Below, in pieces: positions 1-64,000 of a DNA stretch of 64,000 bases. How positions within the stretch are numbered: the stretch's first letter is position 1; every line of letters starts with the position of its first letter. The notes under the pieces are model-generated. The model was not told the origin of the DNA, ran no database searches, and was given only the letters and a program-made list of their open reading frames with translations. Source of the DNA: Thalassotalea sp. 42_200_T64 (lineage in GTDB: Bacteria > Pseudomonadota > Gammaproteobacteria > Enterobacterales > Alteromonadaceae); contig MABC01000079.1 of the NCBI GenBank assembly GCA_002162925.1, positions 1 to 64,000 of the forward strand, written 5' to 3'. Position numbers and translations under genes: made by a program.

Positions 1-162
1 ACTAAGTATCTAGAAAATTACTTAGGTTGGTTTCGGTTTTTGGATACAAACGAAAACCCTAACAAAAACAACTTGTTTAAAGCTCAACAACACTTAGCGG
101 GAACATAGCCTTTAATAAAGAGCGGTCGTGACAAAATAAAAATTTCAAATAAAGGCGTTCGA

Positions 163-1071
163 ATGATTAATGGCAGCATTGATAAAAACAGGAAAAACCC
201 TAAGGTTTTGGTTGAGAATAAAATAACTTTTTCAGGTCCTGAAACAGAGCTGAGTATTTATGACACGTTCGAGCAAGCCAATCGAGTTGCACTAAAATCT
301 GATCAACTATTATTTTGTGGCATGGTAACCGGCAAAAAAGTCATGCATTCCCCAGCTGACCAGTTCGAAACCGCTTTTTTCCCACACGAATCGTTTGTGA
401 TGGCACCAGATAAAATGGTAGAGATAGATTTCCCCGAGGCGAAATTCAATCAACCTACCACGTGTTTGGCCATTGAGATATCCACCGATCGCATCAGTCA
501 AATTGCCGAGAGCTTAAACGCTGATTCGCCGATTGCTCAAACCTATGGTGAGTGGCAATATAATCATCATTTAGTACACACTCACCATAACAGTCAAACG
601 CAAGCATTACTCAATAGAATAGTGCAAATTTATACCGAAAATCATCAGGATAGAAACTGCATGATAGACCTAGCCATTTCTGAGCTTACTATTCGATTAT
701 TGCGTCATCAGACAAGAGGTTTTCTCTTACATCACAGTGAGCAAGAACCTGATAACAATGGCTTAAATGCTGCGCTGTATTACATCAATCATCATATGAC
801 GGAAACGTTAAACATTGAACATTTATGCCGTATTGCCTGCATGAGCAGAAGCAAGTTTTTTCACCAATTTAAAGCTCATTTAGGTTGCTCGCCCATCGCC
901 TATCAACAGCAAATTCGATTAAAACAGGCAGTGGAGCTGATAAAACAAGGCAAACAAATTACTCATGTTTGTTTTGCCTTAGGCTATAGCAATACCAGTC
1001 ATTTTAGCCGGGTTTTTAAACAGTTTTATGGTATCAGCCCAAGTGCTTATAAAAATAGACACTTGTTATAA
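163..1071 (+). CDS. AraC-family transcriptional regulator
   Basis: This 302-residue protein has the two-part layout of AraC activators. Residues ~20-190 resemble the AraC_N (YqhC-like) ligand-sensing domain, and ~205-300 form two helix-turn-helix units ending in GYSNTSHFSRVFKQFYG, the typical second recognition helix and C-terminal signature. An AAAGG ribosome site lies 6 bases before the ATG. Its stop codon sits in a palindromic TTATAA shared with the stop of the convergent histidine kinase gene, so the two genes overlap by 6 bases. The target and inducer cannot be read from the sequence; the gene it controls may lie left of the window. Confidence 0.9.
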   Translation: MINGSIDKNRKNPKVLVENKITFSGPETELSIYDTFEQANRVALKSDQLLFCGMVTGKKVMHSPADQFETAFFPHESFVMAPDKMVEIDFPEAKFNQPTTCLAIEISTDRISQIAESLNADSPIAQTYGEWQYNHHLVHTHHNSQTQALLNRIVQIYTENHQDRNCMIDLAISELTIRLLRHQTRGFLLHHSEQEPDNNGLNAALYYINHHMTETLNIEHLCRIACMSRSKFFHQFKAHLGCSPIAYQQQIRLKQAVELIKQGKQITHVCFALGYSNTSHFSRVFKQFYGISPSAYKNRHLL

Positions 1072-3075
1072 AAGTTTGGAAATGGCTTTTACCAACTCTT
1101 CGGCGTTAGTCGATTTTTTATGAAAATGACTAATACCAAATTCTTCAATATTATGCTCATCCACGTCTTCACTGTAGCCAGAATTCATAATAATAGGAAT
1201 ATTCGGAAATGATTGTTTAACTGCCTGGCTGAGTTCTATGCCTGACATCTCCGGCATGCTTTGGTCGGTTATGATCAAATCAACAGTTTGTTGATTTAGT
1301 ATTTCCAGTGCCAACCGTCCATTATTAGCACTAAACACATGATAATCATGAAAATTTAGATAAGATTCTAAAAATTTAATAATGATAGGTTCATCGTCAA
1401 CGACAAGAATTTTTTTATCTTTCTCAGGGCTAGGTTTTCGCTCTTTTGTATCTGCAAGCTGTTGCTTACTCCGTTCAGCATCAGCTTGCGGCAAAGCAAA
1501 TGAACGGCAGCTGCTTTGTGGTTCGGCTTTGCCTTCATAGTTGATAAACCTATTGGTTATCTGACTGATCTTTGCCAAACCTATAGGTTTTTGGACAATA
1601 TAAGAAAACTGCGGCTGCGTTTCTTCTCGTTGCTCAACATTTTCAAAGTAGCCGGTGATCAAAACTACCGGACAATCGGCTCGCACCTGCCGAACATTAT
1701 CGAGAATGGTTATCCCTCCTTGTGAAAAATCACCAATAATAAAATCGGTAATGACAATGTCAAAACCATCCGGGTGTTTTTTTGTGTAATCAACTGCCGC
1801 TTGCACATCAGAATAACATTGCACTTGGTAACCAAGCTCTTGCAGCATTTCCAACGTTGCTGCTTGCGTGTTTAAATCGTCTTCAATGTAAAGGATGCGG
1901 CCTGAGCCTTGGATGATGTCATTTGAAAATGGCAGATATTCAGGTTTAATATCTTGATTTTGTTGGAATATTGGTAAATAAACGGTAAACGTAGAGCCTA
2001 CTCCCAGCTTTGATTCAACTTCAATAGCACCATTATGATTTTTCACTATTGTCTCACAAGAGCTCAAGCCTAAGCCGTGACCATATTCCTTGGTGGTAAA
2101 ATAGGGTTTGAATATATCTCCTTTTTGTTGTTCCGAGAGACCAATACCATGATCTTTAATCGCAATGGCAAAGTAGCTGCCGGGTCTAAGTTCAGCATGA
2201 TCTGAGTGCTGAATTTCACAATTGCTGATCGATACAATAATTTCTTCATAATTGTGTGACGCCTGCGCTGCATTGAGCAGAAGGTTGTTCATTACCTGGT
2301 GAATTTGGTTAATGTCGGCATACAGCTCAGCGCTCTTATCATCAACCTCAAGTTTGATTGGCGACTTTATCGTAGACCGGACAAAAGACATCGACTCTTT
2401 GATCATTTCAGCAAGGTTACAAACCGATTTGGTCACCTCTCCTCGCTGCGAATAGTTCATAAATTTTTCAGTGAGAACTGAGGCGCGGGAAGTCGCACCT
2501 TCAATACTGTCTAAATATTTTACAATTTCGGTGTCTTCGGCTCCTTTGGCAATTTTCATTTTTGCCAGCTGAGAAGAGCCAAGGATCATCATCAAAATAT
2601 TATTGAAATCGTGTGCCAGCCCTGCGGCAAGAGTGCCAAGAGAGTCGAGTTTTTGATTGGCAACATTCTCGTCTTCGAGTCGTTTACGTTCGGTAATGTC
2701 GTGAAATGCCCCTAAAATACCGATGATATCACCATTGCTATCGGTTAAAGGTATCTTGCTGGTTTCAAGCCAGGCAAGCCGTCCGTTGGCTTGTCTTTGA
2801 CTTTCAATAATATTTAATTCCGCCTCACCAGATTCCATAACCCGGCGATCACACTCACGAAAAAAGTCGGCTTCTTCGGTTGTCCAGGGTAAATCATAGT
2901 CCGTTTTGCCTAAATAATCTTTTGGCGAATCAAGTCCGGCAACATCGGCAAGGGCTTGATTACAACCAAGGCCTACACTGTTTCTATCTTTCCAAAACAC
3001 ACAAAAAGGCAGCGCATCAAGCACAACTTGAAACAATTCGATAGATGGTTGAACAGTGCGATTACTTGAATTCAT
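1066..3075 (-). CDS. PAS-domain hybrid sensor histidine kinase with two receiver domains
   Basis: Domains in this 669-residue protein: PAS with PAC (~10-130, ending DITERKRLEDE), a histidine phosphoacceptor in GLAHDFNNILM (~155), HATPase (~235-375, with DHGIGLSEQQKGDIFKPYF and GHGLGLS), a first REC (~390-510) and a second REC (~555-669, with VVDDEP and IITDQSMPEMSG). No membrane segment or signal peptide is visible, so it should be a cytosolic sensor reading its signal through the PAS domain. The HDFNN phosphoacceptor type is usual in NtrB-like kinases with C-terminal receivers. No response regulator gene adjoins it; the phosphate may end on the second REC or pass to an unlinked Hpt protein. 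Confidence 0.92.
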   Translation of the reverse strand: MNSSNRTVQPSIELFQVVLDALPFCVFWKDRNSVGLGCNQALADVAGLDSPKDYLGKTDYDLPWTTEEADFFRECDRRVMESGEAELNIIESQRQANGRLAWLETSKIPLTDSNGDIIGILGAFHDITERKRLEDENVANQKLDSLGTLAAGLAHDFNNILMMILGSSQLAKMKIAKGAEDTEIVKYLDSIEGATSRASVLTEKFMNYSQRGEVTKSVCNLAEMIKESMSFVRSTIKSPIKLEVDDKSAELYADINQIHQVMNNLLLNAAQASHNYEEIIVSISNCEIQHSDHAELRPGSYFAIAIKDHGIGLSEQQKGDIFKPYFTTKEYGHGLGLSSCETIVKNHNGAIEVESKLGVGSTFTVYLPIFQQNQDIKPEYLPFSNDIIQGSGRILYIEDDLNTQAATLEMLQELGYQVQCYSDVQAAVDYTKKHPDGFDIVITDFIIGDFSQGGITILDNVRQVRADCPVVLITGYFENVEQREETQPQFSYIVQKPIGLAKISQITNRFINYEGKAEPQSSCRSFALPQADAERSKQQLADTKERKPSPEKDKKILVVDDEPIIIKFLESYLNFHDYHVFSANNGRLALEILNQQTVDLIITDQSMPEMSGIELSQAVKQSFPNIPIIMNSGYSEDVDEHNIEEFGISHFHKKSTNAEELVKAISKLL

Positions 3076-3154
3076 GAAAAAACACCCTTATTTAATACTC
3101 AGAGAATAAACGCCTTATTAAACAAAGTCCATTTTTATGGGCAAGAATAGGTAA

Positions 3155-3187
3155 CGATAAAACCTTACAAAAATAGAGGTTTTATCG
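3155..3187. repeat. Perfect inverted repeat between aminopeptidase and kinase genes
   Basis: CGATAAAACCT (3155-3165) and AGGTTTTATCG (3177-3187) form an 11-bp perfect stem with an 11-base loop. It lies after the minus-strand aminopeptidase gene and before the kinase start. There is no clear T tract on either side, so it may be a weak terminator, an mRNA 3' stabiliser or an operator. Confidence 0.45.
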
Positions 3188-3233
3188 CTACGCTGAGGTC
3201 AATATACTACAGCACCTGAGGCTTCTATAGACA

Positions 3234-4613
3234 TCAAATTTGTCCAATTGTTTTGCTGTCTTTTTGGTAACGTGATTGCAAATAGTCAAACACGGTGCGA
3301 ATGCCAAACGCTTCACCACCCAACGGCCGCCCTGGCAGTTTTCGAATATTCCATGCCATCACATCAAAATGCAGCCAATCAGTGTCAGGGTTTACAAACT
3401 CTTGCAAATACAAGGCGGCAGTGATGGCGCCAGCAAATGGAATGCTTGCACAATTGGCGATATCGGCAACGTCACTGTTGAGTAAACTTTTATAATCGTT
3501 ATACAAAGGCATACGCCATACCGGATCGTTGATTTGCGTACCCAGGCTTATCAGTGTGTTGGCAATTTCATCATTATTGGCAAAGAAACCGGGCAATTCA
3601 GTACCAAGGGCAACGCGCATAGCACCGGTTAAGGTAGCAAAATCAATCAGTAATTCCGGATTGTCATTATTTGCCTCATCTAATGCATCACACAACACTA
3701 AGCGACCTTCGGCATCGGTATTATCAATCTCTACCGTTAATCCTTTGCGGGTGGTTATAACATCACCCGGACGTAATGCGTTACTCGACACCGCATTTTC
3801 CACCGCGGGAATGAGTACACGCAATTGCACAGGTAAATTATGCGACATGATCAATTGCGTTAATCCCAACACATGCGCCGCGCCGCCCATGTCTTTTTTC
3901 ATATTGCGCATACCCGCTTTCGGCTTAATGTCTAAGCCGCCACTGTCAAAGCATACCCCTTTACCGACCAGAGTGACTTTCGGATCGCCAGCCTTGCCCC
4001 AGGTTAAATCAATCAAACGAGGTTGATGGACACTGGCACGTCCTACGGCATGAATGGTTGGATAGTTTTGCGCTAACAAATCATCGCCAATAATCTGCTC
4101 AACCTGACCACCATATTGGGCCACTAGCGCAAGCGCGGTTTGTCCCAGATGTTCTGGCATCATATCTGCGGCCGGGGTATTGACCAAATCACGTACCAGA
4201 GCGCTGGCGTTGGTAAATTTTAATACCTTTTCAACCAGGGCTTTATCATCAATCACTAACGTTGCCCGTTGTTGCGGTTGTTGATAACGGGAAAATTGGT
4301 AACACCCCATGGCCCAACCAAAGGCAAATGCCTCTTGGTACTCATTTGCTCCATGGTATTGATAATGCGCGACCGGCAATTGCTGAACTAAATCACCACT
4401 GGCAAAATAGTGACTTGGGTTTTCAAGCACCACCACCACCTTTTGCAGTTTTCCTGTTGCATCTGGAATCAATGATAAGCCATTACTTGCTTGCGTTTGT
4501 TGTAACCAGGTTTGCACTTGTTCAGTTTCAGCCAACAACCAATTTTCAAAGTCTTGTTGGCGAACAATAATTAGTGGAATGGTGCTGTTGTCAGTAGTAT
4601 CTACTATGCTCAT
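3234..4613 (-). CDS. M17 leucyl aminopeptidase family protein
   Basis: This is a metal-dependent exopeptidase that removes N-terminal residues from peptides in the cytosol. The C-terminal catalytic domain shows the M17 metal-binding elements: GKGVCFDSGGLDIKP, the Lys/Asp segment MKKDMGGAA and the family signature NTDAEGRL. I place the start at the ATG at 4613 because AAGGAAAGAA lies just before it. An in-frame ATG 30 bases further upstream (4643) has no ribosome site. At about 459 residues it is slightly shorter than PepA (~500) and closer to the PepB-like branch. It ends in a short basic tail. It stands alone, with an inverted repeat downstream. Confidence 0.93.
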   Translation of the reverse strand: MSIVDTTDNSTIPLIIVRQQDFENWLLAETEQVQTWLQQTQASNGLSLIPDATGKLQKVVVVLENPSHYFASGDLVQQLPVAHYQYHGANEYQEAFAFGWAMGCYQFSRYQQPQQRATLVIDDKALVEKVLKFTNASALVRDLVNTPAADMMPEHLGQTALALVAQYGGQVEQIIGDDLLAQNYPTIHAVGRASVHQPRLIDLTWGKAGDPKVTLVGKGVCFDSGGLDIKPKAGMRNMKKDMGGAAHVLGLTQLIMSHNLPVQLRVLIPAVENAVSSNALRPGDVITTRKGLTVEIDNTDAEGRLVLCDALDEANNDNPELLIDFATLTGAMRVALGTELPGFFANNDEIANTLISLGTQINDPVWRMPLYNDYKSLLNSDVADIANCASIPFAGAITAALYLQEFVNPDTDWLHFDVMAWNIRKLPGRPLGGEAFGIRTVFDYLQSRYQKDSKTIGQI

Positions 4614-4702
4614 TTCTTTCCTTAAACTATGCTGTATAACCATTTAAGCCTATTATCTCATTAACAGGTGGTCAGATAAAACCTTTTTAAATGAATCACC
4701 TA

Positions 4703-4815
4703 ATACCAATCCGTATAATTTATTGGCAAGGCGCTAAAGATCATATAGCATCGAAACTCTGTGGGTTGGCTAAAATCAATTATAGTTAATTGATGTTGCC
4801 AATTTTGCCAATATC
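4703..4815. repeat. Probable copy of a dispersed ATACCAAT-type intergenic repeat
   Basis: The stretch begins TAATACCAATCCG, like other ATACCAAT elements in this window, and holds ATTGGCAA near its left part and TTGCCAAT near its right end as an imperfect inverted pair. It fills most of the gap between the aminopeptidase and permease starts, so it may also overlap their promoters. Confidence 0.35.
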
Positions 4816-4841
4816 AATTATGCGATAACAATGAGAGTGAT

Positions 4842-6671
4842 ATGAATATACCTGACATCCCAAATTATCATGCTCTGGCGATGTTATTGATCACCGGGTT
4901 AGCGTTATATTTTTTTCGTCGCGAAGACATCCCGCTGCAAACCTCATCTCTTGCGGTCATTGCGATATTAGGCTTAGTGTTTACCATATTTCCCTTTCAC
5001 ATTGATGGTGAACATTTAGAGCCTTCCTCGTTATTTTATGGGTTTGGTCATGAGGCGCTGATTACCGTTTGTGCGTTAATGATCATAGGTCAGGCATTAG
5101 TCAGGACTGGTGCTTTAGAGCCAATTGGTCGAAACTTGGCCAAATTGTGGAAAATAAGCCCAACTCTGTCTTTATTAATGACCTTGCTGATTGCCGGTAC
5201 ACTCAGCGCCTTTGTCAATAACACCCCAATTGTCGTGCTGTTTTTACCAATTCTTATCAGCGTATCGATAAGAACCAAAACCGATTCTTCGCCAATGTTG
5301 TTACCTATGGGTCTAGCCACTTTGGTTGGCGGTATGACCACCACCATAGGTACGTCTACCAATTTACTGGTCGTGAGTGTTGCCAGTGATATGGGTTTAC
5401 CCCGTTTTAGTATGTTTCATTTTGCTTATCCGGCACTTATTGCGGCATTCGTTGCCGTAATTTATCTATGGCTAATTGCGCCAAAACTTCTGCCTAAACG
5501 CAAGCCTATTTTACCCGACACCTCGCCGCGGTTATTCAGTGGCTATTTAAACATTAATGATGACAGTTTAACTGTGGGCAAAACCGTGGCCGAAATTAGA
5601 AAATTGACTGAAAATCAAATGACCATAGATTTTATTCAACGCAGTCCGGATTATCGCAATGTGATGCCATTGCCCGATACGGTTATAAAGGCCGGTGACA
5701 GATTAAAAGTAAAAGACTACCCTAACCGCTTAAAAGAGTTTGAAACGGTGTTAAAAGCCACGTTATATTCTGGCCAACACAAACTGGATGCCGATCATCC
5801 ATTACTTGAAGACAAACAAACCTTGGCAGAAATTGTGGTCATTCAAGCATCAGGACTACATGGTAAAACCTTAAAAGAGGTGAACTTCAAACAAAATTTT
5901 GGCGTTTCCGTACTTGCCTTACATCGAGGTGGTATTGCTATGGATATTGGCCGAAAAAGTATTGGCAACGTAACCATTCAAACCGGTGATGTATTATTGG
6001 TGCAAGGTGATGATAATCAGGTGGCGGTATTAAAATCGGCTCGTGGCTTGTTGATCATCGATGGCGCGGCAGATTTGCCCCATTCGAAAAAGGCGCCGTT
6101 AGCGTTAGGTATTTTAATTGCCGTTATATTAGTCGCCGCACTGGGCATTTTACCCATTGCGATCAGTTCGATTTGTGGAGTGTTAGTTTTATTGGCAACC
6201 AATTGCATCAATTGGGATGATGCATCGTCGGCGTTAAGCAGCCAGGTGATCCTTATTGTCGCCGCCTCACTCGCCTTAGGTGCTGCCATGATGAAAACAG
6301 GAGGTGCGATGTACATCGCACAAGTATTTGTCGCGTTGGCCATCGATTTACCCCCTGCAGGGATTTTATCCGCGCTTATGCTGTTACTCGCCATTCTCAC
6401 CAATATTGTTTCCAATAACGCCGCTGCGGTTATCGGAACCCCTATTGCTGCATCGGTTGCTAACCAGCTTAACTTGCCGGTAGAGCCGTTTATTCTTGCC
6501 GTATTGTTTGGCGCTAATTTAAGTTACGCCACCCCCATGGCCTATAAAACCAATCTATTGGTCATGAATGCCGGCGGTTACAAATTTTCCGATTTTATGC
6601 GGGTCGGCATTCCATTGATCATTTTGATGTGGGTTACCTTATCGTTTTTGCTAAGTTGGATATACCTGTGA
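4842..6671 (+). CDS. SLC13-family (DASS/CitT-like) permease with two RCK_C domains
   Basis: This 609-residue inner-membrane transporter has an N-terminal helical bundle (~10-215), two soluble TrkA-C/RCK_C domains (~225-400), and a second bundle (~415-609). Family-typical segments include FVNNTPIVVLFLPI and TTTIGTSTNLLVVS in the first half, and ILTNIVSNNAAAVIGTPIA in the second, matching the paired re-entrant hairpins of the fold. Related proteins carry sulfate or dicarboxylates with sodium. The substrate cannot be told from the sequence. RBS GAGTG lies before the ATG. No partner gene is next to it. Confidence 0.9.
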   Translation: MNIPDIPNYHALAMLLITGLALYFFRREDIPLQTSSLAVIAILGLVFTIFPFHIDGEHLEPSSLFYGFGHEALITVCALMIIGQALVRTGALEPIGRNLAKLWKISPTLSLLMTLLIAGTLSAFVNNTPIVVLFLPILISVSIRTKTDSSPMLLPMGLATLVGGMTTTIGTSTNLLVVSVASDMGLPRFSMFHFAYPALIAAFVAVIYLWLIAPKLLPKRKPILPDTSPRLFSGYLNINDDSLTVGKTVAEIRKLTENQMTIDFIQRSPDYRNVMPLPDTVIKAGDRLKVKDYPNRLKEFETVLKATLYSGQHKLDADHPLLEDKQTLAEIVVIQASGLHGKTLKEVNFKQNFGVSVLALHRGGIAMDIGRKSIGNVTIQTGDVLLVQGDDNQVAVLKSARGLLIIDGAADLPHSKKAPLALGILIAVILVAALGILPIAISSICGVLVLLATNCINWDDASSALSSQVILIVAASLALGAAMMKTGGAMYIAQVFVALAIDLPPAGILSALMLLLAILTNIVSNNAAAVIGTPIAASVANQLNLPVEPFILAVLFGANLSYATPMAYKTNLLVMNAGGYKFSDFMRVGIPLIILMWVTLSFLLSWIYL

Positions 6672-6677
6672 AAAAAA

Positions 6678-6696
6678 GCTTCGCGAAGCCTTCTTT
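6678..6696. terminator. Possible terminator of the permease gene
   Basis: The perfect palindrome GCTTCGCGAAGC (6678-6689) follows the stop by 6 bases, is preceded by an A run and followed by CTTCTTTA. It lies between two convergent genes and could act in both directions, though the T tract is imperfect. Confidence 0.45.
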
Positions 6697-6746
6697 AGCT
6701 AAAATAATTTGATCTCAACTTGCCGTGGATTTTTCAATCTAAATGG

Positions 6747-8072
6747 TTAAGCAAGTGCCTGAATTTGCGCTAAAGCGAGTTCTATTTCTCGTTCATTGTT
6801 CAACAGCGATGGTGCAAACCTGGCATAACTTTTACGGTAAGGGGTATTACTCATGATAATGCCGTTGCGGTGTAATTTTTTCACCACCTCTTCTGCCGCC
6901 ATACCTTTCACATCAAAGCACACTAAACCCGCAGAGAGTTGAGTTGAACTTGGGGTGTAAAGGATTACGTGCGGCATTTTCGCCAAGCCTTGTTTGGTAT
7001 AACTATTTAACTGGTGAACTCGTTTTTCAACATTGGCTTTACCGAGTTGCAGATGTAATTTGAACGCCTCAGGCAATGCCCAGCGGTGCTCGAAGGAATG
7101 AAACCCTCCAGGAGACATATGCTCTCCAACCGGAACATTGTGCTGGCTGGTAAGTCCTAACCATACATCATAAGAAGCACTAAAACTTGGAATAACCGGC
7201 TCAGACTGTGCCCATGCCCTATCGTTTCCCCAAATCACTCCCGTACCACGCGGGCCAAACATCCATTTATGCGTACCCGCAACGAAGAAATCACACCCCA
7301 GGGTGCTGATATCTACATTCTCAATGCCAAAACCATGCACGCCGTCGACACAAAATAATATTTGTTGTTGCGAACCTCTGCCATGATTAATTTTTTTTAT
7401 GGTATCTGCCATCGCCCGAATTGGCAGTTTTACCCCCGTTGATGAATGCACCCAAGTAACGGCTACCACCCGTGTCTTGAGGTTTATTCCAGCTTTTAAC
7501 CGATTCAATACGTCATCTACCGAAGCCAATGCCGGCTTGTCATAAAGCTTGATGCGTCGAACGTTAGCACCGGTGCGTTGCGCTCGATGTGCTAACGACA
7601 TATCGGTGGAATAATGATCGTGAACCGTTTGTAGGATTTCATCTTCGGGCTGCAATTGTAGGCCACTGTAAATTAACCCTAGACCCATAGTAGTACTGTC
7701 GGTTAAGGCGATATTTTCAGCTTTTCCGCCCATATACGCCGCTGCGGATTTAGCGATATCGGCTTCTATCGTTTCAAATCTGTCGTGCCAGTAATCGGCG
7801 GGGTTTTCATCCAGTCCTTGTCTGTGTTTTTCAATGGCAACGGATACTGGCTTTGGATGAGATGCCAGAAGAAATGTAGATAATTGGATGTATTTATGAG
7901 TGAGCGGAAATAAACTTCGTAATGCTTTCCAATCGCCTGGTGCAATAGTATTTGTTGAAGAATTCGATTTCGTTGAATTCAGCGCTTGAGTGTTAGCAAT
8001 AACGGATTTTGACGTTAACAAGCCTGCACCTAAAGTGATCCCTAGTTTATTCAAAAATTGACGTCTTAACAT
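6747..8072 (-). CDS. Tat-exported class-V PLP aminotransferase (isopenicillin-N-epimerase-like)
   Basis: The fold-type I PLP enzyme has its cofactor lysine in the motif FFVAGTHKWMFGPRG. The mature part resembles isopenicillin N epimerase and cysteine desulfurase-like class-V enzymes. I set the start at the ATG at 8072 because AGGA lies 8 bases before it and because the protein then opens MLRRQFLNKLG, a twin-arginine signal with a hydrophobic stretch after it. That predicts a folded, PLP-loaded enzyme exported to the periplasm. A TTG 34 codons upstream would bury this signal. About 441 residues. The substrate is unknown. Confidence 0.87.
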   Translation of the reverse strand: MLRRQFLNKLGITLGAGLLTSKSVIANTQALNSTKSNSSTNTIAPGDWKALRSLFPLTHKYIQLSTFLLASHPKPVSVAIEKHRQGLDENPADYWHDRFETIEADIAKSAAAYMGGKAENIALTDSTTMGLGLIYSGLQLQPEDEILQTVHDHYSTDMSLAHRAQRTGANVRRIKLYDKPALASVDDVLNRLKAGINLKTRVVAVTWVHSSTGVKLPIRAMADTIKKINHGRGSQQQILFCVDGVHGFGIENVDISTLGCDFFVAGTHKWMFGPRGTGVIWGNDRAWAQSEPVIPSFSASYDVWLGLTSQHNVPVGEHMSPGGFHSFEHRWALPEAFKLHLQLGKANVEKRVHQLNSYTKQGLAKMPHVILYTPSSTQLSAGLVCFDVKGMAAEEVVKKLHRNGIIMSNTPYRKSYARFAPSLLNNEREIELALAQIQALA

Positions 8073-8249
8073 ATTAACAGTCCTGTGTTTGGCATTGCGA
8101 TAATCATCTATTACAGGTGTGAAGTACTGATAGATTGGTTCAATATAGTGTAGAAGATTGCGAATTAAACGCAAAAGTGAGGTGATTTAACCTGTCCGGA
8201 AAGTTGCAATTGTTTAGAGCTTTGATAAAGCAAGCCGATAACCTTTCTC

Positions 8250-8489
8250 CTAATTGCCCTTATCCATTTTACGGTAGTGAAAATACACCCCAGATAATAT
8301 GACAACCACGCCAATTGTTGGATAAAGGCCAGAAAAATTTAGCAAAGCCCCTACGATTATTAAGGCATGGCCTGAAATTGAATAACCAATTGGCTTACTT
8401 GGTTTGGCTTTACCGGTTTTAATCAACACCGCCGCCACCAGGCTATAACAGATCATCAATAACCATAATAAATTGAACGTATTTGCCAT
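8250..8489 (-). CDS. Small membrane protein, unknown function
   Basis: The product has 79 residues with three hydrophobic stretches (~5-23, ~38-55 and ~57-70) and a basic C-terminal end. GAGG lies 8 bases before the ATG. I do not recognise a family. It is divergently placed from the DUF2007 gene, with a copy of the ATACCAAT repeat between them. Confidence 0.6.
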   Translation of the reverse strand: MANTFNLLWLLMICYSLVAAVLIKTGKAKPSKPIGYSISGHALIIVGALLNFSGLYPTIGVVVILSGVYFHYRKMDKGN

Positions 8490-8514
8490 TAAATTGCCTC
8501 TTTAAAGATCCAGC

Positions 8515-8566
8515 AATACCAATTTGATTCATTAAAAATGTGCAGATAATTGGTCAACTTGGTATT
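8515..8566. repeat. Dispersed ATACCAAT/TTGGTAT palindromic element, copy 1
   Basis: AATACCAATTTGA (8515-8527) and TCAACTTGGTATT (8554-8566) are near-perfect inverted ends. The interior ATTAAAAATGTGCAGATA is nearly the same as in the copy at 44133-44208, so this is a repeated unit and not a chance palindrome. Confidence 0.7.
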
Positions 8567-8605
8567 ATATTAATCATAGTGGGTTTTATCATTATTAGGA
8601 GATCT

Positions 8606-8914
8606 ATGCTGAAAATATATAGCGATGAAAGCTTTGTTCAGGTTCATCATATTAAAAATTTATTGGAAAGTCATAATATTGACTGTACGACTAGAAATGA
8701 AGGGTTATCATCTTTGGCAGGTGAAGTTCCCAGCACCGAGTGCTGGCCAGAGCTGTGGTTAATCGATGACCGTAAAGAGCAAGCGGCGATGGCAATTATC
8801 GCCGAGAGTAAACTTGACCGCTCTGCCCAAAAAAGCGACTGGGTATGCGCAAAGTGCGATGAAAAGATAGAAGCAGAATTTGAAATTTGTTGGCAATGTG
8901 GTTCTTTACGCTAG
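8606..8914 (+). CDS. DUF2007-domain protein with C-terminal zinc ribbon
   Basis: The protein starts MLKIYSDESFVQVHHIKNLL, the usual beginning of the DUF2007 (putative signal-transducing) domain. It ends in a zinc-ribbon-like module with two CxxC pairs (CAKC and CWQC). AGGAG lies 5 bases before the ATG at 8606. An ATG at 8540 would add 22 hydrophobic residues, but it lies inside the repeat element and has no ribosome site. About 102 residues. Biochemical function is unknown. Confidence 0.78.
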   Translation: MLKIYSDESFVQVHHIKNLLESHNIDCTTRNEGLSSLAGEVPSTECWPELWLIDDRKEQAAMAIIAESKLDRSAQKSDWVCAKCDEKIEAEFEICWQCGSLR

Positions 8915-8991
8915 ACAAACTATGCATTTATGCCAATAATCCCTGCCAACGCTCAACATAAATGAAAAAAGATGAATAAAGATGGATAAAG

Positions 8992-9201
8992 ATGACTATT
9001 GAACCCGGCAAGTATCAGCACTTTAAAGGCAACTTTTATCAAGTACTGCACGTGGCAAAACACAGTGAAACCGAAGAAGAGTATGTCGTGTATCAACCAT
9101 TATATGGTGAACAAGACATTTGGATAAGGCCACTGTCGATGTTTTGTGAAACCATTGAACGTGATGGCAAGCTATTGCAACGTTTTAGCAAAGTAGATTA
9201 A
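8992..9201 (+). CDS. DUF1653 family protein
   Basis: This 69-residue protein is nearly all one domain: PGKYQHFKGNFYQVL at the start and YQPLYGEQDIWIRPLSMF in the middle are typical of DUF1653. The family is small, soluble and of unknown role. The gene follows the DUF2007 gene by 77 bases on the same strand and could be cotranscribed. Confidence 0.85.
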   Translation: MTIEPGKYQHFKGNFYQVLHVAKHSETEEEYVVYQPLYGEQDIWIRPLSMFCETIERDGKLLQRFSKVD

Positions 9202-9345
9202 TTTAACCATATGAGAAATAGTATGTATAGGTTACTGATAGTTTCTCCTCGTTGGTCTTTGGCTCAACAGTCTTATTAAGTGGATATTAGCCGTGTTTAA
9301 TTACAGGCTCTATCCGTCTATCTAACACAGTCACTTAAACCGAGT

Positions 9346-9492
9346 TCAGGTTATTTGCAATTGCGGCGGCATAGGACAATTTAACGTATCCGCGATGGCA
9401 CGCATCAACTCCATTTCTTCTACCAAATACATCTTGTCCTGCGTAATAATACAAAGGCAAGCTCTGATCAGTTTATGCTTAGAATTAGACAT
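9346..9492 (-). pseudogene. C-terminal remnant resembling the tail of an M48-type metallopeptidase
   Basis: A 48-codon reading frame (ATG at 9492, TGA at 9346-9348) encodes KLIRACLCIITQD, then EEMELMRAIADTLNCPMPP. From memory this matches the TerB-like C-terminal end of a family of membrane M48 peptidases, which ends in RAIADALDCPMPP-like sequence. No peptidase domain or HExxH motif is found nearby, so it looks like a leftover fragment. It begins 9 bases after the quinone oxidoreductase stop and may be transcribed with it. Confidence 0.45.
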
Positions 9493-9500
9493 TAATAATG

Positions 9501-10478
9501 TTAGACCTGAGGAATGGTTAAAATATATTTACCAATATTGTTATTGTTGGCCATCAATTGGTGCGCCTGGTCTGCTTGTTGCCAGTCAAACTCTTGATCG
9601 ATAACCGCGTTAATGTGGTGACCTTGTAACGCCACAGCAAATTGCTCGGTAAAGTCTGCAACCAATTGTGTTTTATAATCATCGCTGCGGTTTCTTAGTG
9701 TACTGGCGTGGATATTGACTCGCTTAAACAACATTTTGGCAACATCGACCTTGTCGCAAAAACGGCCGCCCAACATGGCTAGCATCACAATTCGGCCATC
9801 GAGTGCTACCGCATCAATATTTTTTTGTACATTATCACCACCAACGATGTCTAAAATCACATTAAACCCCGGTTTTACATGTTGTTTCTTCCAGGCGACA
9901 AAATCTTGCTGTTGGTAATTGATAATATTATCTGCGCCTAATGCTTTGCACGCTTGCGCTTTTCTCTCATTGCTTATGGTGACGGTAACCTTAGCTCCTA
10001 TCGCTTTAGCCAGTTGTATGGCGGCAGTACCAACCCCACTAGCACCACCATGAATTAAGATATGATCGTTTGCTTTAAGCTTGGCGATACTAAATAAACT
10101 CTGAAAAGCGGTTAAATACACCTCTGCGATTGCGGCACCTTGAACATAGCTAAGCTGATCTGGCAGTGACATCATGTGTGCGGCTTTAATTTTCACGTAT
10201 TGCGCATAACCGCCGCCAGCAACTAAGCCAAAGACTCGGTCATTGATTGAAAATGAATTTACCTGATCACCTGTTTTTACAATGTCACCACAGACTTCTA
10301 ACCCTAAAATTGGTGATTCGCCGGCTGGCGCGGGATATTTTCCGGCGCGCTGAAGAAGATCAGCACGGTTTACCCCAAAACTTTTTACTTTTAACAAACA
10401 CTCATCGTCTGCAATTTCAGGGATATCGGTTTCGTTAAAAACTAATTCCTGCTGTGCATTTACCGCTATATATTTCAC
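9501..10478 (-). CDS. NAD(P)H-quinone oxidoreductase, zinc-less MDR (PIG3-like)
   Basis: The 325-residue protein has the medium-chain dehydrogenase layout: a GroES-like N-terminal domain with FGVNRADLLQRAGKYP, typical of the PIG3/QOR branch, and a Rossmann domain with ILIHGGASGVGTAAIQLAKA for NADPH. The catalytic zinc ligands of alcohol dehydrogenases are absent, as expected for quinone reductases. The start is GTG at 10478, with AAGGA 7 bases before it. It probably reduces quinones or enals in the cytosol. Confidence 0.92.
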   Translation of the reverse strand: MKYIAVNAQQELVFNETDIPEIADDECLLKVKSFGVNRADLLQRAGKYPAPAGESPILGLEVCGDIVKTGDQVNSFSINDRVFGLVAGGGYAQYVKIKAAHMMSLPDQLSYVQGAAIAEVYLTAFQSLFSIAKLKANDHILIHGGASGVGTAAIQLAKAIGAKVTVTISNERKAQACKALGADNIINYQQQDFVAWKKQHVKPGFNVILDIVGGDNVQKNIDAVALDGRIVMLAMLGGRFCDKVDVAKMLFKRVNIHASTLRNRSDDYKTQLVADFTEQFAVALQGHHINAVIDQEFDWQQADQAHQLMANNNNIGKYILTIPQV

Positions 10479-10490
10479 TGCTTATCCTTT

Positions 10491-10540
10491 AATACCTATT
10501 CGCCTAATATATTGAACAATTAATTAGGCGAATTGGTATT
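10491..10540. repeat. Dispersed ATACC/GGTAT palindromic element, copy 2
   Basis: AATACCTATTCGCCTAAT (10491-10508) pairs with ATTAGGCGAATTGGTATT (10523-10540) at 17 of 18 positions, with a 14-base loop. The outer ends match the ATACCAAT family seen at 8515, 17194, 31398 and 44133, but the inner stem differs. It lies between two minus-strand genes. Confidence 0.7.
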
Positions 10541-10563
10541 ACTACTTGGCAAAACATTTAAGT

Positions 10564-10833
10564 TCAGCCGATAGAAAAATGATTAATATCTCTTATGTGA
10601 GTGGGATCAGCAGTAACATTTTCAACTTCCGCTTCATCAGGTCCTTGTTCTAACCAGGCCAGCATTTGTAAAACATTGGCTTCATCACCACACGCCATTA
10701 CTTCTACACTACCATCTTCCTGATTATGTGCATAGCCACTAAGTGCCAGATCTATCGCCATATTTTGCGTACTGGCTCTAAAATAAACACCCTGCACAAC
10801 ACCGGTAATCTTTACGATATAGCAAACTTTCAT
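10564..10833 (-). CDS. acyP: Acylphosphatase
   Basis: The 89-residue enzyme hydrolyses acyl phosphates such as acetyl phosphate. The signature GVVQGVYFRASTQ carries the phosphate-binding loop and catalytic arginine, and the asparagine of AHNQEDGSVEV positions the nucleophilic water. Length is normal for the family (~90). The ATG is preceded by GGATC. The gene is divergent from rlmI, with a shared 126-base promoter region. Confidence 0.93.
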   Translation of the reverse strand: MKVCYIVKITGVVQGVYFRASTQNMAIDLALSGYAHNQEDGSVEVMACGDEANVLQMLAWLEQGPDEAEVENVTADPTHIRDINHFSIG

Positions 10834-10959
10834 AATTGATCCTATTGTTATTTTTACTCGATTGTGTCCATCTTAAATAACAACTTAAAACCCTCGTTGT
10901 TAACTTAGCCTGCTTTGTTTACAATCAGTGCTCTTTTCACCTGATATTAAGAATATAGT

Positions 10960-12150
10960 ATGTCTGCACGAATAATGTTAAATCCTGCGCGAGAAAAATC
11001 ACTTTTACGCCGCCATCCCTGGGTATTTTCAAAAGCCGTTAATAAAGTTATCGGCAAACCGTTAAGTGGCGAGACTGTAGATATATATGATAGTAAAGGA
11101 AACTGGATTGCAAAAGGCGCATATTCCCCTGATTCACAAATTCGCATAAGAATTTGGACATTTAATAACAGCGAAGCGGTTGACGACGAGTTTTTCAGAC
11201 AACGAATAATCAACGCCGCGCAATTACGAGGAAAGCCGATTAAAGATGGCGGGCTTACCGGATTTCGTTTAATTGCCGGAGAATCGGATAACCTGCCCGG
11301 CGTAACCATAGATGTTTATGACAACATCCTCAGTTGTCAGCTATTAAGTGCTGGCGCCGATTTTCATCGACACAGTATCTTCCGGGTGCTTAGCGAATTA
11401 TATCCAGATCATGGCATTTATGAACGTTCTGATGTCGACGTTCGTAAAAAAGAAGGGTTAGGCTTGAGCAAAGGCTGGATTAGTGAGCCACTCGATTCTA
11501 CCCAATGTGTTATCGAAGAGCATGGAGTGAAAATAAAAGTGGATGTTGATAAAGGCCATAAAACCGGTTTTTATCTGGATCAACGAGACTCTCGCCTGGC
11601 CGCCGCGCGCTACGCGAAAGATAAAACCGTATTAAATTGTTTCTCCTATACGGGTACCTTTTCGCTGCACTGTGCCAAAGCCGGCGCCAAAGAAGTGACT
11701 AACGTAGATGTTTCGCAACCAGCGTTAGATTTGGCCAAAGAAAACCTTGAACTTAACAACCTGGAAGACTGTAACGTTAATTTCATCAAACAAGATGTTT
11801 TTAAACTCTTGCGTCAATACCGTGAGCAAGGCAAAAAGTTTGATATGATCATCCTCGATCCGCCCAAGTTTGCCGATTCAAAAGCACAGTTAAACGGTGC
11901 CTGTCGAGGCTATAAAGACATCAATATGCTGGCGATGCAGTTATTGAATAAAAATGGCATATTATTTACGTTTTCTTGTTCTGGGCTGATGGATGTCGGT
12001 TTATTTCAAAAAGTTGTCGCCGATGCGGCCTTAGATGCCAAACGCGAAGGCAGGATCATCGAGCGCTTACAGCAGGCTAGCGACCACCCTATTTCGTTAA
12101 ATTATCCAGAAGGCTATTATCTTAAAGGTCTGATTTGCCAAATGGATTAA
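10960..12150 (+). CDS. rlmI: 23S rRNA (cytosine-1962-C5)-methyltransferase RlmI
   Basis: RlmI methylates C1962 of 23S rRNA using SAM. The 396-residue protein has an N-terminal PUA domain (~1-75, containing [11 protein letters not shown]), a central beta domain, and a Rossmann methyltransferase with the SAM loop [18 protein letters not shown] and acidic NVDVS. Motif IV is DPPKFADSK. The motif VI cysteine is in FTFSCSG, the expected nucleophile of the m5C class. Length matches E. coli RlmI (396). The ribosome site is weak. Confidence 0.95.
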
Positions 12151-12181
12151 TACTTTCGGCTTAGACTTTTGTAAATTGGTA

Positions 12182-12496
12182 TTACTCGCTGTCGATGATT
12201 TCGACGGCGAGCAAAAACAATTCTTTGCTTTCTTGTTCGCAGCGTAACACCCGGCCTTTGCAATCGGTCAGTGGCATTGACAGTTGATCGTCACTATCTA
12301 ATGCCAAGGTTAATAACGTACCAATATCAACCGGGTGAGTTAATTCCAGGGCAATAGCGGTATCACTGATATCTCGGCAATTGGCCGTGGTTTCAATGTT
12401 TGATTCAGCATCGAGTAATATAATGGTGACTTCTTGATTGACCATAGTTCGAAAAGCTGCCCGACTATCATCAAACCCTTGCTCAAACTTGTGCAT
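12182..12496 (-). CDS. PilZ-domain protein (probable c-di-GMP receptor)
   Basis: The small protein contains one PilZ-like beta barrel: an arginine-bearing N-terminal stretch (DSRAAFR), CRDISDTAIALEL in place of the usual (D/N)xSxxG motif, then strand-rich sequence. The arginine spacing and the missing glycine are less standard than in YcgR, so c-di-GMP binding is likely but not certain. Start chosen at 12496, since GAGG lies 6 bases before that ATG; a longer frame reaches 12574 without a ribosome site. About 104 residues. It sits tail-to-tail with rlmI. Confidence 0.72.
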   Translation of the reverse strand: MHKFEQGFDDSRAAFRTMVNQEVTIILLDAESNIETTANCRDISDTAIALELTHPVDIGTLLTLALDSDDQLSMPLTDCKGRVLRCEQESKELFLLAVEIIDSE

Positions 12497-12618
12497 AGGT
12501 ACCTCTTCATCCTTTATGACAACAAAAACACAACATCTCTCTTTATAAGAAGTTGTAACCCTTTTGTCAATCAAATCAGGCGATTAATTAAGCGATTCAA
12601 TAGAAAATTAAACAAATA

Positions 12619-15600
12619 TTACACGGATAATTCGGCTACCCGGTTTTTAATGCGCTTTAACGAAATAGGAAACGCGGTACCAAGATTTTGTGCAAACACC
12701 GATACCCGAAATTCTTCGATCATCCAGTGAATGTCATTGATTTCGTGACTTACCGACTGATTTTTCGGCTGTTTGAGCAATAAACTTTGATACAAGTCTT
12801 GTGCTTTTTGTACTTCGATTAACTTTAATCTGTCTTGATTAGGGTCTATCGGTAATTTTTCCATTCTGCGTTCTATTGCTTTTAAGTAGCGCTGTACATT
12901 ATCTAAGGTATCGACCCCACTTTTACTGACGAAACCTTTAAATACCAGGCTTTCTAGCTGTTGTTTAATATCACCATGAGATTGGATCACATTAAGATCC
13001 ATTTTGCCTTTTAGTGCTTTGGCAATGTTATGGCGTATGGTTAATATCTGCTCTAACTTTATCGCACTGGCCAACACCTTATCGGCTATCTCAGCTCTGA
13101 CAATATCACGCGCTTGTTGAAAGCCTTTTTGGTCATACGGCACATTGCCACTGGTTTTAATCAAATGCTGAGCACAAGCGAGCACGCAGTCATCGAGTAA
13201 TTCACTGATCTTGCCAAAGGGATTAAAATACAAGCCCAATTTTGCTTTATTCGGTAATTTCTCTTGCAAATACTTAACTGGAGAAGGAATATTTAACAGC
13301 ACTAAACGGGTTACCCCTTTGAGCATTTCTTGCTCGGCGCTTTGCTGGTTTTCAAACAGTTCAATCGCCACATCTTTTTGATGATCAACCAATGCCGGGA
13401 ATGCCTTAATGGTAATATTTGCGGCTTTACGCTGATACGATTTTGGAATGGCATTAAAATCCCATTGCTGAATATGCTGTCGCTCGATGCCCTTTTCTGC
13501 GACTTGTTTTATCGATTCTTTCACCCGGCCTTGCAATTGGTCTTTTAACAAGCCCAGACAGCGGCCTTGCTTTAATAACTTGCCTTTATTCGATAAAATT
13601 TTGAAGTTCATCTTAAGGTGCTGAGTTAAAGCACTGAAATCCCAACTATTTTCAGGCAACCTCACGCCAGTCATTCTTAATAATTGTTTTTCAATAACAT
13701 CGGTTAACTTACCTTGCTCAGGCGATATCAGTTCATAACAGGCGTTGGCATAGTTTGGTGCCGGGACAAAATTCTTGCGTTGTTGTTTTGGCAAACTACG
13801 GATCAAGGCGGTAATTAACTCGAGGCGAAGCGCCGGTATTAACCATTCAAATCCTTGCTCATCAATCTGGTTCAAAATACCAACCGGAATATTGACACTA
13901 ATGCCATCATCATCACTGCCAGGCTCAAAATTATAGCTTAACGCTAAACTCACGTTGCCCTGTTGCCATATTTCTGGATAATCTTTGCCGCTGAGCTGTT
14001 GCCCTTGCTGCTTTAATAACTGCTGTTTAGAAAAATTTAATAACTCCGGTTGTTTTACTTTCTCTTTTTTCCACCAGCTTAAAAAACTGGCCTGACAAAC
14101 CACGGTTTGGGGAATACGTTCCAGGTAAAAATCGACCAGCTCTTCTTCTTCCACTAAGAAATCTTTACGACGGGCTTTATCTTCAAGATCTTCGATGGCA
14201 GCAACCAGCTTGTTGTTAGCCTGTAAAAACTTCTCATTGATGTTGCTGTCACCATGCACCAAACCTTCAAGGATAAACAACTTTCGACAAGTGTCTGGCT
14301 CAATCGCGCTAAAGTTAATTTTTCGTTTGGTAACTATCACTAGCCCATATAAATTTAGCTGCTCGAATGCCGCAACCGCACCACGCTTTTTCTCCCAATG
14401 GGGCTCAGAATAGCTGCGTTTAATGAGATGACCGGCAAGCGATTCTAACCAGTCAGGTTCTATTTTTCCGCACATTCTGGCGAATAAGCGGCTGGTTTCA
14501 ACTAACTCTGTCGCCATTAACCACTTAGGTGTTTTTTTGGCCAAACCCGAGCCTGGAAAAATGAAAAATTTAGTGCCGCGTGCCCCCTTATATTCACGGT
14601 TTTCGTCCAGATTACCCACATGGCTTAGCAAGCCTGACAATATCGCCTGATGAAGGATGTCATAATTTGAGTCATTTTCGCTATCATACTTTGCCCATGA
14701 CCATTTATTTTCAATAAAGATTTGTTTTAACTGTGAAAATATATCTTGCCACTCACGAATACGCATATACGACAGATACTCTTTTTTGCATAATTGTCGA
14801 AATTGGTTATGGCTCAGTTCTTGTTGTTTGCTTTGGATGTAGTGATACAAATTTAACAGGCTAATATAATCAGACTGTTTGTCTTTAAAACGGTTATGGG
14901 CTTCATCGGCGGCTTGTTGCTTTTCCATCGGCCGTTCTCTTGGGTCTTGAATACTCAAGGCGGCAACAATAATGGCGACTTGTTGCGAACAGCCAAAATC
15001 GTTGGCGGTGAGCAACATTTTTGCCAGTCGCGGATCAATGGGGAATTTTGCTAAGTTTCGGCCAGTATTGGTTAAAGATGGCGTTGTTTCTGTCGCCGAT
15101 TTTATTGCCGCAAGCTCTTCTAACAAACGCATGCCATCATTAATATTACGATTATCCGGGGCTTGTAAAAAAGGAAACTGCTGAATTTCACCTAAGCCCA
15201 GCGCCAACATTTGCAAGATAACCGTGGCTAAATTGGTACGCAAAATTTCCGGGTCGGTAAATTCGGGCCTGGTGAGGAAATCGTCTTCGGAATATAAGCG
15301 GATACACACACCGGCGGCGACACGCCCACAACGACCAGAGCGCTGGTTTGCACTGGCTTGCGATATTGGCTCAATGGGTAAGCGTTGTACTTTGGTGCGA
15401 TAACTATACCTGGAGATACGAGCAGTACCTGGATCAATCACATATCGGATCCCGGGAACCGTAAGTGAAGTTTCGGCAACGTTGGTGGCCAAGACAATAT
15501 TTCGCCCTCGATGCGGCGCGAATATCTTATTTTGCTCGCTTATCCCTAACCGGGAGAACAGCGGCAATATTTGGGTATTGCGCAAGTTTTCTTTCTCAAG

Positions 15601-16548
15601 AGCGTAAGCAACATCCCGAATCTCCCGTTCACCATTTAAAAATACTAAAATATCACCCAGCGGCAAATCATCTAGCTGCTCCACCGCGTTAATAATACCG
15701 CTGACATAATCATTGTCTTGCTCGTCTAATGGATTATATAAAATCTCCACCGGGTAAGTTCGGCCTGAGACCTCAATGATTGGCGCATTATTAAAATGCT
15801 TTGAAAACTTTTCCGGGTCTATGGTGGCAGAAGTAATGATAATTTTTAAATCGGGGCGTTTCGGTAAAATTTGTCGTAAATAGCCGAGAATAAAATCAAT
15901 ATTTAAACTGCGTTCATGGGCTTCATCAATAATAATGGTATCGTATTGGCGTAGCAGCCGGTCACGTTGCATTTCGGCCAGTAAAATACCGTCGGTCATT
16001 AACTTTATATAGGTATTTTCTGAAACCTGATCGGTAAACCGAACCTTGTAACCTACTTGTTCACCTAACTTTGTCTGTAACTCATCGGCAATACGATTGG
16101 CCACGGTACGAGCAGCAATGCGTCGTGGTTGGGTATGACCAATGTAGCCTTCAATACCCCGGCCAAGGGCCAAACATATCTTTGGAATTTGCGTGGTTTT
16201 ACCTGAACCCGTTTCACCGGCAATGATCACCACCTGATTATCTTTGATCGCTTTGGCAATTTCGGCCGAGTTTTGTGAAACCGGTAATTGCTCAGGGTAT
16301 TCAATGTTGGGGATATTGGCTTTGAGACGTTGTTTTCGTTTAATCGAGGACTCTATAGCGACACTCAGTTTTGCAACTGCATCCTGCAATTTAGTGGCAT
16401 TCGATATTTTCTTTACGCCATGCAAGCGCTTTTTAAGCAAGCCACGATCACAATTTCTCACTCGCGCCAGTTGTTGAAATAACGGTTGTACTAGTGTTTG
16501 AACTAATGTTTGAAGCTGGCAATTGTGATCTAATGATTGGCTGGGCAA
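12619..16548 (-). CDS. hrpA: ATP-dependent RNA helicase HrpA
   Basis: HrpA is a DEAH-box helicase linked to mRNA processing and rescue of stalled ribosomes. The 1309-residue protein shows Walker A GETGSGKTTQIPK, DEAHERSLNIDF, ITSATIDPEKF and QRSGRCGRV, followed by the HA2/OB-fold region and the long DUF3418 C-terminal domain typical of HrpA. Length matches E. coli (1300). The start appears to be TTG at 16548: an in-frame TAA lies two codons upstream, and the N-terminus up to RLHGVKKISN aligns with E. coli HrpA, leaving no upstream ATG. GAGTAAG before it is a weak ribosome site. Confidence 0.95.
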   Translation of the reverse strand: MPSQSLDHNCQLQTLVQTLVQPLFQQLARVRNCDRGLLKKRLHGVKKISNATKLQDAVAKLSVAIESSIKRKQRLKANIPNIEYPEQLPVSQNSAEIAKAIKDNQVVIIAGETGSGKTTQIPKICLALGRGIEGYIGHTQPRRIAARTVANRIADELQTKLGEQVGYKVRFTDQVSENTYIKLMTDGILLAEMQRDRLLRQYDTIIIDEAHERSLNIDFILGYLRQILPKRPDLKIIITSATIDPEKFSKHFNNAPIIEVSGRTYPVEILYNPLDEQDNDYVSGIINAVEQLDDLPLGDILVFLNGEREIRDVAYALEKENLRNTQILPLFSRLGISEQNKIFAPHRGRNIVLATNVAETSLTVPGIRYVIDPGTARISRYSYRTKVQRLPIEPISQASANQRSGRCGRVAAGVCIRLYSEDDFLTRPEFTDPEILRTNLATVILQMLALGLGEIQQFPFLQAPDNRNINDGMRLLEELAAIKSATETTPSLTNTGRNLAKFPIDPRLAKMLLTANDFGCSQQVAIIVAALSIQDPRERPMEKQQAADEAHNRFKDKQSDYISLLNLYHYIQSKQQELSHNQFRQLCKKEYLSYMRIREWQDIFSQLKQIFIENKWSWAKYDSENDSNYDILHQAILSGLLSHVGNLDENREYKGARGTKFFIFPGSGLAKKTPKWLMATELVETSRLFARMCGKIEPDWLESLAGHLIKRSYSEPHWEKKRGAVAAFEQLNLYGLVIVTKRKINFSAIEPDTCRKLFILEGLVHGDSNINEKFLQANNKLVAAIEDLEDKARRKDFLVEEEELVDFYLERIPQTVVCQASFLSWWKKEKVKQPELLNFSKQQLLKQQGQQLSGKDYPEIWQQGNVSLALSYNFEPGSDDDGISVNIPVGILNQIDEQGFEWLIPALRLELITALIRSLPKQQRKNFVPAPNYANACYELISPEQGKLTDVIEKQLLRMTGVRLPENSWDFSALTQHLKMNFKILSNKGKLLKQGRCLGLLKDQLQGRVKESIKQVAEKGIERQHIQQWDFNAIPKSYQRKAANITIKAFPALVDHQKDVAIELFENQQSAEQEMLKGVTRLVLLNIPSPVKYLQEKLPNKAKLGLYFNPFGKISELLDDCVLACAQHLIKTSGNVPYDQKGFQQARDIVRAEIADKVLASAIKLEQILTIRHNIAKALKGKMDLNVIQSHGDIKQQLESLVFKGFVSKSGVDTLDNVQRYLKAIERRMEKLPIDPNQDRLKLIEVQKAQDLYQSLLLKQPKNQSVSHEINDIHWMIEEFRVSVFAQNLGTAFPISLKRIKNRVAELSV

Positions 16549-16670
16549 AACTTACTCGTTGGAAATTACTTTGATAATGGCGCAAATTTTAGCAGTTAAG
16601 ATTCAGAAAATCAGCAGTTAATAGTAAGTATACTCGCAAGCAATGAAAGATTATCGAACAGTTTTATCAC

Positions 16671-16697
16671 AAAAGTAGCCATCAGGCTGCCTTTTAT
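16671..16697. terminator. Probable terminator downstream of the CBS gene
   Basis: GTAGCC-ATCA-GGCTGC (16675-16690) forms a 6-bp stem including one G-U pair, with TTTTATT on one side and an A run on the other. Read on the minus strand it follows the CBS gene stop and ends in TTTTG. Confidence 0.4.
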
Positions 16698-16724
16698 TAG
16701 GATGATTTTGCGATTATTTAATCG

Positions 16725-17153
16725 TTAACCCACTTGTTTACTGACATGAAAACTTGCCCTAATGTGTTGATCAAGCGCCGCCAACACATCATTACGACAG
16801 ATAGTCCCTTTTAAGTTACCATCATCATCTGTCACTGGGTAGACTTTCGGTTTTGCCTGCAACATGGTTTGCGCAAGTTCAACAATACTGGTGTAAGGCT
16901 TCATCGTTAATACTTCGGTTCGCATTAATTGATCAACAGATGACACATGTTGACTGTAATAACCGGTTTCCAGCATTTTTGCCAAAATATCAGATTCAGA
17001 CAAGAACCCAACCAGGTTACCAGCATCATCGACTACCGGACCGCCGAGTTCGTGGGTTTTGGTTAATAATTCTGACGCTTCTTCAATAGCCATGTTTGGC
17101 TTAAACGTAACAGGATGATGGTTTAAATAATCTTTAACTTGTAATGATTGCAT
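16725..17153 (-). CDS. CBS-domain pair protein
   Basis: The 142-residue protein is made of two CBS motifs (~8-60 and ~73-130), with DDAGNLVGFLSESDIL and DDDGNLKGTICRNDVL as the repeated strand-helix unit. CBS pairs bind adenine nucleotides and usually regulate a partner. No catalytic domain is attached, so this is a stand-alone sensor of unknown partner. AAGGG lies before the ATG. Confidence 0.85.
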   Translation of the reverse strand: MQSLQVKDYLNHHPVTFKPNMAIEEASELLTKTHELGGPVVDDAGNLVGFLSESDILAKMLETGYYSQHVSSVDQLMRTEVLTMKPYTSIVELAQTMLQAKPKVYPVTDDDGNLKGTICRNDVLAALDQHIRASFHVSKQVG

Positions 17154-17908
17154 TTGCGCACCCTTTTATCATTGTTATGTGAATTGTTAACTTATACCAA
17201 GTTGACTGATCAAATTGGTATTAAACCCACTCAGAAAAAACCACTGAGTATATTTTTAAGATTAGCTTAAAATTGATAAATACCTAATTTAAATCAAAAT
17301 TATCTAGTTTTTAATTAACATTTCGTTCAAAAAAACAACGGTAATTAATTAGCACCTAATTTGATACTACTCTTCATTCTTAAAAATAGCCAGATTGGCA
17401 TCTTCATTGCCGACATCTTATTAACATGGAAAATAATCTTCTTCAAACTACCTCAGTTATTTGCATTAGGCAAAACTTTAAGATGAAAAAATTTCCGGCC
17501 ATTTTTCACAAAATATATTACCAACACAGTTCTTTAATAACTTTTCACAAATACTAAATAAATATTCATGCCAAATTTGGCGAAAACATGTTTTGTTACA
17601 AACATTACAAAAAACACAGCTTGATCTAACAAATTTTAAGCTTTTTAGTCACACCCCACACAACTTTTCGGTTAAGTGGCTGATATTTAATGTTTCACAT
17701 AGATATTAAATAGATATTCATCATATTTTAATCAGGTTTTTAAGGTAAAAAACACCTTTAATTAAAGTGTCTTCAACGGACATTGATAATTAAAACACAG
17801 AAACATATTTATTATCAGATTGGGTAACAATCTACTACTTGAAGCTACTTATTTTGAAAGAAGTCAAGTACTGAATAATAAACACACAATTAAAAAGGAA
17901 AGCATATT
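17154..17908. other. 755-base gene-free region upstream of the DUF3718 gene
   Basis: This is very AT-rich and has no convincing reading frame. It holds a copy of the ATACCAA repeat (17194-17222) and a small hairpin ACTCAG/CTGAGT at 17229-17249 followed by a short T run. The rest should include the DUF3718 promoter and a possibly long leader. I see no tRNA or recognised RNA in it. Confidence 0.5.
17194..17222. repeat. Dispersed ATACCAA/TTGGTAT palindromic element, copy 3
   Basis: ATACCAAGTTGA (17194-17205) and TCAAATTGGTAT (17210-17221) are inverted ends with a 4-base loop. The same ends as the copies at 8515 and 31398 are present, but the interior is missing, so this is a minimal form. Confidence 0.65.
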
Positions 17909-18265
17909 ATGATTAACAGCAAATTAACTTTAACTACTGGCGCACTAGTTATCGCATCTTCATTATTTTTATCAAGCTCTATACAAGCAGCTGGTATGTC
18001 TAGCTATATGGAAAATGCATTAATAGACGTGTGTAAAGCCGCGAAATCCAACAATACTATTCGTTTCAGTTACACGGTCAAAAGCTATCGTTTAAAAACA
18101 CAAACGGTGGCACTAAAAGTGGTATGTAATGGTGAAAATATTTCAGAATTTGCCGCCAACCACGGTGCCAATAAAACGGCAGATCGCTTAAACGAAGCCC
18201 TTGGTGATGTGAGCATTGAAGATGTGGCGTTAAACGATTCTGAAAAACTGTACGTTAACTTTTAA
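17909..18265 (+). CDS. Exported DUF3718 family protein
   Basis: The 118-residue protein starts with a cleavable signal peptide ending SSSIQAAG, so it should be periplasmic. The mature part has two cysteines (DVCKAAKS and KVVCNGEN), which could form a disulfide, and matches DUF3718, a family I know mainly from Alteromonadales. Function is unknown. AAAGGAAAG precedes the ATG. A strong terminator follows, so it is a single-gene unit. Confidence 0.82.
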   Translation: MINSKLTLTTGALVIASSLFLSSSIQAAGMSSYMENALIDVCKAAKSNNTIRFSYTVKSYRLKTQTVALKVVCNGENISEFAANHGANKTADRLNEALGDVSIEDVALNDSEKLYVNF

Positions 18266-18274
18266 TCTTTAAAA

Positions 18275-18311
18275 GTTAGAAAGTTAGAAAGTTAGAAAGT
18301 TAGAAAGTTAA
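18275..18311 (+). repeat. 8-bp tandem repeat GTTAGAAA x4
   Basis: Four head-to-tail copies of GTTAGAAA and a partial fifth lie between the DUF3718 stop and its terminator. They are non-coding and would be in the 3' end of the mRNA. Copy number may vary by slippage. Confidence 0.85.
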
Positions 18312-18330
18312 CAAAAGCACCAATTAGCAA

Positions 18331-18372
18331 AATCATCAACTAATTCAAGGGTAGTTGATGATTTTCTTTTTT
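18331..18372 (+). terminator. Rho-independent terminator of the DUF3718 gene
   Basis: AATCATCAACTA (18331-18342) and TAGTTGATGATT (18352-18363) form a perfect 12-bp stem with a 9-base loop, followed by TTCTTTTTT. Confidence 0.88.
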
Positions 18373-18411
18373 AACCTGAACTCGCCCCAATGAGTGCTTG
18401 CAATCAACAAT

Positions 18412-20649
18412 TTACCTCGAGACCAGGTTATCGGGCTGACTAATTTTAATTCTTTGATTCGCTAAGGCTTGTTGAATGTAGTTATGCCATTGCTCATATC
18501 GCGGATCGGCTTTTAAACGTTCTAACGCGGGATGTGGGCCACTATAAAGCCAATGATTCCATTGCAGCCAGCCACTGTCTAACGCCACTGAAAATGCTTC
18601 AAACGCTTGTTGTTCTTGCCCTAGAGCAATTAAGATAACCACATCAGAGATGCCATAGCCGAGATAGCCCAAACGGTTTGATTGTTTAAAAACTTCAAGC
18701 AGTGGCGTTGCCAACTGTTGCGCTTGTTTCATTTCTCCGGCCTGAGACAACAACCAAATATAATCCACTTTCTCATCGAGGAGTGATTGTAGATTGATGC
18801 CATTAATGTCTGCATTTATGGTGTCAAAGCTTTGTTTATAACGAAGTCTTGCTTGCTCATATTTGCCTTGCAGCATTAAATTTCTGGCGTAGTGGAATCT
18901 GCCCCGCGGGTTTTTGCTATTGTCCGCTAATTTACAGCTTTCAGAGGCTTGCATAAACTTACGTTCGAGCATTAGCACCATACATTGCACTTGATATTGA
19001 TGGGTGGGTGATATGGTGTCCACTTGCAGGTAGGTCTCAATGGCTTTATCGGTTAGGCCAACAAAAAAATAACCATCCGCGATATATTCTTTTAATCGCT
19101 CTCTTTGATTTTCCAGATTGATTTGCGTTAGGTAATTGATGGTTTTATCAAATTTACCTGTGCCATTATATAATTTGACCAGTAAATGACTCAAACCATA
19201 ATTATTCGGATATTTCTTTAAATAAGTTGTCAGCAAGTTGATTGCTTGTACATTATTGTTCCTCTGACTTTCTAATTTAGCCAGATAAAATACCGCTAAC
19301 GAAAATTCAGGCTCTAATTGTAGTGCCTTTTGTGCAAGCTCTGTGGCTTTCGCCGCATCACCATTTATTCGATGAAGGTTCGCTAATAAGGTAAGTACTT
19401 CAACATTTTCGGGCACCTTTTTCTGTGACTTTTGCAAATGGGAAATTGCTGTTGGTAGATCAATTTCATCAACATTTAATTGATATAATCCTTTTACTAA
19501 CCAATAAACGCCACCGTGATAATTATTTTGTTCCGCCTGACCAATCAACCTTTTTACGTAGGGCAAATTGTCAGGATTGAAAAAGTCACCACGGGTACGC
19601 AAGTAACTTAATGCCAGTTCGGTGATAATTTGATGTTCATCAGGATAGGTTAGTACCGCATTTTGCAATATTGTTATCGCCAACTCAAAATTTTCAACGG
19701 AGCCAACAAACCTTAGTTCCCGTGCCTGATGAATTAATATGGCGGCTTGTAGAGTTTTTAAAGACAGCGTTTTTAAGTCTAATTTGTCTTTGTGCGCCAC
19801 TTGTATAAAAAATTCTATGGCTTGGCTGACATTACTGACTAATTGATGCCAGTTCGCCTTTTCTCCAGCAAACGACTGGCTCCATAATATACTGCCCGTT
19901 GTACTGTCGGAAAAATGCAAATTGATATGAAATTCACTATTAATTTCTTTTACCGCACCACTGATCAAAAATTCATTACCGCTACTGGTAATATCATCCA
20001 GAATACTGGAATTTAAGATGACATTGGTCACCGTGGAGTTACTTAATGTCGTTAATAGTTGCTCGGTAAGTACCCTGGCTACCATGGCACTGGAGTCGAG
20101 TTTATCTGTGGCGGTAAAATCATCAATACGTAAAGTAATATTGTCGTTAGCGACTGGCTGACGTTGATCAACAAAATATTGATAACTGACAATAGCAATG
20201 GCAATAGCAATGGAAAATACGGCAACCAGTAACGCAGTTAGCGGTTTAATAAAGCGATTCACTTGGATTTCAAGGGTATTAACCGGCTCTGGCTCGCGAT
20301 GATGTTCAACCGCATCGTTATGTTCAATCACTTGTTCATTGGTTTCTAATACGTAGCCGTGTTTGGGAATGGTTTTAATAAAACGATGAACTTTGCCGGT
20401 GTCATTGAGTTTTTTGCGTAATACCGATATTGCCCGGGTAATGACTTCATCGGAAGCAAACCGTGATTGCCACACTTGTTCGGTTAATTCTTCGCGAGAT
20501 ACTACCTTATTGGCATTTTTCAACAGATAAACCAATACCTCCATTATTTTGGGTTCTAAATGGATAATTTCGTCGTTTCGTTTAATGGCTGATTTTTCTG
20601 GATAAATCAGCCATTCGTCAAGTACAAATTCAATATCTGGTTCAGTCAC
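18412..20649 (-). CDS. CadC/ToxR-like membrane transcriptional regulator with TPR repeats
   Basis: The 745-residue protein has an N-terminal winged helix of the OmpR/CadC type (~8-105, with EVLVYLLKNANKVVSREEL and TIPKHGYVL), one membrane helix (~138-160) and a long periplasmic part. The periplasmic part starts with a TolB-like/adenylate cyclase-like region (~175-290) and continues with TPR units (~320-640). The DNA-binding part stays in the cytosol while TPRs sense outside. GTG start at 20649 with AGGAG 6 bases before it. Target genes are unknown. Confidence 0.88.
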   Translation of the reverse strand: MTEPDIEFVLDEWLIYPEKSAIKRNDEIIHLEPKIMEVLVYLLKNANKVVSREELTEQVWQSRFASDEVITRAISVLRKKLNDTGKVHRFIKTIPKHGYVLETNEQVIEHNDAVEHHREPEPVNTLEIQVNRFIKPLTALLVAVFSIAIAIAIVSYQYFVDQRQPVANDNITLRIDDFTATDKLDSSAMVARVLTEQLLTTLSNSTVTNVILNSSILDDITSSGNEFLISGAVKEINSEFHINLHFSDSTTGSILWSQSFAGEKANWHQLVSNVSQAIEFFIQVAHKDKLDLKTLSLKTLQAAILIHQARELRFVGSVENFELAITILQNAVLTYPDEHQIITELALSYLRTRGDFFNPDNLPYVKRLIGQAEQNNYHGGVYWLVKGLYQLNVDEIDLPTAISHLQKSQKKVPENVEVLTLLANLHRINGDAAKATELAQKALQLEPEFSLAVFYLAKLESQRNNNVQAINLLTTYLKKYPNNYGLSHLLVKLYNGTGKFDKTINYLTQINLENQRERLKEYIADGYFFVGLTDKAIETYLQVDTISPTHQYQVQCMVLMLERKFMQASESCKLADNSKNPRGRFHYARNLMLQGKYEQARLRYKQSFDTINADINGINLQSLLDEKVDYIWLLSQAGEMKQAQQLATPLLEVFKQSNRLGYLGYGISDVVILIALGQEQQAFEAFSVALDSGWLQWNHWLYSGPHPALERLKADPRYEQWHNYIQQALANQRIKISQPDNLVSR

Positions 20650-20700
20650 TCACTCTCCTTAGTAATTAAAACAGAGAAGTCAGAGGGGGCTGGTGAACTA

Positions 20701-20735
20701 CCCAGCGACGTCACTTCGTGCCGATCACAGGGCTT
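20701..20735. repeat. Imperfect palindromic repeat, copy A
   Basis: CCCAGCGACGTCACTTCGTG begins a 32-base unit ending GATCACAGGG. It matches copy B (20913-20948) at 28 of 32 positions. Each copy is itself a weak hairpin, with CCC/GGG ends and a CAC-TTC-GTG centre. Confidence 0.65.
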
Positions 20736-20736
20736 C

Positions 20737-20766
20737 TGAACAACATAGTTGTTCAATCTTTTTTCG
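20737..20766 (+). terminator. T-tailed hairpin with no obvious upstream gene
   Basis: TGAACAAC-ATA-GTTGTTCA (20737-20755) is an 8-bp perfect stem followed by ATCTTTTTT. On the plus strand there is no gene before it, only the divergent start of the CadC-like gene. Confidence 0.6.
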
Positions 20767-20912
20767 CAGATCCCGACCTAAACTGAACTTGGTTATCGTA
20801 CAGACTCTCGTTTTAGTAAGGAATTTCTGCTGCGCTTTGGGCTTAACCCTTACGACTATCCCAGCCGCACAATCAGACTACTAAGTATTTATACAGTAGT
20901 CAGGCGATTCAT

Positions 20913-20948
20913 CCCAGCGACATCACTTTGTGCTGATCACTGGGTTTT
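20913..20948. repeat. Imperfect palindromic repeat, copy B
   Basis: CCCAGCGACATCACTTTGTG begins the second unit, ending GATCACTGGG. Its outer CCCAG/CTGGG arms pair better than those of copy A, so the unit probably folds as a hairpin. It is in the same orientation as copy A, 212 bases away. Confidence 0.65.
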
Positions 20949-20981
20949 CTCGCCAAACATTCGATAAGAAATTTACTTGTC

Positions 20982-21029
20982 AAAAAGCCGAACAAGCACC
21001 CATTAATATTAGTGCTTGTTCGGCTTTTT
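20982..21029 (-). terminator. Strong terminator of the recCBD-DUF3087 operon
   Basis: AAAAAGCCGAACAAGCAC (20982-20999) and GTGCTTGTTCGGCTTTTT (21012-21029) form an 18-bp perfect inverted repeat with a 12-base loop. A and T tails make it work on both strands. On the minus strand it lies 123 bases after the last gene of the rec operon. Confidence 0.9.
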
Positions 21030-21152
21030 CGCATTGTTGTAGGGTGAAATAACAGCCATTAATGGGGAAGAGTTTATAACCCATTAGAAATTCTAGCAGG
21101 TCTACGCTGAGCTTGAGATAAGCAGCACTTGCTCAACATTCCATTTTTTGTG

Positions 21153-21662
21153 TTAAAACGCCTTTAATAACTGCTGCTGATAATCCTTACTATCAATGGT
21201 TAAATTGCGATCATCAATAAATAGTGTTAACTTATTTTCGGCTGTCGTTAACGATGACATGGTAATGGTATTATCGTCTAACAGATAAAGTTGCCGACAT
21301 GCCTGATAGTAAAAGCTCAGGCAGATCAAGGCATTAATATTACTTTCAGTAAACGCTTGCGCTTCTATAGACTTTAGTTTTCGATAGATGAAATTAATCT
21401 GTTGTTTAAGTTGCCAAACATACAAGACTTCATTCATGAATGGATGGTGTTTAAAATGAATAATCACACTGGCAACTAAGATAAAGGCGATGGCAACACC
21501 GCTAAGATTTAACCAAAAATTATCCCCTCCGGGTTCGGCAAAAAGACTGATTAATAACTGACCAAAAGCCAGTGCCAACAGCAAAAAACTGACAATAAAG
21601 CCAACAATAACTTTATTCAAATGTTGTCGGTAACGTTGTTTATCTATGTTCAAAAGGTTCAT
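21153..21662 (-). CDS. DUF3087 family membrane protein
   Basis: The 169-residue protein has two membrane helices (~18-40 and ~50-70) and a soluble C-terminal part. It fits DUF3087, a family of unknown function found in Vibrio, Shewanella and relatives. It starts 11 bases after the recD stop, so it is the last gene of the rec operon. That placement does not by itself show a role in DNA repair. Confidence 0.78.
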   Translation of the reverse strand: MNLLNIDKQRYRQHLNKVIVGFIVSFLLLALAFGQLLISLFAEPGGDNFWLNLSGVAIAFILVASVIIHFKHHPFMNEVLYVWQLKQQINFIYRKLKSIEAQAFTESNINALICLSFYYQACRQLYLLDDNTITMSSLTTAENKLTLFIDDRNLTIDSKDYQQQLLKAF

Positions 21663-21673
21663 CTAAAAAATGC

Positions 21674-23623
21674 TCACTTAGTCAATAACCGCTGTGTTAA
21701 CCCCGAAGCTCGGCTTACTTTTTGTGCCACCGCTGCGGTCCACACATCTTTAGTGCAGTACAATTGCAGTTGTTTTTTCGCTCGGGTAATACCGGTATAA
21801 ATTAGTTCACGGGATAATAAACGATTTGTTCGGGTTTGCGGTAGAATTATTGCCACATTTTCAAACTCAGAGCCTTGAGTTTTATGGATGGTCATGGCAA
21901 AAACCGTTTCAAAAGCGGGTAAGCGCGCAATGGAAATAGCGCGATAGCCTTCGTTGTCAGCAAAGTACGCCATTAGCTTGCCATTGGCATCGTTAAACAA
22001 CAGACCAATATCACCATTATACAAATTAACCCCGTAATTATTTTGACTGATCATAATTGGCCGCCCATGATAGAGCTCTTGCTTAAAGGGTATACATTTA
22101 AGTTTAAGCAATTGCTGTTCAACCAGAAAGTTTAAATTTTGCAAACCAAATTCACCACCGCGAGTGGGGGCAAGGATCCTAAATTTATCTAAACAGCTAA
22201 AGGCTTGTGCAATATTATTGGCTTTGAATATCGGTTGATAGAATTGCTCTGTCAGCTCTTTGATATATTCAGTTAAAGATTTATTGTCAATAAATTTCAC
22301 TTCCGCGTCCTGTTTCGATGTCAACCGTAACCAGGATTGCTCAGCATCACCGGCCATGGTTAATTTGGCCAGCCGACCTATGCCCCCTTCCCCGGAAAAG
22401 CGACGGCTAAAGGTTAAATAGGTCAAGTAATCAATGGCTGGATGTTCACTAAATTCTGGCAGGTTTTGGCCACTACAACGTTCGATAAAACGTTTGTTTA
22501 CCATACTGTATTGCGTGCCCGGCCAAGGTGCTAAATCAGCGAGCACACTGCCCGTTGCGACCGAAGGTAATTGATCGGCGTCACCAAGTAAAATCACCCG
22601 ACAATGTTCAGGTAAGGCTCTAAAAACCCGGGTCATCATAGGTAAATCAACCATAGAGACTTCATCGATTAGCAACACATCTATGGTCAACAAGTTATGT
22701 TGATCATGCCTAAAATTCGGACTGTTTTTTATCACCCCCAACAACCGATGAATGGTCGATGCTGTCGTTGGAATACGCGCTAAAATGTCAGTGCTTATTT
22801 GCGTGCTATCGCTAAAACTGTGAACCGCAGCAACAATAGATTCTGACAAACGTTGTGCTGCTTTTCCCGTAGGTGCTACCATGGCAATGTTCGCTTCTGG
22901 GCATTGCATTAATAACCCGGCAAGTAGCTTAGTTACGGTGTAAGTTTTACCCGTACCTGGGCCACCGGCGATTATTGAAAACGTTTTATTCAACGCATTA
23001 CATACGGCGGTTAGCTGCCAATCAACTTGCTCTGTAGTGGTTGCAAATAAGCTTTTCACTATGTGGTTGATCTGCTCAACGCTTTGGGCATCAGCATTAC
23101 TATTCTGGCCAATTTTGCGGTGAATACACTGCGCCAGCTCCTGCTCAAATTGCCAATAACGACGTAGATACAATTGTTGGTATTCAAATACCACTAATAG
23201 CCGATCACCCTTAAAACGCTGATCGGATTGCGCGTTCGCCGCGAGCACCTTGTCTAACAGAGCACATAATTGCGCATGGTGGTGAAAGTGATAACCCACT
23301 TTATTTTCAGCATAGCTGCTCGCTATGTCGCCCTGCTCTGCCATCTGTTCACTTGCCCAAAGGGTGGTGTTGGCAATCGTCGTTATCTCTAAACAACTAT
23401 GACCGTCGCGCTGGCACACACTTAAGGCTAGAAACAGATGAAATAAGCAACTTATCTGTTGCGCTGATAAGCCGGCAGTATGAACATTTTCAATGAGCTG
23501 TTCTGACAGGTAATAATCGATGGCTTCAATACCGTCAAGCGTTGCCTGCAGCTGATAAAAGTTAGCATAAGGTAGATGTTCTAGCTCGGGTCTTTGACCG
23601 CTATAGAGACTAAAGCTACTCAT
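21674..23623 (-). CDS. recD: RecBCD exonuclease V alpha subunit RecD
   Basis: RecD is the 5'-3' helicase of the RecBCD double-strand-break repair complex. The 649-residue protein has Walker A in IAGGPGTGKTYTV, Walker B-like LLIDEVSMVD, GDADQLPSVATGSVL, and the late helicase motif IYTGITRAKKQLQL. Length is close to E. coli RecD (608) with a slightly longer middle. Its ATG overlaps the end of recB by 8 bases in GATGAGTAG. AGGAGAG is the ribosome site within recB. Confidence 0.95.
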   Translation of the reverse strand: MSSFSLYSGQRPELEHLPYANFYQLQATLDGIEAIDYYLSEQLIENVHTAGLSAQQISCLFHLFLALSVCQRDGHSCLEITTIANTTLWASEQMAEQGDIASSYAENKVGYHFHHHAQLCALLDKVLAANAQSDQRFKGDRLLVVFEYQQLYLRRYWQFEQELAQCIHRKIGQNSNADAQSVEQINHIVKSLFATTTEQVDWQLTAVCNALNKTFSIIAGGPGTGKTYTVTKLLAGLLMQCPEANIAMVAPTGKAAQRLSESIVAAVHSFSDSTQISTDILARIPTTASTIHRLLGVIKNSPNFRHDQHNLLTIDVLLIDEVSMVDLPMMTRVFRALPEHCRVILLGDADQLPSVATGSVLADLAPWPGTQYSMVNKRFIERCSGQNLPEFSEHPAIDYLTYLTFSRRFSGEGGIGRLAKLTMAGDAEQSWLRLTSKQDAEVKFIDNKSLTEYIKELTEQFYQPIFKANNIAQAFSCLDKFRILAPTRGGEFGLQNLNFLVEQQLLKLKCIPFKQELYHGRPIMISQNNYGVNLYNGDIGLLFNDANGKLMAYFADNEGYRAISIARLPAFETVFAMTIHKTQGSEFENVAIILPQTRTNRLLSRELIYTGITRAKKQLQLYCTKDVWTAAVAQKVSRASGLTQRLLTK

Positions 23624-26600
23624 GGCTCTCTCCTTCAGTGCTCATTGCCTGGTTAATCCCAACCTTGTTAACCCCAGCCTTGTTAATCCCAGCCTTGTTA
23701 CTCATAGTGTTGCCGCGAAATATTCGATCTAAATCTTCCAGTATCGATTGACTCAACTCTTGGTAAAACACCCCATTAAAATCATCATTTGCTGCACTCA
23801 TACCTCTTAGATACAAATAATAAACACCACCAAAATGCTGATTTACATCATAATTTTTTATCCTGCGAGCTAAATACCGATGCAGAGCGAGCGAATAGAT
23901 CAAAAATTGTAAATCATAAAAGTTCTCTACCACATGGCTGGCGAGATCAACTGGCAAATAATCACTAAAACGATCGCCTAAATGGCTGGATTTATAATCG
24001 CACAGGTAATATTTCCCATCCGCTTCGAAAATTAAATCGATAAAACCATGCATCATGCCTTTTAATTGACCAAAACCTGGCAGCTGATGATTGATTTTTG
24101 CCAGCTGTTCGTCAGGGAGTTGCAAACTAGCGCGAAATTGGCCAAGTAATTGTTGTAAATGGCCAAGCTTTACATTTTCCATCGGAAAGTAAAATTCCGC
24201 TTCGCGCAAGGTGCTGTCAAATTTCAGACTCGATAAGGTAAATGCAGCGTCATTCAGCGGTGTATGTAAACAATCGTCTAACCAGTCATACACATCTTTG
24301 TGGTCAAAACCGACCGGCAACTCACCAAACTTTAGCAAATAACCTTGCCCAATAGTTACCCAGTCTGGCTGTTCAAAATGTGTGTGTTCAAATAAATCGT
24401 GCAGTAAATTGCCGGTTTTTGTCCCTTTGGCGAAAGCAAATCTTAGCTGATCTTTTTTTAAGATAATAAGCTGTTGATCTTCATTATCTCTATCGGGTGT
24501 GGTTCTGCCACTGTGACGGATGTTGCGAGTTAACGCGGAAAATGAACTTAACCACCAATCCCGTTCAATACGACCATGAAAACGGGCGGCGGCAAATTGC
24601 TGCTGATCTTGCATTACCGGCATTTGTTGACCAATAAAATCATCACCCTTAACCAATAAATGTCCTATGGTTTCAGGGCTTGCATCCAAAAGCAATTGTA
24701 ATTGACTGCTAAAGCTATCGCCTTTCGCCAGCTTTAATGTCTGCCCAAGCGGAGATAAATGATAATCCTTAAACTGAGTACAGCCTAAATAACAGCGGTA
24801 TTTAGCCCGCGTGACGGCAACGTATAACAGCCGAACATCTTCGGCATAGCCTTCTTTAGCCATGCGCATGCGGCCATCTTCATCTTTGCCCAAATGTACG
24901 GCAAGTAAATCTTGCTGATCATGAAAGCGCAATACTTCTTTATCAAGGTTACCAAATTTCACCGGACTTTTATGACGAGTGACAAAAGGCGAAAATACAA
25001 TCGGGTACTCTAGGCCTTTAGAACCATGTTGGGTAACAATTTGGACCAAATCGGCGTCGCTTTCTAAGCGCAACTCGGCTTCCGTGCAAGAGAGATTGAT
25101 ACATTGCTCTTGCAAATACGCCATTAACTCTTGCGGTTGCCTAAACCGCTGACTGGCGTGTTGCAGTAATTCAAATAAGTGGATGATATTGGTTAATTGG
25201 CGCTCGCTGTTATCTGTGCTGCCGGGGTAATAATCATGCAGTAATCTTAACGCCATCGCCATAAAGCCGCGTTTATGCCAAATAGCTTTCAACTCATTAA
25301 ACGATTTACGTATGCTCTCCCACTTTAATTCATCATTTTGCAAGGCAAAAAGCATCGCTGCAGAATAACCAAAATATGGCCCAGATAAGGCAACAATAAA
25401 GGCGCGGTCATCTTCATGATTGATGATTGCCGCTAACACTGCGATAAAATCTTTAGCGATGTCACTTAAAAACAAGTTTGAACGCTGTGACTGATACACG
25501 CTATTAATGGCAAGTTTGGTTAACGCTGCCTTAATATCATCGGCTTCCCGGCCGTCTCGAACCAAAATGGCGATATCAGACGCCTTAAGCGCACAATTTT
25601 CAACCTGATCATCATCGGATGTTACTAGCGTTGCAATGCTTGCCTGAGTTAATAGCCGGCTTATTTCAGCCGCACACCAATCGGCGATGTTGGCACGAAA
25701 GTCGGTTTTTACCGCCTTCGCCCAGATATGTTGCTCACTGGCAGTAAATTCGATGAACTGCAATGCTTTATATTGTTGCGGATCTATCAGTTGTTGGTTG
25801 TTGGCAACAGCAGATGCCTTCACCACCTGATATTGAATGTCAAAACCAAAGACGTCTTTTTTGTCTGCGCTTAAAGCGTTGCCATAAAATAAATGATTAT
25901 AGCCGCTGATCATCTGCTCAGTTGAGCGCCAGTTGGTGTCCATCAACCATTGTTGTTGGACTCTTTTGCCGGCGGTTAAATAGGTAAAAATATCACCACC
26001 ACGAAACGCATAAATCGCTTGTTTGGGATCGCCAATTAAGTATAAGGCTAACTTGCTACTCGCATGCTCTGTCGATTCATTTCCGGGCTCAAAAAGGTCA
26101 CTTTTCGGATTGAAATACAACTGTTCCAAGATGGTAAATTGCTTGCCGTCGGTATCTTGAAATTCATCAATTAATGCCACCGGATATTGCGTCAATAACG
26201 CTTGTGTCAATGGCATATTTTCGCCATTTGCTTCTGTTTTTAACGAAGTTGCCAGTTGATTAATGAGATCGTCAAAATTTAAAATATTGGCTTGCTGCTT
26301 TTTAACACAGACCCTGGTTTTAATGTCCTCAATAGCCATCAGTGCAACTTCATAGGCTCTACATTTTAGTAACGCGTCACCAAAATCAAGCCATGTTTCT
26401 TTAAAACTTTCGATAATAGCAAAGGCCCTCAGCAGATCTGCCTTAATATCTTTTTTAGCGGCCGCTCGGGGTAGTCTGGATTTGGCAATAAATTTAAAAT
26501 CAGGGGCAATGTCTGTCAGTTTATCAAGCGCACAAACATCCAATAAATTGGTATTTAATAATGCCTTGATAAACGCGATTAATTGCTCAAATTCTTGCAA

Positions 26601-27365
26601 TCGTTGTTGCTGTTTTTTGCTGTTATTGACCAGCTCAGTCAAGATTAATTGCTCATGCTGATACAATGACGTTAAACTTTGTTCCGCAATCACTTGTAGC
26701 GCACTCACCACACTTTGTTTTGACGTTATCGAAGGTAAGGCGTCATCACTCAGTAACGGTTTAAAACTGGCGAGGAAACTCTCCGGAGTCGGCCATTGTT
26801 GTATCAACATGGCATAATCGTTGGTTTGTTCAGCCTTTGCCATTATCCGGTATACATCCTGAGCCGATTCTAAGGCCAATTCGCTGTCATCAACTTCCAT
26901 TTTTGCATTAAAATTGACTCCTGAGGCAAACGCTTGTTGTGACAACACCCGTTTACAAAAGCCATGTATGGTATAAATCGCAGCTTCGTCTAAGTTGAGT
27001 AACGCGCTTTTTAAAATCGCTTTCACCATACTGCCATCAACGCCTTGTTTGCCAAGGGTTAATGCCAACTGTTGAAAATACGGCTGCTTGGGATCATTAA
27101 TGTACACATCCCAATTTATTAAGGTTTCCCTTAAAAACTCGTCAATTCTGCCGCGGATCTCTTCGGTTGCCGCCTTGGTAAAGGTCATCACCAAAATATT
27201 TTCAACGCTTAATCTACGCTCTAACAACATCCGTAAATAAATTCGGGTGATGTTGAAGGTTTTGCCGGTACCGGCACTGGCTTCGATTAAATGGCGTCCT
27301 CGTAAAGGAATGGTTTCGGCCATCAGTGGCCGAGCCTGTAACACTGAATTATCACTGCTACTCAT
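23616..27365 (-). CDS. recB: RecBCD exonuclease V beta subunit RecB
   Basis: RecB is the 3'-5' UvrD-type helicase and the nuclease of RecBCD. Seen: Walker A IEASAGTGKTFNITRIYL, VLVMTFTKAATEEIRGRI, ALIDEFQDTDGKQF, the UvrD C-terminal motif QIVTQHGSKGLEYPIVFSPF and RLLYVAVTRAKYRCYL. The C-terminal nuclease has HGFIDLIFEADGKYYLCDYK, with the Asp-Asp-Lys catalytic set. The ATG at 27365 is best because GGGAGG precedes it and it overlaps the recC stop; a frame extending to 27395 is less likely. The last ~25 residues are a 5-residue repeat tail. Confidence 0.95.
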   Translation of the reverse strand: MSSSDNSVLQARPLMAETIPLRGRHLIEASAGTGKTFNITRIYLRMLLERRLSVENILVMTFTKAATEEIRGRIDEFLRETLINWDVYINDPKQPYFQQLALTLGKQGVDGSMVKAILKSALLNLDEAAIYTIHGFCKRVLSQQAFASGVNFNAKMEVDDSELALESAQDVYRIMAKAEQTNDYAMLIQQWPTPESFLASFKPLLSDDALPSITSKQSVVSALQVIAEQSLTSLYQHEQLILTELVNNSKKQQQRLQEFEQLIAFIKALLNTNLLDVCALDKLTDIAPDFKFIAKSRLPRAAAKKDIKADLLRAFAIIESFKETWLDFGDALLKCRAYEVALMAIEDIKTRVCVKKQQANILNFDDLINQLATSLKTEANGENMPLTQALLTQYPVALIDEFQDTDGKQFTILEQLYFNPKSDLFEPGNESTEHASSKLALYLIGDPKQAIYAFRGGDIFTYLTAGKRVQQQWLMDTNWRSTEQMISGYNHLFYGNALSADKKDVFGFDIQYQVVKASAVANNQQLIDPQQYKALQFIEFTASEQHIWAKAVKTDFRANIADWCAAEISRLLTQASIATLVTSDDDQVENCALKASDIAILVRDGREADDIKAALTKLAINSVYQSQRSNLFLSDIAKDFIAVLAAIINHEDDRAFIVALSGPYFGYSAAMLFALQNDELKWESIRKSFNELKAIWHKRGFMAMALRLLHDYYPGSTDNSERQLTNIIHLFELLQHASQRFRQPQELMAYLQEQCINLSCTEAELRLESDADLVQIVTQHGSKGLEYPIVFSPFVTRHKSPVKFGNLDKEVLRFHDQQDLLAVHLGKDEDGRMRMAKEGYAEDVRLLYVAVTRAKYRCYLGCTQFKDYHLSPLGQTLKLAKGDSFSSQLQLLLDASPETIGHLLVKGDDFIGQQMPVMQDQQQFAAARFHGRIERDWWLSSFSALTRNIRHSGRTTPDRDNEDQQLIILKKDQLRFAFAKGTKTGNLLHDLFEHTHFEQPDWVTIGQGYLLKFGELPVGFDHKDVYDWLDDCLHTPLNDAAFTLSSLKFDSTLREAEFYFPMENVKLGHLQQLLGQFRASLQLPDEQLAKINHQLPGFGQLKGMMHGFIDLIFEADGKYYLCDYKSSHLGDRFSDYLPVDLASHVVENFYDLQFLIYSLALHRYLARRIKNYDVNQHFGGVYYLYLRGMSAANDDFNGVFYQELSQSILEDLDRIFRGNTMSNKAGINKAGVNKVGINQAMSTEGESHE
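23651..23695 (-). repeat. 15-bp in-frame tandem repeat at the 3' end of recB
   Basis: Three 15-base units (GGTTAATCCCAACCT and variants on the plus strand) encode NKAGI, NKAGV and NKVGI just before the RecB C-terminus. They lie outside the nuclease domain and look like a slippage expansion. Confidence 0.8.
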
Positions 27366-30300
27366 CTTTGCCTCCCACACTGTCGGCAAAGTCAAAATCG
27401 GTCACCATTAACTGGCTAAACAAATCTTTATAGACAGTGGATAGAATTTCAGCATGCTCAGTAATATTGGGACACTGCGGCCAAAAATATTGTAGATAGG
27501 GATCGTCGCCTAAGCCGGTAGAATAGTTATCTCCCAGCCACAGTTTTAGCAATTGTCCCTGGCGAAAGTCGTTCTCGGTAAATTTTCCTTTTTGCCAAAA
27601 CATCGTCATACCTATATCACAGTTTAATAACAAGGGTTGGCAGAGGCCTTGCTGGTAGAATCTCAGTACCTTGGTTAAGCGTTGTTTCGCATTAATAAGA
27701 GGATCAAATTTCACCACTTGCAATGCCTGTTTTTTTTCATCAAGAAAATAACCGATACTGATGACTTGCTCGCTACTGGCACCACTGTTGGCAAATAAAT
27801 GCCGTAGATACAAAGAAATAATGTCTTTCGCTTTTACCCGAGCTGGACGGTAGGTAAACTGATAACAATGATTGCCACCGCGCTCAAGGGTCAGTGTTTG
27901 ACTCAGCTTAAATTGCTGCTCGCCGCCATTGCCCTCAATCGCAACTGGAATTTGACCATTTACGCTCTCGCCCTGTGGTTTATCGACTAAAGCGGCAATT
28001 TGTTTCATTATCGCCATCGAAAAACTGGCCATCGTTGCTTGCCAGTTACTGATCACCTCTTCGGTGTTTCGATTGTCGGGGAAATTTCCTAACAGCAAGG
28101 CTTGCTGCTTTAAGCGACCGCCCGCCCGCTCGTTAACATCGGTTTTATGTTCCAGCTCAACGGTTAAAAACTCATCTTGCAATAAATATTTGCTTAAATG
28201 GTTAACGCTAAATGGCTCAGCATCTTGCAGTTGCTGTTGCTCCGCTTTAAAAAATAACTTTAAGCGTTGCTCGGCAAACACTTTTGCCGGGTTTTGTAAA
28301 AACCTGGTCACTTGCGTTAATTCAATATTGCGTTGCGGCTCAGCTATTTCTTCAAGCATTTGCGCTTCGGCACTATCGGCATGAGTGACTAGATTGTCGG
28401 CATTGGTTTTTGCCAATGCCAACCATTTTTGATCAAAACTTTGATAGCGATTATGCAATTGATAATTAGCCAAAGAGAATACCTGTAATGGTAATTGTCT
28501 TAATTGATTATCGGCGCCAAACGCTTCATTGTTGAATTTCCAGCCGTAGCCATATTCAAGGTAATTGATCAATTCTCGTAAGACAATGGATGGCTGGCGC
28601 TCATTGTTATTTTTTATGTCTCTGCCCTGATAACTTAGGTACAGCTTGTTTCTTGCCGAGATCAACGCTTCCAGAAACAGGTAGCGATCGTCACCGCGTC
28701 TCGATCTATCACCCGGTATGGCTTGACTCATCGCCATTAAATCAAAACCTAGCGGTTGTTTTTGTCGAGGAAATTCGCCGTCATTTAATCCTAATACCGC
28801 GATGACTTTAAACGGTATGGAGCGCATCGGTAACATCGAGCAAAAGGTGATTTGGCCAATCATAAATTGTCGACCAGGATCTGGCTGGCTAAAATGCTGA
28901 TTTAAATATTCACGAACTACCGATAATTCGATGTCGCCATCATAATTGGCTTGTTGGCAATATAAGGTAAACGATTCAATTGCCTGGCCAATAATGACTA
29001 AACCATTGTCATTATCGCTATCGACAAATAACTTTTCGATAAAACTTTCCAGGCATGCTTGCCATTGTTGTGCGGATTTCGCCGATGCCATATCCACACT
29101 CATCCGCTGTAATTGTTCAAGCAACAACATTAATTTACCGAGAATTATCGCATTGCTGCCCTCTACCCAGGGCAACACCAGATCATGCTGATACAACTGC
29201 TGCTCATCGCCAAAGGCAAAACCGCGAATTAACCTGGTTAAGCCCAATTGCCAGGTAAATTGTTCATTATTGTCGTCGTTACCGAGCATTTGATTCTTAT
29301 GCTGAGCATTGAGGCCCCAATGGATATTGGCTTTATCTAACCAGTCACTGATCAACTCGATGTCATTTTCATTCAAGCCAAAACGTAGCTGTAATGGCAA
29401 TAATCGTAAATAAGACAGTATTTGGCTCACGCCAAAGCGGCTGTCTGGCATACGTAACAGTTCACTGAAGGCGGCTACCAAAGGCTCCGAATCTTTACTT
29501 ACCCTATCGGCTATCGAACATGGCAATGGCGGAATGGCCTCACCGATATCTTCCCAACCGCGGACAAATACCGAATCAATATACGGTGCGTATTGCTCAA
29601 TTTGCGGGCACATCACTAACACATCTTTAGGCGTAAGACTGGGGTCTTGATTAAATTGATGCAATAAATAATCGTGCAATCCTTGTACTTCACGCAGCGC
29701 GCTGTGAGCAGACGTTATGGTTATGCTGTCGTCAATTTTAGTTAACGGCTGTTGCCGTTTATCGACTAAGGTTAAAATGTCTTTTTGGATATGAGTTAGC
29801 ACATTGGCTTTATCAGCAGACTTGCTGGTTTTGCTATCAGTATCGCTATCTTGATCAATATCGGTATCACTGTCGTCAACAATTAATTGATCGAATAACG
29901 GGATCTCAATATTCGGCGCCTGGTGCAGTAAAGTTAAAAACTCTCGCCCTTGTTGTCCCAGATTTGCTAATAGTGGGTTACTGCTGTCATCACAAATCGC
30001 ATCTTCAGGCCACTTTTCTATCTGACTTAAATAGCGCTGTTTGGCTTTCGCTTTATCGGTTTTAATGTCTCCCCAATATTCGTAACAAGGATTTAAATGA
30101 TAAAAATGTACGTCGATAACCGTAGCTAAGCTGGTTAAAAAATCAATCCACATTGGCGCTAACGCATTAATACCAAAGATTGAGATGCGAGCTGGCAATA
30201 AATGTTGGTATTGAGCGATGTTTTGCTTGGCATCCGCTATCAAGGTTTTCGGGTTATAAGGGCTTTGTTGATTTAATAACAACCAAAGGTAGGCTTGCCA

Positions 30301-30813
30301 ACGTTGATGCGCCTGACTTGCCTCGGTAAAATCATCGACTTGCTTGCCCTGAGCCCAGGCATCTATCCAGTTTGGTCGATAAATCAAATATTGTTCAAAT
30401 AAATCGGCCACTTGCACCGCCAACTGAAAACGTTTTAACGGATCTTTACCGTCAGCCGTTTGCCAGTAGTTGCTCACTTGTTGGCAATCAATATTGTTTA
30501 TTACCTCATCACTTTGCAGTAATTTATCAATTCGCCAGGCCAACACTTCTCGTGAGTATGGCGATTGCTCAGGGACTTTATCGCCAGATAACAGTCTGAG
30601 CTGCAGCCATAAAAATTGCGCAGGCAAGACAAACGCCGCATTCATGCTGATGCCAGATATGTTGGCTTGTTGCATGTTTAACCAATGTTGCATCCCGGGG
30701 TTTTGCACCAATACCACTTCTTTGGCGAGTACAGGTAAATGTGAGGTTTGTTGCACTTTATCGAATAAAGTAAGCAAGTCTTCCATGCGGTTGGCTGGGT
30801 ATATGTATATCAA
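27358..30813 (-). CDS. recC: RecBCD exonuclease V gamma subunit RecC
   Basis: RecC holds the complex together, splits the strands and reads Chi. The 1151-residue protein shows family segments YPANRMEDLL and VQNPGMQHWL at the N-terminus, FCSMLPMRSIPFKVIAVLGL, GFDLMAMSQAIPGDRSRRGD and RYLFLEALISARNKLYLSY. Length is near E. coli (1122). The only fitting start is TTG at 30813: an in-frame TAA lies five codons upstream, the ATG at 30829 is in another frame, and the N-terminus matches known RecC. It has a Ser/Asp-rich insert at ~310-335. First gene of the rec operon; no ptrA gene separates recC from recB. Confidence 0.94.
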   Translation of the reverse strand: MIYIYPANRMEDLLTLFDKVQQTSHLPVLAKEVVLVQNPGMQHWLNMQQANISGISMNAAFVLPAQFLWLQLRLLSGDKVPEQSPYSREVLAWRIDKLLQSDEVINNIDCQQVSNYWQTADGKDPLKRFQLAVQVADLFEQYLIYRPNWIDAWAQGKQVDDFTEASQAHQRWQAYLWLLLNQQSPYNPKTLIADAKQNIAQYQHLLPARISIFGINALAPMWIDFLTSLATVIDVHFYHLNPCYEYWGDIKTDKAKAKQRYLSQIEKWPEDAICDDSSNPLLANLGQQGREFLTLLHQAPNIEIPLFDQLIVDDSDTDIDQDSDTDSKTSKSADKANVLTHIQKDILTLVDKRQQPLTKIDDSITITSAHSALREVQGLHDYLLHQFNQDPSLTPKDVLVMCPQIEQYAPYIDSVFVRGWEDIGEAIPPLPCSIADRVSKDSEPLVAAFSELLRMPDSRFGVSQILSYLRLLPLQLRFGLNENDIELISDWLDKANIHWGLNAQHKNQMLGNDDNNEQFTWQLGLTRLIRGFAFGDEQQLYQHDLVLPWVEGSNAIILGKLMLLLEQLQRMSVDMASAKSAQQWQACLESFIEKLFVDSDNDNGLVIIGQAIESFTLYCQQANYDGDIELSVVREYLNQHFSQPDPGRQFMIGQITFCSMLPMRSIPFKVIAVLGLNDGEFPRQKQPLGFDLMAMSQAIPGDRSRRGDDRYLFLEALISARNKLYLSYQGRDIKNNNERQPSIVLRELINYLEYGYGWKFNNEAFGADNQLRQLPLQVFSLANYQLHNRYQSFDQKWLALAKTNADNLVTHADSAEAQMLEEIAEPQRNIELTQVTRFLQNPAKVFAEQRLKLFFKAEQQQLQDAEPFSVNHLSKYLLQDEFLTVELEHKTDVNERAGGRLKQQALLLGNFPDNRNTEEVISNWQATMASFSMAIMKQIAALVDKPQGESVNGQIPVAIEGNGGEQQFKLSQTLTLERGGNHCYQFTYRPARVKAKDIISLYLRHLFANSGASSEQVISIGYFLDEKKQALQVVKFDPLINAKQRLTKVLRFYQQGLCQPLLLNCDIGMTMFWQKGKFTENDFRQGQLLKLWLGDNYSTGLGDDPYLQYFWPQCPNITEHAEILSTVYKDLFSQLMVTDFDFADSVGGKDE

Positions 30814-30906
30814 GGATGATCCGATACATTATTATGATCTCAATAACTTGATTTAATCACAAAGTGGCGGCATTAACTAGATGAATTTAAAGATGATCTG
30901 AACTAT

Positions 30907-30952
30907 ATACCAGTCTGCATAGTAATGACTATATACTTATGCAGGATGGTAT
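30907..30952. repeat. Palindromic element ATACCA...TGGTAT upstream of recC
   Basis: ATACCAGTCTGCATA at the left and TATGCAGGATGGTAT at the right pair except for three central bases in each arm, around a 16-base loop. It has the ATACCA ends of the dispersed family but a distinct interior. It lies between the recC start and the small membrane protein gene. Confidence 0.6.
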
Positions 30953-30975
30953 AGCTGGAGAGCGATAGTTGACGA

Positions 30976-31308
30976 TTACTCGATCAGGCTATTAAAGCTC
31001 CGTTGGAAAAACTCACCAATAACGGCGACTGGGGTGATATCTCCATGGTAAGCATGGTACAGGCCCATGGCCCATAAAATAAGTACCGGTAAGGCAAATA
31101 ACCAGCCAATTATCGGGATAAAACTTAACACCACCCAAGTAAGAAACAGCCCCAAAGACTGACGTAAATGAAAGGCCGCGAAATTGGTCGGGTTATTACC
31201 ATGCAATACCAACGCTACTACCCAGCCGATTATGGTAAGGTAACTAATGATGGCAATGGTTTTGCCATCCGCCTTAAAGGCTTTGTCATCAACGTGATAT
31301 TGCGCCAT
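30976..31308 (-). CDS. DUF4870-like small membrane protein
   Basis: The 110-residue protein has about four hydrophobic stretches: ~20-40, ~55-68, ~70-85 and a short one at ~88-100. The motif NFAAFHLRQSLGLFL, followed by paired helices, is typical of the DUF4870/Tic20-like group. No function is known. The gene stands alone; recC transcription ends far away, so the two are separate units. Confidence 0.7.
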   Translation of the reverse strand: MAQYHVDDKAFKADGKTIAIISYLTIIGWVVALVLHGNNPTNFAAFHLRQSLGLFLTWVVLSFIPIIGWLFALPVLILWAMGLYHAYHGDITPVAVIGEFFQRSFNSLIE

Positions 31309-31397
31309 TATTTATACTTAAACTTTAATTATTGATACCTTAACTATGGAAAGTTTTTCAAAAAATTCAAGTGAAATAGGTATATAACAACTAAAGG

Positions 31398-31436
31398 ATA
31401 CCAATTTGATTAAGTATGTGATCAACTTGGTATTAA
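31398..31436. repeat. Dispersed ATACCAAT/TTGGTAT palindromic element, copy 4
   Basis: ATACCAATTTGAT (31398-31410) and ATCAACTTGGTATTAA (31421-31436) are inverted, with a 10-base loop. Its right end abuts the start codon of the DUF2982 gene, so it could affect translation or promoter use there. Confidence 0.7.
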
Positions 31437-31439
31437 CCT

Positions 31440-32114
31440 ATGGACATAGATAAAAGCATTCAGATAACACCTAAATCTAAACGTAACGGCCTGTTTTTGA
31501 TAGTCTTGGGGGTTATCCTATTACTGTCCTCATTTGCCCTTAACAATTTGTTTTGGGATCAGTTTAAACTACAGCTTATGCTGCTGATGTTCAGTTGTTT
31601 CATTATACTTTTGCTCGGGTTCGGCAAATATAGTGAACCTAATATCAGCTACAACATCGGCAAAGATACGATAACGTTTCATCATAGGTTCGGCAGCTGG
31701 CAAATTAACTGGCAAGACATTATTAGCCTGGGTGAAGTTAAAGCAAATAATGGATTAACTGTTTTTGGCTTGCCATATATTGGTATTAAACTCAATAAAT
31801 TGGATAATATTGCCAGTCATATTTCCCCCAGGCTTGCCAATAAGTTGCTTCATGAACAACAAGAATTAATTCGCCTGGCGGTTGAATATGAAGAGATCAG
31901 CAGTGCTCAGGCGATAATAAATTTTTCACCTTATCCACTTGCGGATAAAATAATAAAAGGCCCTGTTGCCGCCTGGTTACATCGAACGGAGGTATTGGCT
32001 ATCGCCTACGGTTATCATTTATTTTTGGCTGAAGATAGCTTCGATCAAGAATTGATGAATTTTCTATCCTTGTTAAAAAATTGTCAGCACTATGTTAAGC
32101 AGAACACGGGTTAG
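31440..32114 (+). CDS. DUF2982 family membrane protein
   Basis: The 224-residue protein has two adjacent membrane helices (~17-35 and ~43-62) and then a soluble beta-rich domain with FHHRFGSWQINWQDIISLG, resembling a PH-like fold. It fits DUF2982, a gammaproteobacterial family of unknown role. No good ribosome site is visible, because the palindromic repeat occupies that place. Its last 20 bases overlap the end of the convergent sigma-54 activator gene. Confidence 0.75.
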   Translation: MDIDKSIQITPKSKRNGLFLIVLGVILLLSSFALNNLFWDQFKLQLMLLMFSCFIILLLGFGKYSEPNISYNIGKDTITFHHRFGSWQINWQDIISLGEVKANNGLTVFGLPYIGIKLNKLDNIASHISPRLANKLLHEQQELIRLAVEYEEISSAQAIINFSPYPLADKIIKGPVAAWLHRTEVLAIAYGYHLFLAEDSFDQELMNFLSLLKNCQHYVKQNTG

Positions 32115-35100
32115 TTAACAATCTTCTTAACGTGGGCGCTGAAACATCGAGTAACCGGCTCGAGAGTTTAACGGCCAAACGTTCGGTATTACAGGCATTG
32201 GCCAAAATTGTTTGCATCATTTGTATTTTTGATTGTCCGCTATCAATTTTGATAATCTGGTTTGCAAACCGTTTGGCTAATTCTGTAACCGTTAAATTTT
32301 GTGGCGCAGCCACTGATTGCAATTTTTTCCATCGCCGGCGAAACGTACTTTCCGCAATATTTAACTGATTGGCCGCCTGTATCGCCACTTGCTGGTTATT
32401 TTCAAGACAGTGTTGATACAACAAAAGTTCGATCCAGGGGGATATTGCCAATGAGTGAAGATGGTTATCTGCCGCAATGGAAGCTGTGATGAGCTGACTT
32501 GCTAACCGTAACGTTTGTTCACTGGCGTTAACCTTATTGTGCTCATCCTGATTATTGATAATATTTTCAGAGTTCAAAATGGCCGGTTGATACATCGCTC
32601 TAACATCTGGTTTATTGACAACAGGGTAATTGTTAGTTGTAGAAGCTACCGATGCTTCTGAGTTAATAAGAGATTGTTCTGCTTGTTTAACAGAGCTCGG
32701 ATATAAAGCTAAATGTTTACATTGCAGCAATTCTTCATTACATACAATTATCGCTCGATGGACCAGGTTTTTTAGTTCACGAATGTTTCCTGGCCACTGA
32801 TAATCGACTAACGCCAGTTTTGCCTGATGGCTAAAATCATTAATCAGCTTATTATATTCATCGGCAAATACCTTTAAATAAGATTGAGCGATCAACAATA
32901 TGTCACTTTTTCGGTGTCTTAATGGGATATTTTTCAAATTGAACACATTTAACCGATAATAAAGATCTTCCCTAAATTTTCCCATCTTGATCTGTTGTTG
33001 TAAATCAACATTCGTTGCCGCGATGAGTCGGACATCGACTTTTTTATATTTACCACTGCCGATGGGTGAATATTGTTTTTCTTGCACGAAGCGCAGTAGT
33101 TTTACCTGCATTTCTATTGGTAACTCACCGATTTCATCAAGAAACAAGGTGCCACCATCAGCTCGCTGAACACAGCCAGCGACGTTTTTTTCAGCCCCGG
33201 TAAAAGCACCTTTTGTATGACCAAATAACTCACTTTCAATTAAGTTCTCTACCACGGCACCACAGTCAAATATAATGAAAGGTTTGTCTTTTCTTCGACT
33301 TGCCAAATGAATACTTTTCGCTAACATCTCCTTTCCGGTGCCAGATTCGCCAGTAATGAGCACAGTAGCATTGGTCGGAGCCACCATAGCAACCTCAGCC
33401 ATTAACTGTTCCATCTCGAAAGACTGGTACCAAAAATCAAGCTGATTATTGGCCATAGCCACTGGTGGTTTATGATTAGCAAACTGTTCTATTTTTACGC
33501 CAACATAATTACCAATATTATATAACGTGTGTTTATCTCTTACCTGTATCGAGTCATCTTGTTTGGTCTTTAGCCATAAAAAATATTTACTTGACAAGTT
33601 TGCCTTAATGGGCAAGATAAGTTCGATACCACTATCATTTAACACCGATGTAAATATCTGATTTTCTGTTACTTTCCGGTTTCCTGTCTGAGAAATTTGG
33701 GAGATAAAGTCTAATTGGTTTTGGGAGAATACAATCGCTTCAGCTAACAAATTAGGTTCTTTATGATCGGTTGCCTGTAGTAACTTTATCTTGTCATTGT
33801 CAATTTCAAAGATGGCGGCATCGTCTAACTCAAAACCATTCATAAGTTGTTGTAATAGCGCTAAATAAAATGCCTGCGATTGCTCAATCTCATCCAGATA
33901 ATTTAAAATACTCCATTGCATTAGCATTTTTTGATAATCACTTATACCGGTTTTGCTGACATTACCACTTAGTCTGTCTAAATTTCCAATTTGTAACATG
34001 GTGTTTACTTGTTGCCATTGTCTAGTTTGAGCACCACCGAGATCTCTGGCTTGTGATAAAGAAAAATTGGCATAATAAAACAATTCTACCGGCGAATAGC
34101 ATTTTTGTTCACTATTTACCGAAACTCCAACACTAAACGGTAATTTAATCTTTTCATCAAAAAACTGATACTCCGATAGATTTTTATGGAGTTTACCAAC
34201 AATGTTATTGATCTGCTCAGCCGAACTTTCAGCAAACATAATCATAAACATGGTGCCGCCATAATGTGAGGAAAGATCCGTTGGCCTGACGAAATCTCGA
34301 ATTAATTCACCTATGGCATAAAGCAACTTGTCACCAAATTCTCGACCAAACCTGAGGTTTATTTGGTCAAAATAATCTGGAGATAATAATAAAATTCCGG
34401 AAACAGCACTTTGTTTAAACGATTTACCCTGACCTTTCGACGGTAAACCCAGTGCTTTCGGTATTTTGTCCAAACTGCTTAATTGTCTTAAGATTAACAC
34501 CACACCATCAATGCCATTTGGATATTTGATTGGGGCGATAATTCCGTCGACCAATTGACTCGAGTCGTCTGTGGTTTGAATAGCAATAGGTTGGATTTTA
34601 GTTACGGTTTGTACTTTGATAGCGGTAGCGATAAATTGTTGCGTTAGTTTGCTCGACATATCTGGCCTGATCTTCAGCACAGTATACCAGGGCTTAGCAC
34701 GAACCTCAGCTTCGTCAGCAGCAAACAGCCGTTGCGCAGTATCATTTAAGGTGTTGATATTTCCTTGTTGATCAAGATAAATAAGTACATCACCAATACA
34801 AGATACAGTATTAGTTAATAAATCATTTTGATGACTGTGTTGGCGGCGAACATGCAATTTATAAAGAGCCATTTGCAAGCTGTTGTGCAATTGCTCTTTC
34901 GATGACGGCCAGTGTATTTCATCATAATCACATGGTGGATTTAGCAAAGCGTTGGCGTTTAAGTCATGATAAGGGCCAAAATTAACAAACACTACGCCCA
35001 CATTGAGTAAGGTGCAAAGTTGCTGTTTGCTATAACCAGGCGGTATTAACTCGTTATCAATACAAACTAAGTGGTAATCAGCATAGGCTTTGCTTTCAAT

Positions 35101-35223
35101 AAGCCTTTGCACATTATTCTGATAAAAATCGACTTTGATATTTTCACCAGTAAGATAAACACGGAACTCATCAACTGACAAATTTTGGCTAACCAGCAAA
35201 AGCTGGGATTGATTATTACCCAT
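32095..35223 (-). CDS. Sigma-54 activator with PAS, degenerate GGDEF, GAF-like and AAA+ domains
   Basis: Domains of this 1042-residue protein in order: a receiver-like N-terminal region without clear phosphoacceptor motifs (~1-110); PAS (~130-255); a GGDEF-type domain (~265-400) whose active site reads YGGTMF instead of GGDEF, while RPTD eight residues before it aligns with the RxxD inhibitory site; a GAF-like region (~420-585); a sigma-54 AAA+ domain (~600-835) with Walker A GESGTGKEM, GAFTGA and LFLDEIGELP; and a Fis-like helix-turn-helix (~945-972, AANQLNIAESTFRRRWKKL). GAFTGA shows it should contact sigma-54 RNA polymerase. It cannot make c-di-GMP but may bind it. It overlaps the REC-GGDEF-EAL gene by 8 bases. 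Confidence 0.9.
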   Translation of the reverse strand: MGNNQSQLLLVSQNLSVDEFRVYLTGENIKVDFYQNNVQRLIESKAYADYHLVCIDNELIPPGYSKQQLCTLLNVGVVFVNFGPYHDLNANALLNPPCDYDEIHWPSSKEQLHNSLQMALYKLHVRRQHSHQNDLLTNTVSCIGDVLIYLDQQGNINTLNDTAQRLFAADEAEVRAKPWYTVLKIRPDMSSKLTQQFIATAIKVQTVTKIQPIAIQTTDDSSQLVDGIIAPIKYPNGIDGVVLILRQLSSLDKIPKALGLPSKGQGKSFKQSAVSGILLLSPDYFDQINLRFGREFGDKLLYAIGELIRDFVRPTDLSSHYGGTMFMIMFAESSAEQINNIVGKLHKNLSEYQFFDEKIKLPFSVGVSVNSEQKCYSPVELFYYANFSLSQARDLGGAQTRQWQQVNTMLQIGNLDRLSGNVSKTGISDYQKMLMQWSILNYLDEIEQSQAFYLALLQQLMNGFELDDAAIFEIDNDKIKLLQATDHKEPNLLAEAIVFSQNQLDFISQISQTGNRKVTENQIFTSVLNDSGIELILPIKANLSSKYFLWLKTKQDDSIQVRDKHTLYNIGNYVGVKIEQFANHKPPVAMANNQLDFWYQSFEMEQLMAEVAMVAPTNATVLITGESGTGKEMLAKSIHLASRRKDKPFIIFDCGAVVENLIESELFGHTKGAFTGAEKNVAGCVQRADGGTLFLDEIGELPIEMQVKLLRFVQEKQYSPIGSGKYKKVDVRLIAATNVDLQQQIKMGKFREDLYYRLNVFNLKNIPLRHRKSDILLIAQSYLKVFADEYNKLINDFSHQAKLALVDYQWPGNIRELKNLVHRAIIVCNEELLQCKHLALYPSSVKQAEQSLINSEASVASTTNNYPVVNKPDVRAMYQPAILNSENIINNQDEHNKVNASEQTLRLASQLITASIAADNHLHSLAISPWIELLLYQHCLENNQQVAIQAANQLNIAESTFRRRWKKLQSVAAPQNLTVTELAKRFANQIIKIDSGQSKIQMMQTILANACNTERLAVKLSSRLLDVSAPTLRRLLTNPCSA

Positions 35224-37009
35224 TGAAAAACGTCACTGTGTTTTCATCTTTTGTCATCACCACGTTTTTCGTTAACAGTTTCTCAAAATCAGCCGCAACT
35301 AATGGTCGACTAAACAGGTATCCCTGAATCAATGAACAATTAAAACCTTGCAATATTTGCAACTGGGAAGTGGTTTCAACCCCTTCAGCGATGACACTTA
35401 GGTGTAACTTATCGGCTAAAGCAATAATTGCTTTTACAATAGCGGCATCATCGCTGCTTTTTGCAATGTCAGAGATGAATGAGCGATCGATTTTTAACGT
35501 GGTAATTGGAAATTTTTTCAAATAACTCAGTGATGAATAACCGGTGCCAAAATCATCGACAGCAATGCCAACCCCTAAGGCTTTAATTTGTTGCAGCCTT
35601 AAAATATTTTCTTCAACGTCGGTCATGATCGCGCTTTCTGTCAGTTCCAGTTCTAGCAAATTAGCCGGCAAGCCGGTTTGCTCTAAGACATTTTGCACCA
35701 CGCCAACCAGCGAACCGCGTTTGAATTGTATAGAAGATAAATTTATCGACATTCGACACGGCGGATAACCAGCATCTAACCAGGATTTCGCTTGTGCACA
35801 AGCCTGTTTAAGAACCCATTCACCAATTTCAATGATCAGGCCGGTTTCTTCGGCAATAGGAATAAAATCAGCCGGACTCACAAAACCTAATTCAGGATTT
35901 TGCCAGCGTAGCAAGGCTTCAACGCCAACAATTTTTTTCGATTTTACGTCCACTTGTGGTTGATAATTTAGACTAAACTCATTATTTTCTAACGCTTTTC
36001 GTAAATTTTGTTCTATTTGTAATCGCTCAATGGCACGATTATTTAATGATTCTGAATAAAACTTAAAACATTGTCGCCCCATTTCTTTAGCATGGTACAT
36101 GGCAACATCCGCATTCTTCATCAAGTTGCTCACATTTCGACCATCATCGGGATAAACAGAGATGCCTATGCTTGGGGTTACGGTCACTTCATATTGATCA
36201 ATTTTAATCGGTTGTGACACCGAATCAATGATACGTTGCGCAACTACAGCGATGTCATCGACACAGTCAACCCGGCTTAAAAACACGGTAAATTCATCAC
36301 CGCCTAAGCGTGCGACAGCAGTATTCGGCACATCTTCCTGGCCTCTGGCGAGCAGATCACAATTACGCAGGTTACTATTTAACACCTTGGCAATTTGTTG
36401 TAATACCCGATCACCAAAATTATGACCTAAGGTGTCGTTAATTCGTTTAAATCGATCCAAATCAATGAACAGCACGCCAACATGGTAGTTGCCACGGTCG
36501 GCAAGAGTTAAAAATTTTTGCAAGTGTTCATTAAAGCTTTCACGATTGGCAAGCCCGGTTAAACTGTCATGATAAGCCAAATATTGAAGTCGCTCTTGTG
36601 AGTTTTTCAACTCCCGAAGAGCATCCCTGCTACGTAACATATATTTGACTCTATGGGTGATCATCGGCCAGCGAATGGGTTTTGGTAAGAAGTCTGTGGC
36701 GCCAATTTCATAAGCTTGTAAAATTGATTGATAATCATCTGCACCGGTTACCATCAAAATGGGGATATCTTTACCGGTTTTGTGGGCCCGTATTTGTTGA
36801 CACACTTCATAGCCACTTAACCCTGGCATCTCAACATCAAGCAACACAATATCAGGTTGCATAGTGACGTATTTCACCCATGCAGTATCACCATCCGCGG
36901 CTTCTATCACTTCAAAGCCCGAGGCTTCTAAAGTATCACGCATCAGCATTAAATATGTAGGGTCATCATCACAAATTAACACTTTAGCGTTATCAATAGC
37001 TATATTCAT
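35216..37009 (-). CDS. REC-GGDEF-EAL response regulator (c-di-GMP turnover)
   Basis: The 597-residue protein has a receiver (~8-125, phosphoacceptor in IVLLDVEMPGLSG), a GGDEF domain (~170-335, intact RLGGDEFTVFL) and an EAL domain (~345-590). The EAL set is complete: VEALLRW, SINLSSIQF, ELTESAIM, VDDFGTGYSSL, IAEGVET. Both synthase and phosphodiesterase motifs therefore look usable. An 11-residue insert separates the RNCD motif from GGDEF, so product inhibition through that site may be altered. It starts within the last 4 bases of the propeller kinase gene and is its obvious phosphorelay partner. Confidence 0.94.
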   Translation of the reverse strand: MNIAIDNAKVLICDDDPTYLMLMRDTLEASGFEVIEAADGDTAWVKYVTMQPDIVLLDVEMPGLSGYEVCQQIRAHKTGKDIPILMVTGADDYQSILQAYEIGATDFLPKPIRWPMITHRVKYMLRSRDALRELKNSQERLQYLAYHDSLTGLANRESFNEHLQKFLTLADRGNYHVGVLFIDLDRFKRINDTLGHNFGDRVLQQIAKVLNSNLRNCDLLARGQEDVPNTAVARLGGDEFTVFLSRVDCVDDIAVVAQRIIDSVSQPIKIDQYEVTVTPSIGISVYPDDGRNVSNLMKNADVAMYHAKEMGRQCFKFYSESLNNRAIERLQIEQNLRKALENNEFSLNYQPQVDVKSKKIVGVEALLRWQNPELGFVSPADFIPIAEETGLIIEIGEWVLKQACAQAKSWLDAGYPPCRMSINLSSIQFKRGSLVGVVQNVLEQTGLPANLLELELTESAIMTDVEENILRLQQIKALGVGIAVDDFGTGYSSLSYLKKFPITTLKIDRSFISDIAKSSDDAAIVKAIIALADKLHLSVIAEGVETTSQLQILQGFNCSLIQGYLFSRPLVAADFEKLLTKNVVMTKDENTVTFFNG

Positions 37010-40000
37010 ACAACCTCTCTAGCAATATCTTCTAATAAGACTATGGTTTCCTGGTAAATAATATCCATTTTAGTGGCCAAAGAGTGACATTCATCTTGCG
37101 AGCCTTTTAGTGCACCTTGCTCTAGTAAAACACTCAAATTACTCAACTCTTTTGCGCCTACATTCGCACAAAGCGATTTCATCGCATGCGCGATTCTTTT
37201 TACATTGTCACTGTCATTATCATTATTGGCGAGGCTAACTTTTAAACTGTTCGATTTTTTAACATACTCCAGTTTAAACGTTTCCAGAACACGAGAATAT
37301 ATCGCCCGGTTGGTGACCTTTTCAATTTCTCTGATAGCATCAATCGCAACCGTATCAATTAAACAATCAAATTTACTCTCTGCTGAGTATTCGTGCGGCT
37401 CTTTCGGTTGCTCAGTGGCTTCGAATGAACAGAGCGCATGATCAATCTCAGTCAACTCCGTTGACTTCACAATTAAATGGTTTAAGTATTTTTTCAGAAC
37501 CGACAATAACACATTGGTGGTTAACGGTTTATAAATGTAGCTATTCATCCCCGCCGTAATGCAGTCTTTTTCGTATCCTAAGCCCACGCCAGCAGTTAAT
37601 GCCACAATTGGTGTAGCTTTTAATTTCTGTTGATGCTGCCATTTACGGATCATTTGGCTGGCTTTAAAGCCATCCATCACCGGCATCTGACAATCCATAA
37701 AGATAAGATCATAGTGATTGTGCTGAACTTTTTCTATCGCTATCACCCCATTGCTGGCTATTTCAACTTCACAACCAAATAATTGCAACATCGCGGTTGC
37801 CACTTCCTGGTTCGTCTCGGAATCTTCAACCAAAAGAATGTGCGCCTTAAATTCTTCAACGTCCAACACTAGAGGTAAAGCTTTGTGTTTATCAGAACTG
37901 CAATCACCGGTTAAGCAATCTTCAAGTAATTCAAGCAGAGCTTGCGATCTTAATGGCTTGTCAATACTACGAGCGGCGGCTATTAAATCGACATTCTCTC
38001 CGCTATTAGCCATAATAATGACATTACCAACATGGTGACTGAGTTGTTTATAGATGTGGGTTTGCTTGAGCATTTCGGCATCAACCAAATATAACGCAGA
38101 ACGGTTGTCATTTGAATCAACTTCGATGTTTGTTTGAGCGCTGATATCTTTATAATTCACCTTAATGCGTTGTAAGGTATTAATCGCCATTCTATTGATA
38201 TATTGATTAGTCGCGAGAATATAAACCGTTGCATCAATATGCTTTGCTGGCAAGGCAGCAGCATCAACAGCTGCCAACGGTAAAGTTACCGTAAAAGTAG
38301 AGCCTGAACCAGGGGTTGAAACCACACTAATATTACCGGACATGATTTCAACAAGCTTTTTGGTAATGGCCAAACCCAGCCCGGTACCACCGTACTTGCG
38401 GGTTGTTGAATTGTCTTCTTGTTGAAACACTTGAAAAATTTTACTTTGATTTAGCGTACTAATGCCAATACCAGTATCGCTAACTTCGATGATCAATTCA
38501 TTGTTAACAGATGTCGCCGTTAATTCAATATGACCAGTTTCGGTGAACTTAATCGCATTACCCAATAAGTTAGAGATCACTTGTTTAATCCTTAATGGAT
38601 CTGCATTGATCATTTCGGCGCAAACAACATCGATATATAAGGTAAGTTCGACCCCTTTACTGTGCGCTCGATTGGCAAATAAGAAACTGACTTCTTCGAG
38701 TAGATGATGAATATTAAAACGTTGTTGTTCTAATTCAGTTTTATCGGCTTCCATTTTAGAAAAATCTAAAATGTCATTAATTAGCTCTAATAACATTTCC
38801 CCCGCATTTTGTACTGAAGTGACAAAATGGTTTTGACTTCGGTTTAATCCCGTTTTTAACAATAAATCACTCATGCCAATAATACTGTTCATTGGCGTAC
38901 GGATCTCGTGACTCATGGTCGCCAAAAAGTTCGCTTTGGTATTAGCCGCTTTTTCAGCGAGTACTTTTGCCGAATGGGTTTCCACCACAGCCAGTTCTAA
39001 AGCCGCATTCGCGGTTTGCAACTCTTTCGTTCTCAGGTTCACTTCTGCTTTTAATTGCTCTTGATAAGCAATTTGTTTCTGTAATTTTATCTGCTGATTA
39101 CGATGAATAAAATACGCCATAAGCAGTATTATTGCCAGATAGAAAAGATACGCTGGCCAACTTAACCAAAGCGGAGGCGTGACTTCAATGGCAAGGCTTA
39201 ATTCGTCTTCACTCCATTGGCCATCATTATTACTTCCTCTTACCCGAAATATATAGTTTCCATGTGGCAAGCTACTGAACGTGGTGCGATTAATATTGCC
39301 GGAATCAATCCACTGGGTATTAAACCCTTGCATCATATATTGATACTTGTTGTTTTCTGGTTTGGTGTAATCGAGTGCTGCAAATTCAAATTCTAGAAAA
39401 GAATCTGAATGTTCCAGTTGTAACACGCCATCATTTCTAAACATTTTATGGATGGCAACCGGCTGATTGAATTTTGAAAACTTCGTTAACCTCAATGGCG
39501 GCTGATTTTGATTAATCGGCACATTATCGTGCATAAAAGTATTAAAGCCATTAGCCCCTCCAAAATATATTCGACCTTTTTTCGATTTATAATATGCCCC
39601 AGCGTTAAAATCATTACCTTGTAAACCATGGGTTTTATTGAAGTTATTAATCGACAAATCTATCGGTGAAATTCGGCTTAAGCCACGGGTATGACTTAGC
39701 CAGATAAAGCCAGCTTCATCTTCTACGATGCCGTAACCTACGTTACTGGGTAATCCCTGATTAATGCCCACATGCTCAAAATGCACAATGCCCAGTTCAA
39801 ATTCACTTCGGCTTATGCGCGAAATACCAAAATCTTCGGTGGCAATCCAAATATAATCACTGGTACTGAGTAAACTGACCACATTATTGCTGGCAATTGA
39901 ATCCTTATTATTATCATCCACCATGAAACGAGTGTTGTTACCGGTGGCGAGATTGAACCGGTTTATGCCGCCACCTCGGGTAGCAATCCATAATATTTGT

Positions 40001-41592
40001 TTGTTTTCCTGGACAATATCGATGACTTTGTTGCTTGAAATAGAGTTCGCATCTTGCTCATCATGCATGATTCGCAAAATATTACCGTTTTGAATAAGGT
40101 TTAATCCGCCGCCAAACGTGGCAACGGCTAAAACACCATTTTCAAGTTCAATAATTTTGCTAACCGCATTACTACTTAAAGAATTAAGGTTATCAACCTG
40201 ATGTTTAAAAACGGTAAATGTTGAATTTCCCTTTTGTTTAAAGTGCAATCCTGAACCGTATGTGCCAAGCCAAAGGTTATCTTCACTATCGAATAACAGA
40301 CTCATTACCCGATCATCTTGTAAGGCAGTAGGATCATTTTTATCTGCCTGAATAATGTTGATTTTACCCGTGGCAGCTTCAATAATATTAAGGCCTCCGC
40401 CCCAAGTGCCAACATAAACATTACCAGCAGAATCTTCGGTTATTGCGGCGATCACATTAGAGGATAAACCATTATCAGCGTCAAAGTTTTTACTCACGTG
40501 GGTAAAAGGAGTCAACTCAGCATTCCAGCGACTAATCCCAGAAAATGTCCCAACCCACATCACTCCACCGCTATCTTGATAAAGAGAAATCACTCGGTCA
40601 TCAATTAAACTATTCACTCTGGCATTATTGCGATTATGGCGGATAAAGCTTTGTTTGTATGATTCAAATTGACAAAGCCCATTGTCAGTGGCAAACCATA
40701 TTATGCCCTTACTGTCTTGATAAATGTCACGAACATAGTTTGAACAAAGACTGGTGTTATCATGTTCTTGGTAAGTGAATGATTTACTTACCCCGGTTTG
40801 TAAATCAAATTGAAATACACCGGAATCTTCTGTTGCCACCCAGAATACATGTTGCTGATCTTCAAAAATGGTTTGTATTTTATTGGTGGGAATTGAAATG
40901 TCGGTGGTAGTGGTAAAGGCTTGAAAATGATCTTGGCCGGCCAATTTAACCCGTAAACCACTTTTTTCCGTTGCTACCCACAAGTTTTGTTTACTATCAA
41001 AAATCAAATCAAAAATAGATTCGCTACTCAAATCTGCAACAGTTGTGAAATTTGATGTGGTAACATCTAATGTAGAAATGCCTTTATCTCGGCTACCAAA
41101 CCAGAGTGAGCCATTGATATCTTCGGCCACCGCTCGATATTTATTACCTAAAATCCCTTTAAATTGGCCTTTATTATTAAAATTTTGGAACGCATCTATT
41201 TCTGGTAAATACAGACTGATGCCGCCATTACCTAACACCCACAAGCGTTCTTCTGAATCGACAAAAATTTTGTAGACCCAAGTGCTTGCCAAACTATTGG
41301 AATCACCTTGAATATGGGTATAGATCTTTGAAGATATGCCGTCGAAACGATTAAGACCATTTTGATTGCCAAGCCAAATAAAACCCATTTTATCTTGTAC
41401 TATGGTATTTACGGCTGGATGAGAAAGAATTTCAACATCATCCAAATTAGTGAATTGTAATTGACTATTATCGTTTAGGTTTAAAGAATTGCTACTTACT
41501 TTAGCGTGAGTGGAAAAGCCGACAATGGTAATTAAAAGTAAGAAAATCAGTGTTATAAGAAGTTGCTGATACTGGATTTTTTTCAAAGGCAT
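37006..41592 (-). CDS. Beta-propeller hybrid histidine kinase with REC and Hpt
   Basis: This 1528-residue sensor has a signal anchor (~10-30), a long periplasmic region of two-component-regulator propeller repeats (~50-690; recurrent units such as [19 protein letters not shown]), a Y_Y_Y domain (~700-805), a membrane helix (~809-831), HisKA with [12 protein letters not shown] (His ~895), HATPase ([17 protein letters not shown]), a poorly conserved receiver-like part (~1135-1240), REC (~1270-1390, [12 protein letters not shown], Asp ~1300) and Hpt with [11 protein letters not shown] (His ~1469). It is laid out like Bacteroidetes polysaccharide HTCS sensors but ends in Hpt, not AraC. First gene of a three-gene overlapping set. 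Confidence 0.93.
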
Positions 41593-41690
41593 TACGGCAA
41601 CCTAAACATCATTATTATTTTTTAGTTATTAATAACATTTTAACGGCATATTGTCATTAGCTAAACGCCGCAACAGGCAGTGAAAATGGT

Positions 41691-41732
41691 AAAAAAAGCG
41701 CTTTGATAAGCGCTTTGATAAGCGCTTTTTAA
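41691..41732 (-). terminator. Terminator of the S8 protease gene
   Basis: Three AAGCGCTT palindromes spaced by TGATA lie 61 bases beyond the protease stop on the minus strand. Any two can pair, and the last one is followed by seven T residues on that strand. Confidence 0.7.
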
Positions 41733-41792
41733 TTCTGTTAATTCAGGGAAGAATTACTAGGGACGGTATAAATTCTGGTTGTATATAGTCAG

Positions 41793-43694
41793 TTATTGTT
41801 GTTCGACCCAATTATTGATAAAACTTACCGAGTTCATTTTAGTACTGCCGTCGGTAAAGAGATTTGCATCGGGCCATAAGTGCGCATCTTCCCAGATTTT
41901 AGCATCTCCCCATAACTTCGAGTCAGGCCATAAATGAGCGTCAGGCCATAAGTGAGCATCTGGCCATAAATGGGCATCAGGCCATAAATGAGCGTCAGGC
42001 CATAAGTGAGCGTCAGGCCATAAGTGAGCATCTGGCCATAAGTGAGCATCTGGCCATAAGTGAGCATCTGGCCATAAGTGAGCATCTGGCCATAAGTGAG
42101 CATCTGGCCATAAGTGAGCATCTGGCCATAAGTGAGCATCTGGCCATAAATGTGCATCAGGCCATAAATGAGCATCAGGCCACAAGTGAGCTTCGTTATA
42201 AACACCATCCCACTCTAAACCTTCAAAACCTAACACATAAAAATTACCATTATCGGCATATCTACGTGCTGAACCGGCATAATGCTGAGAGTCATTTAAC
42301 TCATTAGCGATATCCATTCCTTGATTAGCACAATCTACATTATCACTTTCAACAGCCCAGGTGGCGTTGATCATTCCCGCGCCCTGCTGAAAGATACTGT
42401 AGGATAACTCTTCATTATTAGTGCCTCGAAGGGCTGATGAAATTAAGCGACACTTAATATCATCAGGGCTTAAATTTGGTTGCTGCTGCAACATTAGTGC
42501 GGCGACCCCACTGGCAACGGCTGTTGATTGCGAAGTACCCGATAGTAAGAAATAACGACCACCATCGGCGTACTGAGGGTAATCTTTATAAATTTTAGAT
42601 GACTTGGCCATCAACCCTTGCATATGACCACCAGGGGCGACGAGTTCAGGCTTTAAAAATCCTTCAACGGTAGGACCTGCACTTGAGAATGAGGCAATAA
42701 AATCATCATTAAGATTATAAGGGGTATAGTTATCTGAAGTCGCGCCAATAGTGATCACATACGGGTTATTGCCAGGTACGCCGATAGACATGGCGTCAGA
42801 GCCGGTATTACCCGCGGAAGCAAAAACGGTGATCCCTTCTTGCCAGGCAACCATTAACGCCTGATTGATTGGGTCTTGCCAATAAAACGATTGCGGCTTA
42901 GCACTAAAAGACAAATTTAACACTTTGATATTGAACTGTTCACGATGATTAACCACGTATTCAATGGCTTTTAGTACACGGCTATAAGTAGAGTGGCCAT
43001 TTTTGTCAAATGCCTTCACTACCGTTAACTCAACGTCAGGAGCAACACCATTAAAGGAAGCAACCTCTTCACCGTTACTATTGTAGGTAGATGAGCTGTT
43101 GGCAATAAGGCTGGTGATGTGGCTACCATGGCCATATTTATCTTTTTTTGCCTCCGACCCTTTAATCACACTATGATAATGAACTTTACGTTTTTCACCA
43201 TAGGTATCTTTTTTAATCTCTTTAAATTTAGCTAAACCACTATCAATAATGGCAACCCCTACGCCTTTACCTGTGATCCCTTGGGTGTGTAGCTGACTGG
43301 CTCCAACTTGTGTGGGGAAATAAGTATCCCGCTCAGCAGCAAGCTCGCGGTCCTGTTCAATATCATGATGTTTTTGCTTACCCTTTTTCGCACTCAGAGT
43401 TACCGCTTCATCGGAAAACATACGGATCATCGGATGTTTACTCTGCACCATGGCAACTTGCTTTGAGGTAAGTAACGCTGATATAGCCTGGATCACGGTA
43501 TATTTGTGAACCACTTCACCACCAACAGATTCGATAGCAGAAACCAGTGTAGGTTTACTCGCCCCTTGCACTATATACGAAGCTTTGCGTTGCGATTCGC
43601 TGCCTTGAGTGAAAAGAGCCACTACTAGCATTAGCAGCAAGGGGAAAAGCGCAGGCTTTAATATTGTTATGTTTTTAAACGATTTACTGGTCAT
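41793..43694 (-). CDS. Secreted S8 (subtilisin-like) protease with C-terminal AHLWPD repeats
   Basis: The protein has a signal peptide (~10-35), an I9-like propeptide (~38-105), and a subtilisin domain with the full triad: Asp151 in VAIIDSGLA, His189 in GHGSHITS and Ser388 in LSGTSQSTAV. After ~505 comes a tail of 15 exact AHLWPD hexads, four decayed ones (SKLWGD, AKIWED, AHLWPD, ANLFTD) and ~20 residues more. S8 proteases with Trp-rich hexad tails are known in other bacteria, but their role is unclear. ATG at 43694 is chosen because GGTGA precedes it; a TTG 12 bases upstream is possible. A terminator follows, so it is a separate unit from the kinase gene. Confidence 0.92.
   Translation of the reverse strand: MTSKSFKNITILKPALFPLLLMLVVALFTQGSESQRKASYIVQGASKPTLVSAIESVGGEVVHKYTVIQAISALLTSKQVAMVQSKHPMIRMFSDEAVTLSAKKGKQKHHDIEQDRELAAERDTYFPTQVGASQLHTQGITGKGVGVAIIDSGLAKFKEIKKDTYGEKRKVHYHSVIKGSEAKKDKYGHGSHITSLIANSSSTYNSNGEEVASFNGVAPDVELTVVKAFDKNGHSTYSRVLKAIEYVVNHREQFNIKVLNLSFSAKPQSFYWQDPINQALMVAWQEGITVFASAGNTGSDAMSIGVPGNNPYVITIGATSDNYTPYNLNDDFIASFSSAGPTVEGFLKPELVAPGGHMQGLMAKSSKIYKDYPQYADGGRYFLLSGTSQSTAVASGVAALMLQQQPNLSPDDIKCRLISSALRGTNNEELSYSIFQQGAGMINATWAVESDNVDCANQGMDIANELNDSQHYAGSARRYADNGNFYVLGFEGLEWDGVYNEAHLWPDAHLWPDAHLWPDAHLWPDAHLWPDAHLWPDAHLWPDAHLWPDAHLWPDAHLWPDAHLWPDAHLWPDAHLWPDAHLWPDAHLWPDSKLWGDAKIWEDAHLWPDANLFTDGSTKMNSVSFINNWVEQQ
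41922..42191 (-). repeat. 15 tandem 18-bp units encoding AHLWPD
   Basis: Fifteen contiguous 18-base units, 270 bases in all, encode exactly the same hexapeptide. They differ only at synonymous positions (GCT/GCC/GCA, CAC/CAT, TTA/TTG, GAT/GAC), so selection holds the peptide sequence. A second frame also stays open through the repeat, which is a side effect of the period. Confidence 0.95.
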
Positions 43695-44020
43695 TATTTT
43701 CACCAATGATTATTATTGTAATTTTATTAAAGCGAAAACCGTGCCAAAACAACAATTTAACTACAGATCCCCGATATCAAGGCTTTTCCGTAGTTAATTA
43801 AAATTGTCACAATTTGCCAAGAAAATAATGGCGAAAACATATGGCGAATAAATGTCATGACACAAAACAAATGGCGCGCCATTTTTTTGTCGTGTAAAAA
43901 ATGGCGTTTTATTTTGCAAACCCTCTATCCACCTTCTCTGGCCGAGAGGTTAAGTACATCCTTGTGCAAATCAGGTGTTTATACCATTCATGGTAATTCT
44001 GTATAAGTTCATCCCTGAAC

Positions 44021-44052
44021 AAAAAAACGCCCTATCTAAATAGAGCGTTTCT
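44021..44052 (-). terminator. Terminator of the gene at 44210-45325
   Basis: AACGC-C-CTAT and ATAG-A-GCGTT (44026-44049) pair around a CTAA loop, with one internal mismatch. On the minus strand the stem is followed by a T run. It lies beyond the repeat that follows the gene stop. Confidence 0.7.
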
Positions 44053-44132
44053 CTGTTTCTTGATTTTATTCCCTCAATGAATTCATCTTAACGGTAAGCT
44101 AAATCAATGTCTAGTGTAAATAAAATACTCAC

Positions 44133-44208
44133 ATACCAATTTTATAAAGCCGTAGTTATTCATTTTAACCATTAAAAATGAGCAGATATTTAATCAACTT
44201 GGTATTAA
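44133..44208. repeat. Dispersed ATACCAAT/TTGGTAT palindromic element, copy 5
   Basis: The left end is ATACCAAT (44133) and the right end ATCAACTTGGTATTAA. The inner block ATTAAAAATGAGCAGATAT is shared with the copy at 8515-8566. This is the longest copy in the window. Confidence 0.7.
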
Positions 44209-44209
44209 T

Positions 44210-45325
44210 TTATGACTCATTCAGTGAATAAGCTAGGTGTTGATGAAAGCGAACAACAATTTCATCACGCTCAGGGGTCATATCCAGTGCGCTTGCCATC
44301 TTTCTTAATGATTTATCGACATTGTCAACAAACTTGCTATAGCCTTTGTCTTTAATATCTTGCTCAGTCGCGGCAAAAATTATTTGCACATAATCGACCA
44401 AATACTCATCTTGCCATGAACAATAGAACTCATTTTTAGGCTGCTTTGGATCAAAGCCTAACATTTCTAACTCCCCCACTTCTTGCACCGCTTTAGTTGA
44501 GCTGTTACGAACGATTGGCGTTAAGCCATTGGCAATAACAGCACCATTTTTCAACTCATAATGGGCTGCGGCATTAGTACAAGCATCGTTTATCATTTGG
44601 TACAAGGGAGCAAAAGACTTGGCCCCAACCAAATTAATCCCTGCTCGCTTTATCAGTTTTCTCGAAACAGGAAAGCTTGCCACCACGTAACTGATAGTGT
44701 CATGTTTTTCTGGCAGGATAAAGTCGGCCGCTTTGTAACGTCGGCGAATTAAACGTAATGTGTGCGCATTGCTGCCTTCAACATTTTTATCTTGGGCGAA
44801 TAAATCATAGGTTAAATGTTGGTGATCTCTAAGACGGACGTTTTCAGCAGGTACCGAGAGTTGATTTACTAATGTAGCCAATGCTCTGCTAACTTTTTGG
44901 TGAAAACCAGCTGCGCTGGTGCGAATGCTGTCTCCCGTGGCTAAAAATAACAAAGAAACCTTTTTGGCGCGCACGGCACCGTCGAAATGAGATTTATAAC
45001 ATTCATGGTATTCCGGGTTATAGAAAATCAACATTTGTTGTTCCGTTTTCCAATAACGGATTTCATTACTAAAACGCACCCGAGGCAGTTTATCGTTGGC
45101 AATAAAATGTACGCTGTTTAACTCTTCTTCTTCACACACGGTAAACAATTTCTCAGAAAGTTGTTGATAAAAACTTTGCCACGGTTTTAATTTGTCAGCA
45201 TCATCGGTTTTTTCAAACTGCTCGATTAAATCATCGGTGATTTTGAATTCAGCCAATAAAAATTGACTGTAACGAGAATTAGAAGGCAAATAAACTTTAC
45301 TGGTTTTACTACGACGGAGACCCAT
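44210..45325 (-). CDS. Uncharacterised protein, possibly DUF3083 family
   Basis: The ~371-residue soluble protein has no signal peptide or membrane helix. Recognisable stretches are LLFLATGDSIRTSAAGFHQK and VRLRDHQHLTYDLFAQDKN, and the end is VVRFHQHLAYSLNES. From memory it fits DUF3083, a family in Colwellia and Shewanella relatives, but I cannot confirm this. The ATG at 45325 has GAGG before it, while a TTG 12 bases upstream does not. A terminator lies downstream. Function is unknown. Confidence 0.65.
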   Translation of the reverse strand: MGLRRSKTSKVYLPSNSRYSQFLLAEFKITDDLIEQFEKTDDADKLKPWQSFYQQLSEKLFTVCEEEELNSVHFIANDKLPRVRFSNEIRYWKTEQQMLIFYNPEYHECYKSHFDGAVRAKKVSLLFLATGDSIRTSAAGFHQKVSRALATLVNQLSVPAENVRLRDHQHLTYDLFAQDKNVEGSNAHTLRLIRRRYKAADFILPEKHDTISYVVASFPVSRKLIKRAGINLVGAKSFAPLYQMINDACTNAAAHYELKNGAVIANGLTPIVRNSSTKAVQEVGELEMLGFDPKQPKNEFYCSWQDEYLVDYVQIIFAATEQDIKDKGYSKFVDNVDKSLRKMASALDMTPERDEIVVRFHQHLAYSLNES

Positions 45326-45337
45326 TTTTAACCTCAA

Positions 45338-45650
45338 TATTTAATTTAAAATTGCTTAGCTATTATAGAGACACATTATAAAATACAAAGGTTTTTATTT
45401 ATTGATTTAAGACAATATTTAGAATGACTACTGTAGAAATGCCAGTTTCATTAAATTTGTGATTTTGTTGTGCGTAGGAAAAATAAATCAAGGCAAGACG
45501 CTCGATTGACCAATAGCTGGGCTATTGGGATTGAGAGGAACGCCGCCTTGAGGTATTTTAACCAGCACAAGTGAGAAAATCCGTTTGCTCATTGGGACTT
45601 TAGACCAATTAGGTTATTTCCTTTTTAGTAAGGGTTTACCTGCATTGGGA
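45338..45650. other. Intergenic region holding a MITE-like element
   Basis: The 313 bases between the decayed TonB receptor and the previous gene carry no reading frame worth reporting. About a third is the inverted-repeat element at 45468-45570; the remainder is AT-rich sequence. Confidence 0.5.
45468..45570. repeat. 103-bp inverted-repeat (MITE-like) element
   Basis: The ends TTGTGC (45468) and GCACAA (45570) are inverted, as are TCAAGGC (45488-45494) and GCCTTGA (45545-45551), giving imperfect ~27-base terminal repeats. A central hairpin CCAATAGC-TGG-GCTATTGG (45510-45528) completes a cross-shaped fold. It encodes nothing. I recall similar elements in other Alteromonadales genomes. Confidence 0.6.
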
Positions 45651-47123
45651 TTAGTTAAACGTTCCGCGAACACCAACAGAGTAACGTGCACCAGTCTCGG
45701 TAATATCTAAGTATTGGTTTGAATACTTCGCCGTAGTGGTATAAAGCTCGTTGGTAACATTGATGCCTTCAAAGAAAATAGTGAAATTTTCATTGATGTC
45801 ATAACTGCCACTGATATCCACTTGTTCATAATCATCGACATAATGACCATCGCGCCATGAACGCGGTTTCGATTGCATGAAGCGATCACGCTTGTTGTAA
45901 GTCACCCGGAATTGAATTTTATCTTTTTCATAGAATAAAATTAAGTTAGACGAGTCACCCAAACCAATAAGCGGCAACGACTGACCTTCTTCATCTGCGG
46001 TTGATTCACTATCCACAAAGGTTTTGTTAGCAATAAAACCTAAGCCATCAAATGGCGCCGGCAAGCTGGTGAACATATGTTGCAGGGCAATTTCATAACC
46101 TTCAATATCGGCTTGATCTGAGTTGACCAGGCGAGAAATTCTGTAGTTATAGCTGCCGCTTGGTACGGTGACCACTTCTTCCACTTCTTCAGATGCTAAG
46201 TAACCATCGACATCTTTAGTAAACATGGCAACGGCCGCATAACTGCCTTCGTCATAATACCACTCGAGGGCAAGATCTAAATTATCAGATTCAAATGGCA
46301 TCAACTTAGGGTTAGGACCCCAACCGCTTAAGTTATCAACATCACCACCGTAACCCGACTCTGGTGACATTGCATCCAGTTCTGGGCGAGTCATACTCTT
46401 TGAATAAGCAAAACGTGCAATCAAATCATCAACAATTTCGATTTTGGCATTGATACTTGGTAACCAATTATCGTAGGTATGCTTGACCGTAATTGGGGTA
46501 TAATCATCACCCTCAATAACATTAACAAAGCCCGGCTTCGACGTTGAGGGCTCCAAATCTAATAATGGGATAGCAAAACCTTTCGCCGTACTGGTGGTTT
46601 CGACATAACGAATACCGGTGGTAATTGACCATGGCATGTCGGCTAGCTCACCATCAAAATAGAAATCGGCATAAAGCGCTGTTAACTCTTCATTGATTTC
46701 ATAGGTCCATGGCACTTGATGCATGGTAAAGCCATCATTTTCATCGATCAGTTGCTGAGTGTATTCAGGGTCATCCATTTGCGCCACAACCTCTGTAGAG
46801 GTTAAATAGTCGAAAAAATCTTCAGAATTAAAGGTTAACCAGGATTGTTCTGGTGAGCCACTGCCACCTGATAAAAAGCCATCCGCATCATAGGTAGTGA
46901 ACATACTTTCCGGTAACCAAATGGGGTTACTGTTATCACCCCACAACCAGAGCATAGGGCGAGTGGTTCTTTTTCTTTTACTCGATAACGTACGATCGGA
47001 GATCATCGCACCCAAACCAATTTTTGCCAAAGCGCCGTGATCGACCGTCCATAGGCTATCCACTTTTACTTCCATCACGTCATCTTTGCGCACCGAGCCA
47101 AAACGTTCTCCCCAGCCCGCTTT
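45651..47123 (-). pseudogene. TonB receptor barrel fragment (C-terminal)
   Basis: This frame runs in the same phase as the middle fragment, directly after its TAA, starting KAGWGERFGSVRKDD. It carries the last two thirds of the barrel with clear alternating strands, and a TonB_dep_Rec-like end (SYDINENFTIFFEGINVTN). It has no start signal of its own. Confidence 0.8.
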
Positions 47124-47910
47124 TTAGCCAGCAGTAGAGTTACTGCGATCGAAGGTTAATTCCGGTAATTGCGCGCCTGAACTAAGATCATAGTTATAAT
47201 CACCTGGGCGTGAAGCTACGGTATCGGTAGACCCTTGCTTTGGATCTGACTCCGCTTCCGAATAACTTAAGTCAAAATTAAGGTTTAAATCATCAAGTAC
47301 ATCCCAATCTGCATTAAAACCGAACGCGATTAATTCATTACTCGTCGATGATTGGCGTACCATGACATCGCTGTTACTGCCCTTGCCCATCGAGAGTTTC
47401 ACCAGGGTGCCGTTTTCGTCTAATTCAACATCGGTTAACTGCCTTTTGGTAAACCAATGGGCTAAAATATCTTGACGGTAATCAACATCATATTTCGAAT
47501 ATAAAGCATCGGCAGTAAAAGTTAGGCTATCAGATGGTTGGTATTGAAAAACTGCGGTGCCGCCAGTACGAGTACGCTCTTCGGTTTGGGCGATTTGATC
47601 ATAGTTTTGTGGAAAGTAGACATCCTCGTAATAGGTCTCATCATCCATGGTTAAATCGGTATGCCTGTAGTAAGCCGTATTCGCTGAATCGTAGCGACTT
47701 TTACGCTCATTACGAGCAAATGAAACTAACACGCCAAATTTATCGTCATCAAAGGTATTACTGCTCAACCCTGAAAATCGTGGCTTAGTGTCGCCGGTCA
47801 TCTCATCGTATTGGGCTTTAACACTTGCCGTTGCTTTAAAGCCAGGAATATCAAAAGGCTTAAACGTAGTAACATTCACCGTTGCGCCAATTGCGCCTTC
47901 TTGTAATTGG
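47124..47910 (-). pseudogene. TonB receptor plug-to-barrel fragment (middle)
   Basis: Begins after the frameshift with SAQLQEG-equivalent sequence and continues GATVNVTTFKPFDIPGFKA, the usual plug-barrel junction of this class. It ends at the nonsense codon in NSTAG-stop-KAGWG. Confidence 0.8.
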
Positions 47911-48361
47911 CCGACTGTGTTTTATGCACTTCTGCACCACTGATTAATTCAGATGCCATAATATCAAAACTGAATGCTTGGCCACCGCTAGTGGTCGCGA
48001 GAGTACGACGATTAAGTAATACCGAGGTAAATTCAGGTCCCATGCCACGTACGGTAATTAATTGCCCTTCGCCACCCTTTCTGTCTATCGATACCCCGGT
48101 GATGCGTTGCAGAGACTCGGCAACGTTTTGATCTGGAAATTTACCAATATCTTCGGCGGTAATGGCATCAACCACGGTACCCGAATCCATTTTGATATCT
48201 TGAGATTTAATCAAGCTGCGACGAATACCGCTTATGGTGATGACTTCAACTTCTTCCTCATTTTCATCCTGACTCGTTACTTCTTCTGCATTGATTGCAG
48301 TCGAAATGCCTAAGTTAAGCATGATGAGCATAGATAAATAATTAAGTTTTGATTTTTTCAT
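47876..48361 (-). pseudogene. TonB receptor signal peptide and plug fragment (N-terminal)
   Basis: It contains the signal peptide (to INAEEV), a TonB-box-like stretch EVITISGIRRSL and most of the plug. After KTQSA the frame is lost and 10 unrelated residues follow before the stop. Confidence 0.82.
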
Positions 48362-48538
48362 ATTTATTTCCCCTTGCAAATAAGCCTTTCATGTTGAATT
48401 TTATTAATATTAAACCGTTTTTTAATCGACCATCAGATATTTTATTGTATAAATTGCAATTGCAACCTTTATAATATAAGTAACCACATAAATACCTTTT
48501 ATACACAAGGCTTGTGCAACTGAAAATATTTTATATTT

Positions 48539-48563
48539 AAAAAGACGAGTCGTGAAACTCGCC
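48539..48563 (-). terminator. Terminator after the GEVED/GlyGly-CTERM gene
   Basis: GACGAGT (48544-48550) and ACTCGCC (48557-48563) pair with one G-U around a 6-base loop. On the minus strand the stem is followed by five T residues, 38 bases after the gene stop. Confidence 0.65.
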
Positions 48564-48601
48564 TTAACTTAAACGGCTGTTTTAGCGTTTTAACGAAATA
48601 T

Positions 48602-50368
48602 TTAGTTGCTTACTTTCATCCCCCGTCGACGGTTGCTAGTAAAAGCTAATAAGAGAATAATAATTGACCAGTTAAGCGAACCACCACTACTTTCTTTTAC
48701 TTTCGGTTCAGGTGTAGGTTCAGCTGGGGCTGTAACTGTCACTGTTATTGAACTTTCGGTTACCACACCAAATTTATCGGTTGCGCAGAGAGTGAATTCG
48801 AGGACCTCAGCATTTGCCGGCGCGTTAAAAGTGATGGTTGTACTTGTCGCGCCTTCAAGCGTTACGCTAGTGCCCGAAGATTGAGCCCACGACAGGGTCA
48901 GCATGTCATCATCGGCATCGCTCACTTGTGCGATGATCTGAACCGACTCTGAAATACCAATTTGAAAATCAGCAGGCAGTTCGATGACTGGCGCCTGATT
49001 ATTATCATCAATAAGAGTAAAGGTTACCTGTTGTTCGTCGATAGTGTATCCATCTACAATTGTCCGAGCGTTCAGGGTAACGTCTTCTGCCGATTGATTT
49101 ATATCATCATTGATGAAACTCACGGTTATTGCTTGGCTGTTCTCTTCACCGTCTAGCCATATCAGGCTATTTTGATCCGGTTCGATACGAAAATTGTTAT
49201 TTTCAATTTCAACCGATACAGACACTTCGCCCGTGCTTCCCGCCATGCGATTAATAGTAAGATTGACATTGTCATCAACACCTTCAAGCAAAGTGAATGC
49301 ATTATCAGAGAGCTCGACTATCGGTTTGACGCTAATTGCATAATCTTCAAACTCACCACTATCTAATGTCGCACAAGCGTCTTTTACACTCGAGTCATCA
49401 TTATAAGCCACCATCACTCGCATGATAGTTGCTCGTTTAACGGCTGTAACAGGTACGGTAATATTAGTTGTTAATTCTTTTTCTTCATTCTGATTGGCTG
49501 CGATATATATTTCCTCATGAACCATTTCGCTGTCTTCAAACTGATCATTTCCGTTCCAATTTATCCAGACTCCAAAACGTTGCGAGTCATTCCACTCTCC
49601 ATTGCCTGCGTTAGCAAGTACGGTCAGTTGATAGGTGTTATTTACCGTTAATTCTGTGGAAAAATCTTCGAGGTAAGAGCTATATCCTGCATCGGTATCA
49701 TTACCATCAATATTGTTAATTTGATCGAATGTTAAACCTGAAATATGAGCATAAGGCCCCCAATTTGAATCTGCCTCACAGACTGGCGTTAATTTGGCTT
49801 TAATAAACTGCTCTTTGGTTGTGCTATAAGAAACCGAATCGGAGTCGGTTATAGCTAATGTCACTGGATAACTTCCAGCCTCATTATAAGTTACCTGAGG
49901 TGGCGTCTGTCCGATGTAGCTCGCAGGAGTACCACCGGTAAATGTCCAATTCCAACCTTGTATAGTGGTTTCACTACCCGATAAGTCGGTAAAAGACACT
50001 GCTTCTCGACGGATCGCTAGACTCGTTTCACTAGCGATAAAATCGGCGTAGTTGCTTATGCCAGAGAATTTAACTTCAAAGCCATAGTCTAAGACTTCCC
50101 CAGATAAGATGGGAGAAATGTATGCCGCATCACCATCCGCACCATTGATATAATGACTAATAATTCGCAAATTAATTTGACGGTCTGTGACTGCATATAA
50201 TGGGATATCAATCGTCGCTGTAGCAGTATATTTATCATCAACCATTTGTGACACGGCAAAGATTTCTGAAGACACTAATTCGTTATCTGCAAAAACATAG
50301 TCGCCATTCCAATCCACCCAAATCCGTACCCGCTGGATAGCGCCGGCATCGCTTTCTCCTGGTGACAT
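48602..50368 (-). pseudogene. Largest open fragment of the GEVED/GlyGly-CTERM protein
   Basis: 588 codons are open: end of one GEVED domain (~1-115), PKD (~125-200, WTFTGGTPASYIGQTPPQVT), a complete GEVED (~205-350), Calx-beta-like (~355-455), an Ig-like domain (~460-545), and the sorting tail (~560-588). Seven codons upstream of the first Met is the in-frame TGA, so this piece has no signal peptide and would stay in the cytosol if made. Confidence 0.75.
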
Positions 50369-50475
50369 GGTGACTGCAATTTCAAATCATTCCACTTGTT
50401 CGAATGTGGTAGTCATTAAGTCGGTGAAGTTACTATAATTTCCATGGGTGGACGAATGATCGATGTCGCCAAAAC

Positions 50476-51087
50476 TCACGTTAGATATAGAGATATAATT
50501 ACTATTTTCAGTTTGTGGGGAGGCGTGGTCAGAATTTTGTAAGCATCGATGAAATCGAAGTCAAAATCTTGTGTGGCGGTTTTAATAGCATTAGTCCCCC
50601 ATTCCACGGCTGGATTTAGCCAAGTGAGAGTGGCGCTGGTATTGTTTGCCAGTTCATGGTGCGTCGCCGCCCCGGTAAAGACTAAGCTCGCTGATTGATT
50701 GCTGTTTATGGTGATAACCGGTGTTATTCCCTCAGGTAAATTGCTAAAGCGGAAATCAGTTCCCTCCTCCAGAGTACTTGTCGCCTTAGCAAATTTAGCG
50801 TCTTTATAAGTGCTAACCTCTACGCTACGGTTTACTATATTACCGTCATTTAGAAAAACCTCAGAAAGTGAATTAAGGAAATAAAGTAGAGCGTTTTCAG
50901 TTTCGTTGGCGGAAGCAGTTTTGACTACTATTGTATAGTCTTCAAACTCACCACTATCTAAAGTCGTACAAGAGCCATTGTCACTTGCAGCATCATTATA
51001 GGCAACCATTACTCGCATGATAATCGGTTTAATAACCGCTGTATCCGGTATTGTAATATCGGTAGTTAATACTTTAACTTCATTCAT
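50476..51087 (-). pseudogene. GEVED fragment (middle of the decayed protein)
   Basis: It includes the end of the first GEVED domain (MRVMVAYNDAASDNG, GEFEDYTIVV) and a linker. The same frame extends back to about 51435 without a stop through VWFDWNGNGELEE, showing that the domain was whole. It loses frame after DAYKILT near 50525. Confidence 0.72.
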
Positions 51088-51326
51088 ATCGGCTGCGGTA
51101 AATACTTCGTCATGAACAACTTCTGTTTCTTCAAGTTCACCATTTCCGTTCCAGTCAAACCAGACTTTAAAACGTTGCGAGTCATTCCACTCTCCATTGC
51201 CTGCGTTAGCAAGTACGGTCAGTTGATAGGTGTTATTTACCGTTAATTCGGTGGAAAAATCTTCGAGGTAAGAGCTATGCCCTTCAACATAATCATTGCC
51301 CTCAATATTGCTAATTTTCTGGAATG

Positions 51327-51545
51327 TTAAACCTGAAATATCAGCATAAACAGCCCAAGTTGATTCTCCAACACAAACAGGCTGGGGAATTTCGATATCC
51401 CCGGAATTAATGGCCGCGAATGCACTTTGCCCCCCATACCTGTATTAACTGATGGGCTATCCAGTAAATTTCGATTCAGTCCATAGGCTGAGCTCATCGA
51501 AAGTACCAATGTCGCGGTTATTACGTGTCTAAATATCGTCTTCAT
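51327..51545 (-). pseudogene. Signal peptide fragment of the decayed GEVED protein
   Basis: 72 codons: a good signal peptide (to SSAYGLN), then correct sequence up to VNTG, where the G6 run shifts the frame into 34 meaningless residues. With one base change the frame rejoins YGGQSAFAAINSGD. Confidence 0.72.
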
Positions 51546-52090
51546 AGTTGTCCTTTTTTCATTAATTTTTCATCAAAACGGTGACCAATAGAACTTCATG
51601 TACTGATCTGTCGGTGTTCTATTGTTCTTCCCTGGCACATTCTTCAACTGGAACGCCCTGTTGACAGCATCTCATTTATAATATAAATGCTATAAATATT
51701 GCTGTATTCTTTTTATAAAGGTTAATCAACTGTTAATTTGCATCAACAACTGATCCTCATCTTTAATTGACTCCTGCGTCTAATATTTTGATCAGACATT
51801 GAACAGAGCAAAATCAAATAAACGATTTGATTTAACCTATAATTTGTCACTGATTTTCAGCCTGTTTGATATAATTCCATCTCAATTTTGAGGTATATAT
51901 GAATTTAAAAATCAAACGGCAGATCATCTAACGCATTGTCGCAGGCGTATTTGAAGACTTGAAAACAGCCTCGTCACTGGATCAACCTTCACCGCAAAAT
52001 TAAAAGTAAGCTGTTGAAGTATAACTAAATAAACTATAATAAAACATAAAGTACTTAAGGGTAAGTCCACCCTAAAAAGGTGCTAAAACT
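51546..52090. other. Gene-free 545-base stretch before the transposase remnant
   Basis: It is AT-rich with stops in all frames. It should hold the old promoter of the GEVED gene. Parts may be decayed 5' sequence of the transposon next to it, but I cannot align any of it to a transposase N-terminus. Confidence 0.4.
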
Positions 52091-52500
52091 AAGCATATAG
52101 AGTGGCAAATAAAAGTTGAGATTGCCGATAATGTCAGGGCCATTAAACAGGCTGTCGAGCAGAGATCTTGCTTTATTCTTGCAACTAGTGGATCATTTTT
52201 AGTTGCCAATTGACACATTCTCCGCTGAAGAGATTTTGAAGCATGATAAAGCTCAACCAGCAGTAGACAGGGGCTTCAGATTCTTAAAATACCTGTTGTT
52301 TTCTGTATAAAATATCCAAGCTTAATCGATGCGCTGCTGATGATAATGACGCTATCATTACTGCATTATTCAATAGCGCAGCGACGAATGCGAGCGAATA
52401 TGGAAAAGCTGAAGAGACAATTCTAAATCAAAAAAATGGCCTATGGGGTCTGATCAATGCGTGGTTGATTTTATTTTTATTCGTATTTTCTGACATAGGG
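52091..52500 (+). pseudogene. IS1634-family transposase remnant (C-terminal third)
   Basis: In broken plus-strand frames one reads KHIEWQIKVEI, RAIKQAVEQRSCFILATS, then EEILKHDKAQPAVDRGFRFL, then IDALLMIMTLSLLHYSIAQR and RMRANMEKLKRQF. This order and wording match the C-terminal part of IS1634-type DDE transposases (YKxQQxVERGFRFLK, IEALxMxMTLxLLVYSLAQ). There are stops at several points and at least one frameshift between RFLKY and the next block. No terminal inverted repeats were found. It is an old, inactive remnant. Confidence 0.7.
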
Positions 52501-52651
52501 ATAATACGACGCGATAGTAGATTTTTATTGACTTGGATTCACAGGAAAATTATTGTTTGCTTTCACACATAAACAATAATTTTACCAATTTGGATGGACA
52601 CTTGCCCTATAGCACCAACATCTATCAATGCAGTTAGACAATTGCGGAGCA

Positions 52652-52862
52652 TCAATCAAAACGTTGATGGCGCTTAATCCCGTGTTGAGTTAACTTTTTA
52701 TGAAGATGGGTACGGTCAATCATTAAGGATTTGGCAACTTCGGTTATATTGCCGTCAAATTGTTCTATTTTTTTAATAAATACTCACGTTCCATTAACTG
52801 CTTAAAGTCTTTTAGCGATAATTGCTCATCGTCAAACGCGAGTTTTAACTTAGAGGTCTCTT
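52652..52862 (-). pseudogene. Fis-type HTH tail of an NtrC/NtrX-like regulator
   Basis: Read across one missing A in an A7 run (plus T7 at 52768-52774), the sequence gives LKDFKQLMEREYLLKKIEQF and then DGNITEVAKSLMIDRTHLHK, ending RHQRFD-stop. This is the C-terminal Fis-like HTH of a sigma-54 response regulator of the NtrX group. The receiver and AAA+ parts are absent. It is fused directly to the truncated outer-membrane gene upstream. Confidence 0.65.
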
Positions 52863-53518
52863 TCAAATTCATTGTAGGATAAGAAAAAAGACAATTCTTT
52901 ACCGGTGCCGAGAAAATTGAAATCAGTGACCTTACTGGTGACGTAAAATGAAGATAAATCGGCTTGGCTATCACAGTCTTTATATTCCGAATCAATCTGC
53001 CGAGTGTCTGTTATTCCGTTTGGTGAGTCTTGATAATAATGCCTCTGGTAATCGGCTGAATGGCCAATACAATCATAAACATAATCGTTTTCATTGAAAT
53101 CACTAAATTGAAAACCACTGCTGACTTCATATTGAATATTGCTGGCTTCTTGTACTGCAAAAACCACGATAACGTGATCACGCTGTTTACCCTTTTCCAA
53201 ATACACATCGGTATCGGTTAATTGAAATAATGTCCCTAATCTTAATCTGGCATCGGCGATTTCATTCGTATCGAGCACATCACCAATGGCTTGATAATAT
53301 TTTTTAACAATAAACTCACAATCGGTATCTTTGTTACCACTACAAATAATGTCATCAATGATTAAATCTTTGGTCTTGCTATTACGGGCTTGCGAGACAG
53401 AGTCTGCTGACGGGTTAACGCTTGGTTCGATTACCTGAGCGTAAGTTTGATTACTCATAAGCAATGCCGAGCCGATAGAAAGCGCGATAGCATTTTTTGC
53501 TAAAAAACGTTGAAACAT
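52850..53518 (-). pseudogene. Truncated Omp85/BamA-like outer-membrane protein
   Basis: 222 codons: a signal peptide (to NQTYAQV), a POTRA-like domain (~45-130; IIDDIICSGNKDTDC, ARLRLGTLFQLTDTDVYL) and the start of a beta-barrel (SSGFQFSDFNEND, LGTGKELSFFLSYNEFERDL). Family members have 350 or more residues with a full barrel, so the 3' half is gone. The frame runs into the Fis-HTH remnant at about 52860, consistent with a deletion that joined two genes. A POTRA-containing stub without a barrel is unlikely to work. Confidence 0.65.
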
Positions 53519-53762
53519 AAATATCCTGATTCTTATAATGTAAATGACAATCGTTCTATAGCAAATTAAGAGCCAGAATTATAAAAATAAAAAGAATAAA
53601 TTAACATATTGTTTTATAAGGATATAATTAGAAATAATTGATTTGTACTAAGTTCTATCATAATAGTAAGTGTTGCAAAAAAGCAACAGCAGTGAATAAA
53701 AGGCATCGATTAAATGTTTCTTGCTCAGGATAATTATCGATTAATGACTGAGCTTTATTTAC

Positions 53763-54569
53763 TCAAAGGTCTGTCCATTGTGGTTCTCGTTTGCCAAAAA
53801 AAGCGCAAACGCCTTCTTCACATTCATCCGAGAGCATCGCATCAAGCATACTTGCTCCGGCATGCGCAAAAGCACTTTCCATCGGCATTTCTAGCTGTTG
53901 ATAAAAAGCTTCTTTTCCTGCTCGGATACCTATGGCAGATTTACCCGCAATCTTTTGTGCTAACTTTTCTGTTTCTGCTAAAAGGAAGTCCGGCGAAACT
54001 GCTCGATTAATCAAGCCAAAACGTACGGCATCTTCTGCTGAAAATAAATCTCCAGTTAACGCTAATTCCATCGCATGTTTTCGGTGAATATTTCTGCCAA
54101 TCCCGACCAGTGGTGTACTACAAAAAGTACCTATATTAACACCCGGTGTGCAAAATTTAGCGCCATCACTAGCAATGGCTAAATCACACATTGAAACCAA
54201 CTGACACCCCGCAGCTGTTGCCGTGCCCTGAACACAAGCAATAATTGCTTTGGGTGACTTTACTAATGACATCATCATCTCTGCACAGCTATCTAACACT
54301 TGTTTAACTCGCTGTTCGCGTGTTAGCGGGTCGTTAGGTTTTCTGCCACTCATCTCTTTTAAATCATGACCTGCCGAAAACACTTTGCCAGAGCCAGTGA
54401 TGACAATAACTTTTACTTCACTATCTGCATTTGCTAACTCTATAGACTCTCTGAGTGCGGCGATCATTTGTGAAGACAATGGATTTCTTGCTGCAGGCCG
54501 ATTCAATGTTAGCCATAACACTCGACCTGACATACGCGATAAAACATTTGGTTCTGCTGAGTTATTCAT
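53763..54569 (-). CDS. ECHDC3-like enoyl-CoA hydratase/isomerase family protein
   Basis: This ~268-residue crotonase-fold protein has the oxyanion-hole stretch VFSAGHDLKEMSG and GTATAAGCQLVSMCDLAIAS, then PGVNIGTFCSTP, which together match the ECHDC3 group. That group lacks the two catalytic glutamates of true hydratases, and here the second segment also has Cys-Gln in that area, so hydratase activity is doubtful. The ATG at 54569 overlaps the TGA of the thioesterase gene, so the two are translationally coupled. It is the last gene of the transport/CoA cluster. Confidence 0.87.
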   Translation of the reverse strand: MNNSAEPNVLSRMSGRVLWLTLNRPAARNPLSSQMIAALRESIELANADSEVKVIVITGSGKVFSAGHDLKEMSGRKPNDPLTREQRVKQVLDSCAEMMMSLVKSPKAIIACVQGTATAAGCQLVSMCDLAIASDGAKFCTPGVNIGTFCSTPLVGIGRNIHRKHAMELALTGDLFSAEDAVRFGLINRAVSPDFLLAETEKLAQKIAGKSAIGIRAGKEAFYQQLEMPMESAFAHAGASMLDAMLSDECEEGVCAFFGKREPQWTDL

Positions 54570-55039
54570 CACTTTGGTTCCATAGTTGCGGGCATTTTTA
54601 CGGCGATCACAGTACCTTTGGCACAGATAATACCATTAGCAGAAACCGTAATTTCTACAATTATTTTTCGTTCTTTCACTTCCGTAAAAGTGCCGATTAA
54701 TTCTAATTCAACACCTTGAGGTGTCGGTGCTAAATAATTAATATTTAACGCCGCGGTAACAAAACGCAATGTCGGTGAACTGCCCATTTCTCGTTCTTCA
54801 CCGCGATACGCAATGGCGGATGCACTCCCGGTACCATGGCAATCAATTAATGAGGCAACCAAACCGCCATAGACAAAACCAGGAATAGCGGTGTGATAGG
54901 GCTCTGGCGTAAAATGGGCAATGGTTTTATCGCCAGACCAATAACTTTTTAATTGATGACCATCATGATTATTGGTACCACAACCATAACAGTGACTTAA
55001 ATCATCTGGGTAACACTGTTGAAATGCTTTATTGCTCAT
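54569..55039 (-). CDS. PaaI-like hotdog-fold acyl-CoA thioesterase
   Basis: The 156-residue protein has the hotdog pattern, with GFVYGGLVASLIDCHGTGSA forming the central helix and active-site region, and a cysteine-rich start CYGCGTNNHDG seen in this subfamily. It would hydrolyse an acyl-CoA, perhaps a side product of the ligase genes nearby. It begins 15 bases after the PaaK-like gene and overlaps the crotonase gene by one base. Confidence 0.87.
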   Translation of the reverse strand: MSNKAFQQCYPDDLSHCYGCGTNNHDGHQLKSYWSGDKTIAHFTPEPYHTAIPGFVYGGLVASLIDCHGTGSASAIAYRGEEREMGSSPTLRFVTAALNINYLAPTPQGVELELIGTFTEVKERKIIVEITVSANGIICAKGTVIAVKMPATMEPK

Positions 55040-55053
55040 TTTTATTCCTTAAG

Positions 55054-56304
55054 TTAAGACAATGATCTGAGATCATCAATAACCTTGCCATCATCTTTTA
55101 ATTGCTTTAACGGTAATAGTTCTACATCGCCAGAAAGTTTGGTAATCGATTTTAGGCTTAACGAAATGGCAGACTTTAATGTCTCGGCTTCCTCAATTGA
55201 ATAATGCTCACTGTTAATTTCACATTGTAAAAGCATACAATCATTGTGATTTTCTCTAGTGATCAACAAGCGCACTTTTGCAATTTCAGCATGAGCCTGG
55301 CGTACTCGCTCAATTTGAATTGGATGAACGAACATTCCCTTAATTTTAGCCGTCTGATCCGCACGACCTAACCAGCCTTTAATACGCATATTGGTGCGAC
55401 CACAAGCGCTTGAACCGGGTTTTATCGCCGATAAATCTCCGGTAGCAAACCGAATTAATGGGTAGTCTTTATTAAAATTGGTAATAACGACTTCACCAAC
55501 TTCACCATCAAGTACCGGCTCTTGTGTACCTGGTCTAACGATTTCAACAATGATATCTTCAGCAATAATTAACCCGTCAGATTCGGCACTCTCATAAGCA
55601 ATTAATCCAACATCAGCCGAGGCATATGCTTGTAAGGTTTCTACGCCTTGAGCTTGTAATTCACTGCGCAGTGCTTCTGGCAAAGCTTCCCCGGTGACTA
55701 ATGCTTTGGTAATGCAAGAAACGTCTCTATTTTGCTGTTGAGCTTTGTCTAATAATATTTTTAAAAATGATGGGGTACCGCAATACCCTGTAGGTTTTAA
55801 ATTATCGATAACATCAAGCTGCTGCTCGGTTTGTCCAGGTCCTGCGGGAATCACCACACAACCACAGGCTTTTGCTCCCGAGTCCATAATAAAGCCACCG
55901 GGCGTTAAGTGATAAGACAAACAATTTTGCACGCGTTCACCCTGGCGAAAACCTGCCGCATAAAAGGCTCGCCCCATGCGCCACCAATCTAGCCCTTCGC
56001 CTTCGGGATCATTAATCGGCCCAGGTGATTGAAATACTCGGCCAATACTGGCGGTTCCAGCGGTCAGTCCAGCAAAAATTGGTTGTTCTTGCTGTAGAGA
56101 GATCAAGTCTGATTTACGTGTGATCGGTAACGTAGCGAGTAAAGCCCTTGAATTGATATGTTCAATATTAATTTCTGCCAGAGTCTTTTGATAATACGGG
56201 CATTGATTCTTAGCAAAATTTAGCTGAACGGCTAATTGTGCAAATAAGCGATTTTCTCTTTGTTGTTGATTCTGGTTTTCTTTGTCGTCATAAAAGCTAT
56301 TCAT
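55054..56304 (-). CDS. PaaK-like adenylate-forming (phenylacetate-CoA ligase family) protein
   Basis: The ~416-residue protein aligns with PaaK-type enzymes: ITRKSDLISLQQEQP, GYCGTPSFLKILLDKA, QAYASADVGLIAYE and a C-terminal lid with LGRADQTAKIKGMFVHP. The Ser/Thr/Gly-rich ATP loop of PaaK (usually SSGTTGKP) is replaced by AGTASIGRVFQSPGPIND, so its ability to adenylate is uncertain. ATG at 56304 is preferred: AGGAG lies 11 bases before it, while the GTG at 56316 overlaps that site. It lies between the LivF-type ATPase and the thioesterase genes. Confidence 0.85.
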   Translation of the reverse strand: MNSFYDDKENQNQQQRENRLFAQLAVQLNFAKNQCPYYQKTLAEINIEHINSRALLATLPITRKSDLISLQQEQPIFAGLTAGTASIGRVFQSPGPINDPEGEGLDWWRMGRAFYAAGFRQGERVQNCLSYHLTPGGFIMDSGAKACGCVVIPAGPGQTEQQLDVIDNLKPTGYCGTPSFLKILLDKAQQQNRDVSCITKALVTGEALPEALRSELQAQGVETLQAYASADVGLIAYESAESDGLIIAEDIIVEIVRPGTQEPVLDGEVGEVVITNFNKDYPLIRFATGDLSAIKPGSSACGRTNMRIKGWLGRADQTAKIKGMFVHPIQIERVRQAHAEIAKVRLLITRENHNDCMLLQCEINSEHYSIEEAETLKSAISLSLKSITKLSGDVELLPLKQLKDDGKVIDDLRSLS

Positions 56305-56353
56305 CTGGTAGTTCACTCCTTAATATTATTTATTGGTATCATTATTTAAAATG

Positions 56354-57175
56354 CTACAACCAGCGTTTCCGGCGTTTATAAGACTTAAGGTTCTTAAAGC
56401 TTTTACGCTCTTCATTGCCACCGCCTAAATAGAACTCTTTCACATCTTCATTGCTTAATAATTGTTCTTTTGTCCCATCGAGGACTATTTTTCCCGATTC
56501 CATAATATAACCGTAGTCTGCCGCTTTGATCGCGTAATTGGCATTTTGTTCAACCAGCAACATGGTAATACCTTGGTCTCGATTGATTTTTCCAATAATT
56601 TCGAAGACTTCTTTAACCAAAAGTGGTGACAACCCCATTGAAGGTTCGTCCAGGCAAATCATTTTGGGACGCGCCATTAATGCTCGGCCAATCGCTAACA
56701 TTTGTTGTTCTCCACCTGAAAGGTAGCCCGCTAATCCGGTACGTTCTTTTAAGCGAGGAAAATAGTTATAGACCATTTCAATGTCTTGGTTAATATGTTT
56801 GTCATTGCGGGTATATGCCCCTAACTTTAGGTTTTCCAGTGACGTCATATCTTCAATGATGCGACGACCTTCCATGACCTGAAACATACCACTACGCACC
56901 ACATCTTCAGCATTTTTACGGTCGATACGTTCCCCCATAAAGGTGATATCACCACGCGTAACTTCACCTTTTTCGGTTTTAAGTAAACCTGAAATGGCTT
57001 TTAAGGTTGTCGATTTACCCGCACCATTTGGACCAAGTAACGTGACGATTTCGCCCTCGGGCACATCTAAACTGACGCCACGTAACACTTGAATAACTTC
57101 ATCATAAACGACTTCAACATTGTTCACTGACAATAGCGGTTTAGCTGTTTCTTTTTTAACTGCAACTTGTGACAT
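56354..57175 (-). CDS. Branched-chain-type ABC transporter ATPase (LivF type)
   Basis: ATPase with Walker A GPNGAGKST, signature YLSGGEQQMLAIGRALM and Walker B MICLDEPSMGLSP, plus the H-loop-like MLLVEQNANYAI typical of LivF. The ATG at 57175 (MSQVAVKKE) has GGAG 7 bases upstream; a frame extending to 57217 has no site. Its C-terminus has a basic tail (KSYKRRKRWL). Partner of the LivG-type ATPase at 62579-63385 in one importer. Confidence 0.93.
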   Translation of the reverse strand: MSQVAVKKETAKPLLSVNNVEVVYDEVIQVLRGVSLDVPEGEIVTLLGPNGAGKSTTLKAISGLLKTEKGEVTRGDITFMGERIDRKNAEDVVRSGMFQVMEGRRIIEDMTSLENLKLGAYTRNDKHINQDIEMVYNYFPRLKERTGLAGYLSGGEQQMLAIGRALMARPKMICLDEPSMGLSPLLVKEVFEIIGKINRDQGITMLLVEQNANYAIKAADYGYIMESGKIVLDGTKEQLLSNEDVKEFYLGGGNEERKSFKNLKSYKRRKRWL

Positions 57176-57252
57176 AATTACTCCATAAATGCAGGGGAAC
57201 AATGCTCCCCTATTCATTTTCTAATTTGATAATCTTAAATATCAAAAATCGA

Positions 57253-58500
57253 TTAATAACCTAACCAGTCATCACGACGTTCTATGGTCACTGAGGTAAC
57301 CTTCTCAATTTTCACATCGCCGCCGTTATAGTTACCTTTATAGATGTTTACTTGGTTAATACCGCGATGATCTTCATCGGTCCAGTTCGCCGCTAAACAA
57401 ACACCATCTAACCCTACAGGTACCCAGTCCTTCTTCACGTACATACCTTTTTTGATATTTTCACCGGTAATGCCGCCATTGTCTTTTGCCCACTCCATTG
57501 CTTCTTTCATAAAGTAAGTTGAACAAACACCGCGCATGTAATGATGTGAACGCGATTTATTTCCTGCTTTATCAGACATTTTTGATATTTCACGTACCAA
57601 CGTCATACCGGGTACATCATCGGTCCAAAATGGCGTCATGGTTGGAAAAATATAATCTTTAATACCTGGACCCGCGGCTTCGAATACTTTCTTATCACCA
57701 CCCCAGATATTCGACATAAATTGAATATTAGTGCCAACGGTTTTACACGATTTAACTAGCGATTGCACAGAGCCACCTAAGTTACCAATGTAACCATAGT
57801 TTGAACCTGAACTTTTTAAACTCAAACATTGTGCTTTAAAGTCGCCTGGTTTCATTGAAACAACAACCGGTGGTTGCACGTCGAACCCTAGCTCTGTCGC
57901 ATATTCTGCACAAGCGACTTTTGGCGCGTTGGGGAAAGGATGATTAGCACCAATATGAGTAAACTTAGGCTTACCTTGATTACCTTTTGCTTTCCAGTCA
58001 TCCGCCGCCCACTGCACTAAACCACGACAAGCGTCAGAATAAGAAGCGCCATAGAAAAAATTATAAGGCGCTGGTTTTTTAGTATGAGGGTTTTTGCCGG
58101 TTGGATCGGTTAAATGTCCCGAATAAGACGCTGAAAAAACAGGTGTTTCATCTTTAGAAACAAATGAAATCAATGCTTCGGTGTCAGCCGTTCCCCAACC
58201 TTGCATCGCCACCATATTTTTACGTGATTTCCATTTTTTATAGTTCGAGATCGCTTGTGGAACTTTATAAGCGTAATCAACCGTTTCAAATTCAAGCTTG
58301 GTGCCTTTTATGCCACCATGAGCATTGATATAAGCAAGCGAATCACGAACACCATCGGCATACACTTTACTAACAAAAGCGGTTGGCCCTGACATATCAG
58401 CCAAATGACCAACAAATACTGAGTCTTCCGACATAGCTTGACCGCTTGCACCTAATACCGCACAAGCAATAATTGAACGCACTAATAGTTTCTTCTTCAT
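57253..58500 (-). CDS. ABC transporter periplasmic substrate-binding protein (LivK type)
   Basis: This 415-residue protein has a signal peptide (MKKKLLVRSIIACAVLGASG) and a type-I binding fold: GHLADMSGPTAFVSKVYADG at the start, KGTKLEFETVDYAYKVPQAI, and the usual paired lobes. Members with aromatic-acid or amide substrates share this length, longer than E. coli LivK (369), and the position next to CoA ligases argues for a carboxylic acid ligand. It is separated from the LivM-type gene by 113 bases, where a weak inverted repeat GCCAG/CTGGC may set a processing site. Confidence 0.9.
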   Translation of the reverse strand: MKKKLLVRSIIACAVLGASGQAMSEDSVFVGHLADMSGPTAFVSKVYADGVRDSLAYINAHGGIKGTKLEFETVDYAYKVPQAISNYKKWKSRKNMVAMQGWGTADTEALISFVSKDETPVFSASYSGHLTDPTGKNPHTKKPAPYNFFYGASYSDACRGLVQWAADDWKAKGNQGKPKFTHIGANHPFPNAPKVACAEYATELGFDVQPPVVVSMKPGDFKAQCLSLKSSGSNYGYIGNLGGSVQSLVKSCKTVGTNIQFMSNIWGGDKKVFEAAGPGIKDYIFPTMTPFWTDDVPGMTLVREISKMSDKAGNKSRSHHYMRGVCSTYFMKEAMEWAKDNGGITGENIKKGMYVKKDWVPVGLDGVCLAANWTDEDHRGINQVNIYKGNYNGGDVKIEKVTSVTIERRDDWLGY

Positions 58501-58613
58501 TGGAATAATCCTTTTGTAATGTGATTGGCTTATATTGCCAGTTCTATGTTTTAGTTTTGATTTGCCAGCAAGTTAGTATTCACTGGCGTTGTATTCTCCC
58601 TTCATGCCTATGT

Positions 58614-59687
58614 TTAATGAGCAAAAGGGTAAAATTTCCAGTAATTTTTAACTTGAGCCCAGCGATGTGCTAAGCCTTCAGGTTCGAAGATTAAGAACAA
58701 AATAATCACTAAACCAATCGTCATTTCTTTGATGAAAGCAAGACCGTCAATCACCATAGGAATATTTCCCCAAGTGGTTTCTTTCATCATGCCAACACCG
58801 CCAGCAAGTACTTCCGGTAATAACACCATAAAAATAACGCCCATCATGGTGCCCTTCACCGAGCCTAAGCCGCCAATAATGATCATTGCTAAGAATTGAA
58901 TAGAAAGAAAAATGGTGAAGCCTTCGGCGGAAACGTAGCCAAGATAATGAGCATATAAAGCACCACCAATACCGGCATAAAAAGAAGACACACCAAAGGA
59001 CAACAAGCGATATTTATTTAACTTAACGCCCATAATTTCTGCCGATAAATAATGATCTCGCACCGCAACAAAGGCACGACCATCACGACTTCTGATTAAA
59101 TTACAGCCCCAGATAAACATGAAAACAAAAGCAAATAAAGCGATGTAATAGAAGCTTTGGTCGGTATCAAAAACAAAACCAAATAAATTAATCGGTTCAG
59201 CCATTGAGCCCGAAGAACCACCAGAGAACCAATCAGCCCGAGCGAAGAAATCTTCAATAATGAACTGAGCAGCAAGCGTGGCAATGGCAAGATATAAACC
59301 TTTAATTCTTGCCGCAGGCATACCAAACATCATGCCAACTGCCATCGTTAAAAACCCGGCTAGTGGAATACATAGAAACACGGGGATCTGCATCGAGGTA
59401 TTTAGCCAGGCTGATGCAAACGCACCAAAACCAAAGAACGCACCATGACCTAAAGATATTTGTCCGGTATAACCGACCAATATATTTAAGCCCAATGCAG
59501 CAATCCCCAAGTACGACATTTGTATAAATAAACTCAAAAAGTAACCATCAACAAATAATGGTGCTGTCATCAGCAACAATACCGCGACAACCGCCATGAT
59601 TCTGATAGTTTTTGTTTCGAAAATTGTATTATCTTGCTTATAGCTAGTACGAAAATCTCCGCACGGACGCATCGTTAAACTCGACAT
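58614..59687 (-). CDS. ABC transporter permease (LivM type)
   Basis: The 357-residue inner-membrane protein has about nine helices and family motifs GLNILVGYTGQISLGHGAFFG, RIKGLYLAIATLA and IIGGLGSVKGTMMG. AGGAG lies 6 bases before the ATG. The C-terminal helix ends WAQVKNYWKFYPFAH. Forms the permease pair with the LivH-type protein encoded just upstream. Confidence 0.93.
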   Translation of the reverse strand: MSSLTMRPCGDFRTSYKQDNTIFETKTIRIMAVVAVLLLMTAPLFVDGYFLSLFIQMSYLGIAALGLNILVGYTGQISLGHGAFFGFGAFASAWLNTSMQIPVFLCIPLAGFLTMAVGMMFGMPAARIKGLYLAIATLAAQFIIEDFFARADWFSGGSSGSMAEPINLFGFVFDTDQSFYYIALFAFVFMFIWGCNLIRSRDGRAFVAVRDHYLSAEIMGVKLNKYRLLSFGVSSFYAGIGGALYAHYLGYVSAEGFTIFLSIQFLAMIIIGGLGSVKGTMMGVIFMVLLPEVLAGGVGMMKETTWGNIPMVIDGLAFIKEMTIGLVIILFLIFEPEGLAHRWAQVKNYWKFYPFAH

Positions 59688-59739
59688 AATTAGCTCCTTA
59701 AACTGACTTGCTAATAATAAAAATGGTTAATATAAGTGG

Positions 59740-60633
59740 TTATATGCGTTCAATATCTTTGGTGCCGAATAAACCATAAGGCTTAAACCACAAGATAATT
59801 AACAATACATAAAACGGCGCGATGTCATACATGTTGCCAATATGGAAATACTGACTATCAAAAAACTCAGCAACATTCTCTAATACCCCAATAATCAAGC
59901 CACCAACAATGGCACCGATAATGGAGTCAAGCCCACCTAAGATCACCGCGGGGAATACTTTAATACCCATAACGGATAACGAATCAGAGACACCATTAAC
60001 TAAGCCAATGACAATGCCGGCAGTGGCAGAAACAGTTGCAGCAATTCCCCAACTCATCGCAAAAACGCTTTTTACCGATATCCCTAAACTTTGTGCAACT
60101 TGCTGATCAAAAGCCGTTGCCCGCATTGCCAGTCCATGTTTTGAGTATTTAAAGAACAAGAAGAAAGCCACCATAATTAATAAGGCAATTCCCGTACTCA
60201 TCAAGTAAGCCACTTCGACATTTAAGCCATATATTTCGAAACTTTGCGTTTCAAAAACTTGCGGATAACTTTGCGGGTCAACACCAAAAATCCACTTCAT
60301 TAACGATTGAAAAAACATAGACAAACCGATAGTTATCATGATGACTGAGATAATCGGCTCACCGATCATCGGTCTCAGCACTATCATTTGCAGTAACACG
60401 CCAAAACCAGCCATAAAAAATAACGTTAAGAAAAAGCCGACAATAAACGGCAATTCCGCATAGATTAAAAATGCCCAACAAACCCAAGCACCGATCAGTA
60501 AAAACTCACCTTGAGCAAAGTTAACGACTTGCGTTGATTTATAAACAAGTACAAAACACATCGCCACTACGCCATATAACAAACCAACAATGAGGCCGTT
60601 AATAATTAGCTGGATTAAAAGTTCAAAATTCAT
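59740..60633 (-). CDS. ABC transporter permease (LivH type)
   Basis: The 297-residue protein has eight or nine membrane helices. Motifs NGLIVGLLYGVVAMCFVLVY, NFAQGEFLLIGAW and LGGLDSIIGAIVGGLIIGVL are those of LivH. Its ATG overlaps the TGA of the acyl-CoA synthetase gene in ATGA, with GAGGAA as ribosome site, so expression of the two is coupled. Confidence 0.94.
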   Translation of the reverse strand: MNFELLIQLIINGLIVGLLYGVVAMCFVLVYKSTQVVNFAQGEFLLIGAWVCWAFLIYAELPFIVGFFLTLFFMAGFGVLLQMIVLRPMIGEPIISVIMITIGLSMFFQSLMKWIFGVDPQSYPQVFETQSFEIYGLNVEVAYLMSTGIALLIMVAFFLFFKYSKHGLAMRATAFDQQVAQSLGISVKSVFAMSWGIAATVSATAGIVIGLVNGVSDSLSVMGIKVFPAVILGGLDSIIGAIVGGLIIGVLENVAEFFDSQYFHIGNMYDIAPFYVLLIILWFKPYGLFGTKDIERI

Positions 60634-62579
60634 GATGCGTTCCTCTGCTGTTGAGTCGGTGGTATTGACACTTTTTTACTTAATAATGTCGCGACTTTTA
60701 ACTCCGTTTGAATACGGGTTTTACTGCCATCTTGGAAGGTGATCACCGTATCAACATCAACAAACTCTTGGTCATCATAAATAGAGCTAATAATGTCGCC
60801 ATACTTGTCAGCAATCACCGAACGTCGCACTTTACGGGTGCGGGTTAGCTCGCCATCATCGGCATCCAGCTCTTTGTAGAGTAATAAGAATTTATTGATT
60901 TTTTGGGCTTCTGGTAGTGTTTCATTTACTTTCGACACTTCTTCAGTAAGCTTTTGATAAACTTCAGGTAGTGCCGATAAACTGGTGTAATTAGTAAATG
61001 ATAAACCTTGTTGCTCAGCCCATTTTGACACGATACTAAAACGAATACAGATCATCGCAGAAAGGTAAGGTTTGTCTTTGCCCAAAATAACCGCTTCACC
61101 AATGAATGATGAAAATTTCAGTTTATTTTCAATGTATTGCGGGGAGTATTGATCGCCACCACTGGTTTTCGCTAAATCTTTAATGCGATCAATAATCACC
61201 AGATGTCCTGATGGTTTGAAATACCCGGCATCACCGGTGTGCATCCAGCCATCCTTGACATCTTCGTCGTAGGCCGCCTGGTTATCAATATAACCAGTAA
61301 ACATACCGATTGTTTTACCAAGCACTTCACCAATACCTTGAGCATCTTTATTGATAATTTTCACATCGGCGCAATCAAAAGCAACACCGACACTGTCATA
61401 ATCAATATCATTTTCTTTATGAACGGTATAAGCACCACACAATTCCGTTTGGCCATAAAGTTGACGAAGCGGCACACCAATGGTTTGGAAGAATCTAAAC
61501 GTATCTGGCCCCATCGCTGCGCCACCTGTTGCCGCTGATTTTAAAAAAGTAAAACCTAATCGATCACGTAACGCTTTCATTAATAACAGGTCAGCCAACC
61601 AGGATTTCTTTCCTTCTTCTTGCGCTTTTTCAGCTAACTTCATGGTGAAATTAAACAATTTTTGCTTTAACGGCGTTGAGTCCATCATTCTGGCAGTAAC
61701 ATCCGCTAAGATCCCTTCCCAAACTCTAGGCGCCAGTAAAACAAAACTTGGGCCAATTTCACGAAGATCTGCCATCAATGTTTCTTGCTGTTCAACAAAA
61801 TTAACAATTTGACGAGCAATTAACGCCTGACCAACCGCGTAAACTTGCTCCATGATCCAAGGCAAAGGTAATACCGAAACGTAGTTGTCGCCAGGGAGGC
61901 GAGGATCAGCCCGTAAATAGGATGAGCAGTGCTTAACAAAATTTCCGCCTGCGAGTAACGCTATTTTCGGTTTAGCGGTTGTCCCTGAAGTCGTACAATA
62001 AATGGCGGTATTTTCAGCTTTCGTCGCATCCACTAATTCATCGTATTTATTCGGTGATGCTTGCTCAATTTCCTGACCCTGCTTGTAAATATCTTCAATG
62101 CTGATCAAACGCGGATCATCATATTTACGCATGCCACGAGCATCGCAATAAACAATGTATTTAACATCTGGAATGCCATCACCTAACTCTAAAAGCTTGT
62201 CGCACTGCTCTTCATCTTCTGCGATAACGACTGTGGCATTACTTTTATTGAGTAGGTAGATGACTTCTTCATGCAGTGAATCTTGAAAAATACCTATGGA
62301 GTAACACCCCATTGCATGTGCGGAAATTTCACCCCATACCCATTCAGGACGGTTATCACCAAGTAATGCAATCGCGTCCCCTGCTTTGATACCTCGTTCA
62401 CCTAATGCAATGGATAACCATTTCACCCGATTTTGATAGTCTGCCCAAGTAAACTCATTCCAAATACCAAACTCTTTTTCGCGCATGGCAGTATCATTGG
62501 GCCAGTTTTGGGCATTGTGACGAAGTATCTTAGGAAAGGTGTCTAATTCACCCATCTCAAATTTATTTGTATTGTTCAT
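60630..62579 (-). CDS. Long-chain-type acyl-CoA synthetase (AMP-binding)
   Basis: The 649-residue enzyme activates a carboxylic acid to its CoA ester. Motifs: YCTTSGTTAKPKIALL (ATP loop), RQLYGQTELCGAYTV, GWMHTGDAGYF and VIIDRIKDLAKTSGGDQYSP, and a C-terminal TRTRKVRR. Length and motifs fit FadD/ACSL-like enzymes, many of which take bulky or aromatic acids. It lies between the LivG- and LivH-type genes and its ATG overlaps the LivG stop (TAATG), a layout that ties activation to uptake. Confidence 0.93.
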   Translation of the reverse strand: MNNTNKFEMGELDTFPKILRHNAQNWPNDTAMREKEFGIWNEFTWADYQNRVKWLSIALGERGIKAGDAIALLGDNRPEWVWGEISAHAMGCYSIGIFQDSLHEEVIYLLNKSNATVVIAEDEEQCDKLLELGDGIPDVKYIVYCDARGMRKYDDPRLISIEDIYKQGQEIEQASPNKYDELVDATKAENTAIYCTTSGTTAKPKIALLAGGNFVKHCSSYLRADPRLPGDNYVSVLPLPWIMEQVYAVGQALIARQIVNFVEQQETLMADLREIGPSFVLLAPRVWEGILADVTARMMDSTPLKQKLFNFTMKLAEKAQEEGKKSWLADLLLMKALRDRLGFTFLKSAATGGAAMGPDTFRFFQTIGVPLRQLYGQTELCGAYTVHKENDIDYDSVGVAFDCADVKIINKDAQGIGEVLGKTIGMFTGYIDNQAAYDEDVKDGWMHTGDAGYFKPSGHLVIIDRIKDLAKTSGGDQYSPQYIENKLKFSSFIGEAVILGKDKPYLSAMICIRFSIVSKWAEQQGLSFTNYTSLSALPEVYQKLTEEVSKVNETLPEAQKINKFLLLYKELDADDGELTRTRKVRRSVIADKYGDIISSIYDDQEFVDVDTVITFQDGSKTRIQTELKVATLLSKKVSIPPTQQQRNAS

Positions 62580-63385
62580 TAGCCAACTCCTTGCGATATT
62601 TCAAGTTCAGCATCATCTTCAACACCTAAATAAGCACGTTTTACATGTTCGTTAGCCATCACTTCATCAGGCAAACCACACATCAGTTTTTTACCAAAAT
62701 CTAGCACCATCACTTCATGAGAAATATCCATCACCACGCCCATGTCGTGCTCAATCATCACCACGGTAATACCAAACTCTTCATTAAGATCTAAGATATA
62801 GCGCGCCATATCTTCTTTCTCTTCTAAGTTCATCCCAGCCATAGGTTCATCAAGTAAAATAAGCTGTGGATTCAACGCCATGGCGCGTGCAAGCTCAACC
62901 CGTTTTCTCAGGCCATATGACAAAGTACCCGCCACAGATTTACGAATATGTGAAATTTCTAAAAAGTCGATAATTTCTTCAACATAACGGCGGTGTTCTA
63001 ACTCTTCTTTTTGCGCTTTAGATGCCCAATAAAGAGGACCCGTGATCCAGTTATTTTTCAGCAAATGGTGACGGCCCACCATAATGTTGTCTAACACCGA
63101 CATATGACCGAACAAAGCCAAATTTTGGAACGTGCGTCCCATACCTAAATCAGCACGATCATTGGGACGTAAGTGGGTGACTTCTTGATTATTAAAAGAG
63201 ATAGAGCCGCTATTTGGACGATAACGGCCCGAAATACAATTTAACATTGAGGTTTTACCCGCACCATTGGGGCCGATAATAGAAAAAACAGAACCTCGAG
63301 AAACTTCAAAGCTGACATCCGTAAGGGCTTTAACACCACCGAATGCTAATGATACTTGTTCAATTTTGAGTATTGGTTCAGACAT
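62579..63385 (-). CDS. Branched-chain-type ABC transporter ATPase (LivG type)
   Basis: ATPase with Walker A IIGPNGAGKTSMLNCISGRY, signature TLSYGLRKRVELARAMA and Walker B LILLDEPMAGMNLEEKEDMA, plus VMIEHDMGVVMDI, all of LivG type. The start is ATG at 63385: AGGAG lies 7 bases before it, and a GTG two codons upstream is too close. Follows a DcaP-like porin gene on the same strand. Confidence 0.93.
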   Translation of the reverse strand: MSEPILKIEQVSLAFGGVKALTDVSFEVSRGSVFSIIGPNGAGKTSMLNCISGRYRPNSGSISFNNQEVTHLRPNDRADLGMGRTFQNLALFGHMSVLDNIMVGRHHLLKNNWITGPLYWASKAQKEELEHRRYVEEIIDFLEISHIRKSVAGTLSYGLRKRVELARAMALNPQLILLDEPMAGMNLEEKEDMARYILDLNEEFGITVVMIEHDMGVVMDISHEVMVLDFGKKLMCGLPDEVMANEHVKRAYLGVEDDAELEISQGVG

Positions 63386-63448
63386 ACTCACACTCCTGAT
63401 ATTTGATATTTTGTTTGTGTCGCTGCTTTCATAAATTATGAAACAGGT

Positions 63449-63469
63449 TAGCCTGCACCAACAGGCTAG
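63449..63469. repeat. Hairpin between porin and LivG-type genes
   Basis: TTAGCCTG and CAGGCTAG pair around CACCAA. It lies just after the porin stop on the minus strand; no T tract follows, so it may be a processing or stabilising hairpin more than a full terminator. Confidence 0.4.
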
Positions 63470-63487
63470 CGATAAAGGTTTTAACGT

Positions 63488-64000
63488 CTAAAGGGTGTAT
63501 CTAAATGATAATTGGGCGTAATCAGAGTCTTTATCGATTTCTTCCATAGAAAAGTTTCCGACTTCCACACCTATGGCTAATTCTTTAGTCATGTTTTTAA
63601 ATAAGTTGATGCTCCATTGACTACGATCCGCACCTGAAATATCAGCTTCCGCATTGCCGTAAAGCACAGTTGTTCTTAGGTCTTCATTCCAAAAATGACG
63701 ATAAGCAACAAGGTATGAGGTAATATCTTCTACTTCTTCTCCCGCTACATCTTTAGCAAAGGCAACACCAACATAACGACCTAGTTCACCTTTATGGAAT
63801 TGAAAACGTAAATCATCTTTACCAAAGGTATTTATTCGACCCGCAATTGATGCACCAAAAGCGCTTTCGGATTCCCCCGAAGCCGTGGTTAAACTTCGAC
63901 CTAAAGCAGAAATAGAAACACTACCCCAGTCTCCTTTTAAGTTGTAGCGGGCAACAACATCTGGACTGTCGTCATTCGCAGTATCGCCTCCCCAAGTTTC
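63488..64000 (-). CDS. DcaP-like outer-membrane porin, partial (cut by window edge)
   Basis: At least 170 codons of an outer-membrane barrel run from the window edge to TAG at 63488-63490. The piece starts ETWGGDTANDDSPDVVARYN, has alternating strands such as VSISALGRSLTTASGES and LRFQFHKGELGRYVGVAFA, and ends DSDYAQLSFRYTL, the C-terminal strand pattern of DcaP-family trimeric porins. DcaP proteins pass small organic acids. Its place just before the importer suggests it brings the same substrate across the outer membrane. The N-terminus lies outside the window. Confidence 0.8.
   Translation of the reverse strand, partial: ETWGGDTANDDSPDVVARYNLKGDWGSVSISALGRSLTTASGESESAFGASIAGRINTFGKDDLRFQFHKGELGRYVGVAFAKDVAGEEVEDITSYLVAYRHFWNEDLRTTVLYGNAEADISGADRSQWSINLFKNMTKELAIGVEVGNFSMEEIDKDSDYAQLSFRYTL

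Follow-up and report, generated by a model that had tools for sequence, protein, structure and literature searches.

A tandem hexapeptide tail on a subtilase as a candidate ligand of the adjacent beta-propeller sensor in Thalassotalea and related bacteria

Introduction

In Thalassotalea sp. 42_200_T64, a gene for a peptidase of the S8 (subtilase) family ends in a long run of the hexapeptide AHLWPD, and lies beside a sensor operon. This arrangement raises the question of why so many units should be kept alike within one protein, and of what such a tail may be doing next to a sensor. To our knowledge, the ligands of the Reg_prop sensors found outside the gut Bacteroides are largely open. The locus is described here within a window of 64,000 nucleotides, that is, the whole stretch of DNA analyzed (assembly GCA_002162925.1, contig MABC01000079.1, positions 1 to 64,000), for which an initial annotation had been made from the letters of the sequence.

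The Protease and the Neighboring Sensor Operon

The S8 protein is laid out as an N-terminal hydrophobic segment, a prodomain-like unit, a catalytic domain, and the repeat tail (Table 1). The catalytic domain matches PF00082 over residues 146-431 (E 9e-47; 160.2 bits against a cut-off of 21.8). Residues D155, H193, N300, and S392, which we take to be the catalytic Asp and His, the oxyanion Asn, and the catalytic Ser, respectively, are invariant across 18 aligned members, and this invariance fits an active enzyme. The prodomain-like unit was called from the predicted secondary structure, and the AlphaFold model is confident both there and in the catalytic domain; the Pfam prodomain family I9 was found below its cut-off, and in two relatives only. 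The hydrophobic segment and the prodomain-like unit fit export, in agreement with the initial description of the protease as secreted. At the extreme C-terminus, W633, V634, and Q636 are kept in at least 90% of 26 sequences.

Table 1. Positions of the subtilase gene, its repeat tail, and the neighboring sensor operon in the window.
Feature	Position	Strand	Remarks
Regulator with GGDEF and sigma-54 activator domains	32095..35223	-	Next gene after the response regulator
Response regulator with receiver, GGDEF, and EAL domains	35216..37009	-	Overlaps the end of the kinase gene by 4 bases
Hybrid histidine kinase	37006..41592	-	1528 aa; candidate receptor for the tail
2.8 perfect copies of AAGCGCTTTGAT	41696..41728	.	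Forms a terminator-like stem in the S8-kinase intergenic gap
S8 peptidase (subtilase) ORF	41793..43706	-	TTG start, 637 aa; PF00082 match
S8 peptidase, alternative ATG start at 43694	41793-43694	-	633 aa; start used in the initial annotation
Conserved C-terminal end, NWVEQQ and stop	41793..41813	-	Family consensus NxWVEQE
Four further hexads, SKLWGD, AKIWED, AHLWPD, ANLFTD	41850..41921	-	C-terminal of the block
Isolated AHLWPD, 16th exact unit	41868-41885	-	In orthologs, the species-specific letters of the array are found here
15 tandem exact AHLWPD units, residues 506-595	41922..42191	-	Uninterrupted block

The hybrid kinase combines a propeller ectodomain (11 Reg_prop stretches; residues 43-806, approximately) with Y_Y_Y, HisKA, HATPase_c, receiver, and Hpt domains, with Reg_prop, Y_Y_Y, HisKA, HATPase_c, and the receiver each over the Pfam cut-off. 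The receiver and Hpt form its C-terminus, and no DNA-binding output domain is present among the families found. Among proteins of known structure, those nearest to the ectodomain are sensor kinases (PDB 4a2l, E 4.9e-88). The stop of the S8 gene is separated from the kinase start by approximately 200 bp, and given the terminator-like stem in this gap, the two genes may not be simply co-transcribed.

Elsewhere in the window, a TonB-dependent-receptor-like gene, recognized by eye (45651-48379, minus strand), is apparently split into the ORFs 45651-47093, 47124-47879, and 47876-48379, the first of which has a whole-length match of 89% identity in a related genome (L041). A perfect 8-bp tandem repeat, AAAGTTAG (4.9 copies, 18272-18310), is found just past the ORF 17909-18265.

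Variation within the Array

Tandem Repeats Finder returned a period of 18, with 18.1 copies and a score of 421, and the 15 exact units first reported for the protein are indeed present at 41922-42191. Four hexads do follow the block, as had also been described, but one of those listed as degenerate is a perfect AHLWPD. In the host's own genome (3.62 Mb in 94 contigs, 87% complete), a 36-base pattern of two hexads matched nowhere but in the window array.

The 15 units are encoded by seven DNA versions (pS 0.55, pN 0), and all 19 in-register hexads of the window give a pS of 0.54 and a pN of 0.13. Across six genomes of the genus, pS ranges from 0.19 to 0.55 in the uninterrupted blocks of 11-15 units, and pN is 0 in five of these blocks and 0.013 in the sixth; when the degenerate hexads are included, pN is 0.13-0.27, against a pS of 0.29-0.54. 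The pN of 0 in these blocks is partly built in, given that a block is defined by its own identity, and in a wider table of 12 arrays the units were chosen by peptide, so that the pN of 0 in 9 of the 12 is weaker evidence, being partly built in as well. As 11-15 consecutive copies are alike while their synonymous sites vary, the pattern points to purifying selection on the repeat peptide, the reading already given in the initial annotation, which the contrast between pS and pN bears out for this identity-defined block. The array had further been held to be not merely a fresh expansion of the DNA. The synonymous variation across the block agrees with this, but six consecutive central units are identical in their DNA, and recent duplication is therefore present too. 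Sequencing noise is an unlikely source of the synonymous variation, since single-contig relatives have a matching pattern.

The isolated distal unit has the letters of its species' array, with codons that are partly its own. In the window, it uses GCG and CCC, which are found in no unit of the 15-unit block, and in three relatives its His is encoded by CAT, while in two of their arrays CAC is the His codon of 11 of 11 and of 10 of 11 units. The natural reading of this unit is selection on the peptide, beyond homogenization of the DNA, although an old conversion followed by drift may also account for it.

The Tail across the Family

In seven relatives of the genus (membership as assigned by the search tool), the arrays are AHLWPN, AHLWPQ, AHLWPN, AHVWPQ (with AHLWPQ as the first unit), AHLWPD, GHLWPDDEIGA., and GNLWPNKGIGTN. 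Thalassotalea sp. ND16A is a named relative, with an S8 of 86% protein identity. Named genomes were scanned with an alignment of 18 sequences, and 78 loci were kept from the best 80 of 459 confirmed stretches. These loci come from records of the Gammaproteobacteria and its groups, the Acidobacteriota, and the Chloroflexota, many of them MAGs.

A set of 164 distinct SGTSQ tails free of N runs was assembled from the window, family genomes, and named loci. The commonest spacing between Trp residues is 6 in 114 of these tails, 11 in 20, 12 in 17, and 13-17 in eight, with 94 distinct consensus hexamers among 159 tails, and a common core of [DEN][GAS]-x-[LIVM]-W. The units are alike inside one protein, and the unit switches throughout the array between species; this switching, together with arrays that are alike in protein but varied at synonymous sites, may be regarded as established at the level of the sequence. 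In a Halieaceae record (L205), F takes the place that W holds in the other tails. Fewer than five Trp residues are found in 5 of the 164 tails, which are short, contig-truncated, divergent, or F/Y-substituted, and relatives devoid of the repeats, which the initial annotation had set against its own reading, were not seen among the 164. The tail apparently marks a family of SGTSQ subtilases undescribed so far, with no description of the family, or of its pairing with propellers, being found in searches of the open-access literature.

The initial annotation had also suggested a repeated structure or a carbohydrate- or wall-binding surface. The AlphaFold model has a pLDDT below 50 over the tail (residues 499-637; 26-sequence alignment), with no confident repeated fold, and no carbohydrate- or wall-binding family was over its cut-off in the Pfam scans of the window S8 and its relatives. 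A regular solenoid is disfavored by this low pLDDT and the varied spacings. One fixed coil is disfavored by the alternation of two spacer lengths inside one protein (L053), together with the range of the commonest Trp spacings across the tails (6, 11, 12, 13, 14, 16, and 17). A regular fold retains some probability, as the tail of one relative (L095) matched Pentapeptide_3 with an E of 0.00036, below the family cut-off. Histidine-rich metal binding, raised by a sub-threshold match to a Plasmodium HRP, was discarded, His being present in the units of few relatives.

A short signature, G-x-phi-W, is common to the tails and the propeller blades. Where Trp follows a hydrophobic residue, Gly occupies position -3 for 51% of such Trp residues in propeller blades, 44% in tails, and 7% in the ORFs of control loci. 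A Pfam Reg_prop match was found neither in the tails of six relatives (E up to 10) nor in the window protein (E up to 1), and letter-level mimicry of the partner's own blades was rejected, with a match at four positions no better than that to the blades of other sensors. Given these two results, the imitation of a blade strand by the tail is no more than a possibility. An electrostatic fit between tail and propeller was rejected as well, with no charge correlation or complementarity in 72 pairs.

Pairing with Propeller Sensors

All seven genus orthologs share one gene order, with the hybrid kinase after the S8 gene and the receiver-GGDEF-EAL gene after the kinase. The pairing was surveyed in 158 distinct SGTSQ S8s with at least six tail Trp residues, for which some 3 kb of upstream sequence was often all that was available. 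A propeller sensor (Reg_prop/Y_Y_Y) lies within 600 bp downstream on the same strand in 76 of the 158, and elsewhere within 8 kb in 30 more, while 32 have no propeller in the available sequence, and 20 have none and less than 3 kb left downstream. This represents 106 of 138 evaluable loci, or 106 of 158 if the 20 short-flank loci are counted as misses. By comparison, a propeller sensor was found, over a range of about 8 kb, at none of 18 S8 loci of the SGTSM type, taken as controls from the same bacterial family. The importance first attached to the neighboring sensor is thus reinforced by the recurrence of this link through the family.

The part shared by the partner sensors is Reg_prop plus Y_Y_Y, and their outputs differ, being a hybrid kinase, GGDEF, or GGDEF-EAL. 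Propeller partners were seen in records of the Proteobacteria (Gammaproteobacteria) and Acidobacteriota. Two of the three Chloroflexota loci end less than 2.5 kb from the S8; at the third (L213), the adjacent gene has propeller repeats of another kind. Among 15 genomes that have a tail-bearing S8 but no nearby sensor, Reg_prop is found elsewhere in 13, and nowhere in two.

The host's own genome has Reg_prop at three loci, two of which adjoin tail-bearing S8s. The paralogous sensor (L060, 2480-5665, minus strand; 1062 aa) has Reg_prop and Y_Y_Y and no recognized output domain, with a kinase-like ORF nearby on the opposite strand; a second S8-family ORF (L060, 7644-9515, minus strand; 624 aa) adjoins the paralogous tail-bearing S8. 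The remaining locus (L277, 7149-9450, plus strand) has two ORFs in succession, of 360 and 405 aa, with no S8 match in the stretch. At some loci (L111, L121, L122, L123), tandem S8 ORFs, up to five of them at L121, are found near one or two propeller sensors, with tails that differ (GYVWAD, GYLWAD, GSIWNE, GSMWNE); among the named genomes, L121 corresponds to L220, from Thalassomonas sp. RHCl1.

Joint Diversification of Tail and Propeller

A total of 102 adjacent S8-sensor pairs, delimited by TM-based landmarks, were reduced to 35 disjoint closest pairs of loci, 18 with a switched unit and 17 with the same unit. The S8s left out were 94 without an adjacent sensor, 14 duplicates, three with too few Trp units, and three with unclear TM. 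Loci were compared when their sensor lengths were within 120 aa and their S8-catalytic identity was 70-99.5%, and the starts of Y_Y_Y and of the tail are estimates.

In these 35 pairs, a switched unit goes with a propeller identity 7.0 points lower, given the S8-catalytic, Y_Y_Y, and output identities (p 0.0018). The effect is absent in the prodomain (p 0.48), Y_Y_Y (p 0.49), and output (p 0.84) of the same pairs, and S8-catalytic identity is also lower in the switched pairs (-4.0, p 0.004). The propeller effect holds in rank regression (p 0.006), ranges from -8.8 to -5.1 when pairs are left out one at a time, and is negative in 98.7% of 300 random matchings of pairs. It falls to -3.8 (p 0.02) without two mosaics, and to -2.1 (p 0.10) without four. 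The ratio of propeller to catalytic dN does not differ between same-unit and switched pairs (2.73 vs. 2.38, first 28 of the 35 pairs), which discards a generally faster evolution of the propeller in the latter. Given the shrinkage without mosaics and the unchanged dN ratio, the joint signal reflects mainly block replacement.

Mosaics, in which the propeller is at least 20 points below both the S8 and Y_Y_Y, were counted in 139 comparisons of 58 loci with an S8-catalytic identity of at least 85%, which are not independent. Divergence restricted to the propeller is found in 43 of 95 switched-unit comparisons, against none of 44 same-unit ones. In 42 of the 43 mosaics the units differ by at least two residues, and one-residue switches are mosaic in 1 of 33 cases. 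One mosaic is a GGDEF-EAL pair (L159/L168) and the rest involve sensors of about 1060-1100 aa, with none in the hybrid-kinase class. Over all comparisons, the effect is -1.8 in this class, to which the window kinase belongs (70 comparisons), and -10.6 among the sensors of about 1060 aa (777 comparisons).

Breakpoints were taken for 12 hand-chosen pairs, five of them mosaics from the 43. In these five, the S8 breakpoint lies within 28 aa of the tail start, and the sensor breakpoint falls within 2 aa of the estimated start of Y_Y_Y in three, 44 aa away in one, and inside the propeller in one. At one GMLWKT locus (L296), the propeller is nearest to those of two GMLWKT loci (73% and 72%) and has 59% identity to that of a GLLWKV locus (L127), while its S8 is nearest to those of GLLWKV loci (91% and 89%).

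In partial Mantel tests, tail and propeller are correlated in 66 loci (r 0.113, p 0.0035) and in the 26 hybrid-kinase loci (r 0.334, p 0.0005), while tail and Y_Y_Y are not at the 0.05 level (p 0.85 and 0.066, respectively). The tail is also correlated with the output (r 0.154 and 0.274). The nearest neighbor by propeller shares the tail unit in 28 of the 66 loci, against 26 by S8, and in 9 against 7 of the 26. Four close same-genus pairs from the window's class, each with a switched unit and thus with no same-unit pair for contrast, have 66-79% identity in the first propeller, 93-96% in Y_Y_Y, and 91-94% in the S8-catalytic domain. Between two genomes in which the window system changes its unit from D to N, the identities are 90% for the S8, 78% for the propeller, and 94% for Y_Y_Y; in the paralogous system of the same genomes, with RLIWKT unchanged, they are 97%, 92%, and 96%. 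As a counterexample, RLIWKT is kept in one case while the propeller drops to 65% (S8 88%, Y_Y_Y 78%). Read from sequence comparison, the joint diversification of tail and propeller is apparent between species, if weak in the window's class, and the recurrent propeller adjacency with varying output can be considered established.

A Candidate Ligand and Its Rivals

The joint diversification suggests that the ligand of the sensor is the tail itself, or is carried by it, rather than the polysaccharide supposed in the initial annotation. We give an even chance to the tail being, or carrying, the ligand of the adjacent propeller sensor, in a specificity cassette comparable to ComX/ComP, and hold the estimate at this level because the strong mosaics all fall outside the window's sensor class. 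The exported protease would present its C-terminal tail, predicted to be disordered, as a multi-copy ligand, either attached to the enzyme or cut into identical short peptides. The double beta-propeller of the adjacent sensor would recognize this ligand on the outer side of the inner membrane, and its binding would set the phosphorelay or c-di-GMP output. Tail and propeller would then form a cassette set between conserved protease and signaling bodies, changing gradually or by exchange of the whole block, with a possible role in self-recognition.

A number of results count against the ligand reading. These include the dependence of the effect on mosaics and its weakness in the window's class, the 32 of 138 loci with no nearby propeller, the two genomes with no Reg_prop at all, the several S8s with different tails near one or two sensors, the lack of charge complementarity and of own-blade letter matches, and the terminator-like stem. 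The barely higher nearest-neighbor sharing, the correlation of tail with output, the unchanged dN ratio, the lower S8-catalytic identity of switched pairs, the rarity of one-residue mosaics, and the RLIWKT counterexample weigh in the same direction. The reading is weakened further by the adjacency of tail and propeller DNA, given that one recombination event could swap both irrespective of binding.

The main rivals are the linked replacement of neighboring DNA and a shared third ligand. In the first, adjacent and fast-changing tail and propeller sequences are replaced together, while the sensor merely regulates the protease and the tail has some other job, such as anchoring or assembly. The short gap between the S8 stop and the kinase start, the large share of the signal carried by the mosaics, and the correlation of the tail with the output domain all favor this linkage. 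However, replaced propellers are absent from the 44 same-unit comparisons (not independent), even though the propeller is a far larger target than the tail, and four of the five hand-chosen mosaics have their sensor breakpoint close to the estimated junction of propeller and Y_Y_Y. The prodomain and Y_Y_Y show no effect, and linkage leaves the recurrence of the gene pair in distant genera unexplained. This rival is considered unlikely.

It is less probable still that tail and propeller both bind one variable molecule, a polysaccharide, for example, and diverge together as this molecule changes. In its favor, the ectodomain is nearest in structure databases to sensor kinases such as 4a2l, whose class is known in Bacteroides to sense polysaccharides, and regularly placed Trp residues could stack on sugars. 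Against this, the Pfam scans returned no carbohydrate-binding family over its cut-off, the strict identity of the units seems beyond the needs of a stacking surface, and tails ranging from strongly acidic to near-neutral pair with one sensor type.

A docking array, by which the tail would tether the protease to the propeller while signaling holds or releases the enzyme, as in LapD/LapG, seems very unlikely, even though, like the Lap system, the locus couples a protease with c-di-GMP proteins, and the tail is predicted to be disordered; the present data fit docking and signaling alike. Most improbable is a role of the tail as precursor to ribosomal peptides whose Trp residues are crosslinked by a radical SAM enzyme. 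In favor of this rival, the repeated W-x-[DN] triads (W-x-D here) resemble known crosslinking sites, and the host genome has two SPASM matches on other contigs, for which its probability was raised slightly. Against it, SPASM is lacking in the remaining 14 of the 15 genomes of the genus, including single-contig tail carriers, and of 10 scanned neighbors of related tail S8s, one (L167) is a radical SAM protein.

Returning to the tail as ligand, the locus may, in its widest and rather doubtful form, represent a new kind of bacterial self-signaling, in which a subtilase carries the ligand of its own receptor as near-identical units that mimic a blade strand and are read by the adjacent double-propeller sensor, with array and propeller diversifying into species-specific, perhaps strain-specific, channels that feed c-di-GMP and phosphorelay outputs. 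Should the ligand be the tail of the adjacent protease, many Reg_prop sensors would become directly testable, since the peptide can be read from the genome, synthesized, and added. The system would then provide a self-made, specificity-coded signaling channel in Gram-negative bacteria, and a clear natural case of units kept alike while the whole array switches.

Comparison with Known Systems

In LapD/LapG, the protease family and the ectodomain differ from the S8 and propeller described here. The common feature is a periplasmic protease coupled to c-di-GMP signaling (PMC3032553, PMC4359373). LapD signals from inside to outside, unlike the tail-propeller cassette proposed here.

In the precursors of the yeast alpha-factor and of other multi-copy peptides, a single exported protein likewise contains the same short peptide several times. 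Unlike the alpha-factor precursor, the window array has no spacer or dibasic site between its units, and is fused to a protease.

The window kinase resembles the sensor kinases 4a2l and 3v9f in its double-propeller ectodomain and Y_Y_Y, but differs in having a receiver and Hpt as its output, with a separate receiver-GGDEF-EAL protein, and in the gene for a tail-bearing protease alongside. The Bacteroides HTCS have a DNA-binding output domain in the same protein, which the window kinase lacks.

A close parallel in arrangement is provided by the ComQXPA system of Bacillus, in which the ligand and sensor-kinase genes are adjacent on one strand, in a highly polymorphic locus (PMC4008528). Here too the genes are same-strand neighbors, with 76 of the 138 evaluable tail-bearing S8s directly followed by a propeller sensor. 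Between species, tail and propeller diverge in two sensor classes, but weakly in that of the window, so that a likeness in divergence is uncertain. The candidate ligand differs in being a repeat array on a subtilase, and the sensor ectodomain in being a beta-propeller; ComQXPA has types within a species, with impaired cross-talk, whereas the present comparison is between species only. By analogy, the tail-propeller cassette would work like ComQXPA, a likeness that lies in arrangement, and perhaps in divergence, rather than in membership of that system.
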